Shown here: in pieces, positions 1 through 64,000 of the stretch | How positions within the stretch are numbered: position 1 is the first letter of the stretch | How the letters are laid out: the number at the start of each line of letters is the position of its first letter | Source: Longimicrobiales bacterium | GTDB lineage: Bacteria; Gemmatimonadota; Gemmatimonadetes; Longimicrobiales; Gaopeijiaceae | DNA length: 64,000 bases | Direction: 5' to 3' | Assembly (NCBI GenBank): GCA_958295645.1 | Contig: OY282361.1 | Coordinates: 1,330,501-1,394,500, forward strand | The notes under the pieces: generated by a model | What the model saw: the letters and a program-made list of their open reading frames with translations, nothing else | Database searches by the model: none | Told to the model about the DNA's origin: nothing | Program-made: the position numbers and the translations under genes

Positions 1-797
1 TCCAGGCGCCCGTTCTCGGAGGCCAGGGCCATGCCGCCCGCGCCCAGCGTCAGCAACAGGTGGAGGCATCCGATCCGGCGCCGTGCGCGCTTCATCCAGT
101 CGGCGTCGCCGGGCCGCGCAGGCTCGCCCAGGGCGCGCTCCATCTCGTTTCGGTTGGGCTTGAAGACGGTCGCGCCCGCATAGGAGAAGAAGTGTCGCCG
201 CTTCGGGTCCACCACGGTGGGGATGCCTTGCGCGGCGGCGGCGGCCAGCGCCTTGCGAACGACGGCCGGCGACAGCACGCCCTTGTCGTAGTCGGCGAGC
301 ACGAGCGCGTCGGCGCCGGGCAGGCAGTCGTCCAGCCGGGCCAGGAGCGCCTCCGCGAGGCCGTCGCTGTGGTCGTCGTCGCGCTCCCGGTCCACTCTGA
401 CGACTTGCTGGCCGCGGGCCAGGACGCGGGTCTTGACGGTCGTGGGCCTGCCGGAATCCGGGACGAAGCGACGGCCGACTCCGATCTCCGCCAGCGCCTT
501 GTCGACGGCGCGACCCGCGGCGTCGTCGCCCACCACGCCCACCAGATCGCAACCCGCCCCGAGCCCGCGGACGTTGGCGGCGACGTTTCCCGCGCCCCCG
601 ACGACCTCCCAGTCGTTCTCCACCAGCACCACGGGAACCGGCGCCTCCGGCGACACGCGGTTCGCCGGTCCCTCCAGGTAGCGGTCCAGCATCACGTCCC
701 CGAGCACGACGACGCGCCGCTCGGAAAACCCTGCGGCGGCCTCGGCGAACCGGCGCGACTCCCCCCCGGCGGCCGGGGCCGCCGCGGGCGGCGTCAC
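1..797 (-). CDS. hldE: D-glycero-beta-D-manno-heptose-7-phosphate kinase domain (PfkB family), 3' end outside window
   Basis: Reading the minus strand from a GTG at 797 gives an open frame that runs off the left edge after about 265 codons. The product is a ribokinase/PfkB-fold sugar kinase. It has VVVLGDVMLDRYLEG near residue 30, the first PfkB signature VVGGAGNVAANV near residue 60, and DPKRRHFFSYAGATVFKPNRNE in the middle (quoted here only as landmarks D-P-K and K-P-N-R-N-E). These are hallmarks of the RfaE/HldE kinase domain, which phosphorylates heptose 7-phosphate at C1 for ADP-heptose and LPS core synthesis in the cytoplasm. The GTG overlaps the TGA of the upstream lipoprotein gene (GTGA), so the two are translationally coupled. 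The second PfkB signature with the catalytic Asp, and any fused nucleotidyltransferase domain, lie beyond the window. It could therefore be HldA-like rather than bifunctional HldE. Confidence 0.85.
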   Translation of the reverse strand, partial: MTPPAAAPAAGGESRRFAEAAAGFSERRVVVLGDVMLDRYLEGPANRVSPEAPVPVVLVENDWEVVGGAGNVAANVRGLGAGCDLVGVVGDDAAGRAVDKALAEIGVGRRFVPDSGRPTTVKTRVLARGQQVVRVDRERDDDHSDGLAEALLARLDDCLPGADALVLADYDKGVLSPAVVRKALAAAAAQGIPTVVDPKRRHFFSYAGATVFKPNRNEMERALGEPARPGDADWMKRARRRIGCLHLLLTLGAGGMALASENGRL

Positions 798-2101
798 GAC
801 GGCGGGTCCCAGTCCGCCAGCGAAAACACCGCCGTCCGCACCGCGCCCTCGCCGGCCGGATCGGTCCAAGCGGCCATCAGCCGGTCCTCTCCGAGGCGGA
901 CGATGCGCGGGAAGCCGGACTGCCGGCCGGCCGAGATGCTGCCCAGCAGGCGCGCCGGGCCCATGGCGCCGCCCGCGGCCACCCGCCGGCCCAAGACCAC
1001 CGCGTCGCCGCCGCCCTCCATCCAAGCGGCCAGCGCCGAGCCGTCGTCCAGGGCCACCACGTCCACCCGCCCCAGCGGGGCACCCTCGTCCAGGCGGAAA
1101 GGCGGCCCGAAGGTGGCGCCGCCGTCGTTGGAGAAAGCCACATTGACCCGAGCGGCGCCCTCCGGCGCGGTGAACCACGCCACCACCACGTTGCGCCCCG
1201 AGGCCGCGACGGCCGGCCCGTTCACCGGACAGCCCGGGAACACCCAGCCGTCTCGGTGCACCGGCGCGCCGACAGTCCACCCATCCGCAGTCCGCCGAGA
1301 CACGTGGACGTCGCGAACCTCGTCGCCGCTGCGGTTCCGAAACGCGACCAACGGCCCGTCGGCCGTCATGGCGCCCGCCGTCTGGCAGCATTCGCAGGTT
1401 CTGGCGTCCACGACTTCCTCGGGTCCCGCCGGGCCGTGCACCGGGAGCCGCCGAGCCCGCAGCGCCATGGCGCCGCCCTCCTCCACCATCGCCCGCCCGT
1501 CCAGCCAAGCGGCCCAGATCTCCTCGCCGGCGCCGAACACCGAGACGAAGCCGTGCTCGGTGGGCGTGTCGTCGCCGTGCGGCGTCCACGGCTCGGACCA
1601 GGAACGGCCGCCGTCCAGCGACCAGGCCATCCGCACGCCGTAGTCGTACGTGCCCGTCCCCTGGCGCTCCAGCCAATGGGCGACCAACGCGCCGCCCACG
1701 GGCTGGACCGAGGGAAAGTCGGCCCAATTGACGAAGAAGGAGTCCGACTCGGCCACGGTTGCGGGCGTGCTCCAGCTGCCGTCGAAGAACGAGACCGCGA
1801 CGCGGCGCCCGTCCCCGTACGGCTCGATCCAGCTCATCCACGCGCCTTCGCCGGCGGAGGCCAGGAACGGCTGGCCGCCGCCGGACGCGGGCGGACCGGG
1901 CAGCGCAGAGGCGGTTCCAGGTCCCCGGCCGACCACGTCGTCGCCGCCCGCACCGCAGGCCGCCAACGCGGCAGCAACCACGACCGCCACAGCCGCCGGA
2001 CCGCGGCGCCGCCAGCCTGCGGCCGCCCTCGAAGCCGACCGGCGCGTGCGTCCGAAGAAAGCCGAGCAGCAGGGGCGCGTGCGAGTCGGCGGCTTGGTCA
2101 A
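794..2101 (-). CDS. Sialidase-fold (Asp-box) lipoprotein of unknown substrate
   Basis: The 435-residue product starts at TTG 2101, which has GGGGAGG just upstream; earlier in-frame ATG codons reach into the divergent promoter region and lack this site. A basic N-terminus and hydrophobic stretch end in a lipobox (ALAACGAGG, Cys near residue 37), so it is probably lipidated and exported. The mature part is a six-bladed sialidase-type propeller with Asp-box turns, SLDGGRSW and SNDGGATF. It also has two conserved-looking Cys clusters, RTCECCQTAG and GCPVNGP, followed by AWFTAP. I recall this cysteine pattern from a widespread exo-alpha-sialidase-like family whose function is unsettled. Catalytic sialidase residues cannot be assigned by eye. 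The stop overlaps the start of the downstream heptose kinase, suggesting a link with surface glycans, but that is inference. Confidence 0.75.
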   Translation of the reverse strand: MTKPPTRTRPCCSAFFGRTRRSASRAAAGWRRRGPAAVAVVVAAALAACGAGGDDVVGRGPGTASALPGPPASGGGQPFLASAGEGAWMSWIEPYGDGRRVAVSFFDGSWSTPATVAESDSFFVNWADFPSVQPVGGALVAHWLERQGTGTYDYGVRMAWSLDGGRSWSEPWTPHGDDTPTEHGFVSVFGAGEEIWAAWLDGRAMVEEGGAMALRARRLPVHGPAGPEEVVDARTCECCQTAGAMTADGPLVAFRNRSGDEVRDVHVSRRTADGWTVGAPVHRDGWVFPGCPVNGPAVAASGRNVVVAWFTAPEGAARVNVAFSNDGGATFGPPFRLDEGAPLGRVDVVALDDGSALAAWMEGGGDAVVLGRRVAAGGAMGPARLLGSISAGRQSGFPRIVRLGEDRLMAAWTDPAGEGAVRTAVFSLADWDPPS

Positions 2102-2181
2102 GGGAACCTCCCCGTGGTATTGTTGGAGTGGCCTGCTTCCGCGCGTGTGGAACTTCCGGGCCCGCTCGGGAGTACTAGTTG

Positions 2182-2239
2182 GAACGCAGGCGTTCGCAGG
2201 CGCTTGTCTTCTTGTTCGAAGCCGTCCCGAATTTCGGGA
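2182..2239. promoter_or_regulatory. Two inverted repeats in the divergent 2102-2319 intergenic region
   Basis: The 218-base gap between the divergent lipoprotein and protease/barrel genes holds two compact inverted repeats. GAACGC-AG-GCGTTC lies at 2182-2195 and TCCCGAA-T-TTCGGGA at 2225-2239. Either could be an operator serving both promoters. No clear -35/-10 pair stands out on either strand. The ribosome-binding site AAGAAGAGAGG for the right-hand gene lies just before 2320. Confidence 0.35.
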
Positions 2240-2319
2240 TGCGCGGGCCTTTGGGCAAGCGGCGCCGGGACCTGCGAAGTGCGACCGACAATCCTTCACG
2301 GAAAGAAGAGAGGTGCTTC

Positions 2320-5300
2320 ATGGATTCGCCGAGACAAGCATTCGCCCGCCGCACGGCATTCGCCCGCTCGGCCGGTTGCCGCCTCGCCTTGGCCGCGCTC
2401 GGCTTGATCTTCGCTCTCCCCGAGGCCTCGTCCGCCCAGTACTTCGGCCGCAACAAGGTCCAGTACGAGCAGTTCGACTTCAAGGTGCTCGCCACGAAGA
2501 ACTGGGAGATTCACTACTACCCGGAGGCGGAGGAAGCGGCGGTGGACATGGCGCGAATGGCCGAGCGCTGGTACGAACGCTTCGCGCGCGCCTTCCAGCA
2601 CGAGTTCGACCGCAAGAAACCGCTGATCATCTACGCGGATCATCCCGACTTCCAGCAGACCAACACGCTGTCCGGCACGATCGGGCAGGGCACGGGCGGA
2701 GTGACCGAGTCGCTCAAGAACCGCGTCATCATGCCGCTGACCGCATCCTACCGGGAGACCGACCGCATCCTCGGCCACGAGCTGGTCCACGCCTTCCAGT
2801 ACAACATCGCGCAGGGCCGGATCGGCGGCGGCATCATGAGCTTGGCGCGGTTGCCCCTGTGGGTGGTGGAGGGGATGGCCGAGTACATGTCGCTGGGCCG
2901 CGAGCACCCGCACACCGCGATGTGGCTGCGGGACCACATCTTGCGCGACGACAAGCCCACGCTCGCCGAGATCACGCGCAACCCGAAGTACTTCGCCTAC
3001 CGGTTCGGCCAGGGGCTGATGTCCTACCTCGGCGGCACCTACGGCGACGACGCCGTGCAGGAGCTGTACCGCACCGCGCTGCAGACCGGCTGGGAGCCCG
3101 CGATCGAGAGGGTCTTCGACATGCCGCAGGACAGCTTGGCCATGCAGTGGTGGGAGGCGTTGGAGGCCGCGTACCTCCCGCTGATGGCCGGCCGCACCGA
3201 GCCCTACGAGACGGGCGACCTGCTGCTGTGCGTGGAATGCGGCGCCGGCCGGGTGAACGTGGCGCCTTCGATCAGCCCGGATGGACGCTTCATCGTCTTC
3301 CAGTCCGAGAAGGACCTGTTTTCGATGGACCTCTTCCTGGCCGACGTCGAGACAGGACGCATCCTGCGCCCGCTTCAGCGCAACCAGACGCCGTACATCG
3401 ACGGCGTGCGCTACATCGACACGAGCGGATCCTGGTCTCCCGACAGCCGCAAGCTGGCGTTCGTGATCCAGGCCGGGGGCGACAACCAGCTCGCGGTGCT
3501 GGACGTGCAGAGCGGCGACATGGAATCGCGCCTCCTCGTGGCGGAGCTGGGCGCCATCCAGAACCCGGCGTGGTCGCCCGACGGAAGCGCCGTCGCATTC
3601 ACCGGCGCCAAGGGCGGCAGGACCGACCTCTACCTGTGGGACATCGCCAGCGGCGACGTAAGGCAGCTCACGAACGACAAGTACGCCGACCTGCAGCCCG
3701 CCTGGTCGCCCGACGGCAAGACTCTGGTCTTCGTCTCCGACCGCGCCAACACCGACTTCTCGACGCTCACCTTCGGCAACTACTCGCTGGCGTTCCTGGA
3801 CGTCGAGACGCTCGAAGTGGGCCACCGCACGGTCTTCGCCGGGGCGAAGCACACGAATCCCGTCTTCGACCAAAGCGGCGAGGGCGTGTTCTTCGTGTCG
3901 GACGCGGACGGCTTCCCCGACATCTATCACATGGCCCTGGCCGGCGGCGACCTGCTCCGAATCACGCGCACGGCGACGGGCGTCAGCGGAATCACCATGC
4001 TCTCGCCAGCCTTCTCCTACTCGCCGGAGAAGGATCTGCTGGCGTTCTCGATCTTCCACGAGCGCGGCTACATCGTCAACACGGGGACGCCCGGCGAGAT
4101 GGCGACCTCGGTGAACGCGGTGGCGAACGCCGACGGGCGGATGTTGCCGCCCAAGGCGCCGGCCTTCCGCAGCCGGGTGGCCACCTACCTGGACGATTCG
4201 TTCACGGGCTTGGCGGCCGAGGGCGTCTACTCGGCGAGCCAGGCCGAGGACTACAGTCCGTCGCTGCAGCTGGACTACGTGGGACAGCCCTCGTTGGGGA
4301 TCGGGGCGGACACGTACGGCACCTACGTGGGCGGGGGCACCTCCGCGTTCTTCACCGACATGCTCGGGAACCGCTTCCTGGGGGTCGCGCTGAACGCCAA
4401 CGGCACGCTGAAGGACATCGGCGGGCGGGCGTTCTTCATGAACCAGAAGAATCGCTGGAACTGGGGCGCCGGCATCCAGCACACGCCCTACCTGCAGCAG
4501 TTGTGGAGCTTCAACAACCAGGCGAGGACCTTCAGCATCGTGCGGCACCGCATCTTCGTCGACGCGGTGTCGGGCATCGTGGCGTACCCCCTCTCCTCCA
4601 CGCGGCGCCTCGAGACCGGCTTGGGCTTCACGAGATACACCTACGACCTGGAGCAAGACGTCTTCCAGCTCGATCAGTTCGGCCGGGCCATCGGCCGCGA
4701 GCGAGTCGATCTGCCCGCCCGGGATCCGCTCAACTTGGCCAACTTCTCGCTGGCCTTCGTCGGCGACAACTCCTTCCACGCCTTCATCGGTCCGGTTCGA
4801 GGGCACCGGTTCCGGCTCGGCGCCGAGACCGCGCACGGGACCGTGAACTTCCAGACGCTCACGGCCGACTACCGCCACTACTTCAACAACGGCGGCCCGT
4901 TCACCCTCGCCGCGCGCGCTTGGCACTTGGGCCGCTACGGCGACATCAAGTCGCTCTACGAGAAGCAGCTCAACCCGTTCTTCATCGGCTACGAGACCCT
5001 CATACGCGGCTACGCGGCCGACACCTTCAGCCGACGGGAATGCTCGATCACTATCAGCGGCTCGAACTGCCCGGAGGTCAACCGGCTCTACGGCCACCGC
5101 CTTGCCGTCGCCAACGTGGAACTGCGCTTTCCCTTCACCGGGGTCGAGGAGTTCGGATTCATCAACTTCCCCTACATCCCGATCGAACTCACCGCCTTTT
5201 CCGACATCGGAATGGCCTGGGACAGCGAGCAACCCGCGAACTGGCGGTGGTCGCGCGATTCGCCGGATCGCATTCCGGTCGCCAGCAGCGGCTTCTCGGC

Positions 5301-5409
5301 TCGCTTCAACATCCTGGGCGTGGCGATTCTGGAAGCGTACTACGCCTATCCGTGGCAACGCCCCAGCAAGGGATGGCACTGGGGGTTCCACTTGGCGCCG
5401 GCTTGGTAG
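2320..5409 (+). CDS. Secreted HExxH metalloprotease / TolB-like propeller / outer-membrane barrel fusion
   Basis: A 1029-residue protein from ATG 2320, preceded by GAAGAGAGG; the frame is open upstream but without a comparable start. A signal peptide covers residues 1-39 (cleavage SSA-Q). Residues 45-200 resemble a peptidase-MA-like gluzincin: HELVH at 153-157 with a downstream WVVEGMAEY (Glu184 or 188 as likely third zinc ligand). Residues about 240-640 contain repeated TolB/PD40 blades (SPDGRFIVF, WSPDSRKLAF, WSPDGSAVAF, WSPDGKTLVF). The last about 370 residues alternate like a surface-antigen/BamA-type beta-barrel and end in Trp, as many outer-membrane barrels do. So the protein probably sits in the outer membrane with protease and propeller domains attached. 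Its substrate is unknown. The gene is monocistronic, divergent from the sialidase-like gene. Confidence 0.8.
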   Translation: MDSPRQAFARRTAFARSAGCRLALAALGLIFALPEASSAQYFGRNKVQYEQFDFKVLATKNWEIHYYPEAEEAAVDMARMAERWYERFARAFQHEFDRKKPLIIYADHPDFQQTNTLSGTIGQGTGGVTESLKNRVIMPLTASYRETDRILGHELVHAFQYNIAQGRIGGGIMSLARLPLWVVEGMAEYMSLGREHPHTAMWLRDHILRDDKPTLAEITRNPKYFAYRFGQGLMSYLGGTYGDDAVQELYRTALQTGWEPAIERVFDMPQDSLAMQWWEALEAAYLPLMAGRTEPYETGDLLLCVECGAGRVNVAPSISPDGRFIVFQSEKDLFSMDLFLADVETGRILRPLQRNQTPYIDGVRYIDTSGSWSPDSRKLAFVIQAGGDNQLAVLDVQSGDMESRLLVAELGAIQNPAWSPDGSAVAFTGAKGGRTDLYLWDIASGDVRQLTNDKYADLQPAWSPDGKTLVFVSDRANTDFSTLTFGNYSLAFLDVETLEVGHRTVFAGAKHTNPVFDQSGEGVFFVSDADGFPDIYHMALAGGDLLRITRTATGVSGITMLSPAFSYSPEKDLLAFSIFHERGYIVNTGTPGEMATSVNAVANADGRMLPPKAPAFRSRVATYLDDSFTGLAAEGVYSASQAEDYSPSLQLDYVGQPSLGIGADTYGTYVGGGTSAFFTDMLGNRFLGVALNANGTLKDIGGRAFFMNQKNRWNWGAGIQHTPYLQQLWSFNNQARTFSIVRHRIFVDAVSGIVAYPLSSTRRLETGLGFTRYTYDLEQDVFQLDQFGRAIGRERVDLPARDPLNLANFSLAFVGDNSFHAFIGPVRGHRFRLGAETAHGTVNFQTLTADYRHYFNNGGPFTLAARAWHLGRYGDIKSLYEKQLNPFFIGYETLIRGYAADTFSRRECSITISGSNCPEVNRLYGHRLAVANVELRFPFTGVEEFGFINFPYIPIELTAFSDIGMAWDSEQPANWRWSRDSPDRIPVASSGFSARFNILGVAILEAYYAYPWQRPSKGWHWGFHLAPAW

Positions 5410-5457
5410 CGGCGCCGCTGGGCAGGAGGCGGGGGGCGTCGTCGCCCCGGCTCGTCC

Positions 5458-6405
5458 TCAGAACACCTTGATCGTGATGTAGCGGCCCGGGTTCGCCTTC
5501 ACGTCGTCGAGGAGTTCCTTCAGGCTGGTCGCGGCGGCGTTCAGCGAGTGATAGAGCGAGTCGTTCGCGAACAGTTGACCCATGGTGCCCTCCCCGCGCT
5601 CCAGCCGGCCGAGCACGGCGTCGAGCGAACCCACGGCGCCCTCGGCGGCTGTCGCCGTGCGGTCGAGGGCGCCGAGGGCCGACTCGGCGGAGGCCATCGC
5701 CCTGTTCCATTCCTCGGCCTCGGTCAGGCCCTCCACGTTCTCGGCCGTGCGGGCGAGGCTCTCGGTGATCGACCGAATCTCGGAGGACTGGTCGTCGATC
5801 AGCTCGCTCAGGTCCGACAGCAGGTCGCGCAGTCCCAGCACTGCGGCCTCCGTCCCGGCCACCGTGGAGTCCGACAGCAGCCTCTGGATGCTCGCGACGA
5901 CGTCCTCGGCGCCGCCCGCAAGGTCGCCGGCCTTGTCGAACACGCTGCCCACGACCACGCCGGGCAACTCGTCCCATGCGGACATGGCGCCGCCCGCCTC
6001 CCCCGGAACCACCGAGACCGCCATCCCGCCCAGGATGCCGGTTGAAGTCAGTTCGGCGCGCGAGCCTCCGGGGACCGTCCACTCGCCGTCGATTTCCAGC
6101 GTGACCAGGACGCCGCCCCGGTCGAGATCGAAGTCGTGGACCCTTCCGATGTTGATGCCGCGCATCCTCACGGGGTCGCCGCGGCGGATGCCCTGGGCGT
6201 TCTCCACGTGGGTCGTCATCATGTAGCGGCCCCGGAACATGGCCGGGTTGGTCATCGAAAAGAGGATGGTGAAGAACGTGGCGATGCCGAGAATCACGAA
6301 GACCCCCACGCGAAATTCGCGCGAACGCGCCGTCGGAGGCACGGCGGCCAGGACTTCGCGGTCGCTGAGCAGACGTTCTTGCGCCCGCTCGGATTTCTTG
6401 GTCAT
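5458..6405 (-). CDS. mlaD: MCE-family periplasmic lipid-binding protein (MlaD type)
   Basis: A 315-residue protein: one N-terminal transmembrane helix (VGVFVILGIATFFTILF, about residues 33-50), then an MCE domain (NAQGIRRGDPVRMRGINIGRV, cited by its R-G-D-P-V and R-G-I-N-I-G cores) and a long C-terminal helical region. MlaD-type proteins form hexameric rings anchored in the inner membrane that carry phospholipids between an ABC transporter and the outer membrane. The C-terminal about 150 residues are longer than in the short E. coli MlaD and are more like the Mce/Ttg2C helical tails. The ATG overlaps the TGA of the ATPase gene (ATGA), which fixes the start at 6405. It is the last gene of a tightly coupled four-gene operon. 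Confidence 0.9.
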   Translation of the reverse strand: MTKKSERAQERLLSDREVLAAVPPTARSREFRVGVFVILGIATFFTILFSMTNPAMFRGRYMMTTHVENAQGIRRGDPVRMRGINIGRVHDFDLDRGGVLVTLEIDGEWTVPGGSRAELTSTGILGGMAVSVVPGEAGGAMSAWDELPGVVVGSVFDKAGDLAGGAEDVVASIQRLLSDSTVAGTEAAVLGLRDLLSDLSELIDDQSSEIRSITESLARTAENVEGLTEAEEWNRAMASAESALGALDRTATAAEGAVGSLDAVLGRLERGEGTMGQLFANDSLYHSLNAAATSLKELLDDVKANPGRYITIKVF

Positions 6406-7202
6406 GACATCTCCACAACGTCGAGGGCGGCCTCGGCGGCCGCGCGGTCCACGAAAGCCCTCACCACGTCGTCCGGCGCGGTGCGAAAGTCCCCGGGGCT
6501 GCCGCAAAAACGGATGCGCCCGCCTTCCAGCATCGCGACCCGGTCGCACATCCACAACGCGCCTTCCACGTCGTGCGTCACGATCATCGACGTGACCCGC
6601 AGCTCGCCGGACAGCGTTTGGATCAGCCGCTCCACCGCGGCCGTGTTGACGGGGTCGAGCCCGGTGGTGGGTTCGTCCCAGAGGAGAATCCGGGGGCGTC
6701 CGACGATGGCGCGCGCGATTCCGACGCGCTTCTTCATTCCCCCGGACAACTCGGCCGGCAGCATCCGCATGACCGCCGCGGGCTCCAGGTTCACGAGATC
6801 GAGCGCCTCCCAGACGGCCCTTGCCGCCTCGCTTCGGCTCATGCGCCGGAGACGATCCGGGGCCAGTCCCATCTCCACGTTCCGGTACACGCTCATGGAG
6901 TCGAAGAGCGCGGCGTTCTGGAAGACGTAGCCGACCAGGCGCCGGACGCGGGCCAGCGAGCCCCGCCCGCCGAAGTAGACCGACCGACCGGCCACCTCCA
7001 CGTCGCCCCGATCCGGCACGATCAGGCCGATCGTCGTCTTGAGCAGGACGCTCTTTCCCGTTCCCGAGGGGCCGAACAGGGCGAACATCTCGCCCTCGCG
7101 CACCTCCAGGTCGATCCCTGCGAGCACCGGATGGCCGAACGCCTTTCGCGTGTTGCGGAAGCGGATGACGGAGGCGGACGCCGGAGTCGTCGCGGAACTC
7201 AT
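6402..7202 (-). CDS. mlaF: ABC transporter ATP-binding protein of the Mla/MCE lipid transporter
   Basis: A 266-residue ABC ATPase with Walker A GPSGTGKS at 44-51, signature LSGGMKKR, Walker B ILLWDEPTTGLDP and the switch His in TSMIVTHD. The GMKKRVGIARA context is typical of the MlaF/Mkl subfamily that powers MCE lipid transporters. It would sit on the cytoplasmic face with MlaE. The ATG overlaps the TGA of mlaE (ATGA), and its own stop overlaps the mlaD start, so mlaE-mlaF-mlaD are translationally chained. A much longer open frame continues upstream but is only the shadow of mlaE in another frame. Confidence 0.93.
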   Translation of the reverse strand: MSSATTPASASVIRFRNTRKAFGHPVLAGIDLEVREGEMFALFGPSGTGKSVLLKTTIGLIVPDRGDVEVAGRSVYFGGRGSLARVRRLVGYVFQNAALFDSMSVYRNVEMGLAPDRLRRMSRSEAARAVWEALDLVNLEPAAVMRMLPAELSGGMKKRVGIARAIVGRPRILLWDEPTTGLDPVNTAAVERLIQTLSGELRVTSMIVTHDVEGALWMCDRVAMLEGGRIRFCGSPGDFRTAPDDVVRAFVDRAAAEAALDVVEMS

Positions 7203-7990
7203 TGCAGGAACAGCGGCGGGAAGACGGCGTCCAGAATGAGCACGGTGAGGGTCTGGAACATGACCGACGCCGTGGTGATCCGGCCCACTCCGGCGGCGCC
7301 GCCCGCCGTCCGGAAGCCCATGTGTATCGCGATCACCGGAATCGCGAAGCCGAACGTCAACGCCTTCATGAGCGAGTAGACGAGGTCCCACGAATGCCAG
7401 AACAGGCGGGCGCCGTAGAGGAACGTCTCCATGCTGAGGCCCGCCGACAGGTTCAGGGAGATCATGCCGGAGACGATGCCCGTCACGTCCGCGAGGCCCA
7501 CGAGCAGCGGCATGGCCAGGACGCCCGCCAGGATGCGCGGCGCACCGAGGACCACGACGGGGTCGCGCCCGAGCGAGTGGTACGCGTCGATCTGCTCGGA
7601 GACGACCATGGTGCCGAGTTCCGCCGTGATGCGGGCGCCGACGCGGCCCACCATGACCACCGCCGTGAGCACGGGGCCGAGCTCGAGCACGATGCTGGTG
7701 ACGGTGACGCTGCCGAGCACGTACAACGGGATCGTGCCCGTGATCTGGTAGCTCCCCTGCTGCGAGGTGACGATCCCCGACAGCAGCGCCGTGACCATGA
7801 CGATGGGGATGCTCTGGACGCCCATCACATAGAGCTGCCGCACGAACTCTCGGAAGGAGACGCGGAAGCGCACGGTCGCAAGGGTCGTGGCCGCCACCAA
7901 GCGGGCGATCTGTCCGGCGTGCTCCGACCAGTCCTGCCACCACCGGCCAACCTTGCGGACGGATCGCCGGAGGAAGCCCTCTCCGCTCAC
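7199..7990 (-). CDS. mlaE: ABC transporter permease of the Mla/MCE lipid transporter
   Basis: A 263-residue membrane protein of the MlaE/YrbE permease family. It has an N-terminal amphipathic interfacial helix, then five to six hydrophobic segments. The family core is visible in GSVTVTSIVLELGPVLTAVVMVGRVGARITAELGTM (landmarks E-L-G-P-V-L-T and G-R-V-G-A-R-I-T-A-E-L-G-T-M) and in the EQIDAYHSLGRDP cytoplasmic loop. It forms the inner-membrane channel of the MCE transporter. GTG at 7990 is chosen because it overlaps the upstream TGA (GTGA); the frame is open further upstream but enters the neighbouring gene. No mlaC or mlaA homologue is seen nearby. Confidence 0.92.
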   Translation of the reverse strand: MSGEGFLRRSVRKVGRWWQDWSEHAGQIARLVAATTLATVRFRVSFREFVRQLYVMGVQSIPIVMVTALLSGIVTSQQGSYQITGTIPLYVLGSVTVTSIVLELGPVLTAVVMVGRVGARITAELGTMVVSEQIDAYHSLGRDPVVVLGAPRILAGVLAMPLLVGLADVTGIVSGMISLNLSAGLSMETFLYGARLFWHSWDLVYSLMKALTFGFAIPVIAIHMGFRTAGGAAGVGRITTASVMFQTLTVLILDAVFPPLFLQ

Positions 7991-8547
7991 CTCGCGGGAG
8001 CGCGCGGAGCCGTGCGGGCACGGGACGGGCCGACCAGAAAGCCGAGCGACACGGTCTGCTGGTTCTGATCCTTGGCCCCGAGCTCTTGGCGAATCTCTAC
8101 GAAGGGGACAAACACTTCCAGGCGGTCGAAACGGAGCCCGGCCACGAGGATCGCCGTCCAGCCGCTCAAGTCCGGATCTTCGCCCTCCTGCCCCAGCTTC
8201 TGGTACGTGGCGCCGAGGCCCGCGTGGAAGGCTCCCTGCGCGAAGCCCACGACGGCGCCGACGTCCCACTGCGAGCACCCCTTGCAGTCGGGAAAGAAGT
8301 AGTCGTACGTGCCGATCGCGGCCAAGCCGCCCGCGATGAACCCGAGATCGATCTCGGCACGACCGCCGACGCCGAACTGCCCGTCGAGAATGCCGGTCTG
8401 GTAGACGCCGTGGCCTCCGGCGCGGATCTGGGCCGCGGCGGGACTGGACGGCGTCGCGAGAGCCAGCGTTGCGGCCAACCCGAGGCAGGTGGCCGAACGC
8501 GCGGGCAGGCCGATCCTCTGCCGCAACCGCAAGTCGATCTTTCGCAC
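7987..8547 (-). CDS. Small outer-membrane beta-barrel-like protein, first gene of the mla operon
   Basis: A 186-residue product from GTG 8547, with GGAGG six bases upstream. A signal peptide ends near residue 40 (SPAAA-Q). The mature part is built of short alternating strands rich in Gly and aromatic residues (GVGGRAEIDLGF, AGLRFDRLEVFVPFVEIRQEL, TVSLGFLVGP), as in eight-stranded outer-membrane barrels. It has a Cys pair in DCKGCS and a basic C-terminal tail. I do not recognise a named family. The stop overlaps the start of mlaE, so it is translated together with the lipid transporter. By position it could be the outer-membrane partner that MlaA provides elsewhere; that is a hypothesis. Confidence 0.65.
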   Translation of the reverse strand: MRKIDLRLRQRIGLPARSATCLGLAATLALATPSSPAAAQIRAGGHGVYQTGILDGQFGVGGRAEIDLGFIAGGLAAIGTYDYFFPDCKGCSQWDVGAVVGFAQGAFHAGLGATYQKLGQEGEDPDLSGWTAILVAGLRFDRLEVFVPFVEIRQELGAKDQNQQTVSLGFLVGPSRARTAPRAPAR

Positions 8548-8803
8548 GGCGCCTCCGTTTCGGCTCGTCTTTGGGGGGATGGTGGGGCCGCCGGGCGGGC
8601 GGATGGTCGGCCGCCGGGCGGGCCGGGGCTGGTTGTCGTTCCCGCGTCGTGCGCGTGCCTGCGCGTCACGCGGTTGGAATCTAGCGAGAAAGGCGGCGAG
8701 CGTAGCGGGAAGATGTGGTTGGCGAGCGGGGCGGCCTGCCCGAAGGCCCGGTCGGCGACGGTTATCGTTGGGAGGATGCACCCGGAGCGGAGAGGAGGGC
8801 GGC
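8548..8803. other. Divergent intergenic region, no clear signal
   Basis: This 256-base gap lies between the divergent barrel/mla operon and the DUF6702 gene. It is G-rich with a crude duplication of the string ggccgccgggcgggc around 8590-8625. I see no convincing promoter pair. GGAGAGGAGGG just before 8804 is the ribosome-binding site of the right-hand gene. Confidence 0.4.
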
Positions 8804-9562
8804 ATGGCGTACCGGGCGACGGCGGAGAGCGGCGTGGCCGACCGGAGGACGGCGGACCGCGGCATGGCGGATCGGGGGACGGCGGACCGGGCGGGGCGAG
8901 AGTCCGCGGGGCGGCCGAGGGCTTGGTCGCGGCTGGCGGCGGCCGTGTCGGCGACCCTGGCCGTGGTGATTCTCGTCGCAACGGCCGTCCTGGCCACGGC
9001 GGCGGGCTTGGACATCGCCGGCGCGGCCCCATTGCCGGGGGAACTTGCGGGATCCGCACCGCTTGCCGCGCCACCCATCGCATCGCCCGCCGCACCACGC
9101 CTCGGCGCGAGCCATCCGTTTCGCCTGTCGGTCGCGGACGCCGAAGTCGACGGAGCGGTGCTGCGCGCCCGCATTCAGTTCTTCTGGGACGACTTGCAGC
9201 TGGCGGTCATGGAGCACACGTCGGACATGGACTTCCGCCTCGAAGAGAACGCCCGCGTCGACAGCCTCGTTGCGCGCTACATCAACGAGATGCTGGAAAT
9301 CGAAGTCGGCGGCGAGGCGGTCGCGGGCGTCCTCGAGGGGCGCGGCGTGGACGAGGCCACGCTGATCGACGAGGTGATGTGGTGGTACCGGCTGGCGTAC
9401 CGTCTCCCGGCGGAAACCGAGCGGATCGCCATCCGAAACCGGCTGCTCTTCAACATGTTCGAAGACCAGCGCAACGTCGTCCACGTCAAGACGCGAAGCG
9501 GACGCGAACGGGCCTACTCGTTCGGATGGGACAAGGACAGCGTCACCGCCCCCCTGAACTAG
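8804..9562 (+). CDS. Membrane-anchored DUF6702-like protein
   Basis: A 252-residue protein from ATG 8804, which has AGGAGG nearby. Residues 1-40 are low complexity with repeated ADR(R/G)-T/M motifs, then one hydrophobic helix (LAAAVSATLAVVILVATAVLAT). The C-terminal about 145 residues start at SHPFRLSVADAEVDG and continue with ARIQFFWDDLQLAVME and, near the end, MFEDQRNVVHVKTRSG. That order (HPF-x-V-S, I-x-F-x-x-DDL, DQ-N-V-V-x-V) matches what I remember of DUF6702, a small extracytoplasmic domain of unknown function. It faces the convergent propeller gene. The family call is from memory and moderate; the function is unknown. Confidence 0.6.
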   Translation: MAYRATAESGVADRRTADRGMADRGTADRAGRESAGRPRAWSRLAAAVSATLAVVILVATAVLATAAGLDIAGAAPLPGELAGSAPLAAPPIASPAAPRLGASHPFRLSVADAEVDGAVLRARIQFFWDDLQLAVMEHTSDMDFRLEENARVDSLVARYINEMLEIEVGGEAVAGVLEGRGVDEATLIDEVMWWYRLAYRLPAETERIAIRNRLLFNMFEDQRNVVHVKTRSGRERAYSFGWDKDSVTAPLN

Positions 9563-9614
9563 GGCTCCGCTCCAAGGCGAGAGGCCGCCGCGGAGGCCGA
9601 AGCTCCGTCGCGCG

Positions 9615-10766
9615 CTAGGGTTGCGCGCCGCCGCCTTCCATCTTCCAGAACACGATGCCGCCGGCTTGCTGTCCCACCTCCACCTCCGCGACCCGGGCAA
9701 AGGTCGCCAAGTCGTAGACGTCCACCTTGCCCGGCTCCGCCCCGACGCCCTCCACCGAGACGAACGCGTACCGTCCGTCCGGGCTGACGGCCACGCCGTG
9801 AGTCACCGTCGTGGAAGACTCGGCCGTGGCGACGGCCCGGCCCGCCTCGAGATCGAAGAACTGCACTCCGGCGCCCTGCTTCAGCGTCGCCACCAGGAGA
9901 CGGCCCCCGGGCACGACCGCCAAGTTGTACGGCCCCCGGCCGGTTTCCATCGTCCTCGCCAAGGTCCACGACCCCAAGTCGATCTCCAGGATGCGGTCGC
10001 CCCGGTTGCAGGCCACCAGCGCCGAACCGGCGTCGGGGCGCGGCGTCACCCAGGTCGGCGAACAGGTCGGGGGGCGGCGGGCTCCGCCGTGCTCGCGCAA
10101 CGGTCCTTCCGCTCCGGCCGCCACCGAGAACCGCCGGGCGACCTCGAAGGTGCGCGTGTCGATCTCCACCACCTGATCGTCCATCATGCAGGCCGAGTAG
10201 AGGAAGTCGCCGGTCGCGTCCAAGCGGGCGCCGTGGGGCATGGTGCAGGTCTCGATCTGCTCCACTTCGATCATGGCAGGCGTGTACACGACCGAGACCG
10301 TCGAGGGGGTCGTCTCGCCGTGCAGGTTGAAGTTGGCCACGAAGGCGTAGAGGCCGTCCGGCGTCACGTCGAGCGTGGCGGGGAAATAGCCCAGCAGGAC
10401 GGGGTCGGCGACCAGCGTGTCGGGGCCGGCGGCGAACTTCCACAGCTTGCCGTCGGGCACGCCGTGGCCGGTCGTCATGAAGAGGAACTCGCCGCCGGGA
10501 GAGAGGGCGAGACCGTGCGGGCCCTCCGTCTCCGTGGCCATCTCGCCCACGGGCACGGTCTGGTCGAGGGCGGCTCCACCGGGTCCGAAGCGGACTCGGT
10601 GCAACAGGTCCGCGGACTCGGCGCCGACGTACACGTAGTAGGTCGCCGTCGGAGGGGCGGCAGCGGGGCCGGAGGCCGGGCTGGGCGCCTGCGCAGCTTG
10701 TCCGGCGACAGGCAGGAACGCAAGCACGGCGGCCAGGACGGCGGAGTTTAGGCGCGGCGCGCTCAT
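9615..10766 (-). CDS. Secreted YVTN/lactonase-type beta-propeller protein
   Basis: A 383-residue protein with a signal peptide (cleavage near GQA-AQA, residue 25). The rest is repeated propeller blades with the usual 'SPGG-x-F-L', 'TPDGLYAFVANF', 'SPDGRYAFVSVEG' and 'VDVYDLATFARV' motifs of the YVTN/40-residue family. It probably folds as a seven-bladed propeller in the periplasm or outside the cell. Such proteins bind metals, ligands or partners, and no enzymatic residues are obvious. An insertion of about 25 residues (EGPLREHGGARRPPTCSPT, partly basic) interrupts one blade. It is divergent from the LVIVD protein at 10905, a pairing that suggests shared control. ATG 10766 has GAGGAG upstream. 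Confidence 0.75.
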   Translation of the reverse strand: MSAPRLNSAVLAAVLAFLPVAGQAAQAPSPASGPAAAPPTATYYVYVGAESADLLHRVRFGPGGAALDQTVPVGEMATETEGPHGLALSPGGEFLFMTTGHGVPDGKLWKFAAGPDTLVADPVLLGYFPATLDVTPDGLYAFVANFNLHGETTPSTVSVVYTPAMIEVEQIETCTMPHGARLDATGDFLYSACMMDDQVVEIDTRTFEVARRFSVAAGAEGPLREHGGARRPPTCSPTWVTPRPDAGSALVACNRGDRILEIDLGSWTLARTMETGRGPYNLAVVPGGRLLVATLKQGAGVQFFDLEAGRAVATAESSTTVTHGVAVSPDGRYAFVSVEGVGAEPGKVDVYDLATFARVAEVEVGQQAGGIVFWKMEGGGAQP

Positions 10767-10833
10767 TTTCGGAGACTCCTCTGGCCGGTGGTCGCGGCGG
10801 CCGCGTCCGGCACGCCCGTTGCTCCGACACAAC

Positions 10834-10861
10834 AGTAGAACCAACTTGTTGGCGGGGTCAA
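10834..10861 (-). promoter_or_regulatory. Candidate promoter with an internal palindromic operator
   Basis: On the minus strand TTGACC (10861-10856) and TCTACT (10839-10834) are separated by 16 bases, a reasonable sigma70-like pair upstream of the propeller gene at 10766. The spacer contains the perfect 12-base palindrome CCAACTTGTTGG at 10841-10852, well placed for a repressor. It could also influence the divergent gene at 10905. Confidence 0.45.
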
Positions 10862-10904
10862 GGAATCCCCGCACGTCTTCATCGTCGCCGAACCGGAGCC
10901 AGCC

Positions 10905-12929
10905 ATGACAGCCCGCATTCTCTTCGCCGCCGCCTGCGTCGCCGCTCCCTGCGCCGCGCTTGTGCACGCCCCGCCCGCCCTCGCCCAGGAGGCGGCCGTG
11001 GCCGAATTGAGGGCCGACCCGCCTTCGCTCGAGATCGAAGCAGGCGTCCCCGTCGCCGTGCAGGTCACGGCCCACGACGCCTCCGGCCAAGTCGTGGACG
11101 TGCGCGTCCGAGTGGCGGCCCCCCGGCAGGGACTCCGCTACAACCGAACGGACGGCACCGTGACGGGCTTGGCGGCCGGCGACTGGCAGATGCTCGCCAC
11201 CTACTCGGCCGAGGGCACGAGGCCGGTGGTGCTGCGCATCCCCGTCGCGGTCACCTGGCCGGCCATCGCGCGAGTGGACGTCCGCGCCCCCGGAACCGCG
11301 CTCTACGCCGGCACCTCCCTGCGCCTGCAGGCCGCCGCCTTTCACGCGAACGGCTCGGAGCGTCCCGGCGCGGCCCTCGCATGGACGTCCTCCAACCCGG
11401 AGGTGGCCAGCGTCGACCGGTTCGGCAACGTGACCGCCCACGCCCCCGGAACCGCCGTCGTGACCGCATCCGTGGAAGGCGTCCCCGGCGAATTCACCGC
11501 CAACGCGCTCCCGCTGGAGCTGTCGTCCATGAGCATCTCCGCGGACCGCCGAAACGCCCGCACCGGAGACGTGGTGGCCTTCGCGCTGGACGCGAGAGAC
11601 GAGGCCGACCAGGCCGTGACGGACGCCGCCGTGGACTGGTCCTACTCGTTCCTGCCCGACGACTCCATCGCCTCCCCCGGGGCCGCCGCGCTGGCGAGGG
11701 ACGGCAAGTTCGTGGCCAACGTCCCCGGCCAGTACACGGTGCTGGCGACGCTGGGCGAGCGGACCGCCCGGGCCGTGATCGACGTGCGTCCGCGCGAGGC
11801 CGTGCAGGAAGTGGAGGTCGTGGGCCAGGGGCTCGTCAGCCACGTCCACTCCTCCGATCTCTGGGTGTTCGAGGGAATGGACGGACGGGACTACGCCTTC
11901 ACGGGCACCTGGGGCGGAGACGGCTGGGCCTACTTCTGGGACGTGACCGACCCGGCCAGCCCAGTCCGCACCGACTCTCTTCGCCTCGACGCGCGAACCG
12001 TCAACGACGTGAAGGTCGCGCCCAACGCCCGCTACGCCGCGCTGTCCCGGGAGGGCGCCTCCAACCGCCGCAACGGCGTGGTGATCCTCGACTTGGCGGA
12101 TCCCGCCCATCCCGTGGTGGCCTCCACGTACGACGAGGGCCTCACCGGGGGCGTGCACAACATGTTCGCCACCGACGACCACCTCTTCGCGCTCTCGGGG
12201 GGCGACAAGTACGTCGTCCTCGACATGACCGACTTGGCCAATCCCCGCTACGTCAGCGAGTACAACCACCCCGGCAGCCGTATCCACGACGTGTGGGTCC
12301 ACGACGGCATCGCGTATTCTTCCGAATGGCAGAACGGCGTGGTCGTGGTGGACGTGGGCAACGGGCGCTGGGGCGGCTCCATCGAGCGGCCCGTCTTCGT
12401 CACCAACGTTCCCTACCCCGTGGGACGCACGCACGCGGCCTTCCCCTACTACCAGGAGTCCACGGGCAAGTTCTATCTGTTCCTCGGGGACGAAATCATG
12501 AACCGCCAGGGCGCGGCCTGGTCGGGCGCGGGCCTGGACCGGATCCCGGCGCCGGGGGGCACGCCCAGCGTCACCAGCGGATACTTGCACGTCATCGACT
12601 TCACCGATCCGGAGAATCCCAAGGACGTGGCGCGCTACGAAGTTCCGGAGTTCGGCACGCACAACATCTGGGTCGAGGACGACGTGCTGTACCAAGCGTA
12701 CTACGAAGGCGGCCTTCGCGTCGTCGACGTCTCGGGCGAACTCATGGGCAACTTGGCCGAGCAGGGCCGGGAGATGGCGGTCTACAAGTCGTTCGCGCCC
12801 CAGGGATACGCCGCCAACGCGCCCATGGTGTGGGGAGGGCAGCCGCACAAGGGCAACGTGTTCTTCTCGGACTTCAACTCCGGGCTGTGGGCCGTGAAGC
12901 TGACCCCGAAGCGGCGTCCCGTGTCCTGA
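10905..12929 (+). CDS. Secreted protein with Ig-like (BIG2) domains and LVIVD propeller repeats
   Basis: A 674-residue product; signal peptide residues 1-27 (cleavage ALA-Q). Residues 30-310 hold about three bacterial Ig-like domains. The second is a clear BIG2 type (WTSSNPEVASVDRFGNVTAHAPG, given here by its W-x-SSN-x-x-V-A-x-V-D core). The C-terminal half has LVIVD-type blades: VVILDLADPAHPVVAST, YVVLDMTDLANPRYVSEY, LHVIDFTDPENPKDVARY and LRVVDVSGELMG. These form a propeller found on surface or extracellular proteins. ATG 10905 follows GGAG at a suitable distance. Divergent from the YVTN-type propeller. No catalytic motif is visible, so an adhesive or binding role is only a guess. Confidence 0.8.
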   Translation: MTARILFAAACVAAPCAALVHAPPALAQEAAVAELRADPPSLEIEAGVPVAVQVTAHDASGQVVDVRVRVAAPRQGLRYNRTDGTVTGLAAGDWQMLATYSAEGTRPVVLRIPVAVTWPAIARVDVRAPGTALYAGTSLRLQAAAFHANGSERPGAALAWTSSNPEVASVDRFGNVTAHAPGTAVVTASVEGVPGEFTANALPLELSSMSISADRRNARTGDVVAFALDARDEADQAVTDAAVDWSYSFLPDDSIASPGAAALARDGKFVANVPGQYTVLATLGERTARAVIDVRPREAVQEVEVVGQGLVSHVHSSDLWVFEGMDGRDYAFTGTWGGDGWAYFWDVTDPASPVRTDSLRLDARTVNDVKVAPNARYAALSREGASNRRNGVVILDLADPAHPVVASTYDEGLTGGVHNMFATDDHLFALSGGDKYVVLDMTDLANPRYVSEYNHPGSRIHDVWVHDGIAYSSEWQNGVVVVDVGNGRWGGSIERPVFVTNVPYPVGRTHAAFPYYQESTGKFYLFLGDEIMNRQGAAWSGAGLDRIPAPGGTPSVTSGYLHVIDFTDPENPKDVARYEVPEFGTHNIWVEDDVLYQAYYEGGLRVVDVSGELMGNLAEQGREMAVYKSFAPQGYAANAPMVWGGQPHKGNVFFSDFNSGLWAVKLTPKRRPVS

Positions 12930-12963
12930 ACGGCAGCGCGCGTTCTTCGCGGGCGCGAGACCG

Positions 12964-14196
12964 ATGACCAGTCTCGTGGTCGTGGTGGCCGTCGTTCTGG
13001 CCGTGTCGTTCCTGTGCTCCGTGCTGGAGGCGGTCTTCCTGTCGGTGACGCACTCCCACGTGGCGCTCATGGAGGAGCAGGGCGACAAGGCGGGGCCGGT
13101 GCTGCGCCGCATGAAGCAGAGGGTCGACGAGCCGATCGCGGCGATCCTCACTCTGAACACGATCGCGCACACGTTCGGGGCGACCGCAGCGGGGGCCATT
13201 GCCGCCGAGGTCTTCGGGGACGTTTCGATCGGCGTGTTCTCGGCGGGGCTGACGCTCGCGGTGCTGCTCTTCTCGGAGATCATCCCGAAGACGCTGGGGG
13301 CCACCTTCTGGAAGAGTCTGGCCGGGCCGGCGGCGCGCACGCTGCGCGTTCTCGTCTTCGCGATGCGTCCGGTGATCGTGCCGCTGGGCGTGATGAGCCG
13401 GTGGATGGCGCCCAAAGGCGCAAGGACCACGGTGAGCCGCGCCGAACTCGAGGTGCTCGCCGACATCGGCCGCCGCGAGGGCACGCTGGACGAAGACGAG
13501 TTCCGCGTGATGTCCAAGGTCATGCAGCTCGACGAGATCGCCGTCGGCGAGGTGATGACGCCGCGGATCGACATCGTGGCCGTGCCGGTGGACGCCTCGG
13601 TGCGCGAGGCGATGAACGTCATGCTCGACCGCGGCAAGCTGCGCCTCCCCGTCTACGAGGGGAATCTGGACCAGATCGTGGGCCTGCTGCTAGCGCGCGA
13701 TCTCTGGCGGGCGGCGCGCGACGGCGTCGAGGGCGTGCGGGAAGTCCTGCGGCCCATGCAGTTCTCGCCCGCCTCCAAGACCGTCGAGAATCTGATCCGG
13801 GAGATGCGCACGGCGCGGACCAAGATGGTCGTCGTGCTGGACGAGTTCGGCGGAACGGCCGGCTTGGCGACCCTGGAGGACCTCATCGAGGAAATCGTGG
13901 GCGAGATCCAGGACGAGCACGAGGCCGACGAGCCCGGCGACTTTCAGGACATGGGCGGCGGCCAGGTGCTCATCGGGGGAGGGACGCCGGTGAAGAGCGT
14001 CAAGGAGCGCCTGGGCATCGAACTCGGAGACGAGTACGACACGATCGGCGGCTACGTCTTCGGTGCGCTCGACAGGGTGCCGCTGGTCGGAGACGCGGCG
14101 CCGTGCGGAAACGGCCGACTGCGCGTGGTCAAGATGAGCCGACGCCGGGTGGAGCAAGTCCTCTTCCTCCCCGGCCCGGAGGACAAACCGCGCTGA
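12964..14196 (+). CDS. CNNM/HlyC-CorC family membrane protein with CBS pair
   Basis: A 410-residue protein. Residues 1-140 contain three to four transmembrane helices of the DUF21/CNNM domain, including LNTIAHTFGATAAGAI and LFSEIIPKTLGA. Next come a CBS pair (VMTPRIDIVAVPVDASVREAM and the LPVYEGNLDQIVGLL region) and a C-terminal CorC_HlyC domain (DEFGGTAGLATLEDLIEEIVGEI). This architecture is usually annotated 'hemolysin family protein', but the family is better described as Mg2+/Co2+ transport related. It starts at ATG 12964, 34 bases after the preceding stop, and ends three bases from the convergent lspA. Confidence 0.88.
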   Translation: MTSLVVVVAVVLAVSFLCSVLEAVFLSVTHSHVALMEEQGDKAGPVLRRMKQRVDEPIAAILTLNTIAHTFGATAAGAIAAEVFGDVSIGVFSAGLTLAVLLFSEIIPKTLGATFWKSLAGPAARTLRVLVFAMRPVIVPLGVMSRWMAPKGARTTVSRAELEVLADIGRREGTLDEDEFRVMSKVMQLDEIAVGEVMTPRIDIVAVPVDASVREAMNVMLDRGKLRLPVYEGNLDQIVGLLLARDLWRAARDGVEGVREVLRPMQFSPASKTVENLIREMRTARTKMVVVLDEFGGTAGLATLEDLIEEIVGEIQDEHEADEPGDFQDMGGGQVLIGGGTPVKSVKERLGIELGDEYDTIGGYVFGALDRVPLVGDAAPCGNGRLRVVKMSRRRVEQVLFLPGPEDKPR

Positions 14197-14199
14197 CCG

Positions 14200-14727
14200 T
14201 CAGGCTTCGAGACCGCCGGGCGCCTCCGGGGCGGCCTGGGCGCGCTTCTTGATGCGCCGTTCCTCGGCCCAGAAGGACAGGGCGAGCAGCACCGCCCCGG
14301 TCGAAATAGCCATGTCGGCGACGTTGAAGATGGGCCAGTGCATGAAGCCGAGGTCCACGGGGCCGATGAAGTCCACGACGCCGCGGTCCCAGCGAAGCCG
14401 GTCGACGAGGTTGCCGACCGCTCCCGAGACGACCAGAGCCAGGGCGACGATCCTCGGGTGGTCCCGGGCCTCCGACTTCGCCGCCAGCAGGATCATCAGT
14501 CCGAGGGCGAAAACCGTCACGGGAATGAAGAACCAGCGAGGATCGTCGCCGATCGAGATGCCGAAGGCCGCACCCCGGTTGAACACCAGAGTCAGCGGCA
14601 CGCGACCGCCCAGGAAGCCGGGCCGCGGCGCACCGTCGAGCGCCGCCAGCGCCCAACTTTTCGTGGCCAAGTCGGCGACGACGATCAAGGGCAGGCACAC
14701 GCCGAATATGGCCAGCTTGCGCTTCAC
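14200..14727 (-). CDS. lspA: Lipoprotein signal peptidase (signal peptidase II)
   Basis: A 175-residue protein from GTG 14727 with four transmembrane segments. The two catalytic aspartates are in conserved contexts: NLVDRL (Asp109) and FNVADMAI (Asp138). The upstream box FNRGAAFGI is also present. LspA cleaves prolipoproteins before the lipidated cysteine in the inner membrane, so it would process lipoproteins such as the sialidase-like one at 794-2101. It lies just downstream of the tmRNA gene on the same strand. Confidence 0.95.
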   Translation of the reverse strand: MKRKLAIFGVCLPLIVVADLATKSWALAALDGAPRPGFLGGRVPLTLVFNRGAAFGISIGDDPRWFFIPVTVFALGLMILLAAKSEARDHPRIVALALVVSGAVGNLVDRLRWDRGVVDFIGPVDLGFMHWPIFNVADMAISTGAVLLALSFWAEERRIKKRAQAAPEAPGGLEA

Positions 14728-14844
14728 GCCGGAGAGTCGCTCACGAGATGCGGAGAGGAGCCGCCGGCGGCGCCGGTTTCGTGGCGCCCCGGCTCGGCGG
14801 CCAAAGCTTCACGAGGCCGGCGGCGCCCGGCGGCGGAGAAAGAA

Positions 14845-15204
14845 TGGAGGCGGCGGGAATCGAACCCGCGTCCGAAAACAGTTCGCTCGAAAGTCTCTAC
14901 GCGCGTAGATCGCCATTCGGTTTCGCGGTCGGCGGGGCTGGCGAACGGCCCGCACCGGGCTAGCCGCCTTGAAGTCTCGCTCGCCGGTCCAGCGGCCTAA
15001 ACCAGAGAGCCAGCCCGAATCGTCGACGCCTCGTCGGTCCGCCTCGGGCAGGCAGGCCGGGAAGCGGGCTGCCTAGTTTGTGGCTAGGCGGCCAGTGCCA
15101 TGTCAGTGTTGGCAGTTAAAGCGTTTCCGGGATGTTTTGCGAGGTCCCCGGACCTCGGCGCGCAACTCCGAGATCGCCGATCCCGTCGAAGCCATGTCGC
15201 CCCC
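14845..15204 (-). ncRNA. ssrA: Transfer-messenger RNA, one-piece, tag ANTDMALAA
   Basis: The minus strand begins with GGGGGCGACATGGCTTCGAC at 15204 and ends with the T-arm GGTTCGATTCCCGCC and CGCCTCC plus discriminator A at 14845. The ends pair as an acceptor stem (GGGGGCG with CGCCTCC). CCA is not encoded. The tag frame runs 15113-15084 and reads GCC AAC ACT GAC ATG GCA CTG GCC GCC TAG, giving ANTDMALAA, which ends in the usual ALAA recognised by ClpXP. With SmpB it rescues stalled ribosomes. The 5' end is inferred from the stem. Confidence 0.95.
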
Positions 15205-15248
15205 GTGTTGTCAATCACCCCTGCGGCCAAGAATCGCGCCGCCGGACT

Positions 15249-16256
15249 TCAAGCTAGCCCATCCGCGCCGCGATGGGAAGCCTCCGCCAAGTAGCCGTCG
15301 AGGATCGCGCGCAGGCCGTCGAGATCGTGAACGGCGAACAGCCGCTGCCGAAGCTCCCGTCCGCCCGGCAGGCCCTTGGTGTACCACCCGAGGTGCTTGC
15401 GGAAGCTGCGGACGGCCCTCTCGGGGTCGCGCTCGAAGGCCACGGCGTTCTCCGCGTGCTCCACGCAGGTGGCGAATCGCGCCCGGGCGTTGGGGACGGG
15501 CGGCGGCGGGTCGCCGCGCAGGGCCGCGCGAGCCTGCCTGAAGAGCCAGGGGGCGCCGTGCGAGCCCCTCGCCATCATGATGCCGTCGCAACCCGTGCGC
15601 TCCCTCATCCGCAGCGCGTCCGCCCCCGTGCGAATGTCGCCGTTGCCGACCACCGGCACCTCGAGGGCGGCGGCCAGAGCGGCGATCTCGCTCCAATTGG
15701 CCCGGCCGCCGTACATGTCGGTTCGGGTGCGGGGATGCAGCGTCACCATGCGGGAGCCCGCCTCCTGGCAGACCAACCCGATGCCGACCGGATCGCGCAG
15801 GGCTTCGTCGTAGCCCGAACGGATCTTGGTCGTGACCGGCAGAGGCGTGGCCTCCGAGACCGCCCTGACGATCCGGGCCACCAGACCGAGGTCCCGCAGG
15901 CAGCCGGAGCCTCCGTTGCGCTTGACCACCTTCTTGACCGGACACCCGAAGTTGATGTCCACGAAGTCGGGCGCGTAGACCTCGGTCACCAGAGCCGCGG
16001 CTTCGGCCATCCGGCCGGGATCGGCGCCGAATATCTGGATGCCGATGGGCCGCTCCTCGTCCTCGAAGCGCAGGTAGTCGGCCGTCTTGCCGCTGCCGCG
16101 CACGATGCCCTCGGCGCTCACGAACTCGGTGAGGACCACGTCGGCGCCGAAGCGCCGGCACAGGCGGCGAAACGGCGACTCGGAGACCCCGGCCTGAGGC
16201 GCCAGGAACAACGGCGTCTCGGAGGCTCCGGGCAGGCTGAAGGGGAACGCGGGCAT
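15249..16256 (-). CDS. dusB: tRNA-dihydrouridine synthase B family
   Basis: A 335-residue TIM-barrel flavoenzyme. FLAPQAGVSESPFRRLC at the N-terminus is the FMN-binding start. The Dus signature GCPVKKVVKRNGGSGCL contains the catalytic Cys of the INFGCPVKK motif. PVTTKIRSG, TLHPRTRTDMYGG, VVGNGDI and GIMMARGS are the usual barrel motifs. It reduces specific uridines to dihydrouridine in tRNA, using FMN and NADPH. ATG 16256 is used although no strong ribosome-binding site is seen. The gene is 44 bases upstream of the tmRNA 5' end on the same strand. Confidence 0.93.
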   Translation of the reverse strand: MPAFPFSLPGASETPLFLAPQAGVSESPFRRLCRRFGADVVLTEFVSAEGIVRGSGKTADYLRFEDEERPIGIQIFGADPGRMAEAAALVTEVYAPDFVDINFGCPVKKVVKRNGGSGCLRDLGLVARIVRAVSEATPLPVTTKIRSGYDEALRDPVGIGLVCQEAGSRMVTLHPRTRTDMYGGRANWSEIAALAAALEVPVVGNGDIRTGADALRMRERTGCDGIMMARGSHGAPWLFRQARAALRGDPPPPVPNARARFATCVEHAENAVAFERDPERAVRSFRKHLGWYTKGLPGGRELRQRLFAVHDLDGLRAILDGYLAEASHRGADGLA

Positions 16257-16285
16257 TGGAGGTGCGAACCAGCCGGAGGGAGTTC

Positions 16286-16723
16286 CTACTTGGTGACGAA
16301 CATCTTCATCCAGGCAGTGCGGCCGTTGACCACCATCTGGACGAAGTACACGCCCGAAGCGACTTGGCGGCCGTTCCTGTCGCGCCCGTCCCAAAAAGCC
16401 TCGTACCGTCCTGGCGACGTGTATTCCAGCTGCAGGAGAGGCAGTCCCTCGCCGCCGGGAAACGCCAACGCCACCGGCGCCGCCACGAACTGGTTCAGGA
16501 TGTTGAAGATGCGAATCGAGACCGTCGTGGTTCGCCCGTCGGCGAAGATGTCCTCGGACAGCTCGAAGGGAATTCGGGTCTCGGGATTGAACGGATTCGG
16601 GTAATTCTGTTCCAAACGAAACCCCGCACCCCGGTCTTCCTCCGGGGGTGGAGGGCCCTGGCCCAAGAGACTACTGGCCGCTCCGCAAGACAAGAAGCTT
16701 GCGACGCAGAGAAAGCGTCTCAC
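16286..16723 (-). CDS. Small secreted protein consisting of a FlgD-like/T9SS-type C-terminal sorting domain
   Basis: From GTG 16723 the product has 145 residues; ATG 16780 is an alternative that would place the signal peptide internally. A signal peptide (FLCVASFLSCGAASSLLG-Q) is followed almost at once by LEQNYPNPFNPETRIPFEL and, near the end, GVYFVQMVVNGRTAWMKMFV. These are the start and end of the FlgD-Ig-like domain commonly found as a C-terminal sorting tail on large secreted proteins. Here it stands alone with a short Pro-rich linker and no passenger. Role unknown; perhaps a surface structural or decoy domain. Confidence 0.7.
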   Translation of the reverse strand: MRRFLCVASFLSCGAASSLLGQGPPPPEEDRGAGFRLEQNYPNPFNPETRIPFELSEDIFADGRTTTVSIRIFNILNQFVAAPVALAFPGGEGLPLLQLEYTSPGRYEAFWDGRDRNGRQVASGVYFVQMVVNGRTAWMKMFVTK

Positions 16724-16804
16724 AATGTTCCCGCCTTCAGGTTCGGTAGCGTTGTGGCGAATCGCCCCCCAGAGGGACACAAGATGGAGTGGTGGCGTGC
16801 AACA

Positions 16805-18832
16805 TTAAGATACACCATGGGCCGGGTTGGGATCAATAGCCCGTTGCCGCGGCGCTCGCCTCCGAGCCGGGACGCGACGGCCTTCGGGCTCGCGCACTGT
16901 CGTCCCCTCGGAGTCCAGATAGGCCAAGAGCGGGATGAGGCGCTTGCGCGAGACCGGCAGAACCTCGCGGAAGTCCTTGGGACCGAGGCCCTCCAAGCCG
17001 GCGAGACGCTCGGTCACCACGGCGACGGCGACGTTCAGCGCTTCGGCGGACACCCAGAAAGCGTCGCCCACGTAGCGGATTCGCCCCTGCCCCGCCATGA
17101 AGTCCAGCACCGCCGCGTCCTCTGCGCCGCCCCCGGCCTGCGCCAGCAGCTCCTCCGTGGAGGGGCCCTCCAGTCCCGCGGCCTCCAAGAGGGCGGCGGC
17201 GCGCTCGGCGAAGCCCTCTTGCTCCGGTGCGAGCGCGGCCCGGAACTCCGGCAGACGGGCCGTCTTGCCTTCGACCACTAGGCGGCCGTCCCGGGCAAGG
17301 CGCGCGGCGAGCCCGTCCGCGAGCTTGGCGCGGGCGCGGGAGGGCAGCGCGTTGCGGACCACGTCCAAGGGAGCTCCCGCGTCGAGCGGCCGGCGGCGGT
17401 GATGGCCGCGCACCGCCTCCAGAATGCGGGCCTCGCCTTCGGCGGCGATCTCCAAGTCGAAGAGAGCCTCCTCGTGCCGCCACGCAACCTGCGACGGTTC
17501 GGGCGCCGCGCCGTCGCCGGAGTCGCCCGAAGCGCCCGTTGCGCCCTCCCGGGGCCATCGCCGGTCGTCCGCAAGCAGGCCCGCCCCCCCCTGTCCTCGC
17601 CAGCCCGCCAGGACGCCCAGCGCCTCCGCCTCCAGACCCTGCCAGCCGGCCAGGACGGCGGCTCCCCGGACGGCGGCCGTCCCGCCCCGCGCCACGGCGG
17701 CCAGCGCCTCCCGCTCCCTCGCCGACAGGCGCTTGCGCTTCGGCGGAGACGGCTCGAGCACGAGGCCCCCGGCGATCGTCGCCAGCGGCGAGTAGGAACG
17801 GATCACGAAGCGGTCTCCGTTGCGCGCCACGACGGGCGATTCCAGCCTGAGCTGGGCCGGCGCCGGGACGCCGGGCGGCGCCGAATCGCCCGAGAACAGG
17901 ACCACGCGGCCGAAGGTCTCGGCGGTGCCCAGATGCACCCGCACGCGCTGCCCGTGCTCCACGGTCCACCCGACGCCGTCGAGGGCCGCAAGCTCGACGG
18001 TCAACATCATGGACGGCCGCCAGGCGTCGCTGTCGACCAACACGTCGCCGCGCCGCACTCGGCCCCGCCGCACCGCCGCGCCCGTCAGCGCCACGGCCGC
18101 GCGCTGCCCAGCCTCGGCCGCGCCCACGGACTCCCCGTGCACCTCCACGGCCCGAATGCGGGCCTCGCCGCCGCCGGGCAGGATGCGCACCGTCCGGCCC
18201 CGCTCGAGCCGCCCCGACCAAAGCGTGCCCGTGGCGACCGTGCCCGCCCCGTCCACCGCGAAGACGCGATCGACCGGCATTCGCGCCAAGTCGTCCCGGT
18301 CCCGTTCGCCCTCCTCCGCGCACCGGAGCAGGGCCGCCGCCAACTTGTCCAGTCCCTCTCCCGTCTCAGCCGACACCGGCACCATCTCGGCCTCGGCGTA
18401 CCGGGTCTCGGCCAGCAAGTCGCTCACGTCCTCCGCGACCAGCGCCAGCCATTCCTCGTCGGCCAGATCCGCCTTCGTGAGCGCCACCACCATGCGCTCC
18501 ACGCCCAGCAGCCGCACCACCGCCACGTGCTCGCGGGTCTGCGGCATCACGCCCTCGTCCGCCGCCACGACCAGCAGCACGACGTCCATCCCGGTGGCCC
18601 CCGCCACCATCGTCCTCACGAACGCTTCGTGCCCCGGCACGTCCACGATGCCGAAGGAGCAGGCCTCCGAGGGCGCGTACCGGGCGAACCCCAGCTCGAT
18701 GGTGATGCCGCGTCTCTTCTCCTCCGCCAGCCGGTCGGTGTCGACGCCGGTCAGGGCCTTGACCAGCGAAGTCTTGCCGTGGTCGATGTGGCCGGCGGTG
18801 CCGAGGATCAGATTAGCGGGGGGAGGAGACAT
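16805..18832 (-). CDS. selB: Selenocysteine-specific translation elongation factor
   Basis: A 675-residue GTPase beginning close to [17 protein letters not shown] (G1), with [13 protein letters not shown] (G2), DVPGHEAFV (G3) and ALTKADL (G4, TKAD). Domains 2-3 follow and a C-terminal winged-helix region has the typical SelB end ([23 protein letters not shown]). SelB carries Sec-tRNA to UGA codons with a SECIS. ATG 18832 lies inside the 3' end of recO, a 20-base overlap, and is the only suitable start before the G1 box. No selA, selC or selD is visible in this window, so the selenocysteine system must be completed elsewhere. Confidence 0.93.
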
Positions 18833-19583
18833 CGTCTTCGGCGGAGAGCGAAGCGCGGAACTGGCCAAGCGCCTGAAGCGGCCGGCCCCCCAGGAGGTGG
18901 TAGGAGACGAAGTCGCCCAGGAGCGCGGCGTGGGCGCGGGGCCGGGGCAGTTCGCGCGGGGGATCGCCCGCAACCAGCCGCCTCGCCGCCTCGCGCGCCA
19001 GCGGACCGACGCGGCGCGATCCCTGGGGCGGCCTGCAGCCCGCGCAGGCGACGCCGCCCGCGGCCAGGTCGAATCGCCCCATTTCCTCTTCGCCCAGCTC
19101 GCGTCCGCAACGCACGCACGACTCCAGCTCGGGTCCGAAGCCCATGACGTCCACGATCCTCCAGACCAGTGCCAAGACCGTTCCCGGAAGCTCGGCGGAA
19201 GCGCAGGCCTCCAGACGGTCGAGACCTGCCGAGAGCACTTCGTACAGCTCCGCGTGGGGCTGTTCGGCGGCGTGCCGGAGCACCAGCTCGCAGGCCGCCG
19301 ACGCGCCCGCGAGCCGTCGGTAGTCGCCGCCGAGCCCGAGGTGCGCCTTGATCGGCGTGAAGTCGCGCAGCGAGCGGAGGTCGCGGGCCGGATTGCCGGC
19401 GACGACCGCCACGCCCTCCGAGAACGTGCTGGCGGCTCCGGCGCCCCGCGACGCCTGGGTTCTGGCGCGCCGGGCCATTGCGCTCACGAGCCCCGCGTCG
19501 CGGCAGTAGAGCTTGAACACGCGGCTGGATTCCGACCACGGATGAGCGCGAAGAAGGATGGCGTCGGTCGTGATCACGGACAC
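18813..19583 (-). CDS. recO: DNA repair protein RecO
   Basis: A 256-residue protein with an N-terminal OB-fold ([38 protein letters not shown], landmarks L-L-R and S-R-V-F). A C-terminal helical domain contains a CxxC...CxxC zinc site (SCVRCGREL and VACAGCRPP). RecO loads RecA onto SSB-coated DNA in the RecFOR pathway. Two GTG codons, at 19583 and 19577, are possible starts; both sit just after the upstream stop at 19592. It overlaps selB by 20 bases. The C-terminus keeps the family end [15 protein letters not shown]. Confidence 0.88.
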
Positions 19584-19591
19584 CGAAGGGG

Positions 19592-20905
19592 TCAGGCGTC
19601 CAGGCGCTTCAGCAAAGCCCGGCGGCGGCGGCGATGCTCGGCGGCGTCCATCTCGCCCGCCCACGCCGCTTCGTCCAGCTCCGCGACCGCCACCAGGAGC
19701 GCCCGCCTGTCCAGTCCGCCGTTCGAGCGAACCAGCCGCCGCCCCGGCCCGGCGCCGAAGAGCCCGCCGCCCCGGCGGGCCGCGACCACCGTGCCGGCCA
19801 CGCCAAGCGCCAGAGCGGCCAGCACCGCCGCCAGGGGCGCCCCCGACAAGCCGCCCGCCGCGCGGGCGCGAACCTTCACCGCAGCTGGAGCGAGGTCCCG
19901 CCCCGCGAAACGGTGGTACACGTCGCCCTCCAGCTCGGCCTCGCCCGCCGGGGCTAGGCCATCCACCTCGCCGACCGTGCTTCCCGCCCGAACCAGCAGT
20001 TCCATGGAACCGGTCACCCCCTCCAGCGGCACCTCGAAGTCGTCGAACGGAATCCGATAGTGGAAGACCCAGACGGTCGCGCCGGGCGGCACGGGCTCCG
20101 ACACCTCGACCCGGCCGCGGGACAGCGTCGCCGAGGGCGCCGACAGGTCGCCCGCGCCCGTGCGGAACTCGGTCGCGCCCGGCGGCAGCGCATGAGACCA
20201 AGAGGCCCCCTCCTCCGAAGCGACGACGGTCGCCTCGCCTGCGTTGCCGACCTGGAAGACGTCGGTGGCGCTCCAGCCCTGGCCCGGCCCGCCGCTCTCC
20301 AAGATCAGGTTCCTCACGCTCACCGCGGGCGCCGGGACCGTGCCCGCCGGCAGGCTGGGATAGCCGCGCACGACATAGACCGAATCGGGCTCCCAGGGAC
20401 TGGTGATCGGGTCGCCGAAGTACAGCACGTCGTCGTAGCGAACCGAGGCGAAGAAGAGTTCGCCGCCCGCCGCCGCGGTCCCGGGAATGCGCAGCTCGAA
20501 CCTGCCGCCCGCGCCGACCGAGACCGTGTCGACGGCGCCGGTGAACGGCACGGACACCCTGTGAAGCACCACCGAGCCGCTGTCCGCCAGATCCGCGCCC
20601 ACTCGCAACTCGCCGCGCACCACGAACTCCGTCGCCTCGCCGACCTGGGCGACCGCGGCGAGCGAGCGCCAGCCAAGCAGCGACGCGAACAGGGCCGCCA
20701 ACGCATAGACGACGAGCGCCAACCGCGTAACCGGCGCCGCCAACCCCCGAGCGACGAGGGCCAACCGCGCAAGGGGCGCCGCCGACCCGCAGACGGCGAG
20801 GGTCAACCGCGTGAAGGGCGCCGCCGACCCGCGAGCGGCGAGATGATCCAGCGACGCGGCCCGGCTCGCTCGACGCCGCCGAACCGTCGTCGGGCGAAGG
20901 CGCAC
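19592..20905 (-). CDS. Membrane-anchored extracytoplasmic protein with 14-residue N-terminal repeats
   Basis: A 437-residue frame from GTG 20905, whose G is the last base of the upstream TAG; later TTG codons near 20730 could instead start directly at a signal peptide ([20 protein letters not shown]). The N-terminal about 75 residues include three 14-residue repeats of the type (T/A)RLALVxxGLAAP. Then come two or three beta-sandwich-like domains ([45 protein letters not shown]), a transmembrane helix ([16 protein letters not shown]) and a short cytoplasmic helical tail ending [17 protein letters not shown], reminiscent of SHOCT-like tails. I do not recognise a named family. Confidence 0.6.
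20720..20845. repeat. Three tandem 42-bp repeats within a coding region
   Basis: Copies start at 20720, 20762 and 20804, each opening with CAACCGCG and containing GGCGCCGCC. Spacing is exactly 42 bases, or 14 codons in the minus-strand gene, so copy-number change keeps the frame. The copies are imperfect (about 75-85% identical by eye). Confidence 0.75.
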
Positions 20906-21417
20906 TAGCGGTCGAACCGGCCCAAGTCCTCGGGGCGGAGCTTCCGCAGGTGCTCGGCCAGGGCCTCTCCGCTCATTCGGTCTTGTTCGTCGTCGCCGGG
21001 CTCCCGGCGCTTCTTGGCCTCGGCGATCTTCGGGGCCGCCTCCATCACGGCGTCGTCGGCGAAGATCCGGGCCTCGGCGCGCAGAGCGACGGCGATCGAG
21101 TCGGAGGGCCGGGCATCCACCGAGATGAGGTCGCCGTTGCGGTCGATGATCAACTCGGCGAAGTAGGTGCTGTCCTCCACGCGCGTGATCAAGACGCGCC
21201 GAAGCGTGCCGCCGAGCCCCCCCAGGATCGAGACGAGGAGGTCGTGCGTGAGAGGGCGGTGGAACTGGGCGCCGCCCAAGTGCATGGCAATCGCGCTGGC
21301 TTCCCCCGGGCCGATCCAAATCGGCAGGACGCGGTCGCTGCCGACTTCCTCGAGAATCACCACGGGCGCATTGGACGCGCGGTCGAAGGCGAGCGCTTTT
21401 ACGTTGAGCTCGATCAC
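20905..21417 (-). CDS. Bifunctional nuclease family protein (BFN, DUF151)
   Basis: A 170-residue protein from GTG 21417, with GGAGG ten bases upstream; an upstream in-frame ATG at 21498 lacks a site. It begins VIELNVKALAFDRASNAPVVILEE (family landmarks L-x-V-K-x-L and P-V-V-I-L) and continues LPIWIGPGEASAIAMHL, RPLTHDLL, and ISVDARPSDSIAVALRAEARIFA. These are the conserved blocks of DUF151. Characterised members have weak DNase/RNase activity, and some act in stress responses; the physiological role is unsettled. The stop shares a base with the start of the downstream repeat-bearing gene. Confidence 0.88.
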   Translation of the reverse strand: MIELNVKALAFDRASNAPVVILEEVGSDRVLPIWIGPGEASAIAMHLGGAQFHRPLTHDLLVSILGGLGGTLRRVLITRVEDSTYFAELIIDRNGDLISVDARPSDSIAVALRAEARIFADDAVMEAAPKIAEAKKRREPGDDEQDRMSGEALAEHLRKLRPEDLGRFDR

Positions 21418-21528
21418 CGGTTCTGTTCCTCCGATGCTTTGCGCAACCCCAACGGCGCAAACAACATCATCGCCCATTCGAGCGCGCGGCACAAGCACCG
21501 GGCGCGAACGCGCCGAACCCGTCCGTGA

Positions 21529-22722
21529 TCAAATCCCCAGCGCCGTGCGGAGTTCGGCGACGCGGTCCGTCTTCTCCCAGGCGAACCGTTGCAGAGGGCC
21601 ACCCTCGGATTCGACCACCTCCGGCTCGCGTCCGAAATGCCCATACGCCGCGGCGGGACGGAAGATCGGCGCGTCCAGGCCCAGCGCGTCGATCATGCTC
21701 CGGGGCTTGAAGTCGAACACCTCGCGCACCGCCTTGGACAGCCTCTCGTCCGACAATCCGCCCTCGGCGGTTCCGAAGGAGTCCACGAAGACCTGCACCG
21801 GCTCGGCAACCCCGATCGCGTACGCCAACTGCACTTCGCAACGGGTGGCCGCCCTCGCCGCCACCAAGTTCTTCGCCGCCCAACGCGCCGCGTAGGCACC
21901 CGACCGGTCCACCTTCGTCGCGTCCTTCCCGGAGAAGGCCCCGCCCCCGTGGCGCCCCATTCCGCCGTACGTGTCCACGACGATCTTGCGCCCGGTGAGG
22001 CCGGCGTCGCCGTGGGGACCGCCCAGCACGAACTTGCCGCTGGGGTTGATGTGGCGCTCGAAGCCGTCGTGGTCGAAGCCCTTCTCGCGCAACACGGGTT
22101 CGATCACCTTCGCCAACAACACCTCGCGCATCTCCTCCTGCGACAGGCCGGCGTCCTTCTCGTCGTCGTGCTGGGCGCTGAGCACCACGGCCTGCACGCG
22201 CACCGGCCGAAAGCCGTCGTACTCGAAGGTGGCCTGCGACTTCCCGTCGGGCCGGAGCCAGGCGACTTCGCCCGAGCGACGCACCTCCGAAAGGCGGCGC
22301 ACCAAAGCGTGCGCGCAAGAGATGGGGGCCGGCATGAGTTCCGGAGTTTCGTCGCAGGCGAACCCGAACATGATGCCCTGGTCGCCTGCCCCGCCCTTGT
22401 CCACTCCCGCACCGATTTCCCGCGACTGCTGGTCGATGGACGTGAGCACCGCGCAGGTCTCGGCGTCGATCCCGTAGTCGGCCCGGTCGTAGCCGATGTC
22501 GGCGATGACTTCGCGCACCAAGCGAGGGATGTCGACGTAGGTGTTGGTGGTGATCTCGCCCGCGACGAGCGCCATCCCCGTGGTCACCAACGTCTCGCAG
22601 GCGACGCGCCCGCCGGGATCTTTGCCGAGGATGGCGTCCAGCACGGCGTCCGATATCTGGTCGGCCATCTTGTCGGGATGGCCCTCCGTGACGGATTCCG
22701 AGGAGAAGATTCGTAGGCTCAA
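21529..22722 (-). CDS. metK: S-adenosylmethionine synthetase
   Basis: A 397-residue enzyme that makes SAM from methionine and ATP. TTG 22722 gives [22 protein letters not shown], matching the usual family N-terminus, so the longer upstream frame is discarded. Signatures are present: [28 protein letters not shown] (the GAGDQG motif), and [20 protein letters not shown]. All three domains are complete and the C-terminus is normal. There is little ribosome-binding sequence before the TTG, and the leader is long and structured (see the 22723-22940 entry). Confidence 0.95.
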
Positions 22723-22940
22723 GGCAGCGTGGGGTCGAAGGGAGGGAAGGAGGGAGAGGGGCCGTCCGTGCTGTCCGGCGGGTCGCAGGAGCGCCGCGGC
22801 CGGGCAGAAAGTGTCACCGATGGATCGGTTCCAGGCAAGGGATGTCGGCCAATGCGGTCGCAGGGCGCAAGAGGATCGGCCATCCCCCGCTGCAAGCTGC
22901 GCCGCGCCGTCGCGCGTGTCGGCGGCGGCGCGGCGCTTGG
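22723..22940 (-). promoter_or_regulatory. Structured leader upstream of metK
   Basis: The 218 bases between the prepilin peptidase stop and metK contain, on the minus strand, GGGATGGCC pairing with GGCCGACATCCC (roughly 22893-22846). The result is a nine-pair stem with a three-base bulge and a loop of about 27 bases. Many metK genes are controlled by SAM-sensing leaders, but I cannot fit this sequence to a SAM-I, II, III or IV consensus by eye. Confidence 0.25.
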
Positions 22941-23705
22941 TCACCTAACGACGATCCCGAGGTACCAATCGACGATGGCCTCGCCCCAGCCGTAGGCGAG
23001 CCCGCCGCCCAGGGCCAGAAAGGCGCCGAACGGAACCAAACGGCCGGTTCTGGCGGCGATGGGACCGAAGATCGCGGCCCCGGAGAGCGCCGCCGCGAAG
23101 ATGGCCAGCAATGCGCCCTGCGGGCCGAGGAACGCGCCTGCCATGGCCATCGTCTTGACGTCGCCGCCGCCCATCGCGTCGCGCCGGAAGACGGCCTTGC
23201 CGGCGACAGCGGCCAGCCAGAGGACGCCGAAGCCGACGGCCGCCCCCGCGACGGCTTCCGCGACGCTCGGTCCCCCCGGCAGCAAGGAGAGCGCCAAGCC
23301 CAGGGCCGCTCCTCCCCAGGTGAACGGGTCCGGGATGAGATAGGTGCGCAGGTCGGCCAGCGCGACGCCGAGGAGAAGGGTCAGGAACAGGGCTCCGCGA
23401 AGCGCCTCTGGCTGGACGCCCCAGCGGTAGGCCGCCATCGCCCAGAGCAACGCGCCGGCAACCTCCGCAAGCGGGTACTGGAGCGACAGGCGAGTCCGGC
23501 AGCGCCGGCACCTTCCCCGAACGGCCGCGTAGCTCAACAGCGGCACGAGCTCGAACCACCGGAGGGTCGCCGCGCAGGCCTCGCACCGAGACCGCGGCGC
23601 CAGCACCGACCGGTCCGCGGGCCACCGGAGCGCGCACACGTTGGCGAAGGAACCCGCTCCAGCCCCGAGCGCCGCGGCCAGCCACACGTGGACGGCCCCG
23701 CTCAC
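22941..23705 (-). CDS. pilD: Type IV prepilin peptidase / N-methyltransferase
   Basis: A 254-residue polytopic inner-membrane aspartyl protease. The N-terminal methyltransferase domain has the two CxxC pairs ([20 protein letters not shown] and [18 protein letters not shown]). The peptidase domain has the aspartates in [12 protein letters not shown] and [11 protein letters not shown]. It would cleave and methylate the pilin-like leaders encoded at 59.5-62.5 kb. GTG 23705 overlaps the TGA of the methyltransferase gene upstream (GTGA), so the two are coupled even though the functions differ. Confidence 0.93.
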
Positions 23706-24505
23706 GAATCGGAATGCGCAGCCAGCCCCGCCTCCGCCGAGTTCGCGTTGGTCAGCACGTAGAGGAGAATCGACCCGGCCGCCGCCGCGTTGAGGGACCC
23801 GACGCCCGGCGCGAGCGGCACCGCCAGGCCGCGGCCTCTGCGGCGGATCGCCGCCGACACTCCCCGGCCTTCGTTTCCGACGGCGAGAACCCAGGACCGA
23901 GCGCTCCTGGCCCCGCTCAAGACCGCGTCCACGGGATCGCTCTTCGAATCCGCGTAGAGCAGATTGACGGCCGGGTCCGGCTCGCCGGGGAAGCCCTCCG
24001 GCGGACGCAGGAACGGAATCCGAAACGAGGCGCCGGCGGAGGCCCGCACGGCCTTGGGGTTCCACGGGTCCACCGTGCCTTCGCCGATCACCACTCCGTC
24101 GAGCCCGAAGCCCCAGGCCGACCGGGTCAAGGCGCCCAGGTTGCCCGGCGTTTGAATGCCGTCGGCCAGCAGGTAGCGTCCCTGCGCCAGCGGGCGCGCT
24201 TCCATCGGCGGCGGCTTGACCGCCAGCAGCACCGGTTGCGGGGAGTCGGTCGAGCAGAGAGCCCGAACGTCGTCGTCCGGCGCCGGCTCGACCTGCACGC
24301 CCTTCGCCCGGGATGCCTCCAGGATGCGCCGACCCGCGTCGGTCTCTCCGTACGACTCTCCCACGAGGGCCCAAGCGACTTCCACCGGAGCACGGAGAGC
24401 TTCCAGCGCCACGCGCGGACCCTCCGCCAGGGCCAGTCCCTCGCGCTCTCTCGTGCGGCGGAGGCGCAGTCGCTCCACGAGACGCCGCTTAGACTTGCTG
24501 ATCAA
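23702..24505 (-). CDS. SpoU/TrmH-family RNA 2'-O-methyltransferase
   Basis: A 267-residue protein from TTG 24505, preceded by GGGAG. The N-terminal about 95 residues are a substrate-binding domain (RERLALAEGPRVALEAL-like; here EGLALAEGPRVALEAL). The C-terminal SPOUT domain has motif 1 LADGIQTPGNLGALTRSA, motif 2 VLAVGNEGRGVS and motif 3 LAPGVGSLNAAAAGSILLY, the SAM-binding trefoil knot. It probably methylates a ribose in 23S rRNA or tRNA; the exact target cannot be told from sequence alone. It is divergent from thiD. Confidence 0.88.
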   Translation of the reverse strand: MISKSKRRLVERLRLRRTREREGLALAEGPRVALEALRAPVEVAWALVGESYGETDAGRRILEASRAKGVQVEPAPDDDVRALCSTDSPQPVLLAVKPPPMEARPLAQGRYLLADGIQTPGNLGALTRSAWGFGLDGVVIGEGTVDPWNPKAVRASAGASFRIPFLRPPEGFPGEPDPAVNLLYADSKSDPVDAVLSGARSARSWVLAVGNEGRGVSAAIRRRGRGLAVPLAPGVGSLNAAAAGSILLYVLTNANSAEAGLAAHSDS

Positions 24506-24535
24506 CGCTCCCGAGACCTAGGAGGACGAACTTCG

Positions 24536-25429
24536 ATGGACTGCACCACCACTCCGCGCACCACCGCTTCGCCCGCTGGCGAGCGGCGGGGGCGAGTCGC
24601 TGGAGGCGAAGGCCGGAGAGGTCGCCCTCCTGTGGCGCTGGCCGTCGGGGGCAGCGACAGCGGCGGAGGCGCCGGCGTGCAGGCCGACCTCAAGACGTTC
24701 CATCGATGGGGCGTCCACGGGGCTTCGGCCGTGACGGCGGTGACGGCGCAGAACACCGTGGGCGTGCAACGAGTCCACGTGCTGCCCGCGGACATGGTGG
24801 CGGCCCAGATCGAAAGCGTGGCCGCCGACCTGCCTCCAGTTGCCGTCAAGACCGGGATGCTGGCGACCGCCGACATCGCCGCGGCCGTTGCGGGCGCCCT
24901 CCGGGAGACCAGCTTCGGCCCCTATGTCCTCGATCCGGTGATGGTCGCGACCAGCGGCGACCGCCTGCTCTCCCGCGATGCGATCCGAACCATCAAGGAC
25001 GAACTGCTGCCCCTCGCCGCGTTGGTCACGCCCAACTGGCCGGAAGCGGTGGCGCTCACCGAGGTCGGCGAGGCCAGCGAAGCGGGGAGGGAGGAGGCCG
25101 CCCGCGCTCTCGTCGGGGCCGGCGCCGGAGCGGCTCTGGTCAAGGGGGGCCACTTGCCCGGAGCGCAGGTAACCGACGTGCTCTGGGACGGCGAGTCGTT
25201 GCGCGTGTTCCGGAACCCCCGCGCTGGAGCGGGCAAGATGCACGGCACTGGATGCACGCTGGGCGCGGCCGCGGCCGCGGGCTTGGCGCTGGGGATGCCT
25301 CTCGCGGACGCCGTCGCCGCGGCAGTGGCCTGGGTTCACCGGGCCATCGCGGGCGCCGCCCCGCTCGGAGCCGGCGCCGCCGTGCTGGACTTCTCGCGTC
25401 CGCCGCCGCGCGGGTCCAGGCCGGAGTGA
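24536..25429 (+). CDS. thiD: Hydroxymethylpyrimidine/phosphomethylpyrimidine kinase
   Basis: A 297-residue ribokinase-fold enzyme of thiamine biosynthesis, phosphorylating HMP and HMP-P. Visible motifs are AVGGSDSGGGAGVQADLKTF near residue 42, VTAVTAQNTVGV, VLDPVMVATSGDRLL, TPNWPEA, and the catalytic anion-hole/Asp block GTGCTLGAAAAAGLALG. ATG 24536 follows AGGAGG. The first about 38 residues (MDCTTTPRTTASPAGERRGRVAGG, low complexity) are an extension beyond the usual start at 'VALAVGGSD'. No TPP riboswitch can be fitted in the 30-base gap to the divergent methyltransferase gene. Confidence 0.92.
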   Translation: MDCTTTPRTTASPAGERRGRVAGGEGRRGRPPVALAVGGSDSGGGAGVQADLKTFHRWGVHGASAVTAVTAQNTVGVQRVHVLPADMVAAQIESVAADLPPVAVKTGMLATADIAAAVAGALRETSFGPYVLDPVMVATSGDRLLSRDAIRTIKDELLPLAALVTPNWPEAVALTEVGEASEAGREEAARALVGAGAGAALVKGGHLPGAQVTDVLWDGESLRVFRNPRAGAGKMHGTGCTLGAAAAAGLALGMPLADAVAAAVAWVHRAIAGAAPLGAGAAVLDFSRPPPRGSRPE

Positions 25430-25431
25430 CG

Positions 25432-26979
25432 TCAAATGAGCGCGCCCGCGACCGCCGCCGTCATGAAGGCCGCCAGCGAGCCGCCCACCATCGCCTTCAG
25501 GCCCAGGCGGGCGAGGTCCTTGCGCCGCGACGGCGCGATCCCCCCGATTCCGCCGATTTGGATCGCGATCGACGAGAAGTTCGCGAATCCCGAGAGTGCG
25601 TACGCCGCGATGACGGCCGATCGCGGCGACAAGGCGTCCCGGGCCATGTCGTCCGCCAGCCCCATGTAGGCCACGAACTCGGTCGCCACCGTCTTCAGCC
25701 CCATCAACGCGCCCACCGCCGGCGCCTCGTCCCAGGGCACGCCCATCACCCAGGCCACCGGCGCGAGCACGACGCCCAAGATCGACTCCAGCGACAGGCT
25801 CTCGATCCCGGCAAGCCCGCCGGCCCAGCCCAGCACCGCGTTGAGGAGCGCGATCATCGCCAGGAACGCCATCAGCATCGCGCCCACGTTGAGCGCGAGG
25901 TGCAGCCCCTCCCCCGCCCCGCGCGCCGCCGCCTCGATCACGTTGACGTCCGGCCTTTCGAGCGCACCCCGAGCGCCTTGCGACAGGCCCTTCGCCGTGT
26001 CCGCGACCTCCTCCTCCGGCAACATCAGCTTGGCCACGAGCATCGCCGCCGGCGCCGACATCACCGAAGCCGCCATCAGGTGCCCGGCGATGTCCGGGAA
26101 GAAGCCCGACAGCATCCCCGCGTAGGCCGCCATCACTCCGCCCGCCACGGTGGCGAAGCCGCCGGTCATGATCGCCATGAGCTCCGAGCGGGTCATCCGC
26201 TCCACGAACGGCTTGACCAGCAACGGCGCCTCGGTCTGCCCGATGAAGATGTTGCCGGCCACGGTGAGCGTCTCGGCCCCGCTCGTCTTCATCGTGCGGC
26301 GCATCACCCAGGCGATGCCGCCCACCACGCGCTGCATCACGCCCAAGTGGTACAGGATGGTCATCAGCGAAGCGAAGAAGATGATCGTCGGCAACACGTT
26401 GAAGGCGACGAAGGCGCCGGTCTGGGCCATGCGACGGCCCTCCGCCGCGAACTCGCCCGTCCCGGGATCGACCATGCCGACCGGCACCTCGTTGCGGACC
26501 AGGTTGCCGAAGAGGAAGCGCGCGCCCTCCTCCGTGAAGCCCACGACGGCGAGGATCACGTCGTTCGCCGTGCCGAACACCACCGTGCCCACCGGGGTCC
26601 GAAGGATCAGGAACGCGAACGCGATCTGGAGGCCCAGGCCCCACAGGACGACCCGCCACTGCACGAGGCGCCGGTTGCTGCTCAGCGCCCATGCGATGCC
26701 CGTGAGCACGAACAGGCCGAGAACGCCCCGATAGCGAGTGAAGGGGCCGGGCGGGTCCGCGGGCGCCGACTCGACGGCTTGCGAAAGCTGGCCGACCGAA
26801 AGAGGTGCGGCGGTCTGGCCGCGCGTCTCCGCCGACGGCGCCTCCGGCTGAGGCTCGGCCGTGCTTGCACCGGCGGCGCCGACAGGAAGGAGAAGCGCCG
26901 CCATGCACGCAATGCCCACGGCAACGACTGCGCGCGCTCCACGGCAGGCAGGGGCTCCAACGATCGATTCTGCGGTCAT
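25432..26979 (-). CDS. Concentrative nucleoside transporter (NupC/CNT family)
   Basis: A 515-residue inner-membrane protein. The core has the CNT blocks [34 protein letters not shown] (landmarks S-G-A-E-T, [9 protein letters not shown]), [18 protein letters not shown] and [11 protein letters not shown]. It also carries [20 protein letters not shown]. It would take up nucleosides with Na+ or H+. The first about 85 residues are an extension: a signal-like helix ([20 protein letters not shown]) and a Pro/Ala/Glu-rich segment, absent from E. coli NupC. ATG 26979 has AGGAG nine bases upstream. It is convergent with thiD. Confidence 0.9.
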   Translation of the reverse strand: [515 protein letters not shown]

Positions 26980-27117
26980 CTGGGGTGGCTCCTGGCGGAT
27001 CCGCTTGTCGGAGGCCTGCGTCGCATGGGTTATCTTAACGCGACAGATGCGGAAGTTACCGCCTATCCGGCGTCGCAAGGCAACCCAGAAAGGACCAGGA
27101 CAGCCCGGGAGTCAACA

Positions 27118-27315
27118 TTGAGCAACTGGTTATACTGGGCAGCCGTGTCCATCGGCGGCCTCGTCGCCTTGGGCGGCTTCGGCTTGGGGGTGGGGATGCT
27201 ATTCAAGTCGTTGGGCGACGACCGCCGCAAGCGTGACGAGCGCCAGTTGAAAGAGATCAAGTCCATGATGTCAAAGCTGTTGGACGACGATCGTCGCAAG
27301 CGCACCCGAGGTTGA
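27118..27315 (+). CDS. Small single-pass membrane protein, hypothetical
   Basis: TTG 27118, preceded by GGGAG at a six-base spacing, opens a 65-codon frame; an in-frame ATG at 27024 is an alternative start. The product has one transmembrane helix (LYWAAVSIGGLVALGGFGLGVGMLF, quoted for its length of about 24) and a highly charged cytoplasmic tail with two DDRRKR motifs. It lies between the divergent nucleoside transporter and dnaK. Nothing identifies a function. Confidence 0.5.
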   Translation: MSNWLYWAAVSIGGLVALGGFGLGVGMLFKSLGDDRRKRDERQLKEIKSMMSKLLDDDRRKRTRG

Positions 27316-27669
27316 GCAGAACCCTCCGCGCGACCGCATAGGACACCGCGCTGGCCCGAGGCGTCGCGTTATCGAGGCTCGGCTTCGCCGCCCCAAACCT
27401 GCCAAAATGGCAGGAATCCCACCGTCTCGCTGCCCCAAACCTGCCAAAATGGCAGGAATCGCGCCCCCGTCGCGGCCAAGACCTGCCAAAATGGCAGGAA
27501 TCGCGCCCTGGAGAGCCCCAACCGCTCGGGCACGATCCTTGCACACTTCCGCACGCAGGCCGGCGCGGGAACCACGAAGCCGGGGCCATCGCGAGCCTCG
27601 CACCCGCCGAAGACCCGCCAATCCAGGCGGAGCCGGTCTCCCTTCGAACAGAGACGAGCGACACGCAAG
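27316..27669 (+). promoter_or_regulatory. dnaK upstream control region with three phased palindromes
   Basis: This 354-base gap precedes dnaK. It contains three identical 17-base palindromes CCTGCCAAAATGGCAGG at 27398-27414, 27440-27456 and 27482-27498. Starts are exactly 42 bases apart, or four helical turns of 10.5 bp, so all copies face the same side of the DNA. The flanks are also similar (CCCAAA before, AATC after). No CIRCE element (TTAGCACTC-N9-GAGTGCTAA) is present. The palindromes look like operators for a dimeric regulator of the heat-shock gene. No confident -35/-10 pair was found; the region from 27500 to 27660 shows nothing else. Confidence 0.75.
27398..27498. repeat. Three 42-bp-spaced copies of CCTGCCAAAATGGCAGG
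   Basis: Each copy is a perfect 7+3+7 inverted repeat. The first two copies share at least 28 identical bases including flanks. I saw no further copy elsewhere in the window. Confidence 0.95.
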
Positions 27670-29633
<1,964 letters not shown>

Positions 29634-29637
<4 letters not shown>

Positions 29638-30080
29638 AGAAGCCTCTGGCGGCAGTATTCGGATTGGCGTTGGCTGGTGGTGTCGGTGCGCAAGAGACAG
29701 TCGCCGACAGGCTGGACAGGCTAATAGGCGAGGCGGAAGCGTCGTTGAGATTTCTCGAAATGGCGTATGAACACGATGCCTGCTGGGATGCCTTTATGGC
29801 CATCAGGCCCAAGATACAAGATGCAAGTCTATACCACGAACTAGTGGGCGTTGGCCGTTCGGGGCTCGCTGAACACTTCGACGCGGAGCAGTCGCGTACC
29901 GGGAAGCTACAGAGCCTGCAGGAGACGCACTCCAAGTACGTCAATTCGGTCTCAGCCTCAACCAATAAGCAAATACACGACTACTTGGATGAATACCACA
30001 ACGATGGGGTTCATAAGTCCATGGTCGTGTTCCGAAAGGCGATCGCCAGGGACCCCGAATGTGCCCGAGCGGCTAGCTGA
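29634..30080 (+). CDS. Small secreted protein of unknown function, apparently acquired
   Basis: A 148-residue product from ATG 29634, with AAGGAG eight bases upstream and overlapping the dnaK TGA. It has a signal peptide ([20 protein letters not shown]). The mature part is mostly helical ([27 protein letters not shown] by its heptad-like Leu spacing), with Cys in DACWDAF and PECARAAS, and no motif I recognise. G+C is about 52% by eye against about 67% in dnaK, and AT-ending codons are frequent, so it is probably transferred DNA. It is bracketed by 23-bp direct repeats 480 bases apart. Expression would follow dnaK by translational coupling. Confidence 0.65.
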
Positions 30081-30099
30081 CGCAGGTACGCACCAAACC

Positions 30100-30122
30100 A
30101 AAGGAGATGTAGGATGAAGAAG
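30100..30122. repeat. Right copy of the 23-bp direct repeat
   Basis: This copy again has AAGGAG and ATG AAG AAG but is followed at once by TAG, so it encodes only three codons. It looks like the reconstituted junction left when the 480-bp segment entered or was duplicated. The rest of the gap to 30263 shows no gene; AGGAGG before 30264 is the ribosome-binding site of the HtrA gene. Confidence 0.8.
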
Positions 30123-30263
30123 TAGCGGGCGGGCGGCGCGGCGGGACGGGCGGGCAACCGCGCGTCCCCGTCGCGCGTCCATGCTTTCGGTAGACTTGGC
30201 GTGCGGGGCCGCCGACGGTCGAGGCGGCTTCGGCGCCTGTTCAACAACATATAGGAGGCCGCC

Positions 30264-31808
30264 ATGTACGACCCTCTCAAGGCCAAGGCCAAGGTAGCGC
30301 TGTCCACGACGTTCTCGTTTCTGCTGGGGCTTGCGCTGGCCTCCCAGTTCGGATTCACGGGTTCGCCGGAGGTCCGCGGCGTCGATGCCAGCCCTCGCGT
30401 TGCGGACGCGGCGGTTCAGCCCGCGCTGGACCTGAGCGAGGCCTTCGTCAGTCTCGCCGACGAGATGGTGCCGTCGGTCGTGCGGATCGAGGTCCCGCGC
30501 CGGCAGGAGCGCCGCACGTCTCCGCTCGAGCAGTTCTTCGGGGCGCCGCAGCAACGGGATCTGCCGGACATCAGCGTCGGGGGCGGAAGCGGGTTCGTCG
30601 TGTCCTCGGACGGATACGTGCTGACCAACAACCACGTGGTGAAGGACGCGGAGAGCATCACCGTGGCGCTTCCGGACGGGCGCTCGTTCGCGGCCGATCT
30701 CGTGGGCGGCGATCCGACCACCGACGTGGCGGTGGTGAAGATCGAAGGCGGCGACTTGCCGGTCGCGTCCTTGGGGCTGGCGGCCGACGTGCGAGTCGGG
30801 GAATGGGTGTTGGCCATCGGCAATCCGGGCTTCACCGGACGCCAGAACGCGCTCGACTACTCGGTCACGGCCGGCATCGTGTCGGCGCTCGGCCGCCCGC
30901 TGGGCCTGATTCAGTCCGACCTGAGTCGCGATCCCGACGCCCAGGGCAACTTGGCGCTGTTCGCCATCGAGGACTTCATCCAGACGGACGCCGTCATCAA
31001 CCCCGGCAATTCCGGCGGGCCGATGGTCAACCTGCGTGGCCAGGTGATCGGAATCAACTCGGCGATCTACACCCGGACCGGCTACTACCAGGGATACGGC
31101 TTCGCGATCCCGATCGACCTTGCGCACCGCGTCATGGAGGATCTGGTGGCCTACGGACATGTTCGGCGGGCTTGGCTGGGCGTGCAGATCGCTCCGATCC
31201 GGCCGGAGGACGCGGAATGGTACGGCCTGCCCGAGGTGGCCGGCGCTCTGGTGCAGCGGGTCACGCCGGCGACGCCCGCTGCGGCGGCGGGCCTGCGCCA
31301 GCACGACGTGATCACGGCCCTGGACGGCGAATCCGTGCGTTCGTCCAACGATCTTCAGCGCAAGATCGCGTTGCGGGCGCCCGGCGACCGGTTGGCGCTG
31401 GAGATCTACCGGGACAAGCGCCGCATGGACGTCGAAGTCCACCTGGAGCAGGCGCCGTTCTCCCGTCGCGAGGACGATGCGCCCGCACCCAGGGCGCGCC
31501 CTGTGGAGAAGATCGGCATCGAGGTGACCAGCGTGACCACGGCTATCGCGAGAGAACTGGGACTCGAGAGCACCGACGGAGTCGTCGTCGAAGACGTTCA
31601 GACGGGCGGCCCCGCGTTCCGGCGTGGCCTTGGCAGGGGTTGCGTGATCACCGACGTGAACCGGCGCCGGATTCAGGACATGGACGACCTGGACGCCGTG
31701 TTCCGGGACGCCAAGGCCGACGACGTGCTCTCCTTGATCGCCAGCTGCCCGGATGCGAGGGGAGGGCGCACCGGCGACCTGGTCTACAACGTCAGGGTGC
31801 CCCGGTAG
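30264..31808 (+). CDS. HtrA/DegP-family periplasmic serine protease with two PDZ domains
   Basis: A 514-residue protein with an N-terminal signal-anchor (VALSTTFSFLLGLALASQFG). The trypsin-like domain has the triad His124 (TNNHVV), Asp154 (TTDVAVV) and Ser250 (NPGNSGGP). Two PDZ domains follow (AWLGVQIAPI... and IGIEVTSVTT...); the second keeps the ligand-binding loop poorly. It degrades or refolds misfolded envelope proteins. ATG 30264 follows AGGAGG. Its place after dnaK groups it with other stress genes. DegQ, DegP and DegS cannot be told apart here; two PDZ domains favour DegP/DegQ. Confidence 0.9.
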   Translation: MYDPLKAKAKVALSTTFSFLLGLALASQFGFTGSPEVRGVDASPRVADAAVQPALDLSEAFVSLADEMVPSVVRIEVPRRQERRTSPLEQFFGAPQQRDLPDISVGGGSGFVVSSDGYVLTNNHVVKDAESITVALPDGRSFAADLVGGDPTTDVAVVKIEGGDLPVASLGLAADVRVGEWVLAIGNPGFTGRQNALDYSVTAGIVSALGRPLGLIQSDLSRDPDAQGNLALFAIEDFIQTDAVINPGNSGGPMVNLRGQVIGINSAIYTRTGYYQGYGFAIPIDLAHRVMEDLVAYGHVRRAWLGVQIAPIRPEDAEWYGLPEVAGALVQRVTPATPAAAAGLRQHDVITALDGESVRSSNDLQRKIALRAPGDRLALEIYRDKRRMDVEVHLEQAPFSRREDDAPAPRARPVEKIGIEVTSVTTAIARELGLESTDGVVVEDVQTGGPAFRRGLGRGCVITDVNRRRIQDMDDLDAVFRDAKADDVLSLIASCPDARGGRTGDLVYNVRVPR

Positions 31809-31824
31809 GCCACTCTCCGCGGAC

Positions 31825-31866
31825 GGAAGGGGCGGCTGGGGGCACTGCTCCGGGCCGCGCCCTTCC
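31825..31866 (+). terminator. Strong stem-loop after the HtrA gene
   Basis: GGAAGGGGCGGC (31825-31836) pairs with GCCGCGCCCTTCC (31854-31866), giving a 12-pair stem with one bulged G and a 17-base loop, 16 bases after the stop. There is no T-run, so it may be an mRNA 3' end stabiliser rather than an intrinsic terminator. The rest of the gap to the tRNA shows no gene. Confidence 0.4.
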
Positions 31867-32058
31867 GGACCGGCCGGGCCGTCGCAGGTGCATTTCCTGG
31901 GTCCGCGATGGGGTTCGCGATGGATCCGCAACGGGTCCGCAACGACGGATCGGCGCGAGGCCGACTGGCCGCGGCGTTATCTTTGGTGGCCGAACCTTGC
32001 CATTGGAGACGGCAGATCGTTGTGCCGAGGCGTTCCGGTTTCGGCTTGGTGCGAAGGA

Positions 32059-32141
32059 GCGAAAGTGGCGGAATTGGCAGACGCGCAAGACTTAGGATCT
32101 TGTGGCCTTGGGCCGTGGGGGTTCGAGTCCCCCCTTTCGCA
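32059..32141 (+). tRNA. tRNA-Leu (anticodon UAG)
   Basis: GCGAAAG at 32059 pairs with CTTTCGC before discriminator A at 32141. The anticodon arm is CAAGA-CTTAGGA-TCTTG, giving UAG. The variable arm is long (TGGCCTTGGGCCG region), as in class II tRNAs, and the T-arm GGGGGTTCGAGTCCCCC is perfect. CCA is not encoded. Confidence 0.96.
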
Positions 32142-32195
32142 TTGCGTCCTGCCCGGGAGGCTCGTCCCTGGCGGCGGCTCGGTTCGGAGTCCCCG

Positions 32196-33503
32196 TTGAG
32201 CGAACCCGGGTTCGACGTGACGGTCACGGAGGGCAAGCGGTGCCGCCGGACGCTCAACGTGAAGGTGCCCGCCGGCGTGGTCGCGAGCACGAGGGGCGGC
32301 GTCGCGCGCAGGCTGGCCTCCCGGGTCAAGCTGAAGGGCTTTCGGTCCGGGAAGGCGTCGTTGCAGGTGATCGAGAAGCGCTTTGGCGAGGAATTGAAGC
32401 ACCAGACCGTGGAGCGGCTCGTGGGCGACGCCTTTCGCGACGCCGTGGCCTCGCGCGGCCTGAAGCCGGTTTCCGAAGCCGAGGTCGACAATGTGCGCGC
32501 CGAGCCGGGGGGAGGGCTGTCGTTCGAGGTCTCGTTCGACGTGGAGCCGACGATCGTGCTCCAGCGCCTTGGCGGCTTCCGGGTCGTGCGGCAGACCCCG
32601 CCGCCCGCCGACGACTTCATCGACCGATTCTTCGCGGAACAGCGGGCCGAGAGAGCCGATTGGGCGCCGGCGGAAGGCTCGCCCGAGCCGGGCGACTCGG
32701 TGACGGTCGTGATCACGCGCTTCGGGCCGGCGGGGCTTGGCGAAGAGGAGCCCGGCCACGGAGCGCCCGGCGGAGAAGCGTCCGAGGATGCGCCTTCGCG
32801 CAAGTACGACTTCGTCCTGGGCCGCAACCAAGCGTTGCCTGAAATCGAAGAGGCCGTGAGGACGCTCGTGCCGGGCGCCGAAGGAGCGGCCACCGTGGAC
32901 TTTCCGGACGATCACCCGGAGGAGGCCGTGCGCGGAAGGCAGCGCCGGCTTCGAATCCGGTTGCTGGAGCGGCGCGTGCCCGAACTGCCGCCGCTCGACG
33001 ACGTCTTCGCCAAGAGCGCTTCGGACTTCGACACGCTGGAGGAGTGGAAGGCGCGAATCGCCGAGAACTACGAGGAGGCGGCCCGGCGCGAGGCCGATGC
33101 GGCCGCCCATGCGGATCTCGTCAGGCTCGTCGTGGAGGCCAACGACTTCGACGTCTCGGAGTCGCTCGTGGACGCCTGCGCCGACGCCATGATCGGCAGC
33201 GTGGACGATCTGACCCCGGAGGTGCGCAACGACCTCAAGCAACGCATCCGAGGAGAGGCCGAATTCGTCGTCAAGCGCCGGCTGGTGCTGGACCGGATCG
33301 CCGACGAGCACGGCCTGCGGGCCCGGCAAGAGGAGGTCGACGCCTACGTGGACGAGCTGATCGAGCGATCCGGCGAGTCGCCGTCCAAGGCGAAGGCCGG
33401 CCTCCGGAAAAACGCCGCCATCGACAAGATCGAACAAATGCTGACGACAAGGAACGTGTACAAGTTCCTGGAGGGCCAGTCCGAGATCACTCGGCCCGCC
33501 TGA
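32196..33503 (+). CDS. tig: Trigger factor
   Basis: A 435-residue ribosome-bound chaperone. TTG 32196 with GGAG upstream gives an N-terminal domain whose ribosome-binding signature is VKLKGFRSGKASLQVIEKRFG (consensus GFRxGKxP; Pro is replaced here by Ala). A peptidyl-prolyl isomerase-like middle domain (GDSVTVVITRF... FVLGRNQALPEIEEAV) carries an acidic insertion. The C-terminal domain is helical. It heads the tig-clpP-clpX-lon cluster seen in many bacteria. The gene follows tRNA-Leu by 54 bases and may share its transcript. Confidence 0.92.
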   Translation: MSEPGFDVTVTEGKRCRRTLNVKVPAGVVASTRGGVARRLASRVKLKGFRSGKASLQVIEKRFGEELKHQTVERLVGDAFRDAVASRGLKPVSEAEVDNVRAEPGGGLSFEVSFDVEPTIVLQRLGGFRVVRQTPPPADDFIDRFFAEQRAERADWAPAEGSPEPGDSVTVVITRFGPAGLGEEEPGHGAPGGEASEDAPSRKYDFVLGRNQALPEIEEAVRTLVPGAEGAATVDFPDDHPEEAVRGRQRRLRIRLLERRVPELPPLDDVFAKSASDFDTLEEWKARIAENYEEAARREADAAAHADLVRLVVEANDFDVSESLVDACADAMIGSVDDLTPEVRNDLKQRIRGEAEFVVKRRLVLDRIADEHGLRARQEEVDAYVDELIERSGESPSKAKAGLRKNAAIDKIEQMLTTRNVYKFLEGQSEITRPA

Positions 33504-33530
33504 GCCCTCGACCCAGGAGAACCAACCGCC

Positions 33531-34136
33531 ATGCCGATTTATCCGCCCTACGTCATCGAACGAACCAGCCGGGGCGAACGCAGCTACGACATCTTCAGCC
33601 GCCTTCTCATGGAGCGGATCGTGTTTCTGGGAAGCTCGATCAACGACGAGGTGGCCAACGTCGTCGTCGCGCAGCTGTTGTTCCTGGATTCGGACGACCC
33701 CGAGCGCGACGTGTTCTTCTACATCAACTCGCCTGGCGGCGCCGTGTCTGCGGGCTTGGCGATATTCGACACGATGAACCACGTGCGAGCGCCGGTGTCC
33801 ACGTATTGCGTGGGCATGGCCGCGTCGATGGCCGCCTTGCTGCTCTCGGCCGGGGAGAAGGGAAAGCGCAACGCGTTGCCGAATTCGCGCGTCATGCTGC
33901 ACCAGCCGTCCTCGGCCTACAAAGGCACGGCGGCGGACATCGAGATTCAGGCCAAGGAAGTTCTCGGCACGCGCCAAAGGCTCAATGAAATCCTGGCGAA
34001 GACCACGGGCAAGAAGGTCGAGACGATCGGCGAGGACGTGGACCGCGACCGGTGGATGAGCGCCCAGGAGTCCGTGGACTACGGTCTCGTGGACCACGTG
34101 CTCTCCGGCGGCGGGCGCACCGGCGGCGCGAAGTAG
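33531..34136 (+). CDS. clpP: ATP-dependent Clp protease proteolytic subunit
   Basis: A 201-residue serine protease subunit with the triad Ser99 (GMAASMA), His124 (MLHQPSS) and an Asp in the [10 protein letters not shown] segment. It also has the handle region with [16 protein letters not shown]. It forms the 14-mer barrel that degrades substrates unfolded by ClpX, including ssrA-tagged proteins from the tmRNA at 14.8 kb. ATG 33531 follows AGGAG and lies 27 bases after tig. Confidence 0.97.
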
Positions 34137-34146
34137 GGAGGCGGCC

Positions 34147-35397
34147 ATGCCCAACGACAAGCATCTGCGTTGCAGCTTCTGCGGCAAGTCGAAGGAGTCG
34201 GTGAAGAAGTTCATCTCCGGGCCCTCCGTCTACATATGCAACGAATGCGTCTCGCTGTGCAACGAAATCCTGGCCGAGGAAGAGGAGCGAGAGACGCAAG
34301 AAGCGCCGTCCACGACGCTGCCGCCCGAAGAGATCAAGGCGTTGCTCGACGAGTACGTGATCGGGCAGGAAGAGGCCAAGAAGTCTCTCGCCGTAGCGGT
34401 GTACAACCACTACCGCCGCGTCAACGCCAAAGGAGTGGTGGACGACGTCGAAGTGGACAAGTCCAACCTGCTTCTGGTAGGCCCCACCGGAGTCGGAAAG
34501 ACGCTCTTGGCCCAGACGCTGGCCCGCATTCTTCAGGTGCCGTTCACCATAGCCGACGCCACGACGCTGACCGAGGCGGGGTACGTGGGCGAGGACGTCG
34601 AAAACATTCTCGTGCGGCTCCTGCAAGTGAGCGACTTCAACTTGGCGAACTGCGAGCAAGGCATCGTCTACATCGACGAGTTGGACAAGATCGCGCGCAA
34701 GTCGGAGAATCCGTCGATCACGAGGGACGTGTCCGGCGAGGGCGTCCAGCAAGCGCTTCTCAAGATATTGGAAGGCACGACGGCCAGCGTGCCGCCCCGG
34801 GGAGGGCGCAAGCATCCGCAGCAGGAATACATTCAGATCAACACGCGCAACGTCCTGTTCATCTGCGGCGGCGCCTTCGACGGCATCGAAGACGTCATCG
34901 AGCAGCGCATGGGTCGCCGAAAGATCGGATTCGGCGAGGCGAACGAGGCGACCGCGGAGTGGCGTTCGGGCGGCGGCTCCGACACCATGAGGCACCTGGA
35001 GCCGGACGACTTGCAGCGCTTCGGACTGATTCCCGAGCTGGTGGGACGCCTGCCGGTGACCGTCGCGCTGGACGACCTGGACGAAGAGGAGCTCGTGCGC
35101 ATTCTTCAGGAACCCAAGAACGCTCTCGTCAAGCAGTACAAGAAGATGTTCGAGATGGACGGCATCGGTCTGACCTTCGACCCGGGAGCGCTGCGCAAGA
35201 TCGCCGAGCTGACCTTGAAACGGAGCACTGGAGCGCGGGGGCTGCGCGCCGTGCTGGAAAAGATCATGCGGGACGTGATGTTCGAGCTGCCGTCCCGCAG
35301 CGACGTGAAGGAAGTGGTGGTGACTCCCGAATGCGTGACCAACGGGATTCCGCCGCTCCTGGTTCTGCGGCCGGAGGCGCGGAGAAAAGAAGCCTGA
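34147..35397 (+). CDS. clpX: ATP-dependent Clp protease ATP-binding subunit ClpX
   Basis: A 416-residue AAA+ unfoldase. The N-terminal zinc-binding domain has Cys9, 12, 31 and 34. Walker A is GPTGVGKT, Walker [10 protein letters not shown], and the pore loop is GYVGEDVE, with [22 protein letters not shown] and the IGF loop [10 protein letters not shown] that docks ClpP. GGGAGG precedes ATG 34147, ten bases after clpP. Confidence 0.97.
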
Positions 35398-35401
35398 GCG
35401 G

Positions 35402-37834
35402 ATGGCGACGCTCCACCGGGTAGACGGCACCGTTTCAGTCCCGGCCGAACTCCCGCTCATTGCCTTGCGGGACTTGGTGTACTTCCCGTACATGGTGTTG
35501 CCGTTGCTCATCGGGCGGCCCAAGTCGGTCGCTTCGCTGAAGAAGGCGGAAGAAGGCGGCGGCTTGGCGCTCGTGGCGGCCCAGAAGGATCCGAACGTGG
35601 CCGAGCCGAGCGAAGACGACGTGCACCGCTCGGGGACGGTGGTGCGCGTCCTGCAGACGACGCGCCTGGCGGACGGGACCATGCGCGTGGTGCTCGAAGG
35701 GTTGGGGCGGGCCCGCGTCGAACGGCGCCTGCCCTGCGGCGAGGCTCTCTGCGCCGAGGTCGCTCTGCTCTCCGAGTGGGAGCGCGAGAAGGAGGACGGC
35801 CGCGATCTCGGCGTGGAGGCGGACGGCGTCCAGGAAGTGAAGAGGTTGTTCCGCGAGTACGTGCGCTTGTCGGAGCAGATGCCGCCCGAGGTGGCCGGAG
35901 TCGCGGACGAGGCGGCCGACGGCGTTCAGTTGTCGCACCTGATCGCCGGGCACCTGCTCGTGGGCACCGCCGAGAAGCAGGAACTTCTGGAGGCCGCCGA
36001 TCTCGTGCGGCGGTATGCCGTTCTGCGCGAAATCCTGGTGCGCGAGGTCGAGATTCTCCGCATCCAAGAGAAGGTGAGCGGCCGTCTTCGCCTGCGCGGC
36101 GAGGGCGGTCCTCCCGACACGTTCCTGGAGGAGGCCGGCAAGGGCGGCGTGGGCGGCGTGGGTGCGCCGGAGTGGAGGGAGATGGCGCGCGCCGTGGCGG
36201 AGGCCGACCTGCCGTCGCACGCCCAGGAACGGGCCGAGCGGGAGCTGGAGCGGCTCGGGAAGCTGAACCCGATGGCGCCCGAAGCGTCGGTGGTGCGCGC
36301 CTACCTGGAGTGGATCACTGCGTTGCCATGGCAATGCGAGACGGAGGACAACCAAGACGTGGGCCACGCGGCGCAGGTTCTCGACGCCGAGCACTACGGC
36401 CTGCGCGAAGTCAAGGAACGCATTCTCGACCACATCGCCGTGCTGTCGCTGGCGGGCACGCTCGCGGGGCCGGTTCTCTTCCTCGCGGGACCCCCGGGAG
36501 TGGGCAAGACGTCGCTGGGACGCAGCATCGCCAACTGCCTGGAACGGAAGTTCGTGCGCGTGAGCTTGGGCGGGATGCGGGACGAAGCCGAGATCCGCGG
36601 GCACCGGCGGACCTACGTCGGCGCGCTGCCGGGGCGCGTCATCCAAGGGATGCGCAAGGCCGGATCGCGCAATCCCGTCTTCCTGCTCGACGAGATGGAC
36701 AAGCTGGCGCGGGATTTCCACGGCGACCCCGGCGCGGCCCTCCTGGAGGTGCTGGACCCCGAGCAGAACCACGCCTTCGCCGACCACTACCTGGAACTGG
36801 AGTTCGATCTCTCGCAGGTGCTGTTCATCGCGACGGCGAACACGTTGGGCGAAGTGCCGGGGCCGTTGAGGGACCGCATGGAGGTCATCCGCCTGCCCGG
36901 CTACCTGGACACGGAGAAGAAGGCGATCGCGCGCCAGTTTCTGTGGCCCAAGCTGGTGGCGCGCCACGGCATCGAGCCCTATTCGCCCGAGATTGCGGAC
37001 GAGGCGATCGAGGCGATCATCGCCAACTATACGCGAGAGGCGGGGGTGCGCGAGCTGGAGCGGCGGCTGTCGCGGGTGGCGCGCAAGCTGGCTCGGAGAG
37101 TGGCGGGGGGCGGGGCGAGCCGGGAGGGTCTGGCCACGCCGCCGAAGGTGGAGCCGGGCGGGTTGCCGGCGTTGTTGGGGCCTCCGGCGCACCTGCCCGC
37201 GCAAGCCGGGGGCGGGGCCGACCGCCGGGGCATCGCGAGGGGCTTGGCGTGGACCGCGGCCGGCGGAGAGGTGATCGACGTGGAGGTGGCCGTCGTGCCG
37301 GGTTCGGGCAAGGTTCAGTTGACCGGGACGCTGGGCGACGTCATGAAGGAATCGGCGTTCGCGGCCGTGACCTATGCGAGGTCCAGGGCCAAGTTGCTGG
37401 GCATCTCCGAGCACTTCCACAAGTCGATGGACCTGCACATTCACATCCCGGAAGGCGCGACGCCGAAGGACGGCCCGTCGGCCGGCATCACGATCGCGGC
37501 TGCTCTGGTCTCGGCTTTGACGGACGCGCCCACTCGGGCGGACGTGGCCATGACGGGCGAAATCACGTTGCGCGGCCGCGTGCTGATCGTCGGAGGGGTG
37601 CGGGAGAAGGCCGTGGCCGCCTTGCGGGCGGGGATGAAGCGGATTCTGTTGCCTGCGGCCAACGCCGGGGACGCGGAACGGTTGCCGGCCGAGGTGCGGG
37701 AGAACGTGGAGCTGGTCCCGGTGGAGACGATGGAGCAGGTGCTGGGCGAGGCGTTGGGGACGTGGCAGGCGGGCGTGCGGCCGGGCCAGGCGAGTGCGGG
37801 GCTGGGGGTCGGGGTTGCGGCGGGGGTGTCGTGA
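35402..37834 (+). CDS. lon: ATP-dependent protease Lon
   Basis: An 810-residue LonA protease. The N-terminal LAN domain starts [23 protein letters not shown] (landmark L-P-L-x-x-L-R-D). The AAA+ module has [11 protein letters not shown] and [10 protein letters not shown]. The proteolytic domain has the Ser693 (PKDGPSAG) / Lys736 (REKAVAA) dyad, 43 residues apart as in the E. coli enzyme. A Gly-rich insertion near residues 570-610 ([21 protein letters not shown]) separates the AAA+ and protease domains. The C-terminal 25 residues are a Gly/Val-rich extension. It starts four bases after clpX. Confidence 0.96.
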
Positions 37835-37883
37835 GGGGGCGCGTCGTGAGGGGAGACGGCGGGGCGTTGGCGCCGGGGGTCGC

Positions 37884-38483
37884 GTGATCGTCCGGAGCGT
37901 GGAGTTCGCGGGTTCCGTCGCGGCCGAGGGGCAACCGCCGCCGGGAGGACTTCCGCAGGTTGCGTTCGCGGGGCGTTCCAACGTGGGCAAGTCCTCGCTC
38001 GTCAACCGGTTGCTGGGGAGACCGCGGCGCAAGATCGCCCGCGTGTCCGCCGTGCCCGGAAAGACGCAGACGCTGAATTTCTACCGAGTGAACGACGCCT
38101 TCTTTCTGGTCGACCTGCCTGGGTTGGGATACGCGAGGGCTCCCGTGGCCTTGCGGTCGTCCTGGTTGCGGCTGGTGCGGAGCTACGTGTCGGGAAGCAC
38201 GGCCTTGAAGGGCGTGGCCTACTTGGTGGACTCGCGGCATCCCCCCATGGCCGCCGACCGCGAGTTCGTGGACTACTTGGCCGACGCCGGCGTCCCGACG
38301 CTGGTCGTGCTCACCAAGGTGGACAAGCTGAAGCGGCGGGAGCGGGAGCGGGGGCTCGCTGGGCCGGTCTGCGAGGGGCTCGGCGTCGACAAGGAGCAGG
38401 TGGTGGGGAGTTCGGCTCGCACAGGCGAGGGAACGGAGGCGCTGCTGGAAGCGGTGGCCGAGCTGTTGGGAACGGGGTCGTGA
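37884..38483 (+). CDS. engB: Ribosome biogenesis GTP-binding protein EngB (YsxC/YihA)
   Basis: A 199-residue small GTPase: [18 protein letters not shown] (G1), [12 protein letters not shown] (G2), [13 protein letters not shown] (G3), [11 protein letters not shown] (G4, TKxD) and SSARTGEG (G5). It assists 50S subunit assembly. GTG 37884 is chosen because it immediately precedes the family start '[11 protein letters not shown]'; other GTGs nearer lon would add Gly-rich residues. Its TGA overlaps the GTG of the next gene, beginning a coupled chain that leads to mcrB. Confidence 0.92.
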
Positions 38484-39097
38484 GGCGGAGGCCGGGGGGA
38501 GTTGCTTGCGTTCTCGTGTCTGCCGGACTAGCTGTGGCTTGGGCCTGCGCGCCGGCTCGGTCGGCGGACAGCGCTCCGAGGCCGGTCACGGGGGCAGATC
38601 GCTTGGCTGCTCCGCCCTTGTCCGCTCGCTCGGGGTCGCTCGGACAGGGTCAGATTTCGGTGCGGACTAACGCCGGCGCCTTGCGAATCGAGGTCACCCC
38701 GCTGGACGACTGGGTGCTGGGCGCGGCCGCACCGGACACGCAGGCACGCCTCCTGCGCATCCGGGACGCGCACGGACGCGAGGCCGCTAGCCGCTCCGGG
38801 GTTGGAGACCCGGCCCTCTTCCTGGTGTCGTTCTCGAGCGCACGGGCGGGCGTCGCGTTTCAGCCCGAAGACCTGCACCTGGTCGCCCGGGGCCTGCGCG
38901 AACGCCCCCTCGCGATCCTCGCCGTCACTCCCGCTTGGGGGAGCCACCGGCTGGAGTCGCAGAGCAGCGCGGTGGCGTTGTACGCCTACGACGCGGTGGA
39001 TGTCAAGCGAGACTTCGTCGTAAGCTACCAGGGCAACGAAGACGGCTCCTGGGCCGACAAGGTGACCCTGATCGAAGCGGAACGGAACAAGAAATGA
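38480..39097 (+). CDS. Hypothetical secreted protein between engB and mcrB
   Basis: A 205-residue product from GTG 38480, overlapping the engB TGA (GTGA). The N-terminal 30 residues are signal-like (VACVLVSAGLAVAWACAPARS), with a Cys that does not fit the lipobox well. The remainder reads as a beta-rich domain: ISVRTNAGALRIEVTPLDDWVLGAA, then LFLVSFSSARAGVAFQPEDLHLVARGL (V-S-F and F-x-P-E-D-L landmarks) and KRDFVVSYQGNEDGSWADKVTLIEAE. Base composition resembles the chromosome, unlike mcrB. Its TGA overlaps the mcrB ATG (ATGA). I recognise no family; its job in or outside the restriction system is unknown. Confidence 0.7.
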   Translation: MRRRPGGVACVLVSAGLAVAWACAPARSADSAPRPVTGADRLAAPPLSARSGSLGQGQISVRTNAGALRIEVTPLDDWVLGAAAPDTQARLLRIRDAHGREAASRSGVGDPALFLVSFSSARAGVAFQPEDLHLVARGLRERPLAILAVTPAWGSHRLESQSSAVALYAYDAVDVKRDFVVSYQGNEDGSWADKVTLIEAERNKK

Positions 39098-40476
39098 CAA
39101 CAACCGACAACCGCCTTGCCAAGCTTGCCAACGAACTCTTGTTCGAACCCAGCTTTGTCCAAGAGATCTGGAAACTCTTGGAGGACAAGCGCCAAGTCGT
39201 ATTCTATGGATCGCCCGGCACGGGGAAGACTTACGTCGCTGGGAAACTGGCGGCTTGCCTAGCGGAATCCGAGGACCGTGTGCGCACCGTACAGTTCCAT
39301 CCGTCCTACGCCTACGAGGACTTCGTCCAGGGCTTGCGCCCCGTCTTGGACAGTGGGCAACCGGGGTTCACTCTCCGCGACGGGCCGCTGGTCCAATTCG
39401 CCAAGCAGGCGCAGAACCTGCCCGGACTCCGCCACTTTCTCGTCATCGACGAGATCAACCGGGGCAACTTGGCCAAGGTGTTCGGCGAACTGTACTTCTT
39501 GCTGGAATACCGCGACAAAGCAATGCGACTTCAGTATTCGGACGAGCCCTTTTCTCTGCCGAGAAATCTCTTCGTGATCGGCACTATGAACACGGCGGAT
39601 CGCTCCATCGCCTTGGTGGACCTTGCGTTGCGCCGACGATTCCATTTTGTGGAGTTTCGTCCGGATCGTCCACCCGTTCGAGAGCTTCTCAAGCAATGGC
39701 TGGACAAGAACGTGCCCCGAATGGCATGGGTGGCCCGGCTGGTGGACCAAGCCAACAAGGAGCTTGAGGACTACGACGCGTCCATTGGCCCGAGCTACTT
39801 CATGCGTCGAGACTTGGACTCGGCATGGCTCAAGCGCATATGGAAGCACAGCATCATTCCCTACGTCGAGGAACATCTGCACGGAGACCGAGAACGCCTC
39901 GAGGCGTTCGAACTTGACCGCCTTCTGAGCAAGATCGGTGTGGAACCCGAAGACGATGCCCCGGCGGGAGAGACGGGCCGCCGGCCGAAGGCCAAGTCGG
40001 AGGAAGCGCTAGTGCAGAAGGCCGCCGAATTCGGGCTGGCCGACCTTTGGCAGGACGTGGTCGACAAACTGGGCCCGGACCGTTTTGTACGTGATTGTCG
40101 CAGCTACTGCCTTACGTTCAGAAAACCGTGGCTGTCGTTTTCCGACGCCACTTCGCGTGCATATACGTCCCATTCCGTGAAACTCGCCAGAGAACAAATA
40201 CGTGTCGTGTTCTTCCCGGTGGCCATACGGCTTTGTCACGAACAATTCGAAGAAGCCGCGCAATCGGTCGTCTTCAAGGAAGAAACTCCTCCCAACGCCC
40301 CGCCCCTCGGAGACTTTCAGAAGCAATGGGTTTGTGTCCTCGACAGATCTACATGGAACAGACATCGGGGCACACTGATTGCGCTCGTGAACGCAGTACG
40401 GAAAGCATGGGAGGACAGACGCGCGACACAAGGCGACCGGGGCGACGAGAGCGAACCCGGCGAAGGCGAAGGCTAG
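39094..40476 (+). CDS. mcrB: McrB-like AAA+ GTPase of a type IV restriction system
   Basis: A 460-residue protein from ATG 39094, in the stop of the preceding gene. The AAA+ core shows Walker A GSPGTGKT at 39-46, Walker B LVIDE at 116-120, and the McrB hallmarks NRGNLAKVFGEL (122-133) and MNTADRSI (165-172), with the arginine pair RRRFHF. McrB-type motors use GTP to drive McrC nuclease subunits on modified DNA. There is no N-terminal modified-base-reader domain; the AAA+ module starts near residue 15. A C-terminal about 150-residue region (from KAAEFGLADLWQDVV) is extra, with five Cys/His-rich turns and AT-richer codons. G+C is lower than in engB and lon, suggesting acquisition. Confidence 0.88.
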   Translation: MTTTDNRLAKLANELLFEPSFVQEIWKLLEDKRQVVFYGSPGTGKTYVAGKLAACLAESEDRVRTVQFHPSYAYEDFVQGLRPVLDSGQPGFTLRDGPLVQFAKQAQNLPGLRHFLVIDEINRGNLAKVFGELYFLLEYRDKAMRLQYSDEPFSLPRNLFVIGTMNTADRSIALVDLALRRRFHFVEFRPDRPPVRELLKQWLDKNVPRMAWVARLVDQANKELEDYDASIGPSYFMRRDLDSAWLKRIWKHSIIPYVEEHLHGDRERLEAFELDRLLSKIGVEPEDDAPAGETGRRPKAKSEEALVQKAAEFGLADLWQDVVDKLGPDRFVRDCRSYCLTFRKPWLSFSDATSRAYTSHSVKLAREQIRVVFFPVAIRLCHEQFEEAAQSVVFKEETPPNAPPLGDFQKQWVCVLDRSTWNRHRGTLIALVNAVRKAWEDRRATQGDRGDESEPGEGEG

Positions 40477-40490
40477 AAGGCCTTCTCGTG

Positions 40491-41828
40491 ATGCGGGAGA
40501 TCGACCTTCGGGAGCATGTCGAGAGCGAACCAACGCAACTGTCGCCCACGGAGCGGGGCGACTTGGACTTGCGTCGGCAGAAAGAGTTGCTGGGACAGAA
40601 GGTACTCGACGTCAATCCCGTTGCAGGCGGGAACGACCAGTACTGCTTGACTCCCGGCTCCGTCGTGGGCGCCTTTCGAATCGGCGACTTGGACGTCTCG
40701 ATTCGCCCCAAGCTGGAGGTCTCGCGGGTTCTGTACTTGGCTTCTTACGCCATGGGCGCATTTAGGCTTCGAGACAAGGACGCCTTCGACTTCGAGAGAG
40801 CGGATTCGCTGGTGGAGGCACTTGCGATGGCGTTGGCGACGGCGGCAGATCGCGCGTTCGCCCGGGGACTGCTACAGGGGTACAGAACCGAAGAAGAAGC
40901 ATTGTGCACAGTGCGAGGCAGGATGCGCATTGAGGAACAATTTCGGCGCAGGTACGGAGCGCCGTTGCCGGTGGAGGTGCGCTACGACGACTTCACCACC
41001 GACTTCTTGCCCAACCGGCTAGTCAAGGCGGCCGTCTTTGCCTTGGGGCGGATGCGGATTCGCCATCCCCCTTCCCGCGCTGCGTTGGGGCGCATTTGCG
41101 CTCGGCTGGACAACGTGCGGCTCAAGGAGTTCCCGCCCAATCGCGTGCCCGAGGTCGAGTTCGACCGGCTGAACGAGCACTACCGGCAGGTCGTGGCGTT
41201 GTCGCGACTCGTTCTGCAGCAGGCGTCGTTCGAGGCGGCGCGAGGATCCGTGCGCGCGGGCCGAGTGCAGGAAGAGGACGGGCAGGCCGGCAAGGCGTCG
41301 TTCGAGGCGGCGCGAGGATCCGTGCGCGCGTACGGGTTTCTCATCGACATGAACGTCGTGTTCCAAGAGTTCTTGACGCGGGCGTTGCGAGAAAAGCTCG
41401 GGGCTTCGGAACGGACGTTGCGCTCCGACCGCGGCTTTCAGGCGACCACTCTGGACGAAGATGGACGGGTTCGTCTCCATCCCGACCTGTCCTGGTGGGA
41501 GGGCGGCCGGTGCCTCTTCGTGGGAGACGCGAAGTACAAGCGGATGAAGGACGAGCGGATTCCCAACGCCGACCTGTACCAACTCCTGGCGTACGTCACC
41601 GCGCTTGATCTTCCCGGCGGCCTCCTCGTCTACGCCAAGGGAGAAACGGAGCCGGTGAAGCACCGCGTGCGGCACTCGGGCGTGCGCCTCCAGGTCGCCG
41701 CCGTGGACTTGGCCGGCACGATCGACGAACTGCTTGCGAGGGTCGGCGAGATCGCGGGTCAGGTTAAGGAGCTGCGGCGGGAAGCGTACGAGCGAGCGGA
41801 ACGAATCCAGGCAATATCCGCCGCCTGA
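40491..41828 (+). CDS. mcrC: McrC-like PD-(D/E)XK nuclease subunit of the McrBC system
   Basis: A 445-residue protein from ATG 40491 (GTG 40488 is possible), 14 bases after mcrB. The N-terminal domain has the McrC pattern (QYCLTPGSVVGAFRIGDLDVSIRPKL, landmarks V-G-x-F and I-x-P-K). The C-terminal nuclease has HPDLSWWEGGRCLFVGDAKYK, with Asp332, Asp346 and Lys348 as the PD-(D/E)XK residues, then NADLYQLLAY. It cleaves DNA when stimulated by McrB translocation. Residues 245-256 and 269-280 (ASFEAARGSVRA) are an exact repeat from a 38-bp duplication 72 bases apart. Confidence 0.88.
   Translation: MREIDLREHVESEPTQLSPTERGDLDLRRQKELLGQKVLDVNPVAGGNDQYCLTPGSVVGAFRIGDLDVSIRPKLEVSRVLYLASYAMGAFRLRDKDAFDFERADSLVEALAMALATAADRAFARGLLQGYRTEEEALCTVRGRMRIEEQFRRRYGAPLPVEVRYDDFTTDFLPNRLVKAAVFALGRMRIRHPPSRAALGRICARLDNVRLKEFPPNRVPEVEFDRLNEHYRQVVALSRLVLQQASFEAARGSVRAGRVQEEDGQAGKASFEAARGSVRAYGFLIDMNVVFQEFLTRALREKLGASERTLRSDRGFQATTLDEDGRVRLHPDLSWWEGGRCLFVGDAKYKRMKDERIPNADLYQLLAYVTALDLPGGLLVYAKGETEPVKHRVRHSGVRLQVAAVDLAGTIDELLARVGEIAGQVKELRREAYERAERIQAISAA
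41221..41330. repeat. Perfect 38-bp direct repeat, 72-bp period, inside mcrC
   Basis: Copies lie at 41221-41258 and 41293-41330, both reading AGGCGTCGTTCGAGGCGGCG and on to TGCGCGCG. The 72-base period is 24 codons, so gain or loss of one unit keeps the reading frame. Confidence 0.95.
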
Positions 41829-41873
41829 ACGGGGCGCGCGGGTGTGGGCCGACGGTGAAGCTCCCTCCGGTTC

Positions 41874-41904
41874 TTCGGCCATACGGCCGAACCCGCCACG
41901 CGGG
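41874..41904. terminator. Two adjacent hairpins between convergent genes
   Basis: TTCGGCC-ATAC-GGCCGAA (41874-41891) is directly followed by CCCGC-CAC-GCGGG (41892-41904). They lie in the 144-base gap between mcrC and the convergent regulator. Both are perfect stems without a T-run. They could end transcription from either side. Confidence 0.4.
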
Positions 41905-41972
41905 CGTTCGCGCCAGGATCGGAAGCCCGTTCCCTCGGCCGTGCAGCCGCACCGAACGGCGATCCGGGCCGC

Positions 41973-43748
<1,776 letters not shown>

Positions 43749-43759
43749 GTGCGACAATC

Positions 43760-44887
43760 CTACCGGCGTATGGAGCCTTTGGTGTAGAAGGGCGGGCGTT
43801 GCGTGCGTCCGGCCAAGACGCGGTCGCGCACGCGAATCCCCACCGGCGTGCCCGGCTTGGCCGCTCCGGCCGGGAGGCGCGCGAGGGCGACGCCGGCGCC
43901 CAGCGAGGGGCTCGCGACGCCCGAAGTGACGACGCCGATGTCGCCGCCGGCCTCCGCCTCTTCGCCGAGCTCGACCACGGGATAGCCCGGACGCGGAAAG
44001 CCCCGATCTTCGAGCCGGATGCCCGCGAGGCGGCGCACGACCCCTTGCTCCTTCTGCGCGGCCAGGGCCGCCCGTCCCACGAACTCTCCGGCGTCCAGCT
44101 TCACCACCCAGCCCAAGCCCGACTCGAGCGCCGTGTGCCGCTCGTCCAAGTCGTTGCCGTAGAGCGCGTAGCCCATCTCGAGCCGCAGGGAGTCGCGGGC
44201 GCCCAGACCCGCCGGCTCGGCCCGGACCTGGCCCGCCTCCGTCACCGCCCGCCAGACCTGTTCGGCGCCCGTCGCCGGCACGTAGAGCTCGAACCCGTCC
44301 TCGCCCGTGTAGCCCGTGCAGCTGACGACCGCCTCCACGCCGGCCACCGTCCCCTCCGCGAAGCGATAGTAGCCGATGTCGTCCAGATTGCGGTCCGCCA
44401 GCGGGGCCAGGACCTTCCGACAGTCAGGCCCCTGGACGGCCACGAGGGCGATCTCGTCCGAGTCGTCGGACAAGTCCACGTCGTAGCCTTGGGCGTGCTC
44501 GGCGACCCACTGCCAGTCCTTGGCGCGGTTCGAAGCGTTGACGACCAGCATGAAGCGGTCGGCGAACCGGTAGATCAGCAGGTCGTCCAGCACGAATCCG
44601 CCCTCGTTGCACAGGGCCGAGTACTGGGCTTGGCCCGGCGTCGCCCGCGACACGTCGTTGACGGTCAGATACTGGACGAGGGCCTCTGCCTGCGGGCCTC
44701 GCACCGTGAACTCGCCCATGTGGGACACGTCGAAGACGGCGCATCCCGTGCGCGTTGCGGCGTGCTCCGCGCGAATGCCGGCGGCGTACTGAAGGGGCAT
44801 CTGGTAGCCGGCGAACGGGACCATGCGGGCTCCCAGGGCGGCGTGGACGTCGTGGAGCGGAGTCTTCAGGACGGGTTGGGATTCCAT
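43760..44887 (-). CDS. gcvT: Aminomethyltransferase (glycine cleavage system T protein)
   Basis: A 375-residue folate enzyme: TPLHDVHAALGARMVPFAGYQMPLQY (landmarks G-A-R-M-V-P-F-A-G-Y-x-M-P) at the start, FDVSHMGEF, LDDLLIYRF, CTGYTGEDGFELYVP and ARDSLRLEMGYALYGNDLDE. All are typical T-protein blocks. It transfers the methylene group from the H-protein intermediate to tetrahydrofolate. gcvH and gcvP are not in the window. ATG 44887 sits 34 bases after argF. The C-terminal GIVTSG-type block reads GVVTSGVASPSL, complete. Confidence 0.95.
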   Translation of the reverse strand: MESQPVLKTPLHDVHAALGARMVPFAGYQMPLQYAAGIRAEHAATRTGCAVFDVSHMGEFTVRGPQAEALVQYLTVNDVSRATPGQAQYSALCNEGGFVLDDLLIYRFADRFMLVVNASNRAKDWQWVAEHAQGYDVDLSDDSDEIALVAVQGPDCRKVLAPLADRNLDDIGYYRFAEGTVAGVEAVVSCTGYTGEDGFELYVPATGAEQVWRAVTEAGQVRAEPAGLGARDSLRLEMGYALYGNDLDERHTALESGLGWVVKLDAGEFVGRAALAAQKEQGVVRRLAGIRLEDRGFPRPGYPVVELGEEAEAGGDIGVVTSGVASPSLGAGVALARLPAGAAKPGTPVGIRVRDRVLAGRTQRPPFYTKGSIRR

Positions 44888-44921
44888 GGTGTTCCGTTGC
44901 GGGTCTCGGATTGCCGACCGG

Positions 44922-45827
44922 TCAGCCGATCAAGTCGAGCAGGATCGCCTTGACGACGTGCAGCCTGTTCTCGGCTTCCTGGAACACGCGGGAGCGCGAA
45001 CCGTCGACGACTGCCGCCGTCGCTTCCTCGCCCCGGTGCACCGGGAGGCAGTGGAGGAATATGGCCTCTGGGCGGGCTCCGGCCATCAACTCTTCGTCGA
45101 CTCGAAATCCGGCGAAGGCGGCTTTCCGGTCGCGCTGTTCGTCCTCCTGCCCCATGGACGCCCAGACGTCGGTGGTCACCACGTCGGCGCCGGCCACGGC
45201 CTCCGCGGGGTTTCGGAACATCTCGGCGCCCTCGGCCTCGGCGGCTGCCAGAATGCCGGGGTCGGGCTCGTATCCCTCGGGACACGCCAAACGCAGCGAG
45301 AAGCCGAGGCGCCGCGAAGCGTTGAGCCAGGAGTTGGCCATGTTGTTTCCGTCGCCGATCCAGGCCACGCGCCGCCGAGCCAGGACGGGGCCGAACTCCT
45401 CTCGCACGGTCATGAGGTCGGCCATGACTTGGCACGGGTGGAGCAGGTCGGTGAGGCCGTTGACCACCGGCACCGACGCGGCCTCGGCGAACTCGACGAC
45501 GACGTCGTGGGCGAACGTGCGCACGAGGATGGCGTCCGCGTAGCAGCTCAAGACCCTCGCCGTGTCCGCCACGCTCTCTCCCCGGCCCATCTGGGAATCC
45601 GCGCGGGCGATCATGAGCGCGTGCCCGCCCAGCTGGGTCATGCCCACTTCGGCGCTGGCCCGCGTGCGCGTCGAGGCCTTGTGGAAGATCATGGCCAGGG
45701 ACCTGCCCTCGAGGGGCCGATCGCGAGGGGGGGCGGCCTTGATCCGCGCCGCGAGATCCAGCAGATGGACGAGGTGGCCGGCCTCGTGGCTCGCGAGATC
45801 GAGGAAGCCGGAGGCGCGGGGCGTCAT
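44922..45827 (-). CDS. argF: Ornithine carbamoyltransferase
   Basis: A 301-residue enzyme of arginine biosynthesis that joins carbamoyl phosphate and ornithine. The carbamoyl-phosphate loop is FHKASTRTR (the usual FEK is FHK here), with LHPCQVMAD, WIGDGNNMANSW, TDVWASMGQE and the ornithine loop FLHCLPVHRGEE. ATG 45827 gives the normal length; GTG 45860 would add 11 residues and neither has a strong ribosome-binding site. It follows hslU by 78 bases. The DSQMGRGESVADTARVL segment and the HCLP loop favour ornithine over acetylornithine. Confidence 0.92.
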   Translation of the reverse strand: MTPRASGFLDLASHEAGHLVHLLDLAARIKAAPPRDRPLEGRSLAMIFHKASTRTRASAEVGMTQLGGHALMIARADSQMGRGESVADTARVLSCYADAILVRTFAHDVVVEFAEAASVPVVNGLTDLLHPCQVMADLMTVREEFGPVLARRRVAWIGDGNNMANSWLNASRRLGFSLRLACPEGYEPDPGILAAAEAEGAEMFRNPAEAVAGADVVTTDVWASMGQEDEQRDRKAAFAGFRVDEELMAGARPEAIFLHCLPVHRGEEATAAVVDGSRSRVFQEAENRLHVVKAILLDLIG

Positions 45828-45905
45828 GCCGGATGCGGGACAGACGAGGCGCAGGAGCACGCGGCCCGGAGGACCGGAGGACGGCTAACGCGGGAGGTCA
45901 CGGCC

Positions 45906-47666
45906 CTAGAGGATGTAGCGGCGCAAGTCGTCGTCCGACACGACGGGCTTCAAGCGCTGCCTCACGAACTCGGCGTCGATCCGGCACTCGCCGTCTTCGC
46001 AGCCCCTCTCGGGCAGGTTGAACAGGATGTCCTCGAGCACGGACATGAGCACCGTTTGGAGCCGGCGGGCGCCGATGTTCTCCATGCGGTCGTTGAGGTC
46101 GGCGGCCATCCTCGCGATTTCGTCCAACGCGTCGTCGGTGAACTTGAGTTCGTACCCTTCGGCGAGGACGAGGGCGGCGTACTGGCGGATCAAGGCGTTG
46201 CGCGGCTCCTTGAGGATCCTCACGAAGTCGGCGGTCTTCAGGCTCTGGAGCTCGACTCGAATGGGGAACCGCCCCTGCAGCTCGGGGATCAAGTCGGACG
46301 GCTTGGCCACGTGAAACGCGCCCGCGGCGATGAAGAGGATGTGGTCCGTGCAGATCAAGCCGTACTTGGTGTGCACGTTGCATCCCTCTACGATGGGGAG
46401 GAGATCGCGCTGCACCCCTTCCCTGCTCACGTCGGGGCCCGCCCCCCGCTGAGGCGCCGCGACCTTGTCCAGCTCGTCGAGGAAGATGATGCCGCTCTCC
46501 TCGACCCTGTCGAGCGCGTCGAAGACGACCTCCTCGATGTCCACGAGCCGATCCAGCTCCTCCTGGAACAGGATTCGCCTCGCCTCCGAGATGCTGACGG
46601 TGCGCCGCTTCGAGCGCTTCGGCAACATGCCGCGAATCATCTCGGTGACGTTGATGTCCATGCCCTCCATGCCGCCGCCGATCGGGAAGGCCATGGCGTC
46701 GAAGGACGGAGACTGCCGTATCTCCATCTCGACCTTCCGCTCTTCCATGTCGCCCTTGCGGAGGAGCGCCCGCAGCTTCTCCCGGGTGCGCGCGCGTCGC
46801 TCGCCCAAGGTTTCCGCCGCCTGCTCGCCCGCTTCCGCCGTCTCTTTCTGGCGCGCCGCGTCGCCCGGCCCGGCCACGCCGTCGGGGCCTGCCACGAACG
46901 CGCCGCCCTCGTCCTCCTCCTTCTCTTTGCCGGCGCTCTCCCCGGCCTCGGAGGCGGCGGGCTTCGCGGCGGGCGGAGCCACGGACTTGGCGGGCTTGCC
47001 GGGCGTCTGGTCGGGGTCCGGCAGCAACAGGTCCAGCAACCGCTCTTCGACGCGGCGGCGCGCCTCCGGGGCCATTTCTTCTTCGCGCTCGTTGCGGATC
47101 ATGTTGACTGCGGTGTCGGCCAAGTCCCGAACCATGGACTCCACGTCGCGGCCCACGTAGCCGACCTCGGTGAACTTGGAGGCCTCGACCTTGACGAACG
47201 GCGACTGCGCCAGTCGCGCCAGCCGACGGGCGATCTCGGTCTTCCCCACCCCGGTCGGGCCGATCATGATCAGGTTGTTGGGGAAGATTTCGTCGCGCAG
47301 GTCGGCGTCCTTGACTTTCTGCCGCCGCCAGCGATTTCGCAGCGCGACCGCGACGGCCTTCTTGGCGTCGGCCTGCCCGACGATGTACTTGTCCAGTTCC
47401 TTGACGATTTCCGAGGGCGTGCGATTGGTGAGCCAGTCGAGCATCGCCGCCGCCATCGCAGGGTCGTACTGGTCGCGGAAGGAGCCGCGGCCGTCCTTCG
47501 ATTCGCCGTCGCCGTTCTCGGAGTCCGCTTCGCCGGCGTCCTCTGCTTCCTCCGCGTCGGCGGCTCGGTCGCTGGAGGCTTCCTCGACGGACTCGTCCAC
47601 GACCTCCGCGGGAACGGCGTCGTCTGCGGCAGCGGCAAGGCGCGCCGGCTCGCCCGGAGACTTCAT
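45906..47666 (-). CDS. hslU: ATP-dependent protease ATPase subunit HslU, extended
   Basis: A 586-residue AAA+ unfoldase that pairs with HslV. Core motifs are [18 protein letters not shown], Walker A GPTGVGKT (136-143), [18 protein letters not shown] and the C-terminal [20 protein letters not shown]. The last residues RRYIL would insert into HslV. It is about 140 residues longer than E. coli HslU. Residues 1-75 form an acidic, low-complexity extension, and the I-domain holds a long Pro/Ala/Glu/Gly-rich insertion (about residues 215-290). The ATG 47666 overlaps the hslV TGA; an internal start at MAAAML (about 47456) would remove the acidic tail. Confidence 0.93.
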
Positions 47667-48226
47667 TGGGGACGCAGCTCCTCGACCGTGATCTCGTGGT
47701 TGGTGTACACGCAGATGTCGGCGGCGATCTCGAGAGCGTGCCGCGCCACGTCGGGCGCGACCATGTCGGTTCGCTCGTACAGGGCCCGCGCCGCCGCCAA
47801 CGCGTAGCCGCCGCCGGACCCGATCGCCAGAATGGGCACGTCGGGCTCGATGACGTTGCCGTCCCCGCTCACGAGCAGCAGGCGCTCGTGGTCGGCAACC
47901 ACCAAGAGCGCTTCCAGCCGCCGGAGATAGCGGTCGGTTCGCCATTCCTTGGCCAGTTCCACGCAGGCGCGCGGAAGATTGGCCGGCCAGCGCTTCAACA
48001 TCGTCTCCAACTTGGCGAACAGAGCGACCGCGTCCGCCAGAGCCCCGGCGAAGCCTGCCAGGATGCGGTCGTCGGCCAGACGCCGCACCTTCTGCGCCGC
48101 GGCCTTGACGACCGCGTCGCCCATGGTGACCTGTCCGTCGCCGGCCATGGCCACCACGCCGTCCTTGGCGACGGCGATCACGGTCGTGGCGCGCACGTCG
48201 GCGCCTGGAGAAAAGGGAGGCTTCAT
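47663..48226 (-). CDS. hslV: ATP-dependent protease peptidase subunit HslV
   Basis: A 187-residue proteasome-like peptidase. The mature N-terminus should be [23 protein letters not shown], so catalytic Thr is residue 14 if ATG 48226 is used, implying removal of [17 protein letters not shown] at VRATT would leave a three-residue leader. The family blocks [32 protein letters not shown] and [16 protein letters not shown] are present. It forms a double hexamer capped by HslU. ATG 48226 has GGGAGG upstream; the 134-base gap to xerC shows no gene. Confidence 0.94.
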
Positions 48227-48360
48227 GAGCGAGGAGAGATGGGTGCGCTTCGCAGGGCGGGAGCCGCGGAATCGGCGTCGAGGGCGCCGCCCAAAGCTAC
48301 CGTCGCGCAATGGCAGCCGGTAGTCGCGACGCCTTGGGCGGGGCGGGTGGGCGAGTCGCC

Positions 48361-49260
48361 CTACGCACGAGGATGAGCGCTCTCGTAGACTCGCCGGAGC
48401 CGCTCCTTCGAGGTGTGCGCGTATATCTGGGTCGTGTTCAGGGAGGCGTGGCCGAGGAGATCCTTGACCGCCACGAGGTCGGCGCCCGCGTCGAGGAGGT
48501 GGGTCGCGAAGCTGTGACGGAGCGAGTGGACGGACAGACCGGTGGCGGTGCAGAAGTCCTCGAGCGCCGCTTGCACCAGCCTCTGGATGTAGCGCGTGGA
48601 TATGCGCGCCCCGCCGCGGTTCACGAACAGGGCCGCCGAGTCGCTGTCGGCCACTTCCTGGCGCCGCGGCAGGTAGTTGCGAAGCGCTCGGGCGGCCGCC
48701 TTGGTCACCGGCACGATCCTCTCCTTCTCCCCCTTCCCCAGGACGCGAACTTGGTTGCCGAAGAGCGAATCCAGGTTCAGGGATCGCAGCTCCGACACTC
48801 GCAGGCCGCTGCCGTAGAGCAGCTCCAGCCAAGCGAGCAGCCGGGTCCGCGAGAGGTTGTTCTCCTCTGCCGCCTGCTCCTCGGCCCAGTTGAGAAGCGC
48901 CGCCATCTCGTCCTGTCCGGCGTGGCCGGGCAACGTGCGGTCCAGCTTGGGGCCTCGAATTCCGGCGGCCGGGTTGGCCGCGATCTTGCCCTCGCGGTGA
49001 AGGTGGCGAAACAGAGAACGCACGGCGGACAGCTTGCGCGCAATCGTTCGGCGGGACCGGCCGCGCCGCCCGGCCTCTCCGAGGAACGCCCGGAGGACGG
49101 CGCGGTTCACGTCGCCCCAGGCGAAGTCCTCCCGGCCCAGGTACCCGCCGACGAACTCCTCCAGATCGGCCAAGTCGCGGCGGTAGGCGGCGACCGTGTG
49201 GACCGAGAGGTTGCGAACCGCCTCGAGGTGGTGGAGAAAGCGGGCGGTGTCGGCTCTCAT
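48361..49260 (-). CDS. xerC: Tyrosine recombinase XerC/XerD
   Basis: A 299-residue recombinase. The N-terminal SAM-like domain ([21 protein letters not shown]) is followed by the catalytic domain with Arg in [12 protein letters not shown], Lys in [24 protein letters not shown] (His-x-x-Arg) and [15 protein letters not shown] with the nucleophilic Tyr. It resolves chromosome dimers at dif. ATG 49260 overlaps the trmFO TGA. The order topA-trmFO-xerC-hslV-hslU is the same as topA-gid-codV-clpQ-clpY in Bacillus, which supports a housekeeping Xer role rather than a mobile integrase. Confidence 0.93.
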
Positions 49261-50582
49261 TCGGGGGCGTCCAGGGCAAGGCAGCGGTTTGCGGCAGCCC
49301 ATTCGCGAAAGCGGCGAAGCGCCCGGTCCGCGAGCGCAGCCCTTCTCGCGGCCTTGCCGCCTCGCGCGGAGGGCATGGGGTCCACGAGTCCCCAGTTGGA
49401 GTTCATGGGCTGAAATCCGTTCGGGCCGGCGTCCCGAAGATATCGGCACAGGCCCCCCATCATGGTCTCGGGCGGCGGAACGACCGGCCTCTCGCCTCGC
49501 AGGAGGCGATCCAGGTTGATGCCCGCCAGGAGGCCGGAGGCCGCGGATTCCGTGTATCCTTCGACGCCGGTCAGCTGTCCTGCGAAGAACAAGTCGCCGC
49601 GGCGGCGCGAGGTGCCGTGCGGCGTCAGGCATCCCGGATAGTTGAGATAGCTGTTGCGGTGGATCGATCCCCAGCGAAGAAACTCCGCCTCTTCCAGGCC
49701 GGGGATCGCTCCGAAGACGCGTCGTTGCTCGCCGGTGCGAAGCCGCGTCTGGAATCCCACGAGATTCCACATCTGGCCCGCGCGGTCTTCCCTGCGCAAC
49801 TGCACGACGGCGTGCGGGCGGGCTCTGGTGCGCGGGTCGCGCAGCCCCACGGGCTTCATCGGGCCGAAGCGGGGCGTGTCCAGTCCCCGGGCCGCCAGCA
49901 CCTCGATGGGCAGGCATCCCTCGAAGTAGGGCACCTTGTCCCAGTCCGGGCCGGGGCGCACTTCGGCGGTGCGCAGCGCGTCCACGAACCGTCCGTAGCG
50001 GTTCGCGTCCATGGGGCAGTTGAGGTAGTCCGACTCCTCCTGCCACCGTCCGGCGGCGAAGACGGCCTCGCGGTCGATCGAGTCGCCGTGCACGATGGGG
50101 GCGATGGCATCGTAGAACGCCAGGCCGCCGTGTCCGATCTCCTCCGCAATGTCCTGCGCCAGGGCCGGCGAGGTGAGCGGCCCGGTAGCCACCACCGCCG
50201 GTCCGCCGGGAAGGCTCGGCATCTCTTTTCGCACGATCGTGATGTCGTCGCGGCCAGCGATCCGGCGCTCCATGGACTCGGAGAAGAGCCGCCGGTCGAC
50301 GGCCAGCGCGGAGCCCGCGGGGACCCTGGACTCGTTCGCCGCCTCCAGCAGCACGGAACCCAGGAGCGCCATCTCGCGCTTGAGCTGCCCGTGAGCCGTG
50401 GACGGGTTCTCGCTCTTGAAGGAGTTGGTGCAGACGAGCTCGGCCAGTCCGCCGGTCTGGTGAGCGGGCGTCGTCGTCTCCGGCCGCATTTCCAAGAGAA
50501 CCACCTCGTGGCCGCGCCGGGCGAGGGCCAGAGCCGCCTCGCATCCGGCGAGCCCTCCTCCCACCACCGTGACGGCGCTCAT
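49257..50582 (-). CDS. trmFO: Methylenetetrahydrofolate-tRNA-(uracil-5-)-methyltransferase TrmFO
   Basis: A 441-residue flavoprotein that makes m5U54 in tRNA using methylene-THF. [21 protein letters not shown] is the FAD-binding start ([10 protein letters not shown]), [23 protein letters not shown] is the family block with Cys-T-N-S-F-K-S, and [22 protein letters not shown] (core T-G-V-E-G-Y-x-E-S-A) is near the end. ATG 50582 immediately precedes the Rossmann strand; an earlier ATG at 50615 adds only basic residues. Confidence 0.95.
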
Positions 50583-50667
50583 GCGGGACGGCCGGCGGAC
50601 TGAATCGAGGGGCAATCGGATTGCGCTTGGCGGCGCCGTCCCCGGCGCGAATGCCCGGCGCCGCGGA

Positions 50668-53286
50668 TCATCGCCTGCGGCTGCCCGCTCCCCGGCGCGC
50701 CCGCGGCCCGCGACTCTTCCGGCGCTTCTTGGCGCCTTCGAGGAGCGCGACGGCCTCTTCCATCGTCGTGTCCGCCGGATCCTTGCCGTTCTTGGGCGTG
50801 GACGCGTTGACCTTTCCGTCCGTGACGTAGGGCCCGTAGCGGCCTTCGCGAATCTCGACCTTCGCGCCCGTCTCGGGATGCGGTCCCAATACCTTGAGCA
50901 CCTTCTGAGTCTTCTTGGCCTTTTCCTGCGCCAGCAACGCCAGGGCTTCGTCGAGCGTGACCGTGAAGAGCCGTTCCGACTCCGGCAGGTCGCGGTACTT
51001 GCCGTCGCAGGACACGTAGGGACCGTACCGGCCCAGCCCCGCCGCCACGTCCTTGCCGGTCTTCGGGTCGAGTCCGAGAATCCTTGGCAGGGCCAGCAGA
51101 CGCAGGGCGCGTTCGAGCGTCACCCCCGAGGGGTCGACGTCCTTGGGCAGGCTCACGCGACGCGGCTTGGCGCGGGCCTTGGCGTCGCCAAGCTGCAGGT
51201 AGGGTCCATACGGGCCGATCTTCAGGTACACGGGCTTGCCGGAGTCCGAGTCCTCGCCGAGCGTCGCGTCGGCGGTCGTGCGCATCTCGAGGAGCTCCAC
51301 GGCCTTGCCGACCGTGAGCTCGTCGATGAGAAGGTCGGCGGGGATGGTCGCGCGTTCGGGGTTCTGGCCGGCTCCGCGCACCGCGTAGACCGAGTTGCGG
51401 CCGATCTTCACCGCGATGTCCCGGCCGGTTGCGGGATCGGCGCCGAGGGGGACGACGGGATAGTCGATGCCGGGCAGCCGCTCCTCGATCGCACGGGCCA
51501 GGCCGGGACGCTCGCCGTCCCCGTTGTAGAAGAGGTCGAGGAACTTGCGGGACTGGGTGCCGCCCGCTGCGATGTCGTCGAGCGAGTCCTCCATGCGGGC
51601 CGTGAAGCCGATGTCGACGTACTCGCCGAAATGGCTGCACAACAGCTGGTTGACGGCCATGCCGACGTACGTGGGCACCAAGCTACCGCCGCGCTTGCGC
51701 ACGTAGTCGCGGTCCTGAATGGTGGAGATCGTGGGCGTGTAGGTCGAAGGCCGGCCGATGCCCTCGTCCTCCAGCTTCTTGACCAGCGACGCTTCCGTGT
51801 AGCGGGCCGGCGGCTTGGTCTCGCTCGGCTCCGCCTCGACGCCCTGCAGGACCGCGGCCGAGCCCTCGGCGCCGACGAGATCGCCTTCCGCGAGCGGGGG
51901 CAGGAACTGGTCGTTGCGCCGGTCGCCGTAGGCCTTGAGGAAGCCCGCGAAGCGCAAGACGGATCCGGTGGCCCGAAACACATGTTTCACCCCGTCGGCC
52001 TCCGCCGCCAAGTCGGCGGTGGTGCGCTCCAGGCGGGCGTCGGTCATCTGGGAGGCGATCGCACGGCTCCAGACGAGCCGGTAGAGCGCGAGTTCGTCCT
52101 TGTCGAGCCGCGAGGCCAGCATGGCGGGCGTGCGCGAGAGTTCGGTCGGGCGAATCGCCTCGTGCGCTTCCTGGGCGGACTTGGCTTTGGTGCGGTACCG
52201 CCGCGGGCCGTCGTGGTAGTCGGGGCCGAACGTCTCGCGGATGTAGCGTCCCGCGTCGGCAAGCGCCTTCCCCGACAGCGTGAGGGAGTCGGTCCTCATG
52301 TAGGTGATGAGTCCCTCCCGGTCGCCCCCGCCGAGGTTCACGCCCTCGTAGAGCCGCTGGGCGATCCTCATGGCCCTCTTGGGCGACATGCGGAGACGGT
52401 TGCTCGCCGCCTGTTGCAAGGTGGACGTCGTGAAGGGGGGCGTCGGCCGCTGCTTGACCGACTTGCGCTCCGTGGCCTCCACCCGCCAGGGCAGAGCCTC
52501 GGAGACCGCCTTCCGTATGGCCTCGGCCGCTTTTTCGTCGAGGACGACCGCCTTCGAGCGGGGCAGGCGCTCGCCGGTGGTCGCGTCGAAGTCGCGTCCC
52601 GTCGCCACGCGCGCGCCGTCGGTGCGGTGGAGGACGGCCGTGAAGGGTTCGTCCTCCGCCAAGAGCGACGCATGAACCCGCCAGTACACGGAGGCCTTGA
52701 AGCGCCGGCGCTCCTCCTCGCGGTCCACGACGAGCCGCAGGGCCACGCTCTGAACCCGCCCGGCGCTGAGCTTGGAGCGCACCTTTCGCCAGAGGACCGG
52801 CGAGAGGCTGTATCCGTACAGGCGATCGAGAATCCGGCGCGCCTCCTGGGCTCCCACCAAGCGGTCGTCGACCTCGCGCGGGTCGGCGAGCGCCTTTCGG
52901 ATAGCGGTGCGCGTGATCTCGTGGAATGCGATCCGCTTGACGGGCGCCGCCGGCTTGAGCACTTCGAGGACGTGCCAGCTGATGGCTTCGCCTTCGCGGT
53001 CCTCGTCCGTCGCGAGGACGATCTCCTCCGCCTTGGAGACCAGCCGCCGGAGCTCTTGAACACGCTTCCTGCTCTCGCCCGGAACGACGTAGACGGGCCG
53101 AAAGCCGTTCTCGACGTCCACCGCCATTTGCGCCCAGGGCTTGCCTCGCACGCTCTTCGGGATCTCCCCCGCGGACCGAGGCAAGTCGCGGATGTGTCCG
53201 TAGGACGCCGCGACCACGTAGCCGGCGCCTAGGAATTTCTCGATCGTCTTCGCCTTCGCGGGCGACTCCACGATCACAAGCTTCAC
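50668..53286 (-). CDS. topA: DNA topoisomerase I
   Basis: An 872-residue type IA topoisomerase from GTG 53286. The TOPRIM domain has LVIVESPAKAKTIEKFLG and ATDEDREGEAISWH. The active-site Tyr lies in GLITYMRTDS, with RPTPPFTTSTLQQAAS and RLYEGVNLGG before it. The C-terminus lacks the four-Cys zinc ribbons of E. coli TopA. Instead it has repeats of the form LGLDPKTGKDVAAGLGRYGPYVS (core G-R-Y-G-P-Y-V, four times), then a Lys/Arg-rich tail. It relaxes negative supercoils. The 85-base gap to trmFO shows nothing. Confidence 0.96.
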   Translation of the reverse strand: MKLVIVESPAKAKTIEKFLGAGYVVAASYGHIRDLPRSAGEIPKSVRGKPWAQMAVDVENGFRPVYVVPGESRKRVQELRRLVSKAEEIVLATDEDREGEAISWHVLEVLKPAAPVKRIAFHEITRTAIRKALADPREVDDRLVGAQEARRILDRLYGYSLSPVLWRKVRSKLSAGRVQSVALRLVVDREEERRRFKASVYWRVHASLLAEDEPFTAVLHRTDGARVATGRDFDATTGERLPRSKAVVLDEKAAEAIRKAVSEALPWRVEATERKSVKQRPTPPFTTSTLQQAASNRLRMSPKRAMRIAQRLYEGVNLGGGDREGLITYMRTDSLTLSGKALADAGRYIRETFGPDYHDGPRRYRTKAKSAQEAHEAIRPTELSRTPAMLASRLDKDELALYRLVWSRAIASQMTDARLERTTADLAAEADGVKHVFRATGSVLRFAGFLKAYGDRRNDQFLPPLAEGDLVGAEGSAAVLQGVEAEPSETKPPARYTEASLVKKLEDEGIGRPSTYTPTISTIQDRDYVRKRGGSLVPTYVGMAVNQLLCSHFGEYVDIGFTARMEDSLDDIAAGGTQSRKFLDLFYNGDGERPGLARAIEERLPGIDYPVVPLGADPATGRDIAVKIGRNSVYAVRGAGQNPERATIPADLLIDELTVGKAVELLEMRTTADATLGEDSDSGKPVYLKIGPYGPYLQLGDAKARAKPRRVSLPKDVDPSGVTLERALRLLALPRILGLDPKTGKDVAAGLGRYGPYVSCDGKYRDLPESERLFTVTLDEALALLAQEKAKKTQKVLKVLGPHPETGAKVEIREGRYGPYVTDGKVNASTPKNGKDPADTTMEEAVALLEGAKKRRKSRGPRARRGAGSRRR

Positions 53287-53309
53287 GACGACGCTTCCCC
53301 GTGGTTTCC

Positions 53310-53879
53310 TTAGTCAAAGCCGATGCGCAGGGCTCTTTGCGAACTCGCCCGCGCTTCCGAGCCCCGTAGTTCGGCGCGCCGGAGAATCTCCCCGGCGACC
53401 TCCTCGGGCGCACGGCCGTCGGTGTCGATTCTAATAGCACATCGCGCGTAATGGGGAGTGCGCTCGGCGAGCAACGCGCGGGCAGCGGCCAGCGGATCGG
53501 CCACGTCCAGCAGGGGCCGGCCGCTCAAATCTTCCCCGATCCTGGCCAGGGCGGTCCGGGGTTCGACTCGCAGCCACACTAGGTGCGCCGCCCCTTCGAG
53601 GGACGCGACGCGGCCGGGCTGCGCGGCCCATCCGCCGCCCGTGGCCAGCACGACCGGAGGTCCCGAGAGGACTTCCTGGGCGACGCCGGCTTCCAGGCGC
53701 CGGAAGCGCTCGAGGCCCCGTTCCCGCATGAGCGTGGGGACGGAGCGGCTCAGGCGGCGTTCGATCTCGCCGTCCAGGTCGACGAAGCCTAGTCCGAGCG
53801 CGCGGGCCAGGATCGGACCCACGGTGGACTTGCCGGCTCCCATGAACCCGACGAGGACGACGGAAAGCGGCTTCTTCAC
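53310..53879 (-). CDS. aroK: Shikimate kinase
   Basis: A 189-residue P-loop kinase: VGFMGAGKSTVG (Walker A), FVDLDGEIERR (shikimate-binding Asp), FRRLEAGVAQEVL, and VVLATGGGWAAQP (GGG). It makes shikimate 3-phosphate. GTG 53879 overlaps the aroC TGA (GTGA). The LID-region Arg is in SGRPLLD. Next to chorismate synthase and a pilus cluster, an arrangement like the aroK-pilQ neighbourhood of many proteobacteria. aroB is not present here. Confidence 0.92.
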   Translation of the reverse strand: MKKPLSVVLVGFMGAGKSTVGPILARALGLGFVDLDGEIERRLSRSVPTLMRERGLERFRRLEAGVAQEVLSGPPVVLATGGGWAAQPGRVASLEGAAHLVWLRVEPRTALARIGEDLSGRPLLDVADPLAAARALLAERTPHYARCAIRIDTDGRAPEEVAGEILRRAELRGSEARASSQRALRIGFD

Positions 53880-55105
53880 TCGCGGTGCGGCTCGCGCTCC
53901 CGGAAGCCGCGGGCCGACAATCGCGCCAAGTAGCCGTCCAGATTGCGCTTGAGTTCGTTCAACGAGTCGCCACCGAACTTCTCCATGAGGGCGTCCGCCG
54001 CCACAAGCGCGACCATCGCCTCGGCGACCACGGCCGCCGCCGGGACGGCGCACACGTCGCTGCGCTCGACGGCTGCGTCCTTGGCCTGCCCGTCCCGAAG
54101 ATCCACGCTCGGGAGCCTCTTTCGCAATGTGGAGATGGGCTTCATCGCGCCGCGCACGACCAGCGGCGACCCCGTCGTGATGCCGCCTTCGAGCCCGCCG
54201 GCCCGGTTTCCCGAACGGGCGAAGCCGCCGCTCTCCGCGATCACGGCGTCCCTCGTGATGGCGTCGTGGACGCGCGACCCCGGCCGGCCGGCGTTGGCGA
54301 ACGCGGGTCCGATCTCGACTCCCTTCACCGCGTGCACCGACATCACGGCCTGGGCCAGGCGGCCGTCCAGCTTGCGATTCCACGACACGTGGCTCCCCAA
54401 GCCCACCGGCAACCCGCGGGCGACCACTTCGAAGCATCCGCCGAGCGTGTCGCCCGCTTTCCGGGCCGCGTCGATCTCCGCCTTCATGGACGCTTCGGCG
54501 CTCTGGTCCAGCGTGCGGAGGGGAGACGGATCCGCGGCGTCGTTGAGGTTCTCGGGCAACGGGTTCGGAGGGCTGGCCTCCACCGATCCGATGCGGGTCA
54601 CGTGGCTGCCGATGGTCACGCCGGCTTCGCGGAGCAGAGTTCGAGCCACGGCGCCGCAGGCCACGCGCGCGGCGGTCTCGCGGGCGGAGGCGCGCTCCAG
54701 AATGTCGCGGGCGTCGCGGCGGTCGTACTTGAGGACTCCCGCGAGGTCGGCGTGCCCCGGACGCGGCAGGTAGACGGGGCGCAACGCCTTGGGATTGGCT
54801 TCGGGATCCGGCGCCTGGTGGGCCATGGCCGTGGTCCAGTTCTCCCAGTCGCGGTTCCAGATGACCAGCGACAGGGGCGACCCCAACGTCGCGCCGAAGC
54901 GAATGCCGGAGACGATCTCCGCCCGGTCGGACTCGATCTGCATCCGCCGGCCGCGGCCGTAGCCCCCCATGCGCCGCAGAAGCTCGGGATCGATGTCGGA
55001 ATCCGCGGCGAGGCGAAGACCAGCCGGCACGCCTTCGAGCACCGCGACGAGACCGCGGCCGTGAGATTCGCCGGCCGTGTGGAAGGACAAGTGGCGGAGG
55101 GGCAT
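53876..55105 (-). CDS. aroC: Chorismate synthase
   Basis: A 409-residue FMNH2-dependent enzyme that completes the shikimate pathway. The three signature regions are present: FHTAGESHGRGLVAVLEGVPAG (GESHG) at the start, GASARETAARVACGAVAR-type block (here ERASARETAARVACGA) and RSDVCAVPAAAVVAEAMVALV with the late His/Arg context. It is a little longer than E. coli AroC because of a 20-residue insertion around residues 190-215 (PPNPLPENLNDAADPSPL). Its stop overlaps aroK. The 66-base gap to pilQ shows nothing. Confidence 0.95.
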   Translation of the reverse strand: MPLRHLSFHTAGESHGRGLVAVLEGVPAGLRLAADSDIDPELLRRMGGYGRGRRMQIESDRAEIVSGIRFGATLGSPLSLVIWNRDWENWTTAMAHQAPDPEANPKALRPVYLPRPGHADLAGVLKYDRRDARDILERASARETAARVACGAVARTLLREAGVTIGSHVTRIGSVEASPPNPLPENLNDAADPSPLRTLDQSAEASMKAEIDAARKAGDTLGGCFEVVARGLPVGLGSHVSWNRKLDGRLAQAVMSVHAVKGVEIGPAFANAGRPGSRVHDAITRDAVIAESGGFARSGNRAGGLEGGITTGSPLVVRGAMKPISTLRKRLPSVDLRDGQAKDAAVERSDVCAVPAAAVVAEAMVALVAADALMEKFGGDSLNELKRNLDGYLARLSARGFREREPHRE

Positions 55106-55171
55106 CGCGGTCGGGGTCGGAAAGTGGGCAAGCCGCAGGCTCTGTCAGGCGGAGGCCTCCGGTGCAAGATA

Positions 55172-56620
55172 TCAGCCCGGGCCCACCAGCGTGGGGCGGA
55201 CGAGGATTAGAAGGTCCCGCTCCTTCAGCGATTCGACCCGCGAGCTGAAGAGGCGCCCGAGCAGCGGCAGGTCCATGAGCAACGGTATCCCGGACCGGAC
55301 TTCTCCCCGCTCGGTGACCGTCAGGCCGCCGATCGCCACGACTTCCCCGTCCTTGACGAGAACCTGCGTTTCGGCCTTCTGTCTGCGAAACACGACGCCG
55401 ACATCGGAGGGCGCCAGGTCGGCCGAGGAACGTTCCGCGACCAGTTCCAGGAGTATCTCGTCGTCGGAAGCGACGCGCGGCGTGACTTCCAGGATGACCC
55501 CCGTCTCCTTGTAGTCCACCGTCGCGAGCGGCACGCTGCTGCGCCCCTCGCCTGTGCCCGCGACCACCTGCGAACCAGCGTCGAGCACGCGAACCGGCGT
55601 CTCCTCGCCGACCACGATCTTCGCCGTGCGGTTGTCCATCACCCGAACCGACGGCTGCGCCTCGACGTCCGTGAGCTGCACCGACTGCAGCGCGTCGATG
55701 AAGTTGACGAGCGTGTTGCGTCCCAAGACCACGGAAGTGAGGACGGACAGCGTGGGGTTGGCGATTCGTTGGGTCGCGTTGCCGAGGGCCGCGATCGAAC
55801 TGCCGCCGAGAAGGACGACGTCGGTGCCTCTGGGAACCTGCTCGTCGGCCTCGAACTTTCCGTTCTGGTTGCGGTCCACCACGCCGGGCGTGAGGAGGTT
55901 GAGCTGGTTGCCGTCCGGATCCGTGTAGTCGTAGGTGATCCCCAGGCCTTCCATCTCGGTGCGGTTCACGAACACGATCTTTGCGGAGATGTCGATCTGG
56001 CGAACGCGGACGTCGAGCGCCTGCACCAGCTGGCGGACCGACTCCACGACGCGCGGGATGTCGGCGACCACGATCGTGTTGGCTCCCTGCCCCATCGAGG
56101 CGCGTCCGCGCGGGCTGAGCAAGGCGGCGACCGGCTCGACGAGTTCCCCGGCGCGGGCGTACCGGATCCGAAACGGTTCCGCCACGAGCGGCACCACGGC
56201 TTCGTGATCAAGGATCGCCGAGGCTGCGCCGACCCGGATGATGCCGGTCTCCTCCTCCTGGGCGACCAAGCCCTGCGCCTCCAGGATGGCGTCCAGCGCA
56301 ACGTTCCAGGGTTGCCCGCGGATTTCAGCCGAGACGAGTCCCGAAACTTCGGCGCCAGGGACGATGGAGCGGCCGGAGAAGTCGGCGAAGGCGAAGAGGA
56401 CTTCGTGAATCGGTGTGTCGAAGAACGACACGGTGATGGGGCGGCCGAGGTCGGAAGCGTCGCCGGCGACGCCTGGCGCTTGGCGCTGAAATGGAGCGGC
56501 CGGCGCGACTCCGGGACTGCGAGCGTCTGCCGACAAGCCGCTTGGCGGCGCCAACAACAGAGCGAGCGACGGAAGTGCGATCCGAAAGATGCCGAGGCTC
56601 TTCGCAGGGCGGCGGTTCAT
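55172..56620 (-). CDS. pilQ: Type IV pilus secretin PilQ, short form
   Basis: A 482-residue outer-membrane secretin with signal peptide (cleavage near GLSA-D). One STN/N0-type domain (VSFFDTPIHEVLFAFADFSGRS), one or two N1 domains (IRYARAGELVEPVAALLS... ANTIVVADIP) and the secretin core (VEAQPSVRVMDNRTAKIVVGEETPV, ETGVILEVTPRV, VAIGGLTVTERGEVRSGIPLLMDLPLLGRLF, given as landmarks) follow. There are no AMIN domains, so it is shorter than proteobacterial PilQ. It is the pilus exit pore. The ATG 56620 overlaps the stop of pilO-pilP (ATGA). Confidence 0.94.
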   Translation of the reverse strand: MNRRPAKSLGIFRIALPSLALLLAPPSGLSADARSPGVAPAAPFQRQAPGVAGDASDLGRPITVSFFDTPIHEVLFAFADFSGRSIVPGAEVSGLVSAEIRGQPWNVALDAILEAQGLVAQEEETGIIRVGAASAILDHEAVVPLVAEPFRIRYARAGELVEPVAALLSPRGRASMGQGANTIVVADIPRVVESVRQLVQALDVRVRQIDISAKIVFVNRTEMEGLGITYDYTDPDGNQLNLLTPGVVDRNQNGKFEADEQVPRGTDVVLLGGSSIAALGNATQRIANPTLSVLTSVVLGRNTLVNFIDALQSVQLTDVEAQPSVRVMDNRTAKIVVGEETPVRVLDAGSQVVAGTGEGRSSVPLATVDYKETGVILEVTPRVASDDEILLELVAERSSADLAPSDVGVVFRRQKAETQVLVKDGEVVAIGGLTVTERGEVRSGIPLLMDLPLLGRLFSSRVESLKERDLLILVRPTLVGPG

Positions 56621-57750
56621 CGGGCGCCGAGCCCGCGCTGCCGGGGCAACAGCAATGTCCGCCGTCTCGCGGCGCTGGACGGCACTCCGATCTCAACGAT
56701 CACGCGGTCCTCCTCGATCTCGAGCAGACGCACGTCGCCGGCCCGTTCGCCGACCCGCAACCGCAACGGACGGCTCGGAGGATCGCCCACTTCGCTGGAG
56801 CCGCGAGCCAGCAGCGCGACGCCCAGAGCCGGATCTTCGTGCAGGATCAGCCCAAGAAGGTGGAGAGTGCGGCCGGTGCGGGGCACGCCCACGGGAGCCG
56901 CGAACGGGTCTCGGCGGCCGACGACCGGATAGCGAAACACCTCCCTCGAGAACACAAGCGGCGCCGGCGGTTCCGAGCGCGGCGAGCCGGGGACGGGCGG
57001 AACGCCGGGGGGCGTCTGCGGCGGGCCGTCTTGCGATTCCGGCGGCGAAGGGCCGCGTCCAGAAATCGAGATTGCGTGGACGACTCGCGGCCCGCCGCGT
57101 GCACGAGCCGGGTGACGCATGGCCGAAGCCCGATCCCCGCGGGGCAACGGGTCTCCGCTCGCTCCTGCCACCGACTCCACGGCACCGGAGTCTGGTGCGG
57201 CGGCAACGTAGGTGCGGACCTCCAACGTCGCCAGGACTTCGCCGGGCGTCCCGGAGCCATCCGTCCCCGAGAGGACGACGTTGCCCGGTACCACGATCCG
57301 CTCCAGCGAGGCGACGGCCGTGACGAAGGCCCCCACCGCATGGTAGCCGCCCCGGACAGCCACCTCGTAGCTCCACTGCTCGTAGAACTCGCCCGCGATT
57401 CGGGGTTGCGGACGCATCATCGTCATCTCCACGCCCGCCCGCCGCTCCTCCCGCGAGACCGCCTCCAGAAGCTGCGCCACCTCTCGGCTCGACGGAATCA
57501 GAGTCTCCAGCCGACGAAGGTGGCTCTCGTAGCGGGCCAAGCGCGATTCCAGCGTGCCGTCGCTGGCCGCGGAGGCGGACTTGGCTCGTCGATTCCTCTC
57601 CCGCATCTCCTTCACGCGGGCCTCGAGCACGTCCGCCCGCTCCACTCGGGGGATGCGAAGCCGCGCGTGAAAGAGGTAGAGGCCCGCCAGCGCCAGAACC
57701 ACGACGAGCGCCGAGTTCCTGCGGGCGGGATCGCTGGGCAGGAACTGCAT
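56617..57750 (-). CDS. PilO-PilP fusion protein of the type IV pilus alignment complex
   Basis: A 377-residue product. Residues 14-28 are a transmembrane helix (ALVVVLALAGLYLFH), then a coiled coil (residues 38-90) and a PilO-type ferredoxin-like domain (LETLIPSSREVAQLLEAVSREE... YEVAVRGGYHAVGAFVTAVASLERI, core S-R-E-V-A-Q-L-L and Y-H-A-V-G). A Pro/Gly/Arg-rich linker of about 65 residues leads to a PilP-type beta domain (YPVVGRRDPFAAPVG, LHLLGLILHEDP, VRLLEIEEDRVIVEI). PilO and PilP are usually separate genes. An internal ATG (MRHPARARGG) might allow separate PilP synthesis, but it lacks a lipobox. The start shares one base with the pilN stop. Confidence 0.85.
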   Translation of the reverse strand: MQFLPSDPARRNSALVVVLALAGLYLFHARLRIPRVERADVLEARVKEMRERNRRAKSASAASDGTLESRLARYESHLRRLETLIPSSREVAQLLEAVSREERRAGVEMTMMRPQPRIAGEFYEQWSYEVAVRGGYHAVGAFVTAVASLERIVVPGNVVLSGTDGSGTPGEVLATLEVRTYVAAAPDSGAVESVAGASGDPLPRGDRASAMRHPARARGGPRVVHAISISGRGPSPPESQDGPPQTPPGVPPVPGSPRSEPPAPLVFSREVFRYPVVGRRDPFAAPVGVPRTGRTLHLLGLILHEDPALGVALLARGSSEVGDPPSRPLRLRVGERAGDVRLLEIEEDRVIVEIGVPSSAARRRTLLLPRQRGLGAR

Positions 57751-58418
57751 CAGCGCCCCCGTCCGGCCGGAGCGTCGAACAACACCACCATGTCGAGTTC
57801 GCCGACGGGCGGATTCACTTGGACGGCCTCCAGCACGAAGTAGTACACGTCATGCGCGGCCCCCTCGTCCAGGCCTTCGACCACATGCTCGGTGCTCACC
57901 AGCTGCACGTCGCCAATCGAGCGGGACGACTCGAGCGCATTCCAGAAACGGGTCAGCGCAAAGTTGCTGGAGGCCTTCCCTTCGACGCGAAAGCGCACCG
58001 GACCTGAGGAGGGCAGTTGTTCGACATGCGTGAGCCACGCCTCCGCCGGCAACGCCGCGGCCACTTCGTCGAGCGTCCGCGGCCAGTCGTACCGGCGGGC
58101 GTCGATCTCCCCGATCACCGCCGCCCGGCCGGCAATCGAGTCGCGGCGGGCCGAGAGCGCTTCCGTCTGGCCGATGAGGGCGGCGTAGATGACGGAATCT
58201 TGCGCGGCGGCGGCGAGTTCCCGCTGCAGCGACTTGGCTCGCTTCGCGTCGGCAACGAACAGAACGGCCGCCGTGGAAAGCGACGCCAGAGAGACGAGCC
58301 CTGCAGTCGCGACCCACGGATCCGCCAGGAGGCTTCGGAGGTACAGTATTCGCAACGAGCCCCGCCGGGTCTCGTCGCTGGCCTCGCGTCCCTTTGGCAG
58401 CAAGTCGATTTCGATCAC
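57750..58418 (-). CDS. pilN: Type IV pilus inner-membrane protein PilN
   Basis: A 222-residue protein. The N-terminal IEIDLLPKGRE is the PilM-binding motif (usual INLLP; IDLLP here). Then a transmembrane helix (VATAGLVSLASLSTAAVLFVA), a coiled coil and a ferredoxin-like periplasmic domain with WPRTLDEVAAALPAEAWLTHVEQ follow. It links cytoplasmic PilM to PilO. GTG 58418 is placed by the motif; the longer upstream open frame is the shadow of pilM. TGATG joins it to the pilO-pilP gene. Confidence 0.9.
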   Translation of the reverse strand: MIEIDLLPKGREASDETRRGSLRILYLRSLLADPWVATAGLVSLASLSTAAVLFVADAKRAKSLQRELAAAAQDSVIYAALIGQTEALSARRDSIAGRAAVIGEIDARRYDWPRTLDEVAAALPAEAWLTHVEQLPSSGPVRFRVEGKASSNFALTRFWNALESSRSIGDVQLVSTEHVVEGLDEGAAHDVYYFVLEAVQVNPPVGELDMVVLFDAPAGRGR

Positions 58419-58444
58419 TTGTCCGTCTCTTCCTCTCTGGACTG

Positions 58445-59485
58445 TCAGGCGGCGCGCAGGGCGAGACCGAGCGGCAGCAGGAGCATGGCGGGCGCCTTCG
58501 ACGACCAGGAGGCGCCGTCCGCGCCTGGACGGATCGGGACGCGCTCGAATGGATTGACGACGCGCGTCTCGGCGCGGAGGCGTTGGGCAACGCCTTCGGC
58601 CATGCCCGGAATGCCTGCGCCGCCGCCGCTCAGGAAGACTCTGCCGACGCCGGAGAGCGAGCCGCGAGCCGCCAGGAAGGCCGTTGCTCGTTCGATCCCG
58701 GCAGCCACTTGTTCCGCCGCCTCGCTCACGCGCTGATCCGCCACGGCGGGCCTTGCGCGGCCGCACACGACTTGCTCCGCCTGCTCCTCCGGCACCTGGC
58801 ATTCCCGCTCGACGGCCGTCTCGATGGATCGCGAACCGATCGGCAGGTCCACCGCGGCGACGGGCGCGCCGTCTTCCACCACGTTCACGTTGGTGACCTG
58901 ATGGCCGATGTTGGCCAAGACCACGATGCCGTCCTGCGCGGCGGGATAGTTGTGGCGAAAGGCGTTGTGGAGGGCGAGCGACTCGACGTCGAGCCGAGCC
59001 GGCGAGGCGCCCGCGCTGGCCAGGAGCGCGACTCGTGCCTCGACGAGTTCTCGCTTGGCCGCCACGAGAAGGACCGCGGCGCCTCGCCCGCCGGGCAGAG
59101 GGCCGATGACGTGAAAGTCCACCTGCACGCCCCGCATGTCGAAGGGGATGCGCCTCTTCGCTTCCCAGAGAACCGCTTCGCCGATCTCGGACTTCCTGGT
59201 CTCGCCGACCTCGATCTTCTTGATGAAGACGTCGTGGCCTCCCACGGCCCCGACCACGTCCCGGCGCTTGGCGCCGCCAGGGATCAGTCCCCGCAACGCG
59301 CCGACGACCCGCGCCGGGTCGGCGACGTTCCCCTCCACCACGGCTCCCTGCGGAAGGGCGCGGACGTCCAGGCGCGAAACCTCGGGCTGGTCGCCGCTGT
59401 GATCGACCTCCAGCAACTTCGCGAAGCGACTCCCGACATCGAGTCCCGCGACGACCCGGGGCCGGTGGAACCAACCGGCGCTCAT
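58445..59485 (-). CDS. pilM: Type IV pilus assembly protein PilM
   Basis: A 346-residue actin-like ATP-binding protein. VVAGLDVGSRFAKLLEV is the phosphate-1 region, HDVFIKKIEVG and EAVLWEAKRRIPFDM are the SHS2 segment, and VFLSGGGAGIPGMAEGVAQRL is the adenosine-binding end. It sits in the cytoplasm and binds PilN. ATG 59485 overlaps the TGA of the preceding pilX-like gene (ATGA). The gap of 26 bases to pilN contains GAGGAAGAG. Confidence 0.93.
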   Translation of the reverse strand: MSAGWFHRPRVVAGLDVGSRFAKLLEVDHSGDQPEVSRLDVRALPQGAVVEGNVADPARVVGALRGLIPGGAKRRDVVGAVGGHDVFIKKIEVGETRKSEIGEAVLWEAKRRIPFDMRGVQVDFHVIGPLPGGRGAAVLLVAAKRELVEARVALLASAGASPARLDVESLALHNAFRHNYPAAQDGIVVLANIGHQVTNVNVVEDGAPVAAVDLPIGSRSIETAVERECQVPEEQAEQVVCGRARPAVADQRVSEAAEQVAAGIERATAFLAARGSLSGVGRVFLSGGGAGIPGMAEGVAQRLRAETRVVNPFERVPIRPGADGASWSSKAPAMLLLPLGLALRAA

Positions 59486-60630
59486 TTGGCGCCCGGCAAG
59501 ATGGGACCCGCCCAAGAGCGTCCAGGCAGGGCCAGCGGCCGCAGAAGACTGGGGGCGTTGGCCAGACTCGCCAGCGCGGCGCACGGAGATCCGTCGATCA
59601 CCGCATTGGGTTCGGTGACGACGCTTCCGCCACTGCGCACGAGTCCCAAGATTCTCGCAGAGCTTCGGAGCGTGACCGACCCCGAGGCCAGCACGAGCCC
59701 CTTCCAGGCGCCGCCCGGCTCCAGCGTGAGATCGCCGTCGACGACCAGCACGCCCGCGCCGTCGCTGTCGCGAACTACGGCGCTCCCGCTGCCCGCGACC
59801 AAGCCCAGCCATCGGAGCGAGGGCGGCGAACCGGGCGGCGGGCTGGGCGCCGAGCCCGAGAACGTCAAGTCGGCCATCTCGCGGATCCGAGGCCAGTTGA
59901 ACCAACCGAGCCGGACGGCTTCGTATCCCGACCCCGGCGGGCCGCCCCATTCGGGGGGAGAAGGCAGAGGCCCGCGCAACGGCGGGGCGCTTCCGCCGAA
60001 CACGCCTGCGATGGCGGGGATCTGCCCGCAACCTGGGACGCCCTCGCGAGGCGCCAGCGCCGAGTCGCCTTCCACCCTTGCGCCCGAACTGCCGGCGGCG
60101 CTCTCGACGACCGCCCGATGCGCCCCGATCCGGGCAACCGGATCCATCCACCACGCGATCCGCCCTTCTCGCCACGGGACGCCGCCTCGGACGCGCGCCT
60201 CGCCGATCAGCAAGTGGAACTCGGCGGACGCCCGAATCGAGACGACGCTCCAAGCCACGTGCGCCGAGAGAGCGCCCGCGAGCAGCGGCACGGCGGAGTC
60301 GCCCACTGCGGCGGTGGAAGCGCCCCCTGCCCGGGCCAAGGCTTGCTCCAGCCCGGCCCTTGCCCCCGCCCGGGCCTCGGCGACCCTGCCGGCCGCGGCC
60401 GCCGAGCGGGCTTGGCCGATTGCCGTCGCGACCGCGGCCGAAGCAACCCCCAGCGCCGCCAACATGCCCAGCAGGACGAACACCAGCGCAAACCCGTCTT
60501 GCGCGGAGGTCCCCTCTCGGCAGCAGGAGGTCTCACCCCTTCGCAGGCGCGGCGCCTCGAGCCGTCGTGATGCCAGCGGACGTGCTCCAGTCTCGCCCCT
60601 TCGCGGGCGCGGCGTCCGTTCGTTCCTCAC
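59482..60630 (-). CDS. PilX-like prepilin-associated membrane protein
   Basis: A 382-residue protein from GTG 60630, which overlaps the upstream TGA (GTGA). A basic 45-residue N-terminus with a near-repeat (RRGETGARPLASRRLEAPRLRRGETS, core R-R-G-E-T twice) precedes a pilin-like hydrophobic helix (GFALVFVLLGMLAALGVASAAV). The usual Glu5 of type IV pilins is missing, as is common in PilX/GspK relatives. The rest contains a Ser/Pro/Gly-rich region and beta-strand repeats (GDLTLEPGGAWKGLVLASGSVTLRSSARILGLV-like, core V-L-A-S-G-S-V). It probably is a minor pilus component, judged mainly from position. Confidence 0.7.
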   Translation of the reverse strand: MRNERTPRPRRGETGARPLASRRLEAPRLRRGETSCCREGTSAQDGFALVFVLLGMLAALGVASAAVATAIGQARSAAAAGRVAEARAGARAGLEQALARAGGASTAAVGDSAVPLLAGALSAHVAWSVVSIRASAEFHLLIGEARVRGGVPWREGRIAWWMDPVARIGAHRAVVESAAGSSGARVEGDSALAPREGVPGCGQIPAIAGVFGGSAPPLRGPLPSPPEWGGPPGSGYEAVRLGWFNWPRIREMADLTFSGSAPSPPPGSPPSLRWLGLVAGSGSAVVRDSDGAGVLVVDGDLTLEPGGAWKGLVLASGSVTLRSSARILGLVRSGGSVVTEPNAVIDGSPCAALASLANAPSLLRPLALPGRSWAGPILPGAK

Positions 60631-61337
60631 TCGGGACTCCAGACCGTCCATCGAAACGACAGCGGCAAGGCCGCGGCGCCCGCCCACTTCATGCGCACCG
60701 CCACACCGCCGCCCGCGGCGGCCTCCAGCGTGGTGGAGTCCGGATCCAGGTCCGTGCCGGTGAAGGGTTGCCAGGCCACGCCCCGCCGGTAGCGAAACGC
60801 GCCGGCCGAGAAGCGATAGGCGCCGCGCTCGAAGAAGAGCGCCACCAGCGGGTCCGGCGGCACCGGATCCAGCGTCCAGATTTGCCGTTGGAAACCGTGC
60901 AGATCGGGACAGTCCAACGACTGGCGCCGCCGAGTCCTGACGAGCTTCGCCGCTCGCCAGCCGCCGTCCGCCGACAGAACCAGAACCGAGTCCTTGCGGC
61001 TGTCGGGCCTGCGGTGCCCGGACCAGGCCACGCCCCAGCCCTGCGACGGCTGGCCCCGGCAGGCGAAGGCAGCCCCTCTGAACGCCCGCAAGTGCAGCTC
61101 GTCGCCTTGGAGCGCCCAGTCCTCGCCTCGGCGGCCCGCGCCCACCTCCGCCGCCAGCACATGGCGCACGAGCCGCGTTTCGTCCAGGACGCGAGCGCCG
61201 TGGGCGACCCGCATGGCGACGCCAGCCTGCGTGGCGATCGTCCACCAGCCCGCCTGCACCAGCAACAGCAACAGGGTCGCGCTCACAATCGCCTCCGCCA
61301 AGACGAAGCCCGCCCGTCCCTCTCGCCGATGCCTCAC
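60627..61337 (-). CDS. PilW-like minor pseudopilin
   Basis: A 236-residue protein from GTG 61337, overlapping the upstream TGA (GTGA). The prepilin leader is RHRREGRAG, then FVLAEAIVSATLLLLLVQAGW, with Phe1 and Glu5 as required for PilD cleavage and assembly. The C-terminal domain is beta-rich (QGDELHLRAFRGAAFACRGQ, VLVLSADGGWRAAKL, ALFFERGAYRFSAGAFRYRRG). The size and order after a PilV-like gene fit PilW/GspJ. Confidence 0.8.
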   Translation of the reverse strand: MRHRREGRAGFVLAEAIVSATLLLLLVQAGWWTIATQAGVAMRVAHGARVLDETRLVRHVLAAEVGAGRRGEDWALQGDELHLRAFRGAAFACRGQPSQGWGVAWSGHRRPDSRKDSVLVLSADGGWRAAKLVRTRRRQSLDCPDLHGFQRQIWTLDPVPPDPLVALFFERGAYRFSAGAFRYRRGVAWQPFTGTDLDPDSTTLEAAAGGGVAVRMKWAGAAALPLSFRWTVWSPE

Positions 61338-61666
61338 GGGACCACCCGCACGACGAAGGCGATCTCGACCGGAGCGGGCAGCGCCTGGTGCTCGAACCTG
61401 GCCCAAGCGCTGTCTCCCGCGCCTGCGGGGACGTCCCACGAGAGGTCGCCGAACTCCAGCTCGCGGCTGCCCGCCGAAGGACGGGTTCCCGCAGCCGTCG
61501 CCGAGTCGACAAAGCTCTGCAGCGCCGCCTGGGCTTCGTCCGTCGCCCGCACGCGCACCAGCGCGGAGACCGACAGCCGCGTCAGCGCGGCCACGCCGGC
61601 CAAGCCAATCCCGAGGATGGCGACAGCAACCAAGACCTCCGGCAAGGACGTCCCCGCGCGGTTCAT
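61334..61666 (-). CDS. PilV/GspI-like minor pseudopilin
   Basis: A 110-residue protein with a very short leader (MNRAG) followed by TSLPEVLVAVAILGIGLAGVAAL. Glu5 is present and cleavage is expected after Gly5. The remainder is short and ends in VEIAFVVRVVP. Overlaps on both sides (ATGA with the GspH-like gene, GTGA with the PilW-like gene) show it belongs to the pseudopilin operon. Confidence 0.82.
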   Translation of the reverse strand: MNRAGTSLPEVLVAVAILGIGLAGVAALTRLSVSALVRVRATDEAQAALQSFVDSATAAGTRPSAGSRELEFGDLSWDVPAGAGDSAWARFEHQALPAPVEIAFVVRVVP

Positions 61667-62097
61667 TTCCGGGACACCCTGCCGAACGACGAAATCACGA
61701 GACGGCGGCTCTCGTTCCGCAGCGCAAACTTCAGGGTTCGGCTGGAGACCCGTCCCAGTCCAAGAGGCCCGTAGCGCAACTGCACCGTGCCCTGCCAGTT
61801 CACCGACACGCCGCCACGGCCGAGATCGGCCAAGGCCACCGTGTCCCCAGAGGCGGAGACCACCAACCCGCTGGGCGGCTCCCCATGCAGCACGACCGTC
61901 GCATCGCCCTCGGCCACGGCGGTCCAGCGGGCCTCGGCGAAGAGGCGCGCGGCCGCCTCCCGAACCTCGTGCACCAACAACGCGTCCCGCACGCGGGCGC
62001 CCGAGCCCCAGATCGGGGGCGCCAGCACCGCCAGCAGAGCCAGTACGACGGCGACTTCGATGATCGCGAACCCGGATCGCGACGCGCAGGCGCCCAT
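61663..62097 (-). CDS. FimT/GspH-like minor pseudopilin
   Basis: A 144-residue protein from ATG 62097. Leader MGACASRSG, then FAIIEVAVVLALLAVLAPPIW with Phe1 and Glu5. The C-terminal domain (LFAEARWTAVAEGDATVVLHGEPPSG, VNWQGTVQLRYGPLGLGR, LVISSFGRV) matches the GspH/FimT pattern, where R-x-T-A-V-A is typical after the helix. It starts 14 bases after pilA. Confidence 0.83.
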   Translation of the reverse strand: MGACASRSGFAIIEVAVVLALLAVLAPPIWGSGARVRDALLVHEVREAAARLFAEARWTAVAEGDATVVLHGEPPSGLVVSASGDTVALADLGRGGVSVNWQGTVQLRYGPLGLGRVSSRTLKFALRNESRRLVISSFGRVSRK

Positions 62098-62111
62098 CGG
62101 CCGCCGACCGC

Positions 62112-62510
62112 TCAGCCCGTGCACGCGACGACTCCCTTGGCAGTCGGCGCCACTGGACTCGTCGGCTTCGCGGCGTCGCCGAAGAAGATCGCGCATCCTT
62201 CCGTTCCGGCGTCCAGCGCCTTGTGGGTCACGGTCGCCGACCAGCCGGACTTCGTGGCCGTCTTGACCGCGACCGAGTCGCCTTCGGAAGGCACGAACCC
62301 CAGGCTGTCGAGGGACTTCGTGTAGCTGTAGTGCGTCGCGTAGTACAACTCCTGCTGCGCCGCCAAGTTCCTGAGGTCCGACTTCATCGCCGCGTAGTAG
62401 GCCATCTCCCGCGTCTCCGAGAACTGCGGCACGGCAATCGCCGAAATGATGCCGATGATGACCAACACGACCAGCAGCTCGATGAGCGTGAATCCCTTCT
62501 CGCCGTTCAT
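62112..62510 (-). CDS. pilA: Type IV major pilin-like protein
   Basis: A 132-residue prepilin. MNGEKG is the leader, then FTLIELLVVLVIIGIISAIAVPQF, the canonical pilin N-terminus with Phe1 and Glu5. The C-terminal head has two Cys (EGCAIFFGD and VVACTG) that could form the D-loop disulfide. ATG 62510 follows a strong AAGGAGG. As first gene of the pilus operon with the best ribosome-binding site, it is probably the most abundant subunit. The 257-base gap upstream has a small stem-loop CGCCCC-GATCGA-GGGGCG at 62640-62657 and no clear sigma54 promoter. Confidence 0.92.
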   Translation of the reverse strand: MNGEKGFTLIELLVVLVIIGIISAIAVPQFSETREMAYYAAMKSDLRNLAAQQELYYATHYSYTKSLDSLGFVPSEGDSVAVKTATKSGWSATVTHKALDAGTEGCAIFFGDAAKPTSPVAPTAKGVVACTG

Positions 62511-62767
62511 TCTGGTGTCCTCCTTTTCGAAGCCGTTCCCGGGGTTCGGATTGCCCGCATCGGAAGCCCGCCGCGGGGCCGCCGGTCTGTCCACGGACGG
62601 CAGTCGCGGCCGGGCCAGTTCGGCGTGGACATGAACGGTCGCCCCGATCGAGGGGCGATGGCATGGCTGAATCGGACCACTTTTCGACGTGGTTCCGAGC
62701 GGGGCGGCCGGTCCCCCAGTCCCAAGAATCGGCCCGCAATCGCGCGGCGCCGGAGCCAACCGTCCGC

Positions 62768-63676
62768 CTAGGTTCGCCCGTCCTCGCTCGCGACGTCGTC
62801 GGAGGCGCCGACCCCCCGGCTGTCCCCCGCAAGTCCCGCAGGCCGCGAGCCGTTGGGCCGCCATGGCGGCGGCTTCGGCCCAAGAAGGCCGCAGTGGAGA
62901 ATGTGCCAGACGGCCGCTAGTCCGTCCTTCCAGCCGATCTTCTTACCCTCCGCGTAGCCTCGAGCCTCGTAGGTTGCCCGGACTTCAAGCACGCGAGCCC
63001 CGGCCTGAGCCAGGCGCGCGGTGATCTCGGGCTCGATCCCGAAGCGGTCGGAGGCCAGCGGCAACGTCCGCAGCAGGTCGGCCCGGACGGCCTTCTGGCA
63101 TGTCTCCATGTCGGTCAGCCGGAGGCCCGTCGTCGCGTTGCTGAGCAACGTCAGCGCCCGGTTGCCCAGCGTGTGCAAGGACATGAGCGCCCACCTGGAA
63201 CGCCCCAGGAACCGCGAACCGTAGACCGCGTCCGCCTCGTCGCGGAGGATGGGCTCGATCAGCCTGGGGATTTCCGCCGGAACGTATTCCAAGTCGGCGT
63301 CCTGGACTACCACGATGTCTCCTCTGGCCCGCGCGAAGCCGGTCCGCACGGCCGCGCCCTTGCCCTGGTTCCGGCCATGGATGATCAGCTGGTCGATCAG
63401 CCCCTCTTCCTTGAGGCGCGCCAGCAACCCTTGCGTCCCGTCCGTCGACCCGTCGTCCACCACGACGACTTCCTTCGACAAGGGCACCTCGGCCACGCCC
63501 CTGAGCAGAGGCTCGGCAGTGGCGGCCTCGTTGTACGCGGGCACCACGATCGACACGAGTCCCGCGACACGGGCGCTCCGAGCGCTGCCGGTGGTCCCGG
63601 AAGCCGCCGAAACGCCCGGCTCCGACTGGGCGGCAACGGACGCAGGCCCGCCGTCCGCCGAAGATGCCGTGGCCAA
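62768..63676 (-). CDS. Family 2 glycosyltransferase
   Basis: A 302-residue GT-A enzyme. LVSIVVPAYNEAATAEPLL starts the fold, VVVVDDGSTDGTQGLL binds the nucleotide, NQGKGAAVRTGFARARGD follows, and VQDADLEYVPAEIPRL holds the DxD-like metal site. These features resemble dolichyl-phosphate-mannose synthase-type and polyprenyl glycosyltransferases. There are no transmembrane segments. TTG 63676 is the first available start; the first about 35 residues are Ala/Ser-rich, so the true start may be further in. The sugar donor is unknown. Confidence 0.85.
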   Translation of the reverse strand: MATASSADGGPASVAAQSEPGVSAASGTTGSARSARVAGLVSIVVPAYNEAATAEPLLRGVAEVPLSKEVVVVDDGSTDGTQGLLARLKEEGLIDQLIIHGRNQGKGAAVRTGFARARGDIVVVQDADLEYVPAEIPRLIEPILRDEADAVYGSRFLGRSRWALMSLHTLGNRALTLLSNATTGLRLTDMETCQKAVRADLLRTLPLASDRFGIEPEITARLAQAGARVLEVRATYEARGYAEGKKIGWKDGLAAVWHILHCGLLGPKPPPWRPNGSRPAGLAGDSRGVGASDDVASEDGRT

Positions 63677-63685
63677 ACGAGGCCG

Positions 63686-64000
63686 CTAGGAGCCGTTCAA
63701 CGGTACTTCCAGCAACTGGCCGGCGTAGATCCGCGAGCTGCGGAGTCTGTTGACCGACTTGAGGCGGTCCACAGTGATCCCGTGAGCGCGCGCGATGGTC
63801 CAGAGGGAGTCTCCGTTGCGAACCTTGTATCGCTTGACTCGTGCTCTCGGCGCCTCCCCCGCGGCCAAGCGAGCCCGCCGGTTCGCCTCCAAGCGCTGCA
63901 CGTACCGCTCGTACGGCTTGGGGTACACCGCGACATGGTAGTGGGGCGGGCGCCGCTCGCGAGTGGCCTCGAGCACCGACGCATTCTCGAGGTCGAGCAG
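63686..64000 (-). CDS. C-terminal end of a LysM-domain protein, possibly a lytic transglycosylase (5' end outside window)
   Basis: The frame enters from the right edge (LLDLENASVLEATRERR...) and ends at 63686. The last about 45 residues form a LysM peptidoglycan-binding domain: VKRYKVRNGDSLWTIARAHGITVDRLKSVN and IYAGQLLEVP (landmarks Y-K-V-R-N-G-D-S-L-W). Upstream, HYHVAVYPKPYERYVQRLE may be the end of a catalytic domain as in MltD-type enzymes, but that part is too short to decide. It is followed closely by the glycosyltransferase. Confidence 0.7.
   Translation of the reverse strand: MLDLENASVLEATRERRPPHYHVAVYPKPYERYVQRLEANRRARLAAGEAPRARVKRYKVRNGDSLWTIARAHGITVDRLKSVNRLRSSRIYAGQLLEVPLNGS

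What the first reader, a model, noticed from the sequence alone, without database searches (positions are those of the whole stretch)
38480..41828. McrBC-type restriction pair coupled to engB through a hypothetical secreted protein
engB, the 205-residue gene and mcrB are chained by GTGA and ATGA overlaps, so a defence motor is translated from a housekeeping transcript. The hypothetical gene has host-like composition while mcrB is AT-richer. Either the hypothetical protein is a resident neighbour or it is a new McrBC accessory part.
Basis: partly seen in the sequence, partly recalled or inferred. Interest (0 to 1): 0.5.

Follow-up and report, generated by a model that had tools for sequence, protein, structure and literature searches.

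The report
McrBC inserted beside resident engB lipoprotein
A DNA-cutting defence pair appears to have been inserted into a conserved housekeeping gene block right behind a resident envelope protein gene, so the envelope protein is a bystander; what is unusual is that the defence motor lacks the usual front-end sensor and instead carries a rear domain shared with another kind of nuclease.

Summary
The sequence observation is correct. engB (37884-38483), a 205-codon gene (38480-39097), mcrB (39094-40476) and mcrC (40491-41828) form a same-strand chain with GTGA and ATGA overlaps. The 205-residue family is a predicted Gemmatimonadota lipoprotein family that sits directly behind engB in 36 of 38 relatives' loci and in 59 of 68 loci from a second scan (the sets partly overlap), with mcrB or mcrC in 0 of 38 and 0 of 68. 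The short engB overlap is a conserved trait of that resident pair. The mcrBC pair is a patchy, AT-richer insertion between this gene and the convergent sigma-54 activator that usually follows it; its coupling to the housekeeping transcript is a by-product of where it landed. The motor itself is unusual: an NxxD-type McrB GTPase with no N-terminal specificity domain and a ~175-residue C-terminal domain, homologous (29-34% identity) to the C-terminal half of NucS_C-type nucleases related to the PADLOC candidate PDC-S11. I read it as a relocated target-recognition module (inferred). McrC also carries a 72-bp in-frame insert, half of it resembling an hsp20 gene of the same genome.

The parts
37884..38483 (+). 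engB (ribosome-biogenesis GTPase YihA/YsxC), resident
   Evidence: TIGR03598 1.3e-52; follows clpX (34147-35397) and lon (35402-37834)
38480..39097 (+). 205-residue predicted lipoprotein, confident but unmatched beta-rich model, resident partner of engB
   Evidence: conserved behind engB; Cys23 in 37 of 39; AF2 pLDDT 87.4; no Pfam/PADLOC/NCBIfam/PHROG match
39094..40476 (+). mcrB-like GTPase, 460 aa, no N-terminal specificity domain
   Evidence: AAA_5 3e-19; E. coli McrB 8.8e-46 over residues 9-268; motifs GSPGTGKT, VIDEINRGN, MNTADRS read
39946..40473 (+). C-terminal domain of mcrB (residues 285-460), homologous to the C-terminal half of NucS_C-type nucleases
   Evidence: 29-34% identity, 28 invariant columns in 5 sequences
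40491..41828 (+). mcrC (PF10117, PD-(D/E)xK-type nuclease motif), 445 aa
   Evidence: PF10117 2.5e-49; aligned to E. coli McrC; HPDL...GDAKYK read
41223..41330 (+). 36-bp perfect direct repeat (41223-41258, 41295-41330) around a 36-bp insert (41259-41294) that matches an hsp20 gene of the same genome in 33 of 36 bases
41973..43757 (-). sigma-54 activator, the resident convergent gene that usually follows the 205-residue gene directly
   Evidence: Sigma54_activat 1.6e-70; within 400 bp of the lipoprotein stop in 29 of the 35 relatives' loci in which it was found, of 38 examined; here 2.9 kb away

Best explanation
A horizontally acquired mcrBC cassette (39094-41828) was inserted between two resident convergent genes, the engB-coupled lipoprotein gene and a sigma-54 activator gene. 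Its mcrB start codon lies on the lipoprotein stop codon, so mcrB is probably read by translational coupling from the clpX-lon-engB-lipoprotein transcript (inferred). The lipoprotein has no part in restriction. The pair works as a DNA-targeting McrBC nuclease: a GTP-driven McrB hexamer translocates and activates the McrC nuclease (motifs shown by sequence, mechanism by homology). Because nothing precedes the GTPase domain, target recognition is most likely done by the C-terminal ~175-residue domain that McrB shares with NucS_C-type nucleases (homology shown; recognition role inferred). The confidence below is for the insertion and bystander reading; the recognition step alone I put at about 0.4.
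For: Resident lipoprotein: engB directly upstream in 36 of 38 relatives' loci (one contig-cut, one rearranged) and 59 of 68 loci of a second scan (2 contig-cut, 7 with clpX directly upstream); mcrB and mcrC 0 of 38 and 0 of 68. Start nearest the engB stop at -8 to -1 nt in 26 of 36 (22 of them exactly -4) and within 50 nt in 36 of 36 (choosing the nearest start favours overlap). Sigma-54 activator within 400 bp of the lipoprotein stop in 29 of 35 loci where it was found. Patchy mcrBC: McrC match in 4 of 58 and McrB in 5 of 58 genomes, both with the window's own; McrB at 1e-30 in 24 of 298 phylum genomes, the window's own included, the nearest 50% identical. AT-richer mcrB and mcrC. GTPase and nuclease matches. 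C-terminal domain.
Against: No target-site repeat or mobile element was found at the two junctions (two shared 9-mers, where I estimate about 0.5 by chance with equal base use), so 'insertion' rests on comparison, not on a footprint. In 3 of 38 loci (L039, L047, L057) the activator was not found at all, and in 6 of 35 it is 0.6-5.1 kb away, so the slot is not fixed. The fusion of this domain to a McrB was seen only in this genome: 0 of 29 loci around the domain in 12 other genomes hold a McrB GTPase or McrC, so a truncated or decaying mcrB cannot be excluded. The structure of the domain could not be predicted (pLDDT 54). Promoter scan uninformative (0 sigma-70-like sites, 0.3 expected). No assay exists.
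Confidence: 0.85

Rival explanations
1. The 205-residue protein is a new accessory part of the McrBC system.
For: Same strand and ATGA overlap with mcrB.
Against: mcrB/mcrC in 0 of 38 and 0 of 68 loci that hold the family; family member or engB in 0 of 39 mcrB loci (short flanks); signal-peptide-like start and conserved cysteine place it outside the cytoplasm.
Confidence: 0.03
2. mcrB is a truncated remnant: the insertion cut off an N-terminal specificity domain, the ATG at 39094 is incidental, and the system is inactive or promiscuous.
For: The nearest phylum relative (L201, 924 aa, 49-50% identical over the GTPase) has about 640 residues before the GTPase; the second mcrB of the same genome has an N-terminal Mrr_N domain; mcrC carries a 24-residue insert.
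Against: GTPase and nuclease motifs are intact and the frames open; the ORF starts at a natural domain edge; a whole extra domain is fused at the other end.
Confidence: 0.25
3. The C-terminal domain is not a specificity module but an oligomerisation or regulatory domain, and recognition is done by an unlinked protein or the N-terminal part of McrC.
For: McrC here has about 70 residues before the part that aligns with E. coli McrC (from residue 72); no structure for the domain.
Against: The same domain sits behind a NucS_C nuclease in other Gemmatimonadota, where a target-binding role is the simplest reading.
Confidence: 0.35

Closest known systems
Canonical McrBC type IV restriction (E. coli McrB/McrC)
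   Same: AAA+ GTPase with Walker A, Walker B and NxxD motif; separate downstream McrC with PF10117 and PD-(D/E)xK-type motif
   Different: No N-terminal ADAM/DUF3578 or other specificity domain; extra C-terminal domain of about 175 residues; 24-residue insert in McrC
NucS_C-type single-gene nucleases, PADLOC candidate PDC-S11
   Same: Their C-terminal half is homologous to the McrB C-terminal domain; L194 hits PDC-S11 at 3.5e-38 and NucS_C at 2.6e-12
   Different: There the domain follows a nuclease, not a GTPase; the window domain alone has no PADLOC hit
CoCoNuT systems (PMC11090510, passages read)
   Same: Distant McrB/McrC relatives; a passage reports C-terminal helix-turn-helix fusions on type III-A McrB homologues
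   Different: The window McrB has the NxxD, not the NxD, motif

Membership tests
McrBC type IV restriction | McrB-type GTPase with Walker A, Walker B and NxxD signature | tested here: met
   GSPGTGKT, VIDEINRGN, MNTADRS in the translation; 8.8e-46 to E. coli McrB
McrBC type IV restriction | Partner McrC with DUF2357-type part and PD-(D/E)xK nuclease | tested here: met
   PF10117 2.5e-49; alignment to E. coli McrC through the HPDL...DAKYK region
McrBC type IV restriction | Dedicated specificity domain (N-terminal in E. coli McrB) | tested here: inconclusive
   No N-terminal domain (GTPase match starts at residue 9); the C-terminal domain is a candidate without proof
McrBC type IV restriction | Restriction of modified DNA | not testable with these tools
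   needs an experiment
CoCoNuT | NxD variant of the McrB GTPase motif | tested here: not met
   MNTADRS is NxxD; definition from passages of PMC11090510
McrBC accessory protein (205-residue gene) | Occurs with mcrBC rather than with engB | tested here: not met
PDC-S11 / NucS_C nuclease (C-terminal domain of mcrB) | NucS_C nuclease domain in the same protein | tested here: not met
   no NucS_C among the 25 families shown for P0002 nor for its C-terminal part alone; only the C-terminal half is shared
DUF4268 (C-terminal domain of mcrB) | Profile similarity to PF14088 members | tested here: inconclusive
   hhalign probability 0.1% on 5- and 9-row alignments; thin alignments
DUF5655 (C-terminal domain of mcrB) | Profile similarity to PF18899 members | tested here: inconclusive
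   hhalign probability 0.7% on 5- and 10-row alignments; thin alignments
Bacterial lipoprotein (205-residue gene) | Signal peptide ending in a lipobox cysteine | tested here: inconclusive
   Cys23 conserved in 37 of 39, but the window's own box AWAC is weak and no dedicated predictor was run

The most novel reading that the evidence does not exclude
The C-terminal domain of this McrB is a portable, uncharacterised target-recognition module that has been moved between NucS_C-type nucleases and an McrB GTPase, giving an McrBC system with its sensor at the rear instead of the front.
Probability: 0.35. Interest if true: 0.5.

Novelty: new variant of a known kind. Interest (0 to 1): 0.3.

Why it matters
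It settles a plausible but wrong 'new accessory part' call by synteny, and shows how a defence cassette can end up translationally chained to a housekeeping operon simply by landing behind a resident overlap pair. If the C-terminal domain is a recognition module, it adds to McrBC a sensor type that the libraries searched here do not name, and it gives a ready test, since the same domain also sits on small NucS_C-type nucleases.

Tried and rejected
Accessory-part reading: rejected by synteny. Mobile-element footprint at the mcrBC borders: shared k-mers and inverted repeats looked for in 38901-39200 against 41701-42150, nothing of 10 bases or more, two shared 9-mers. Relation of the McrB C-terminal domain to DUF4268 or DUF5655: no support by hhalign. 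Homologues of that domain: no match in plasmids or phages at E 1, and no confirmed relative in a pattern scan of viral contigs; one solved-structure match at E 0.82, disregarded. A viral-contig scan with whole McrB confirmed no relative, but whole-McrB tblastn does find GTPase homologues in 20 phage and 324 plasmid records. Structure of the domain from a single sequence: pLDDT 54, unusable, so no fold search was made with it. Fold of the 205-residue protein: best Foldseek match E 3.0e-3 (4eae_B), none at 0.001 or better; best VIA-align Z 6.3, to that Listeria protein and the YcdA lipoprotein of B. subtilis, within the range the tool calls uninformative, so no family is claimed. Profile of the family against solved structures: best E 0.52, T-cell receptor chains, disregarded. 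Pfam on 61 members: two borderline hits to YiiD_C, best 0.0092, disregarded. Papers holding McrB, C-terminal, NucS and fusion together: 0 in the library searched; the listings were seen, and only PMC11090510 was opened, by passages.

Full report
The observation. The window holds, on the + strand, clpX (34147-35397), lon (35402-37834), engB (37884-38483), a 205-codon gene (38480-39097), mcrB (39094-40476) and mcrC (40491-41828), then, on the - strand, a sigma-54 activator (41973-43757), gcvT and otc. The overlaps GTGA (engB/205) and ATGA (205/mcrB) are there letter for letter. Names rest on TIGR03598 for engB (1.3e-52), PF10117 for McrC (2.5e-49), E. coli McrB structures for McrB (8.8e-46 over residues 9-268), and Pfam domains for lon and for clpX, the activator, gcvT and otc. 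mcrB and mcrC are lower in GC (58.6% and 64.3%) than the 205-codon gene (69.7%) and the other genes measured (69-71%; clpX 62.2%). The third-position GC of the 205-codon gene (80.1%) is nearer mcrC (79.1%) than lon or engB (87-90%), which I count slightly against its being host-like; synteny outweighs it.

The 205-residue gene is a resident. In 58 genomes, the window's own included, 39 have one match each and 19 have none. I fetched the 38 foreign loci. engB lies directly upstream on the same strand in 36; one locus (L049) ends at a contig edge and one (L070) has engB in convergent orientation. mcrB or mcrC was found in 0 of 38. A scan of named genomes with a sub-alignment of the family gave 68 loci, most of them titled as Gemmatimonadota-type MAGs and four titled Gammaproteobacteria MAGs. 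engB is adjacent in 59 of 68; two are contig-cut and seven have clpX directly upstream without engB; mcrB or mcrC in 0 of 68. Two of the genomes with this block, G011 and G025, do have McrBC-like genes elsewhere.

The overlap with engB is conserved. In the 36 loci the possible start nearest the engB stop lies -8 to -1 nt from it in 26 (22 of them at -4) and within 50 nt in all 36. Taking the nearest start favours overlap, so the figure is an upper estimate. Of 38 loci the sigma-54 activator was found downstream in 35, and in 29 of those it lies within 400 bp of the lipoprotein stop. In the window 2.9 kb intervene: the mcrBC pair and 144 bp. The slot varies elsewhere too: in 6 of 35 the activator is 0.6-5.1 kb away; L040, for instance, has one 277-codon ORF on the same strand there.

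What the resident protein is. Cys23 is kept in 37 of 39 sequences, at the end of a signal-peptide-like stretch, so I call it a predicted lipoprotein; the window's own box (AWAC) is weak. AlphaFold2 on 61 sequences gives pLDDT 87.4, confident from about residue 51 on, with nine strands and two main helices; that it is an Ig-like sandwich is my guess from its weak matches. Foldseek's best is E 3.0e-3 and VIA-align's best Z is 6.3, not informative. No Pfam, PADLOC, NCBIfam or PHROG family fits; among 61 members two have a borderline YiiD_C hit. Its function remains open; an envelope role is the likely one, and nothing ties it to restriction.

The mcrBC pair is acquired. McrC matches occur in 4 of 58 and McrB matches in 5 of 58 genomes, both with the window's own counted. 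In 298 phylum genomes 24, the window's own included, have a McrB match at 1e-30; the nearest other is 50% identical. Plasmid McrB homologues are as close, about 50-52% in Arthrobacter and Streptomyces. Of 39 mcrB loci looked at (34 distinct places, one of them the second system of this genome, most with 1.5-kb flanks), 0 hold engB or the lipoprotein gene and 35 hold a McrC match. No repeat marks the junctions. The window lipoprotein ends three residues after the conserved 'AER', where most relatives run on for several more, so the insertion may have replaced the gene's last codons and created the ATGA overlap; this is inference.

The motor's architecture. McrB has the GSPGTGKT, VIDEINRGN and MNTADRS motifs, hence the NxxD, not the CoCoNuT NxD, type (definition from passages of PMC11090510). 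Its GTPase match begins at residue 9, so there is no room for the N-terminal specificity domain that E. coli McrB has. The nearest phylum relative has about 640 residues there (L201), and the second mcrB of this genome has an N-terminal Mrr_N domain (1e-18). Instead the protein runs on for about 175 residues after the GTPase. None of the 39 other mcrB loci gives a match to that part at E 0.01, nor do plasmids or phages at E 1. Third-position GC is 73.7% in residues 1-285 and 64.0% in 286-460, a weak hint of a different origin.

Where that domain occurs. In 298 phylum genomes a single-sequence search finds it in 7 including the window's own, and a profile in 10 at 0.01, the tenth (G114, 0.0076) doubtful; in 394 genomes of the class, 12 at 1e-5 with the window's own. 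I took the 29 loci held for the 12 other genomes (several loci repeat one place). A McrB GTPase or McrC was found in 0 of 29; the nuclease half of L194 was found in 18 of 29, that is in 8 of the 12 genomes, in several of them only as a piece. Four loci that look intact (L194, L195, L196, L198) were scanned as proteins of 325-372 residues (the start of L196 is the ORF finder's and that of L198 was shortened by me). All four begin with a NucS_C domain (9.2e-13 to 8.6e-9). Three were scanned against PADLOC and hit PDC-S11 at 3.5e-38 to 2.1e-31, mostly through the nuclease half, with weaker hits to PDC-S18 and PDC-S02. Identity to the window domain is 29-34%, with 28 invariant columns in five sequences. 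Other genomes hold broken or partial pieces. DUF4268 and DUF5655 were tested as relatives without support. I propose that the domain recognises the target in both settings. That step is inferred, at about 40%.

How it most likely works. mcrB and mcrC are read from the resident transcript or a weak internal start (no sigma-70-like site was found, which says little in this phylum). McrB hexamers, powered by GTP, engage target nucleic acid through the C-terminal domain and activate McrC, whose HPDL...GDAKYK motif is intact. The lipoprotein is exported and uninvolved. Motifs and synteny are shown; hexamers, coupling and recognition are inferred.

A side finding in mcrC. A perfect 36-bp direct repeat (41223-41258 and 41295-41330) flanks a 36-bp insert. 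Without the 72 bp the spacing matches that of the L201 McrC (compared by eye). The insert matches 33 of 36 bases of a gene at C1:81226-81260 of the same genome that encodes an Hsp20 protein (PF00011 6.1e-22). It looks like a templated insertion with flank duplication, in frame.

Noticed in passing
window 41223-41330: 72-bp in-frame insert in mcrC: a perfect 36-bp direct repeat around 36 bp that match an hsp20 gene of the same genome (C1:81226-81260) in 33 of 36 bases; looks like a templated insertion.
   Followed up: partly
G000:C1 about 1317925-1320245 (L202 7926-10246, - strand): A second McrBC in the same genome about 10 kb upstream of the window start, with an N-terminal Mrr_N domain, next to an AAA_15/AAA_21 gene whose best PADLOC hits are NsnB and AriA.
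   Followed up: partly
L194 3260-4324, L195 4941-5996, L196 4040-5017, L198 2231-3349: NucS_C-type nucleases, PDC-S11-like in the three tested, with an unnamed C-terminal domain shared with the window McrB; other genomes hold partial or broken pieces of such genes.
   Followed up: partly
slot between the lipoprotein gene and the sigma-54 activator, L040, L044, L068, L069, L070, L073: The slot that holds mcrBC here is 0.6-5.1 kb wide in 6 of 35 relatives' loci, so it may be a recurrent insertion place.
   Followed up: no
L140, L146, L150, L151, L152, L156, L185: Seven loci have the lipoprotein gene directly behind clpX with no engB in the fetched stretch; where engB lies in that lineage was not checked.
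   Followed up: no
L125, L128, L129, L131: MAGs titled Gammaproteobacteria carry the Gemmatimonadota-type clpX-engB-lipoprotein block; probably mislabelled.
   Followed up: no
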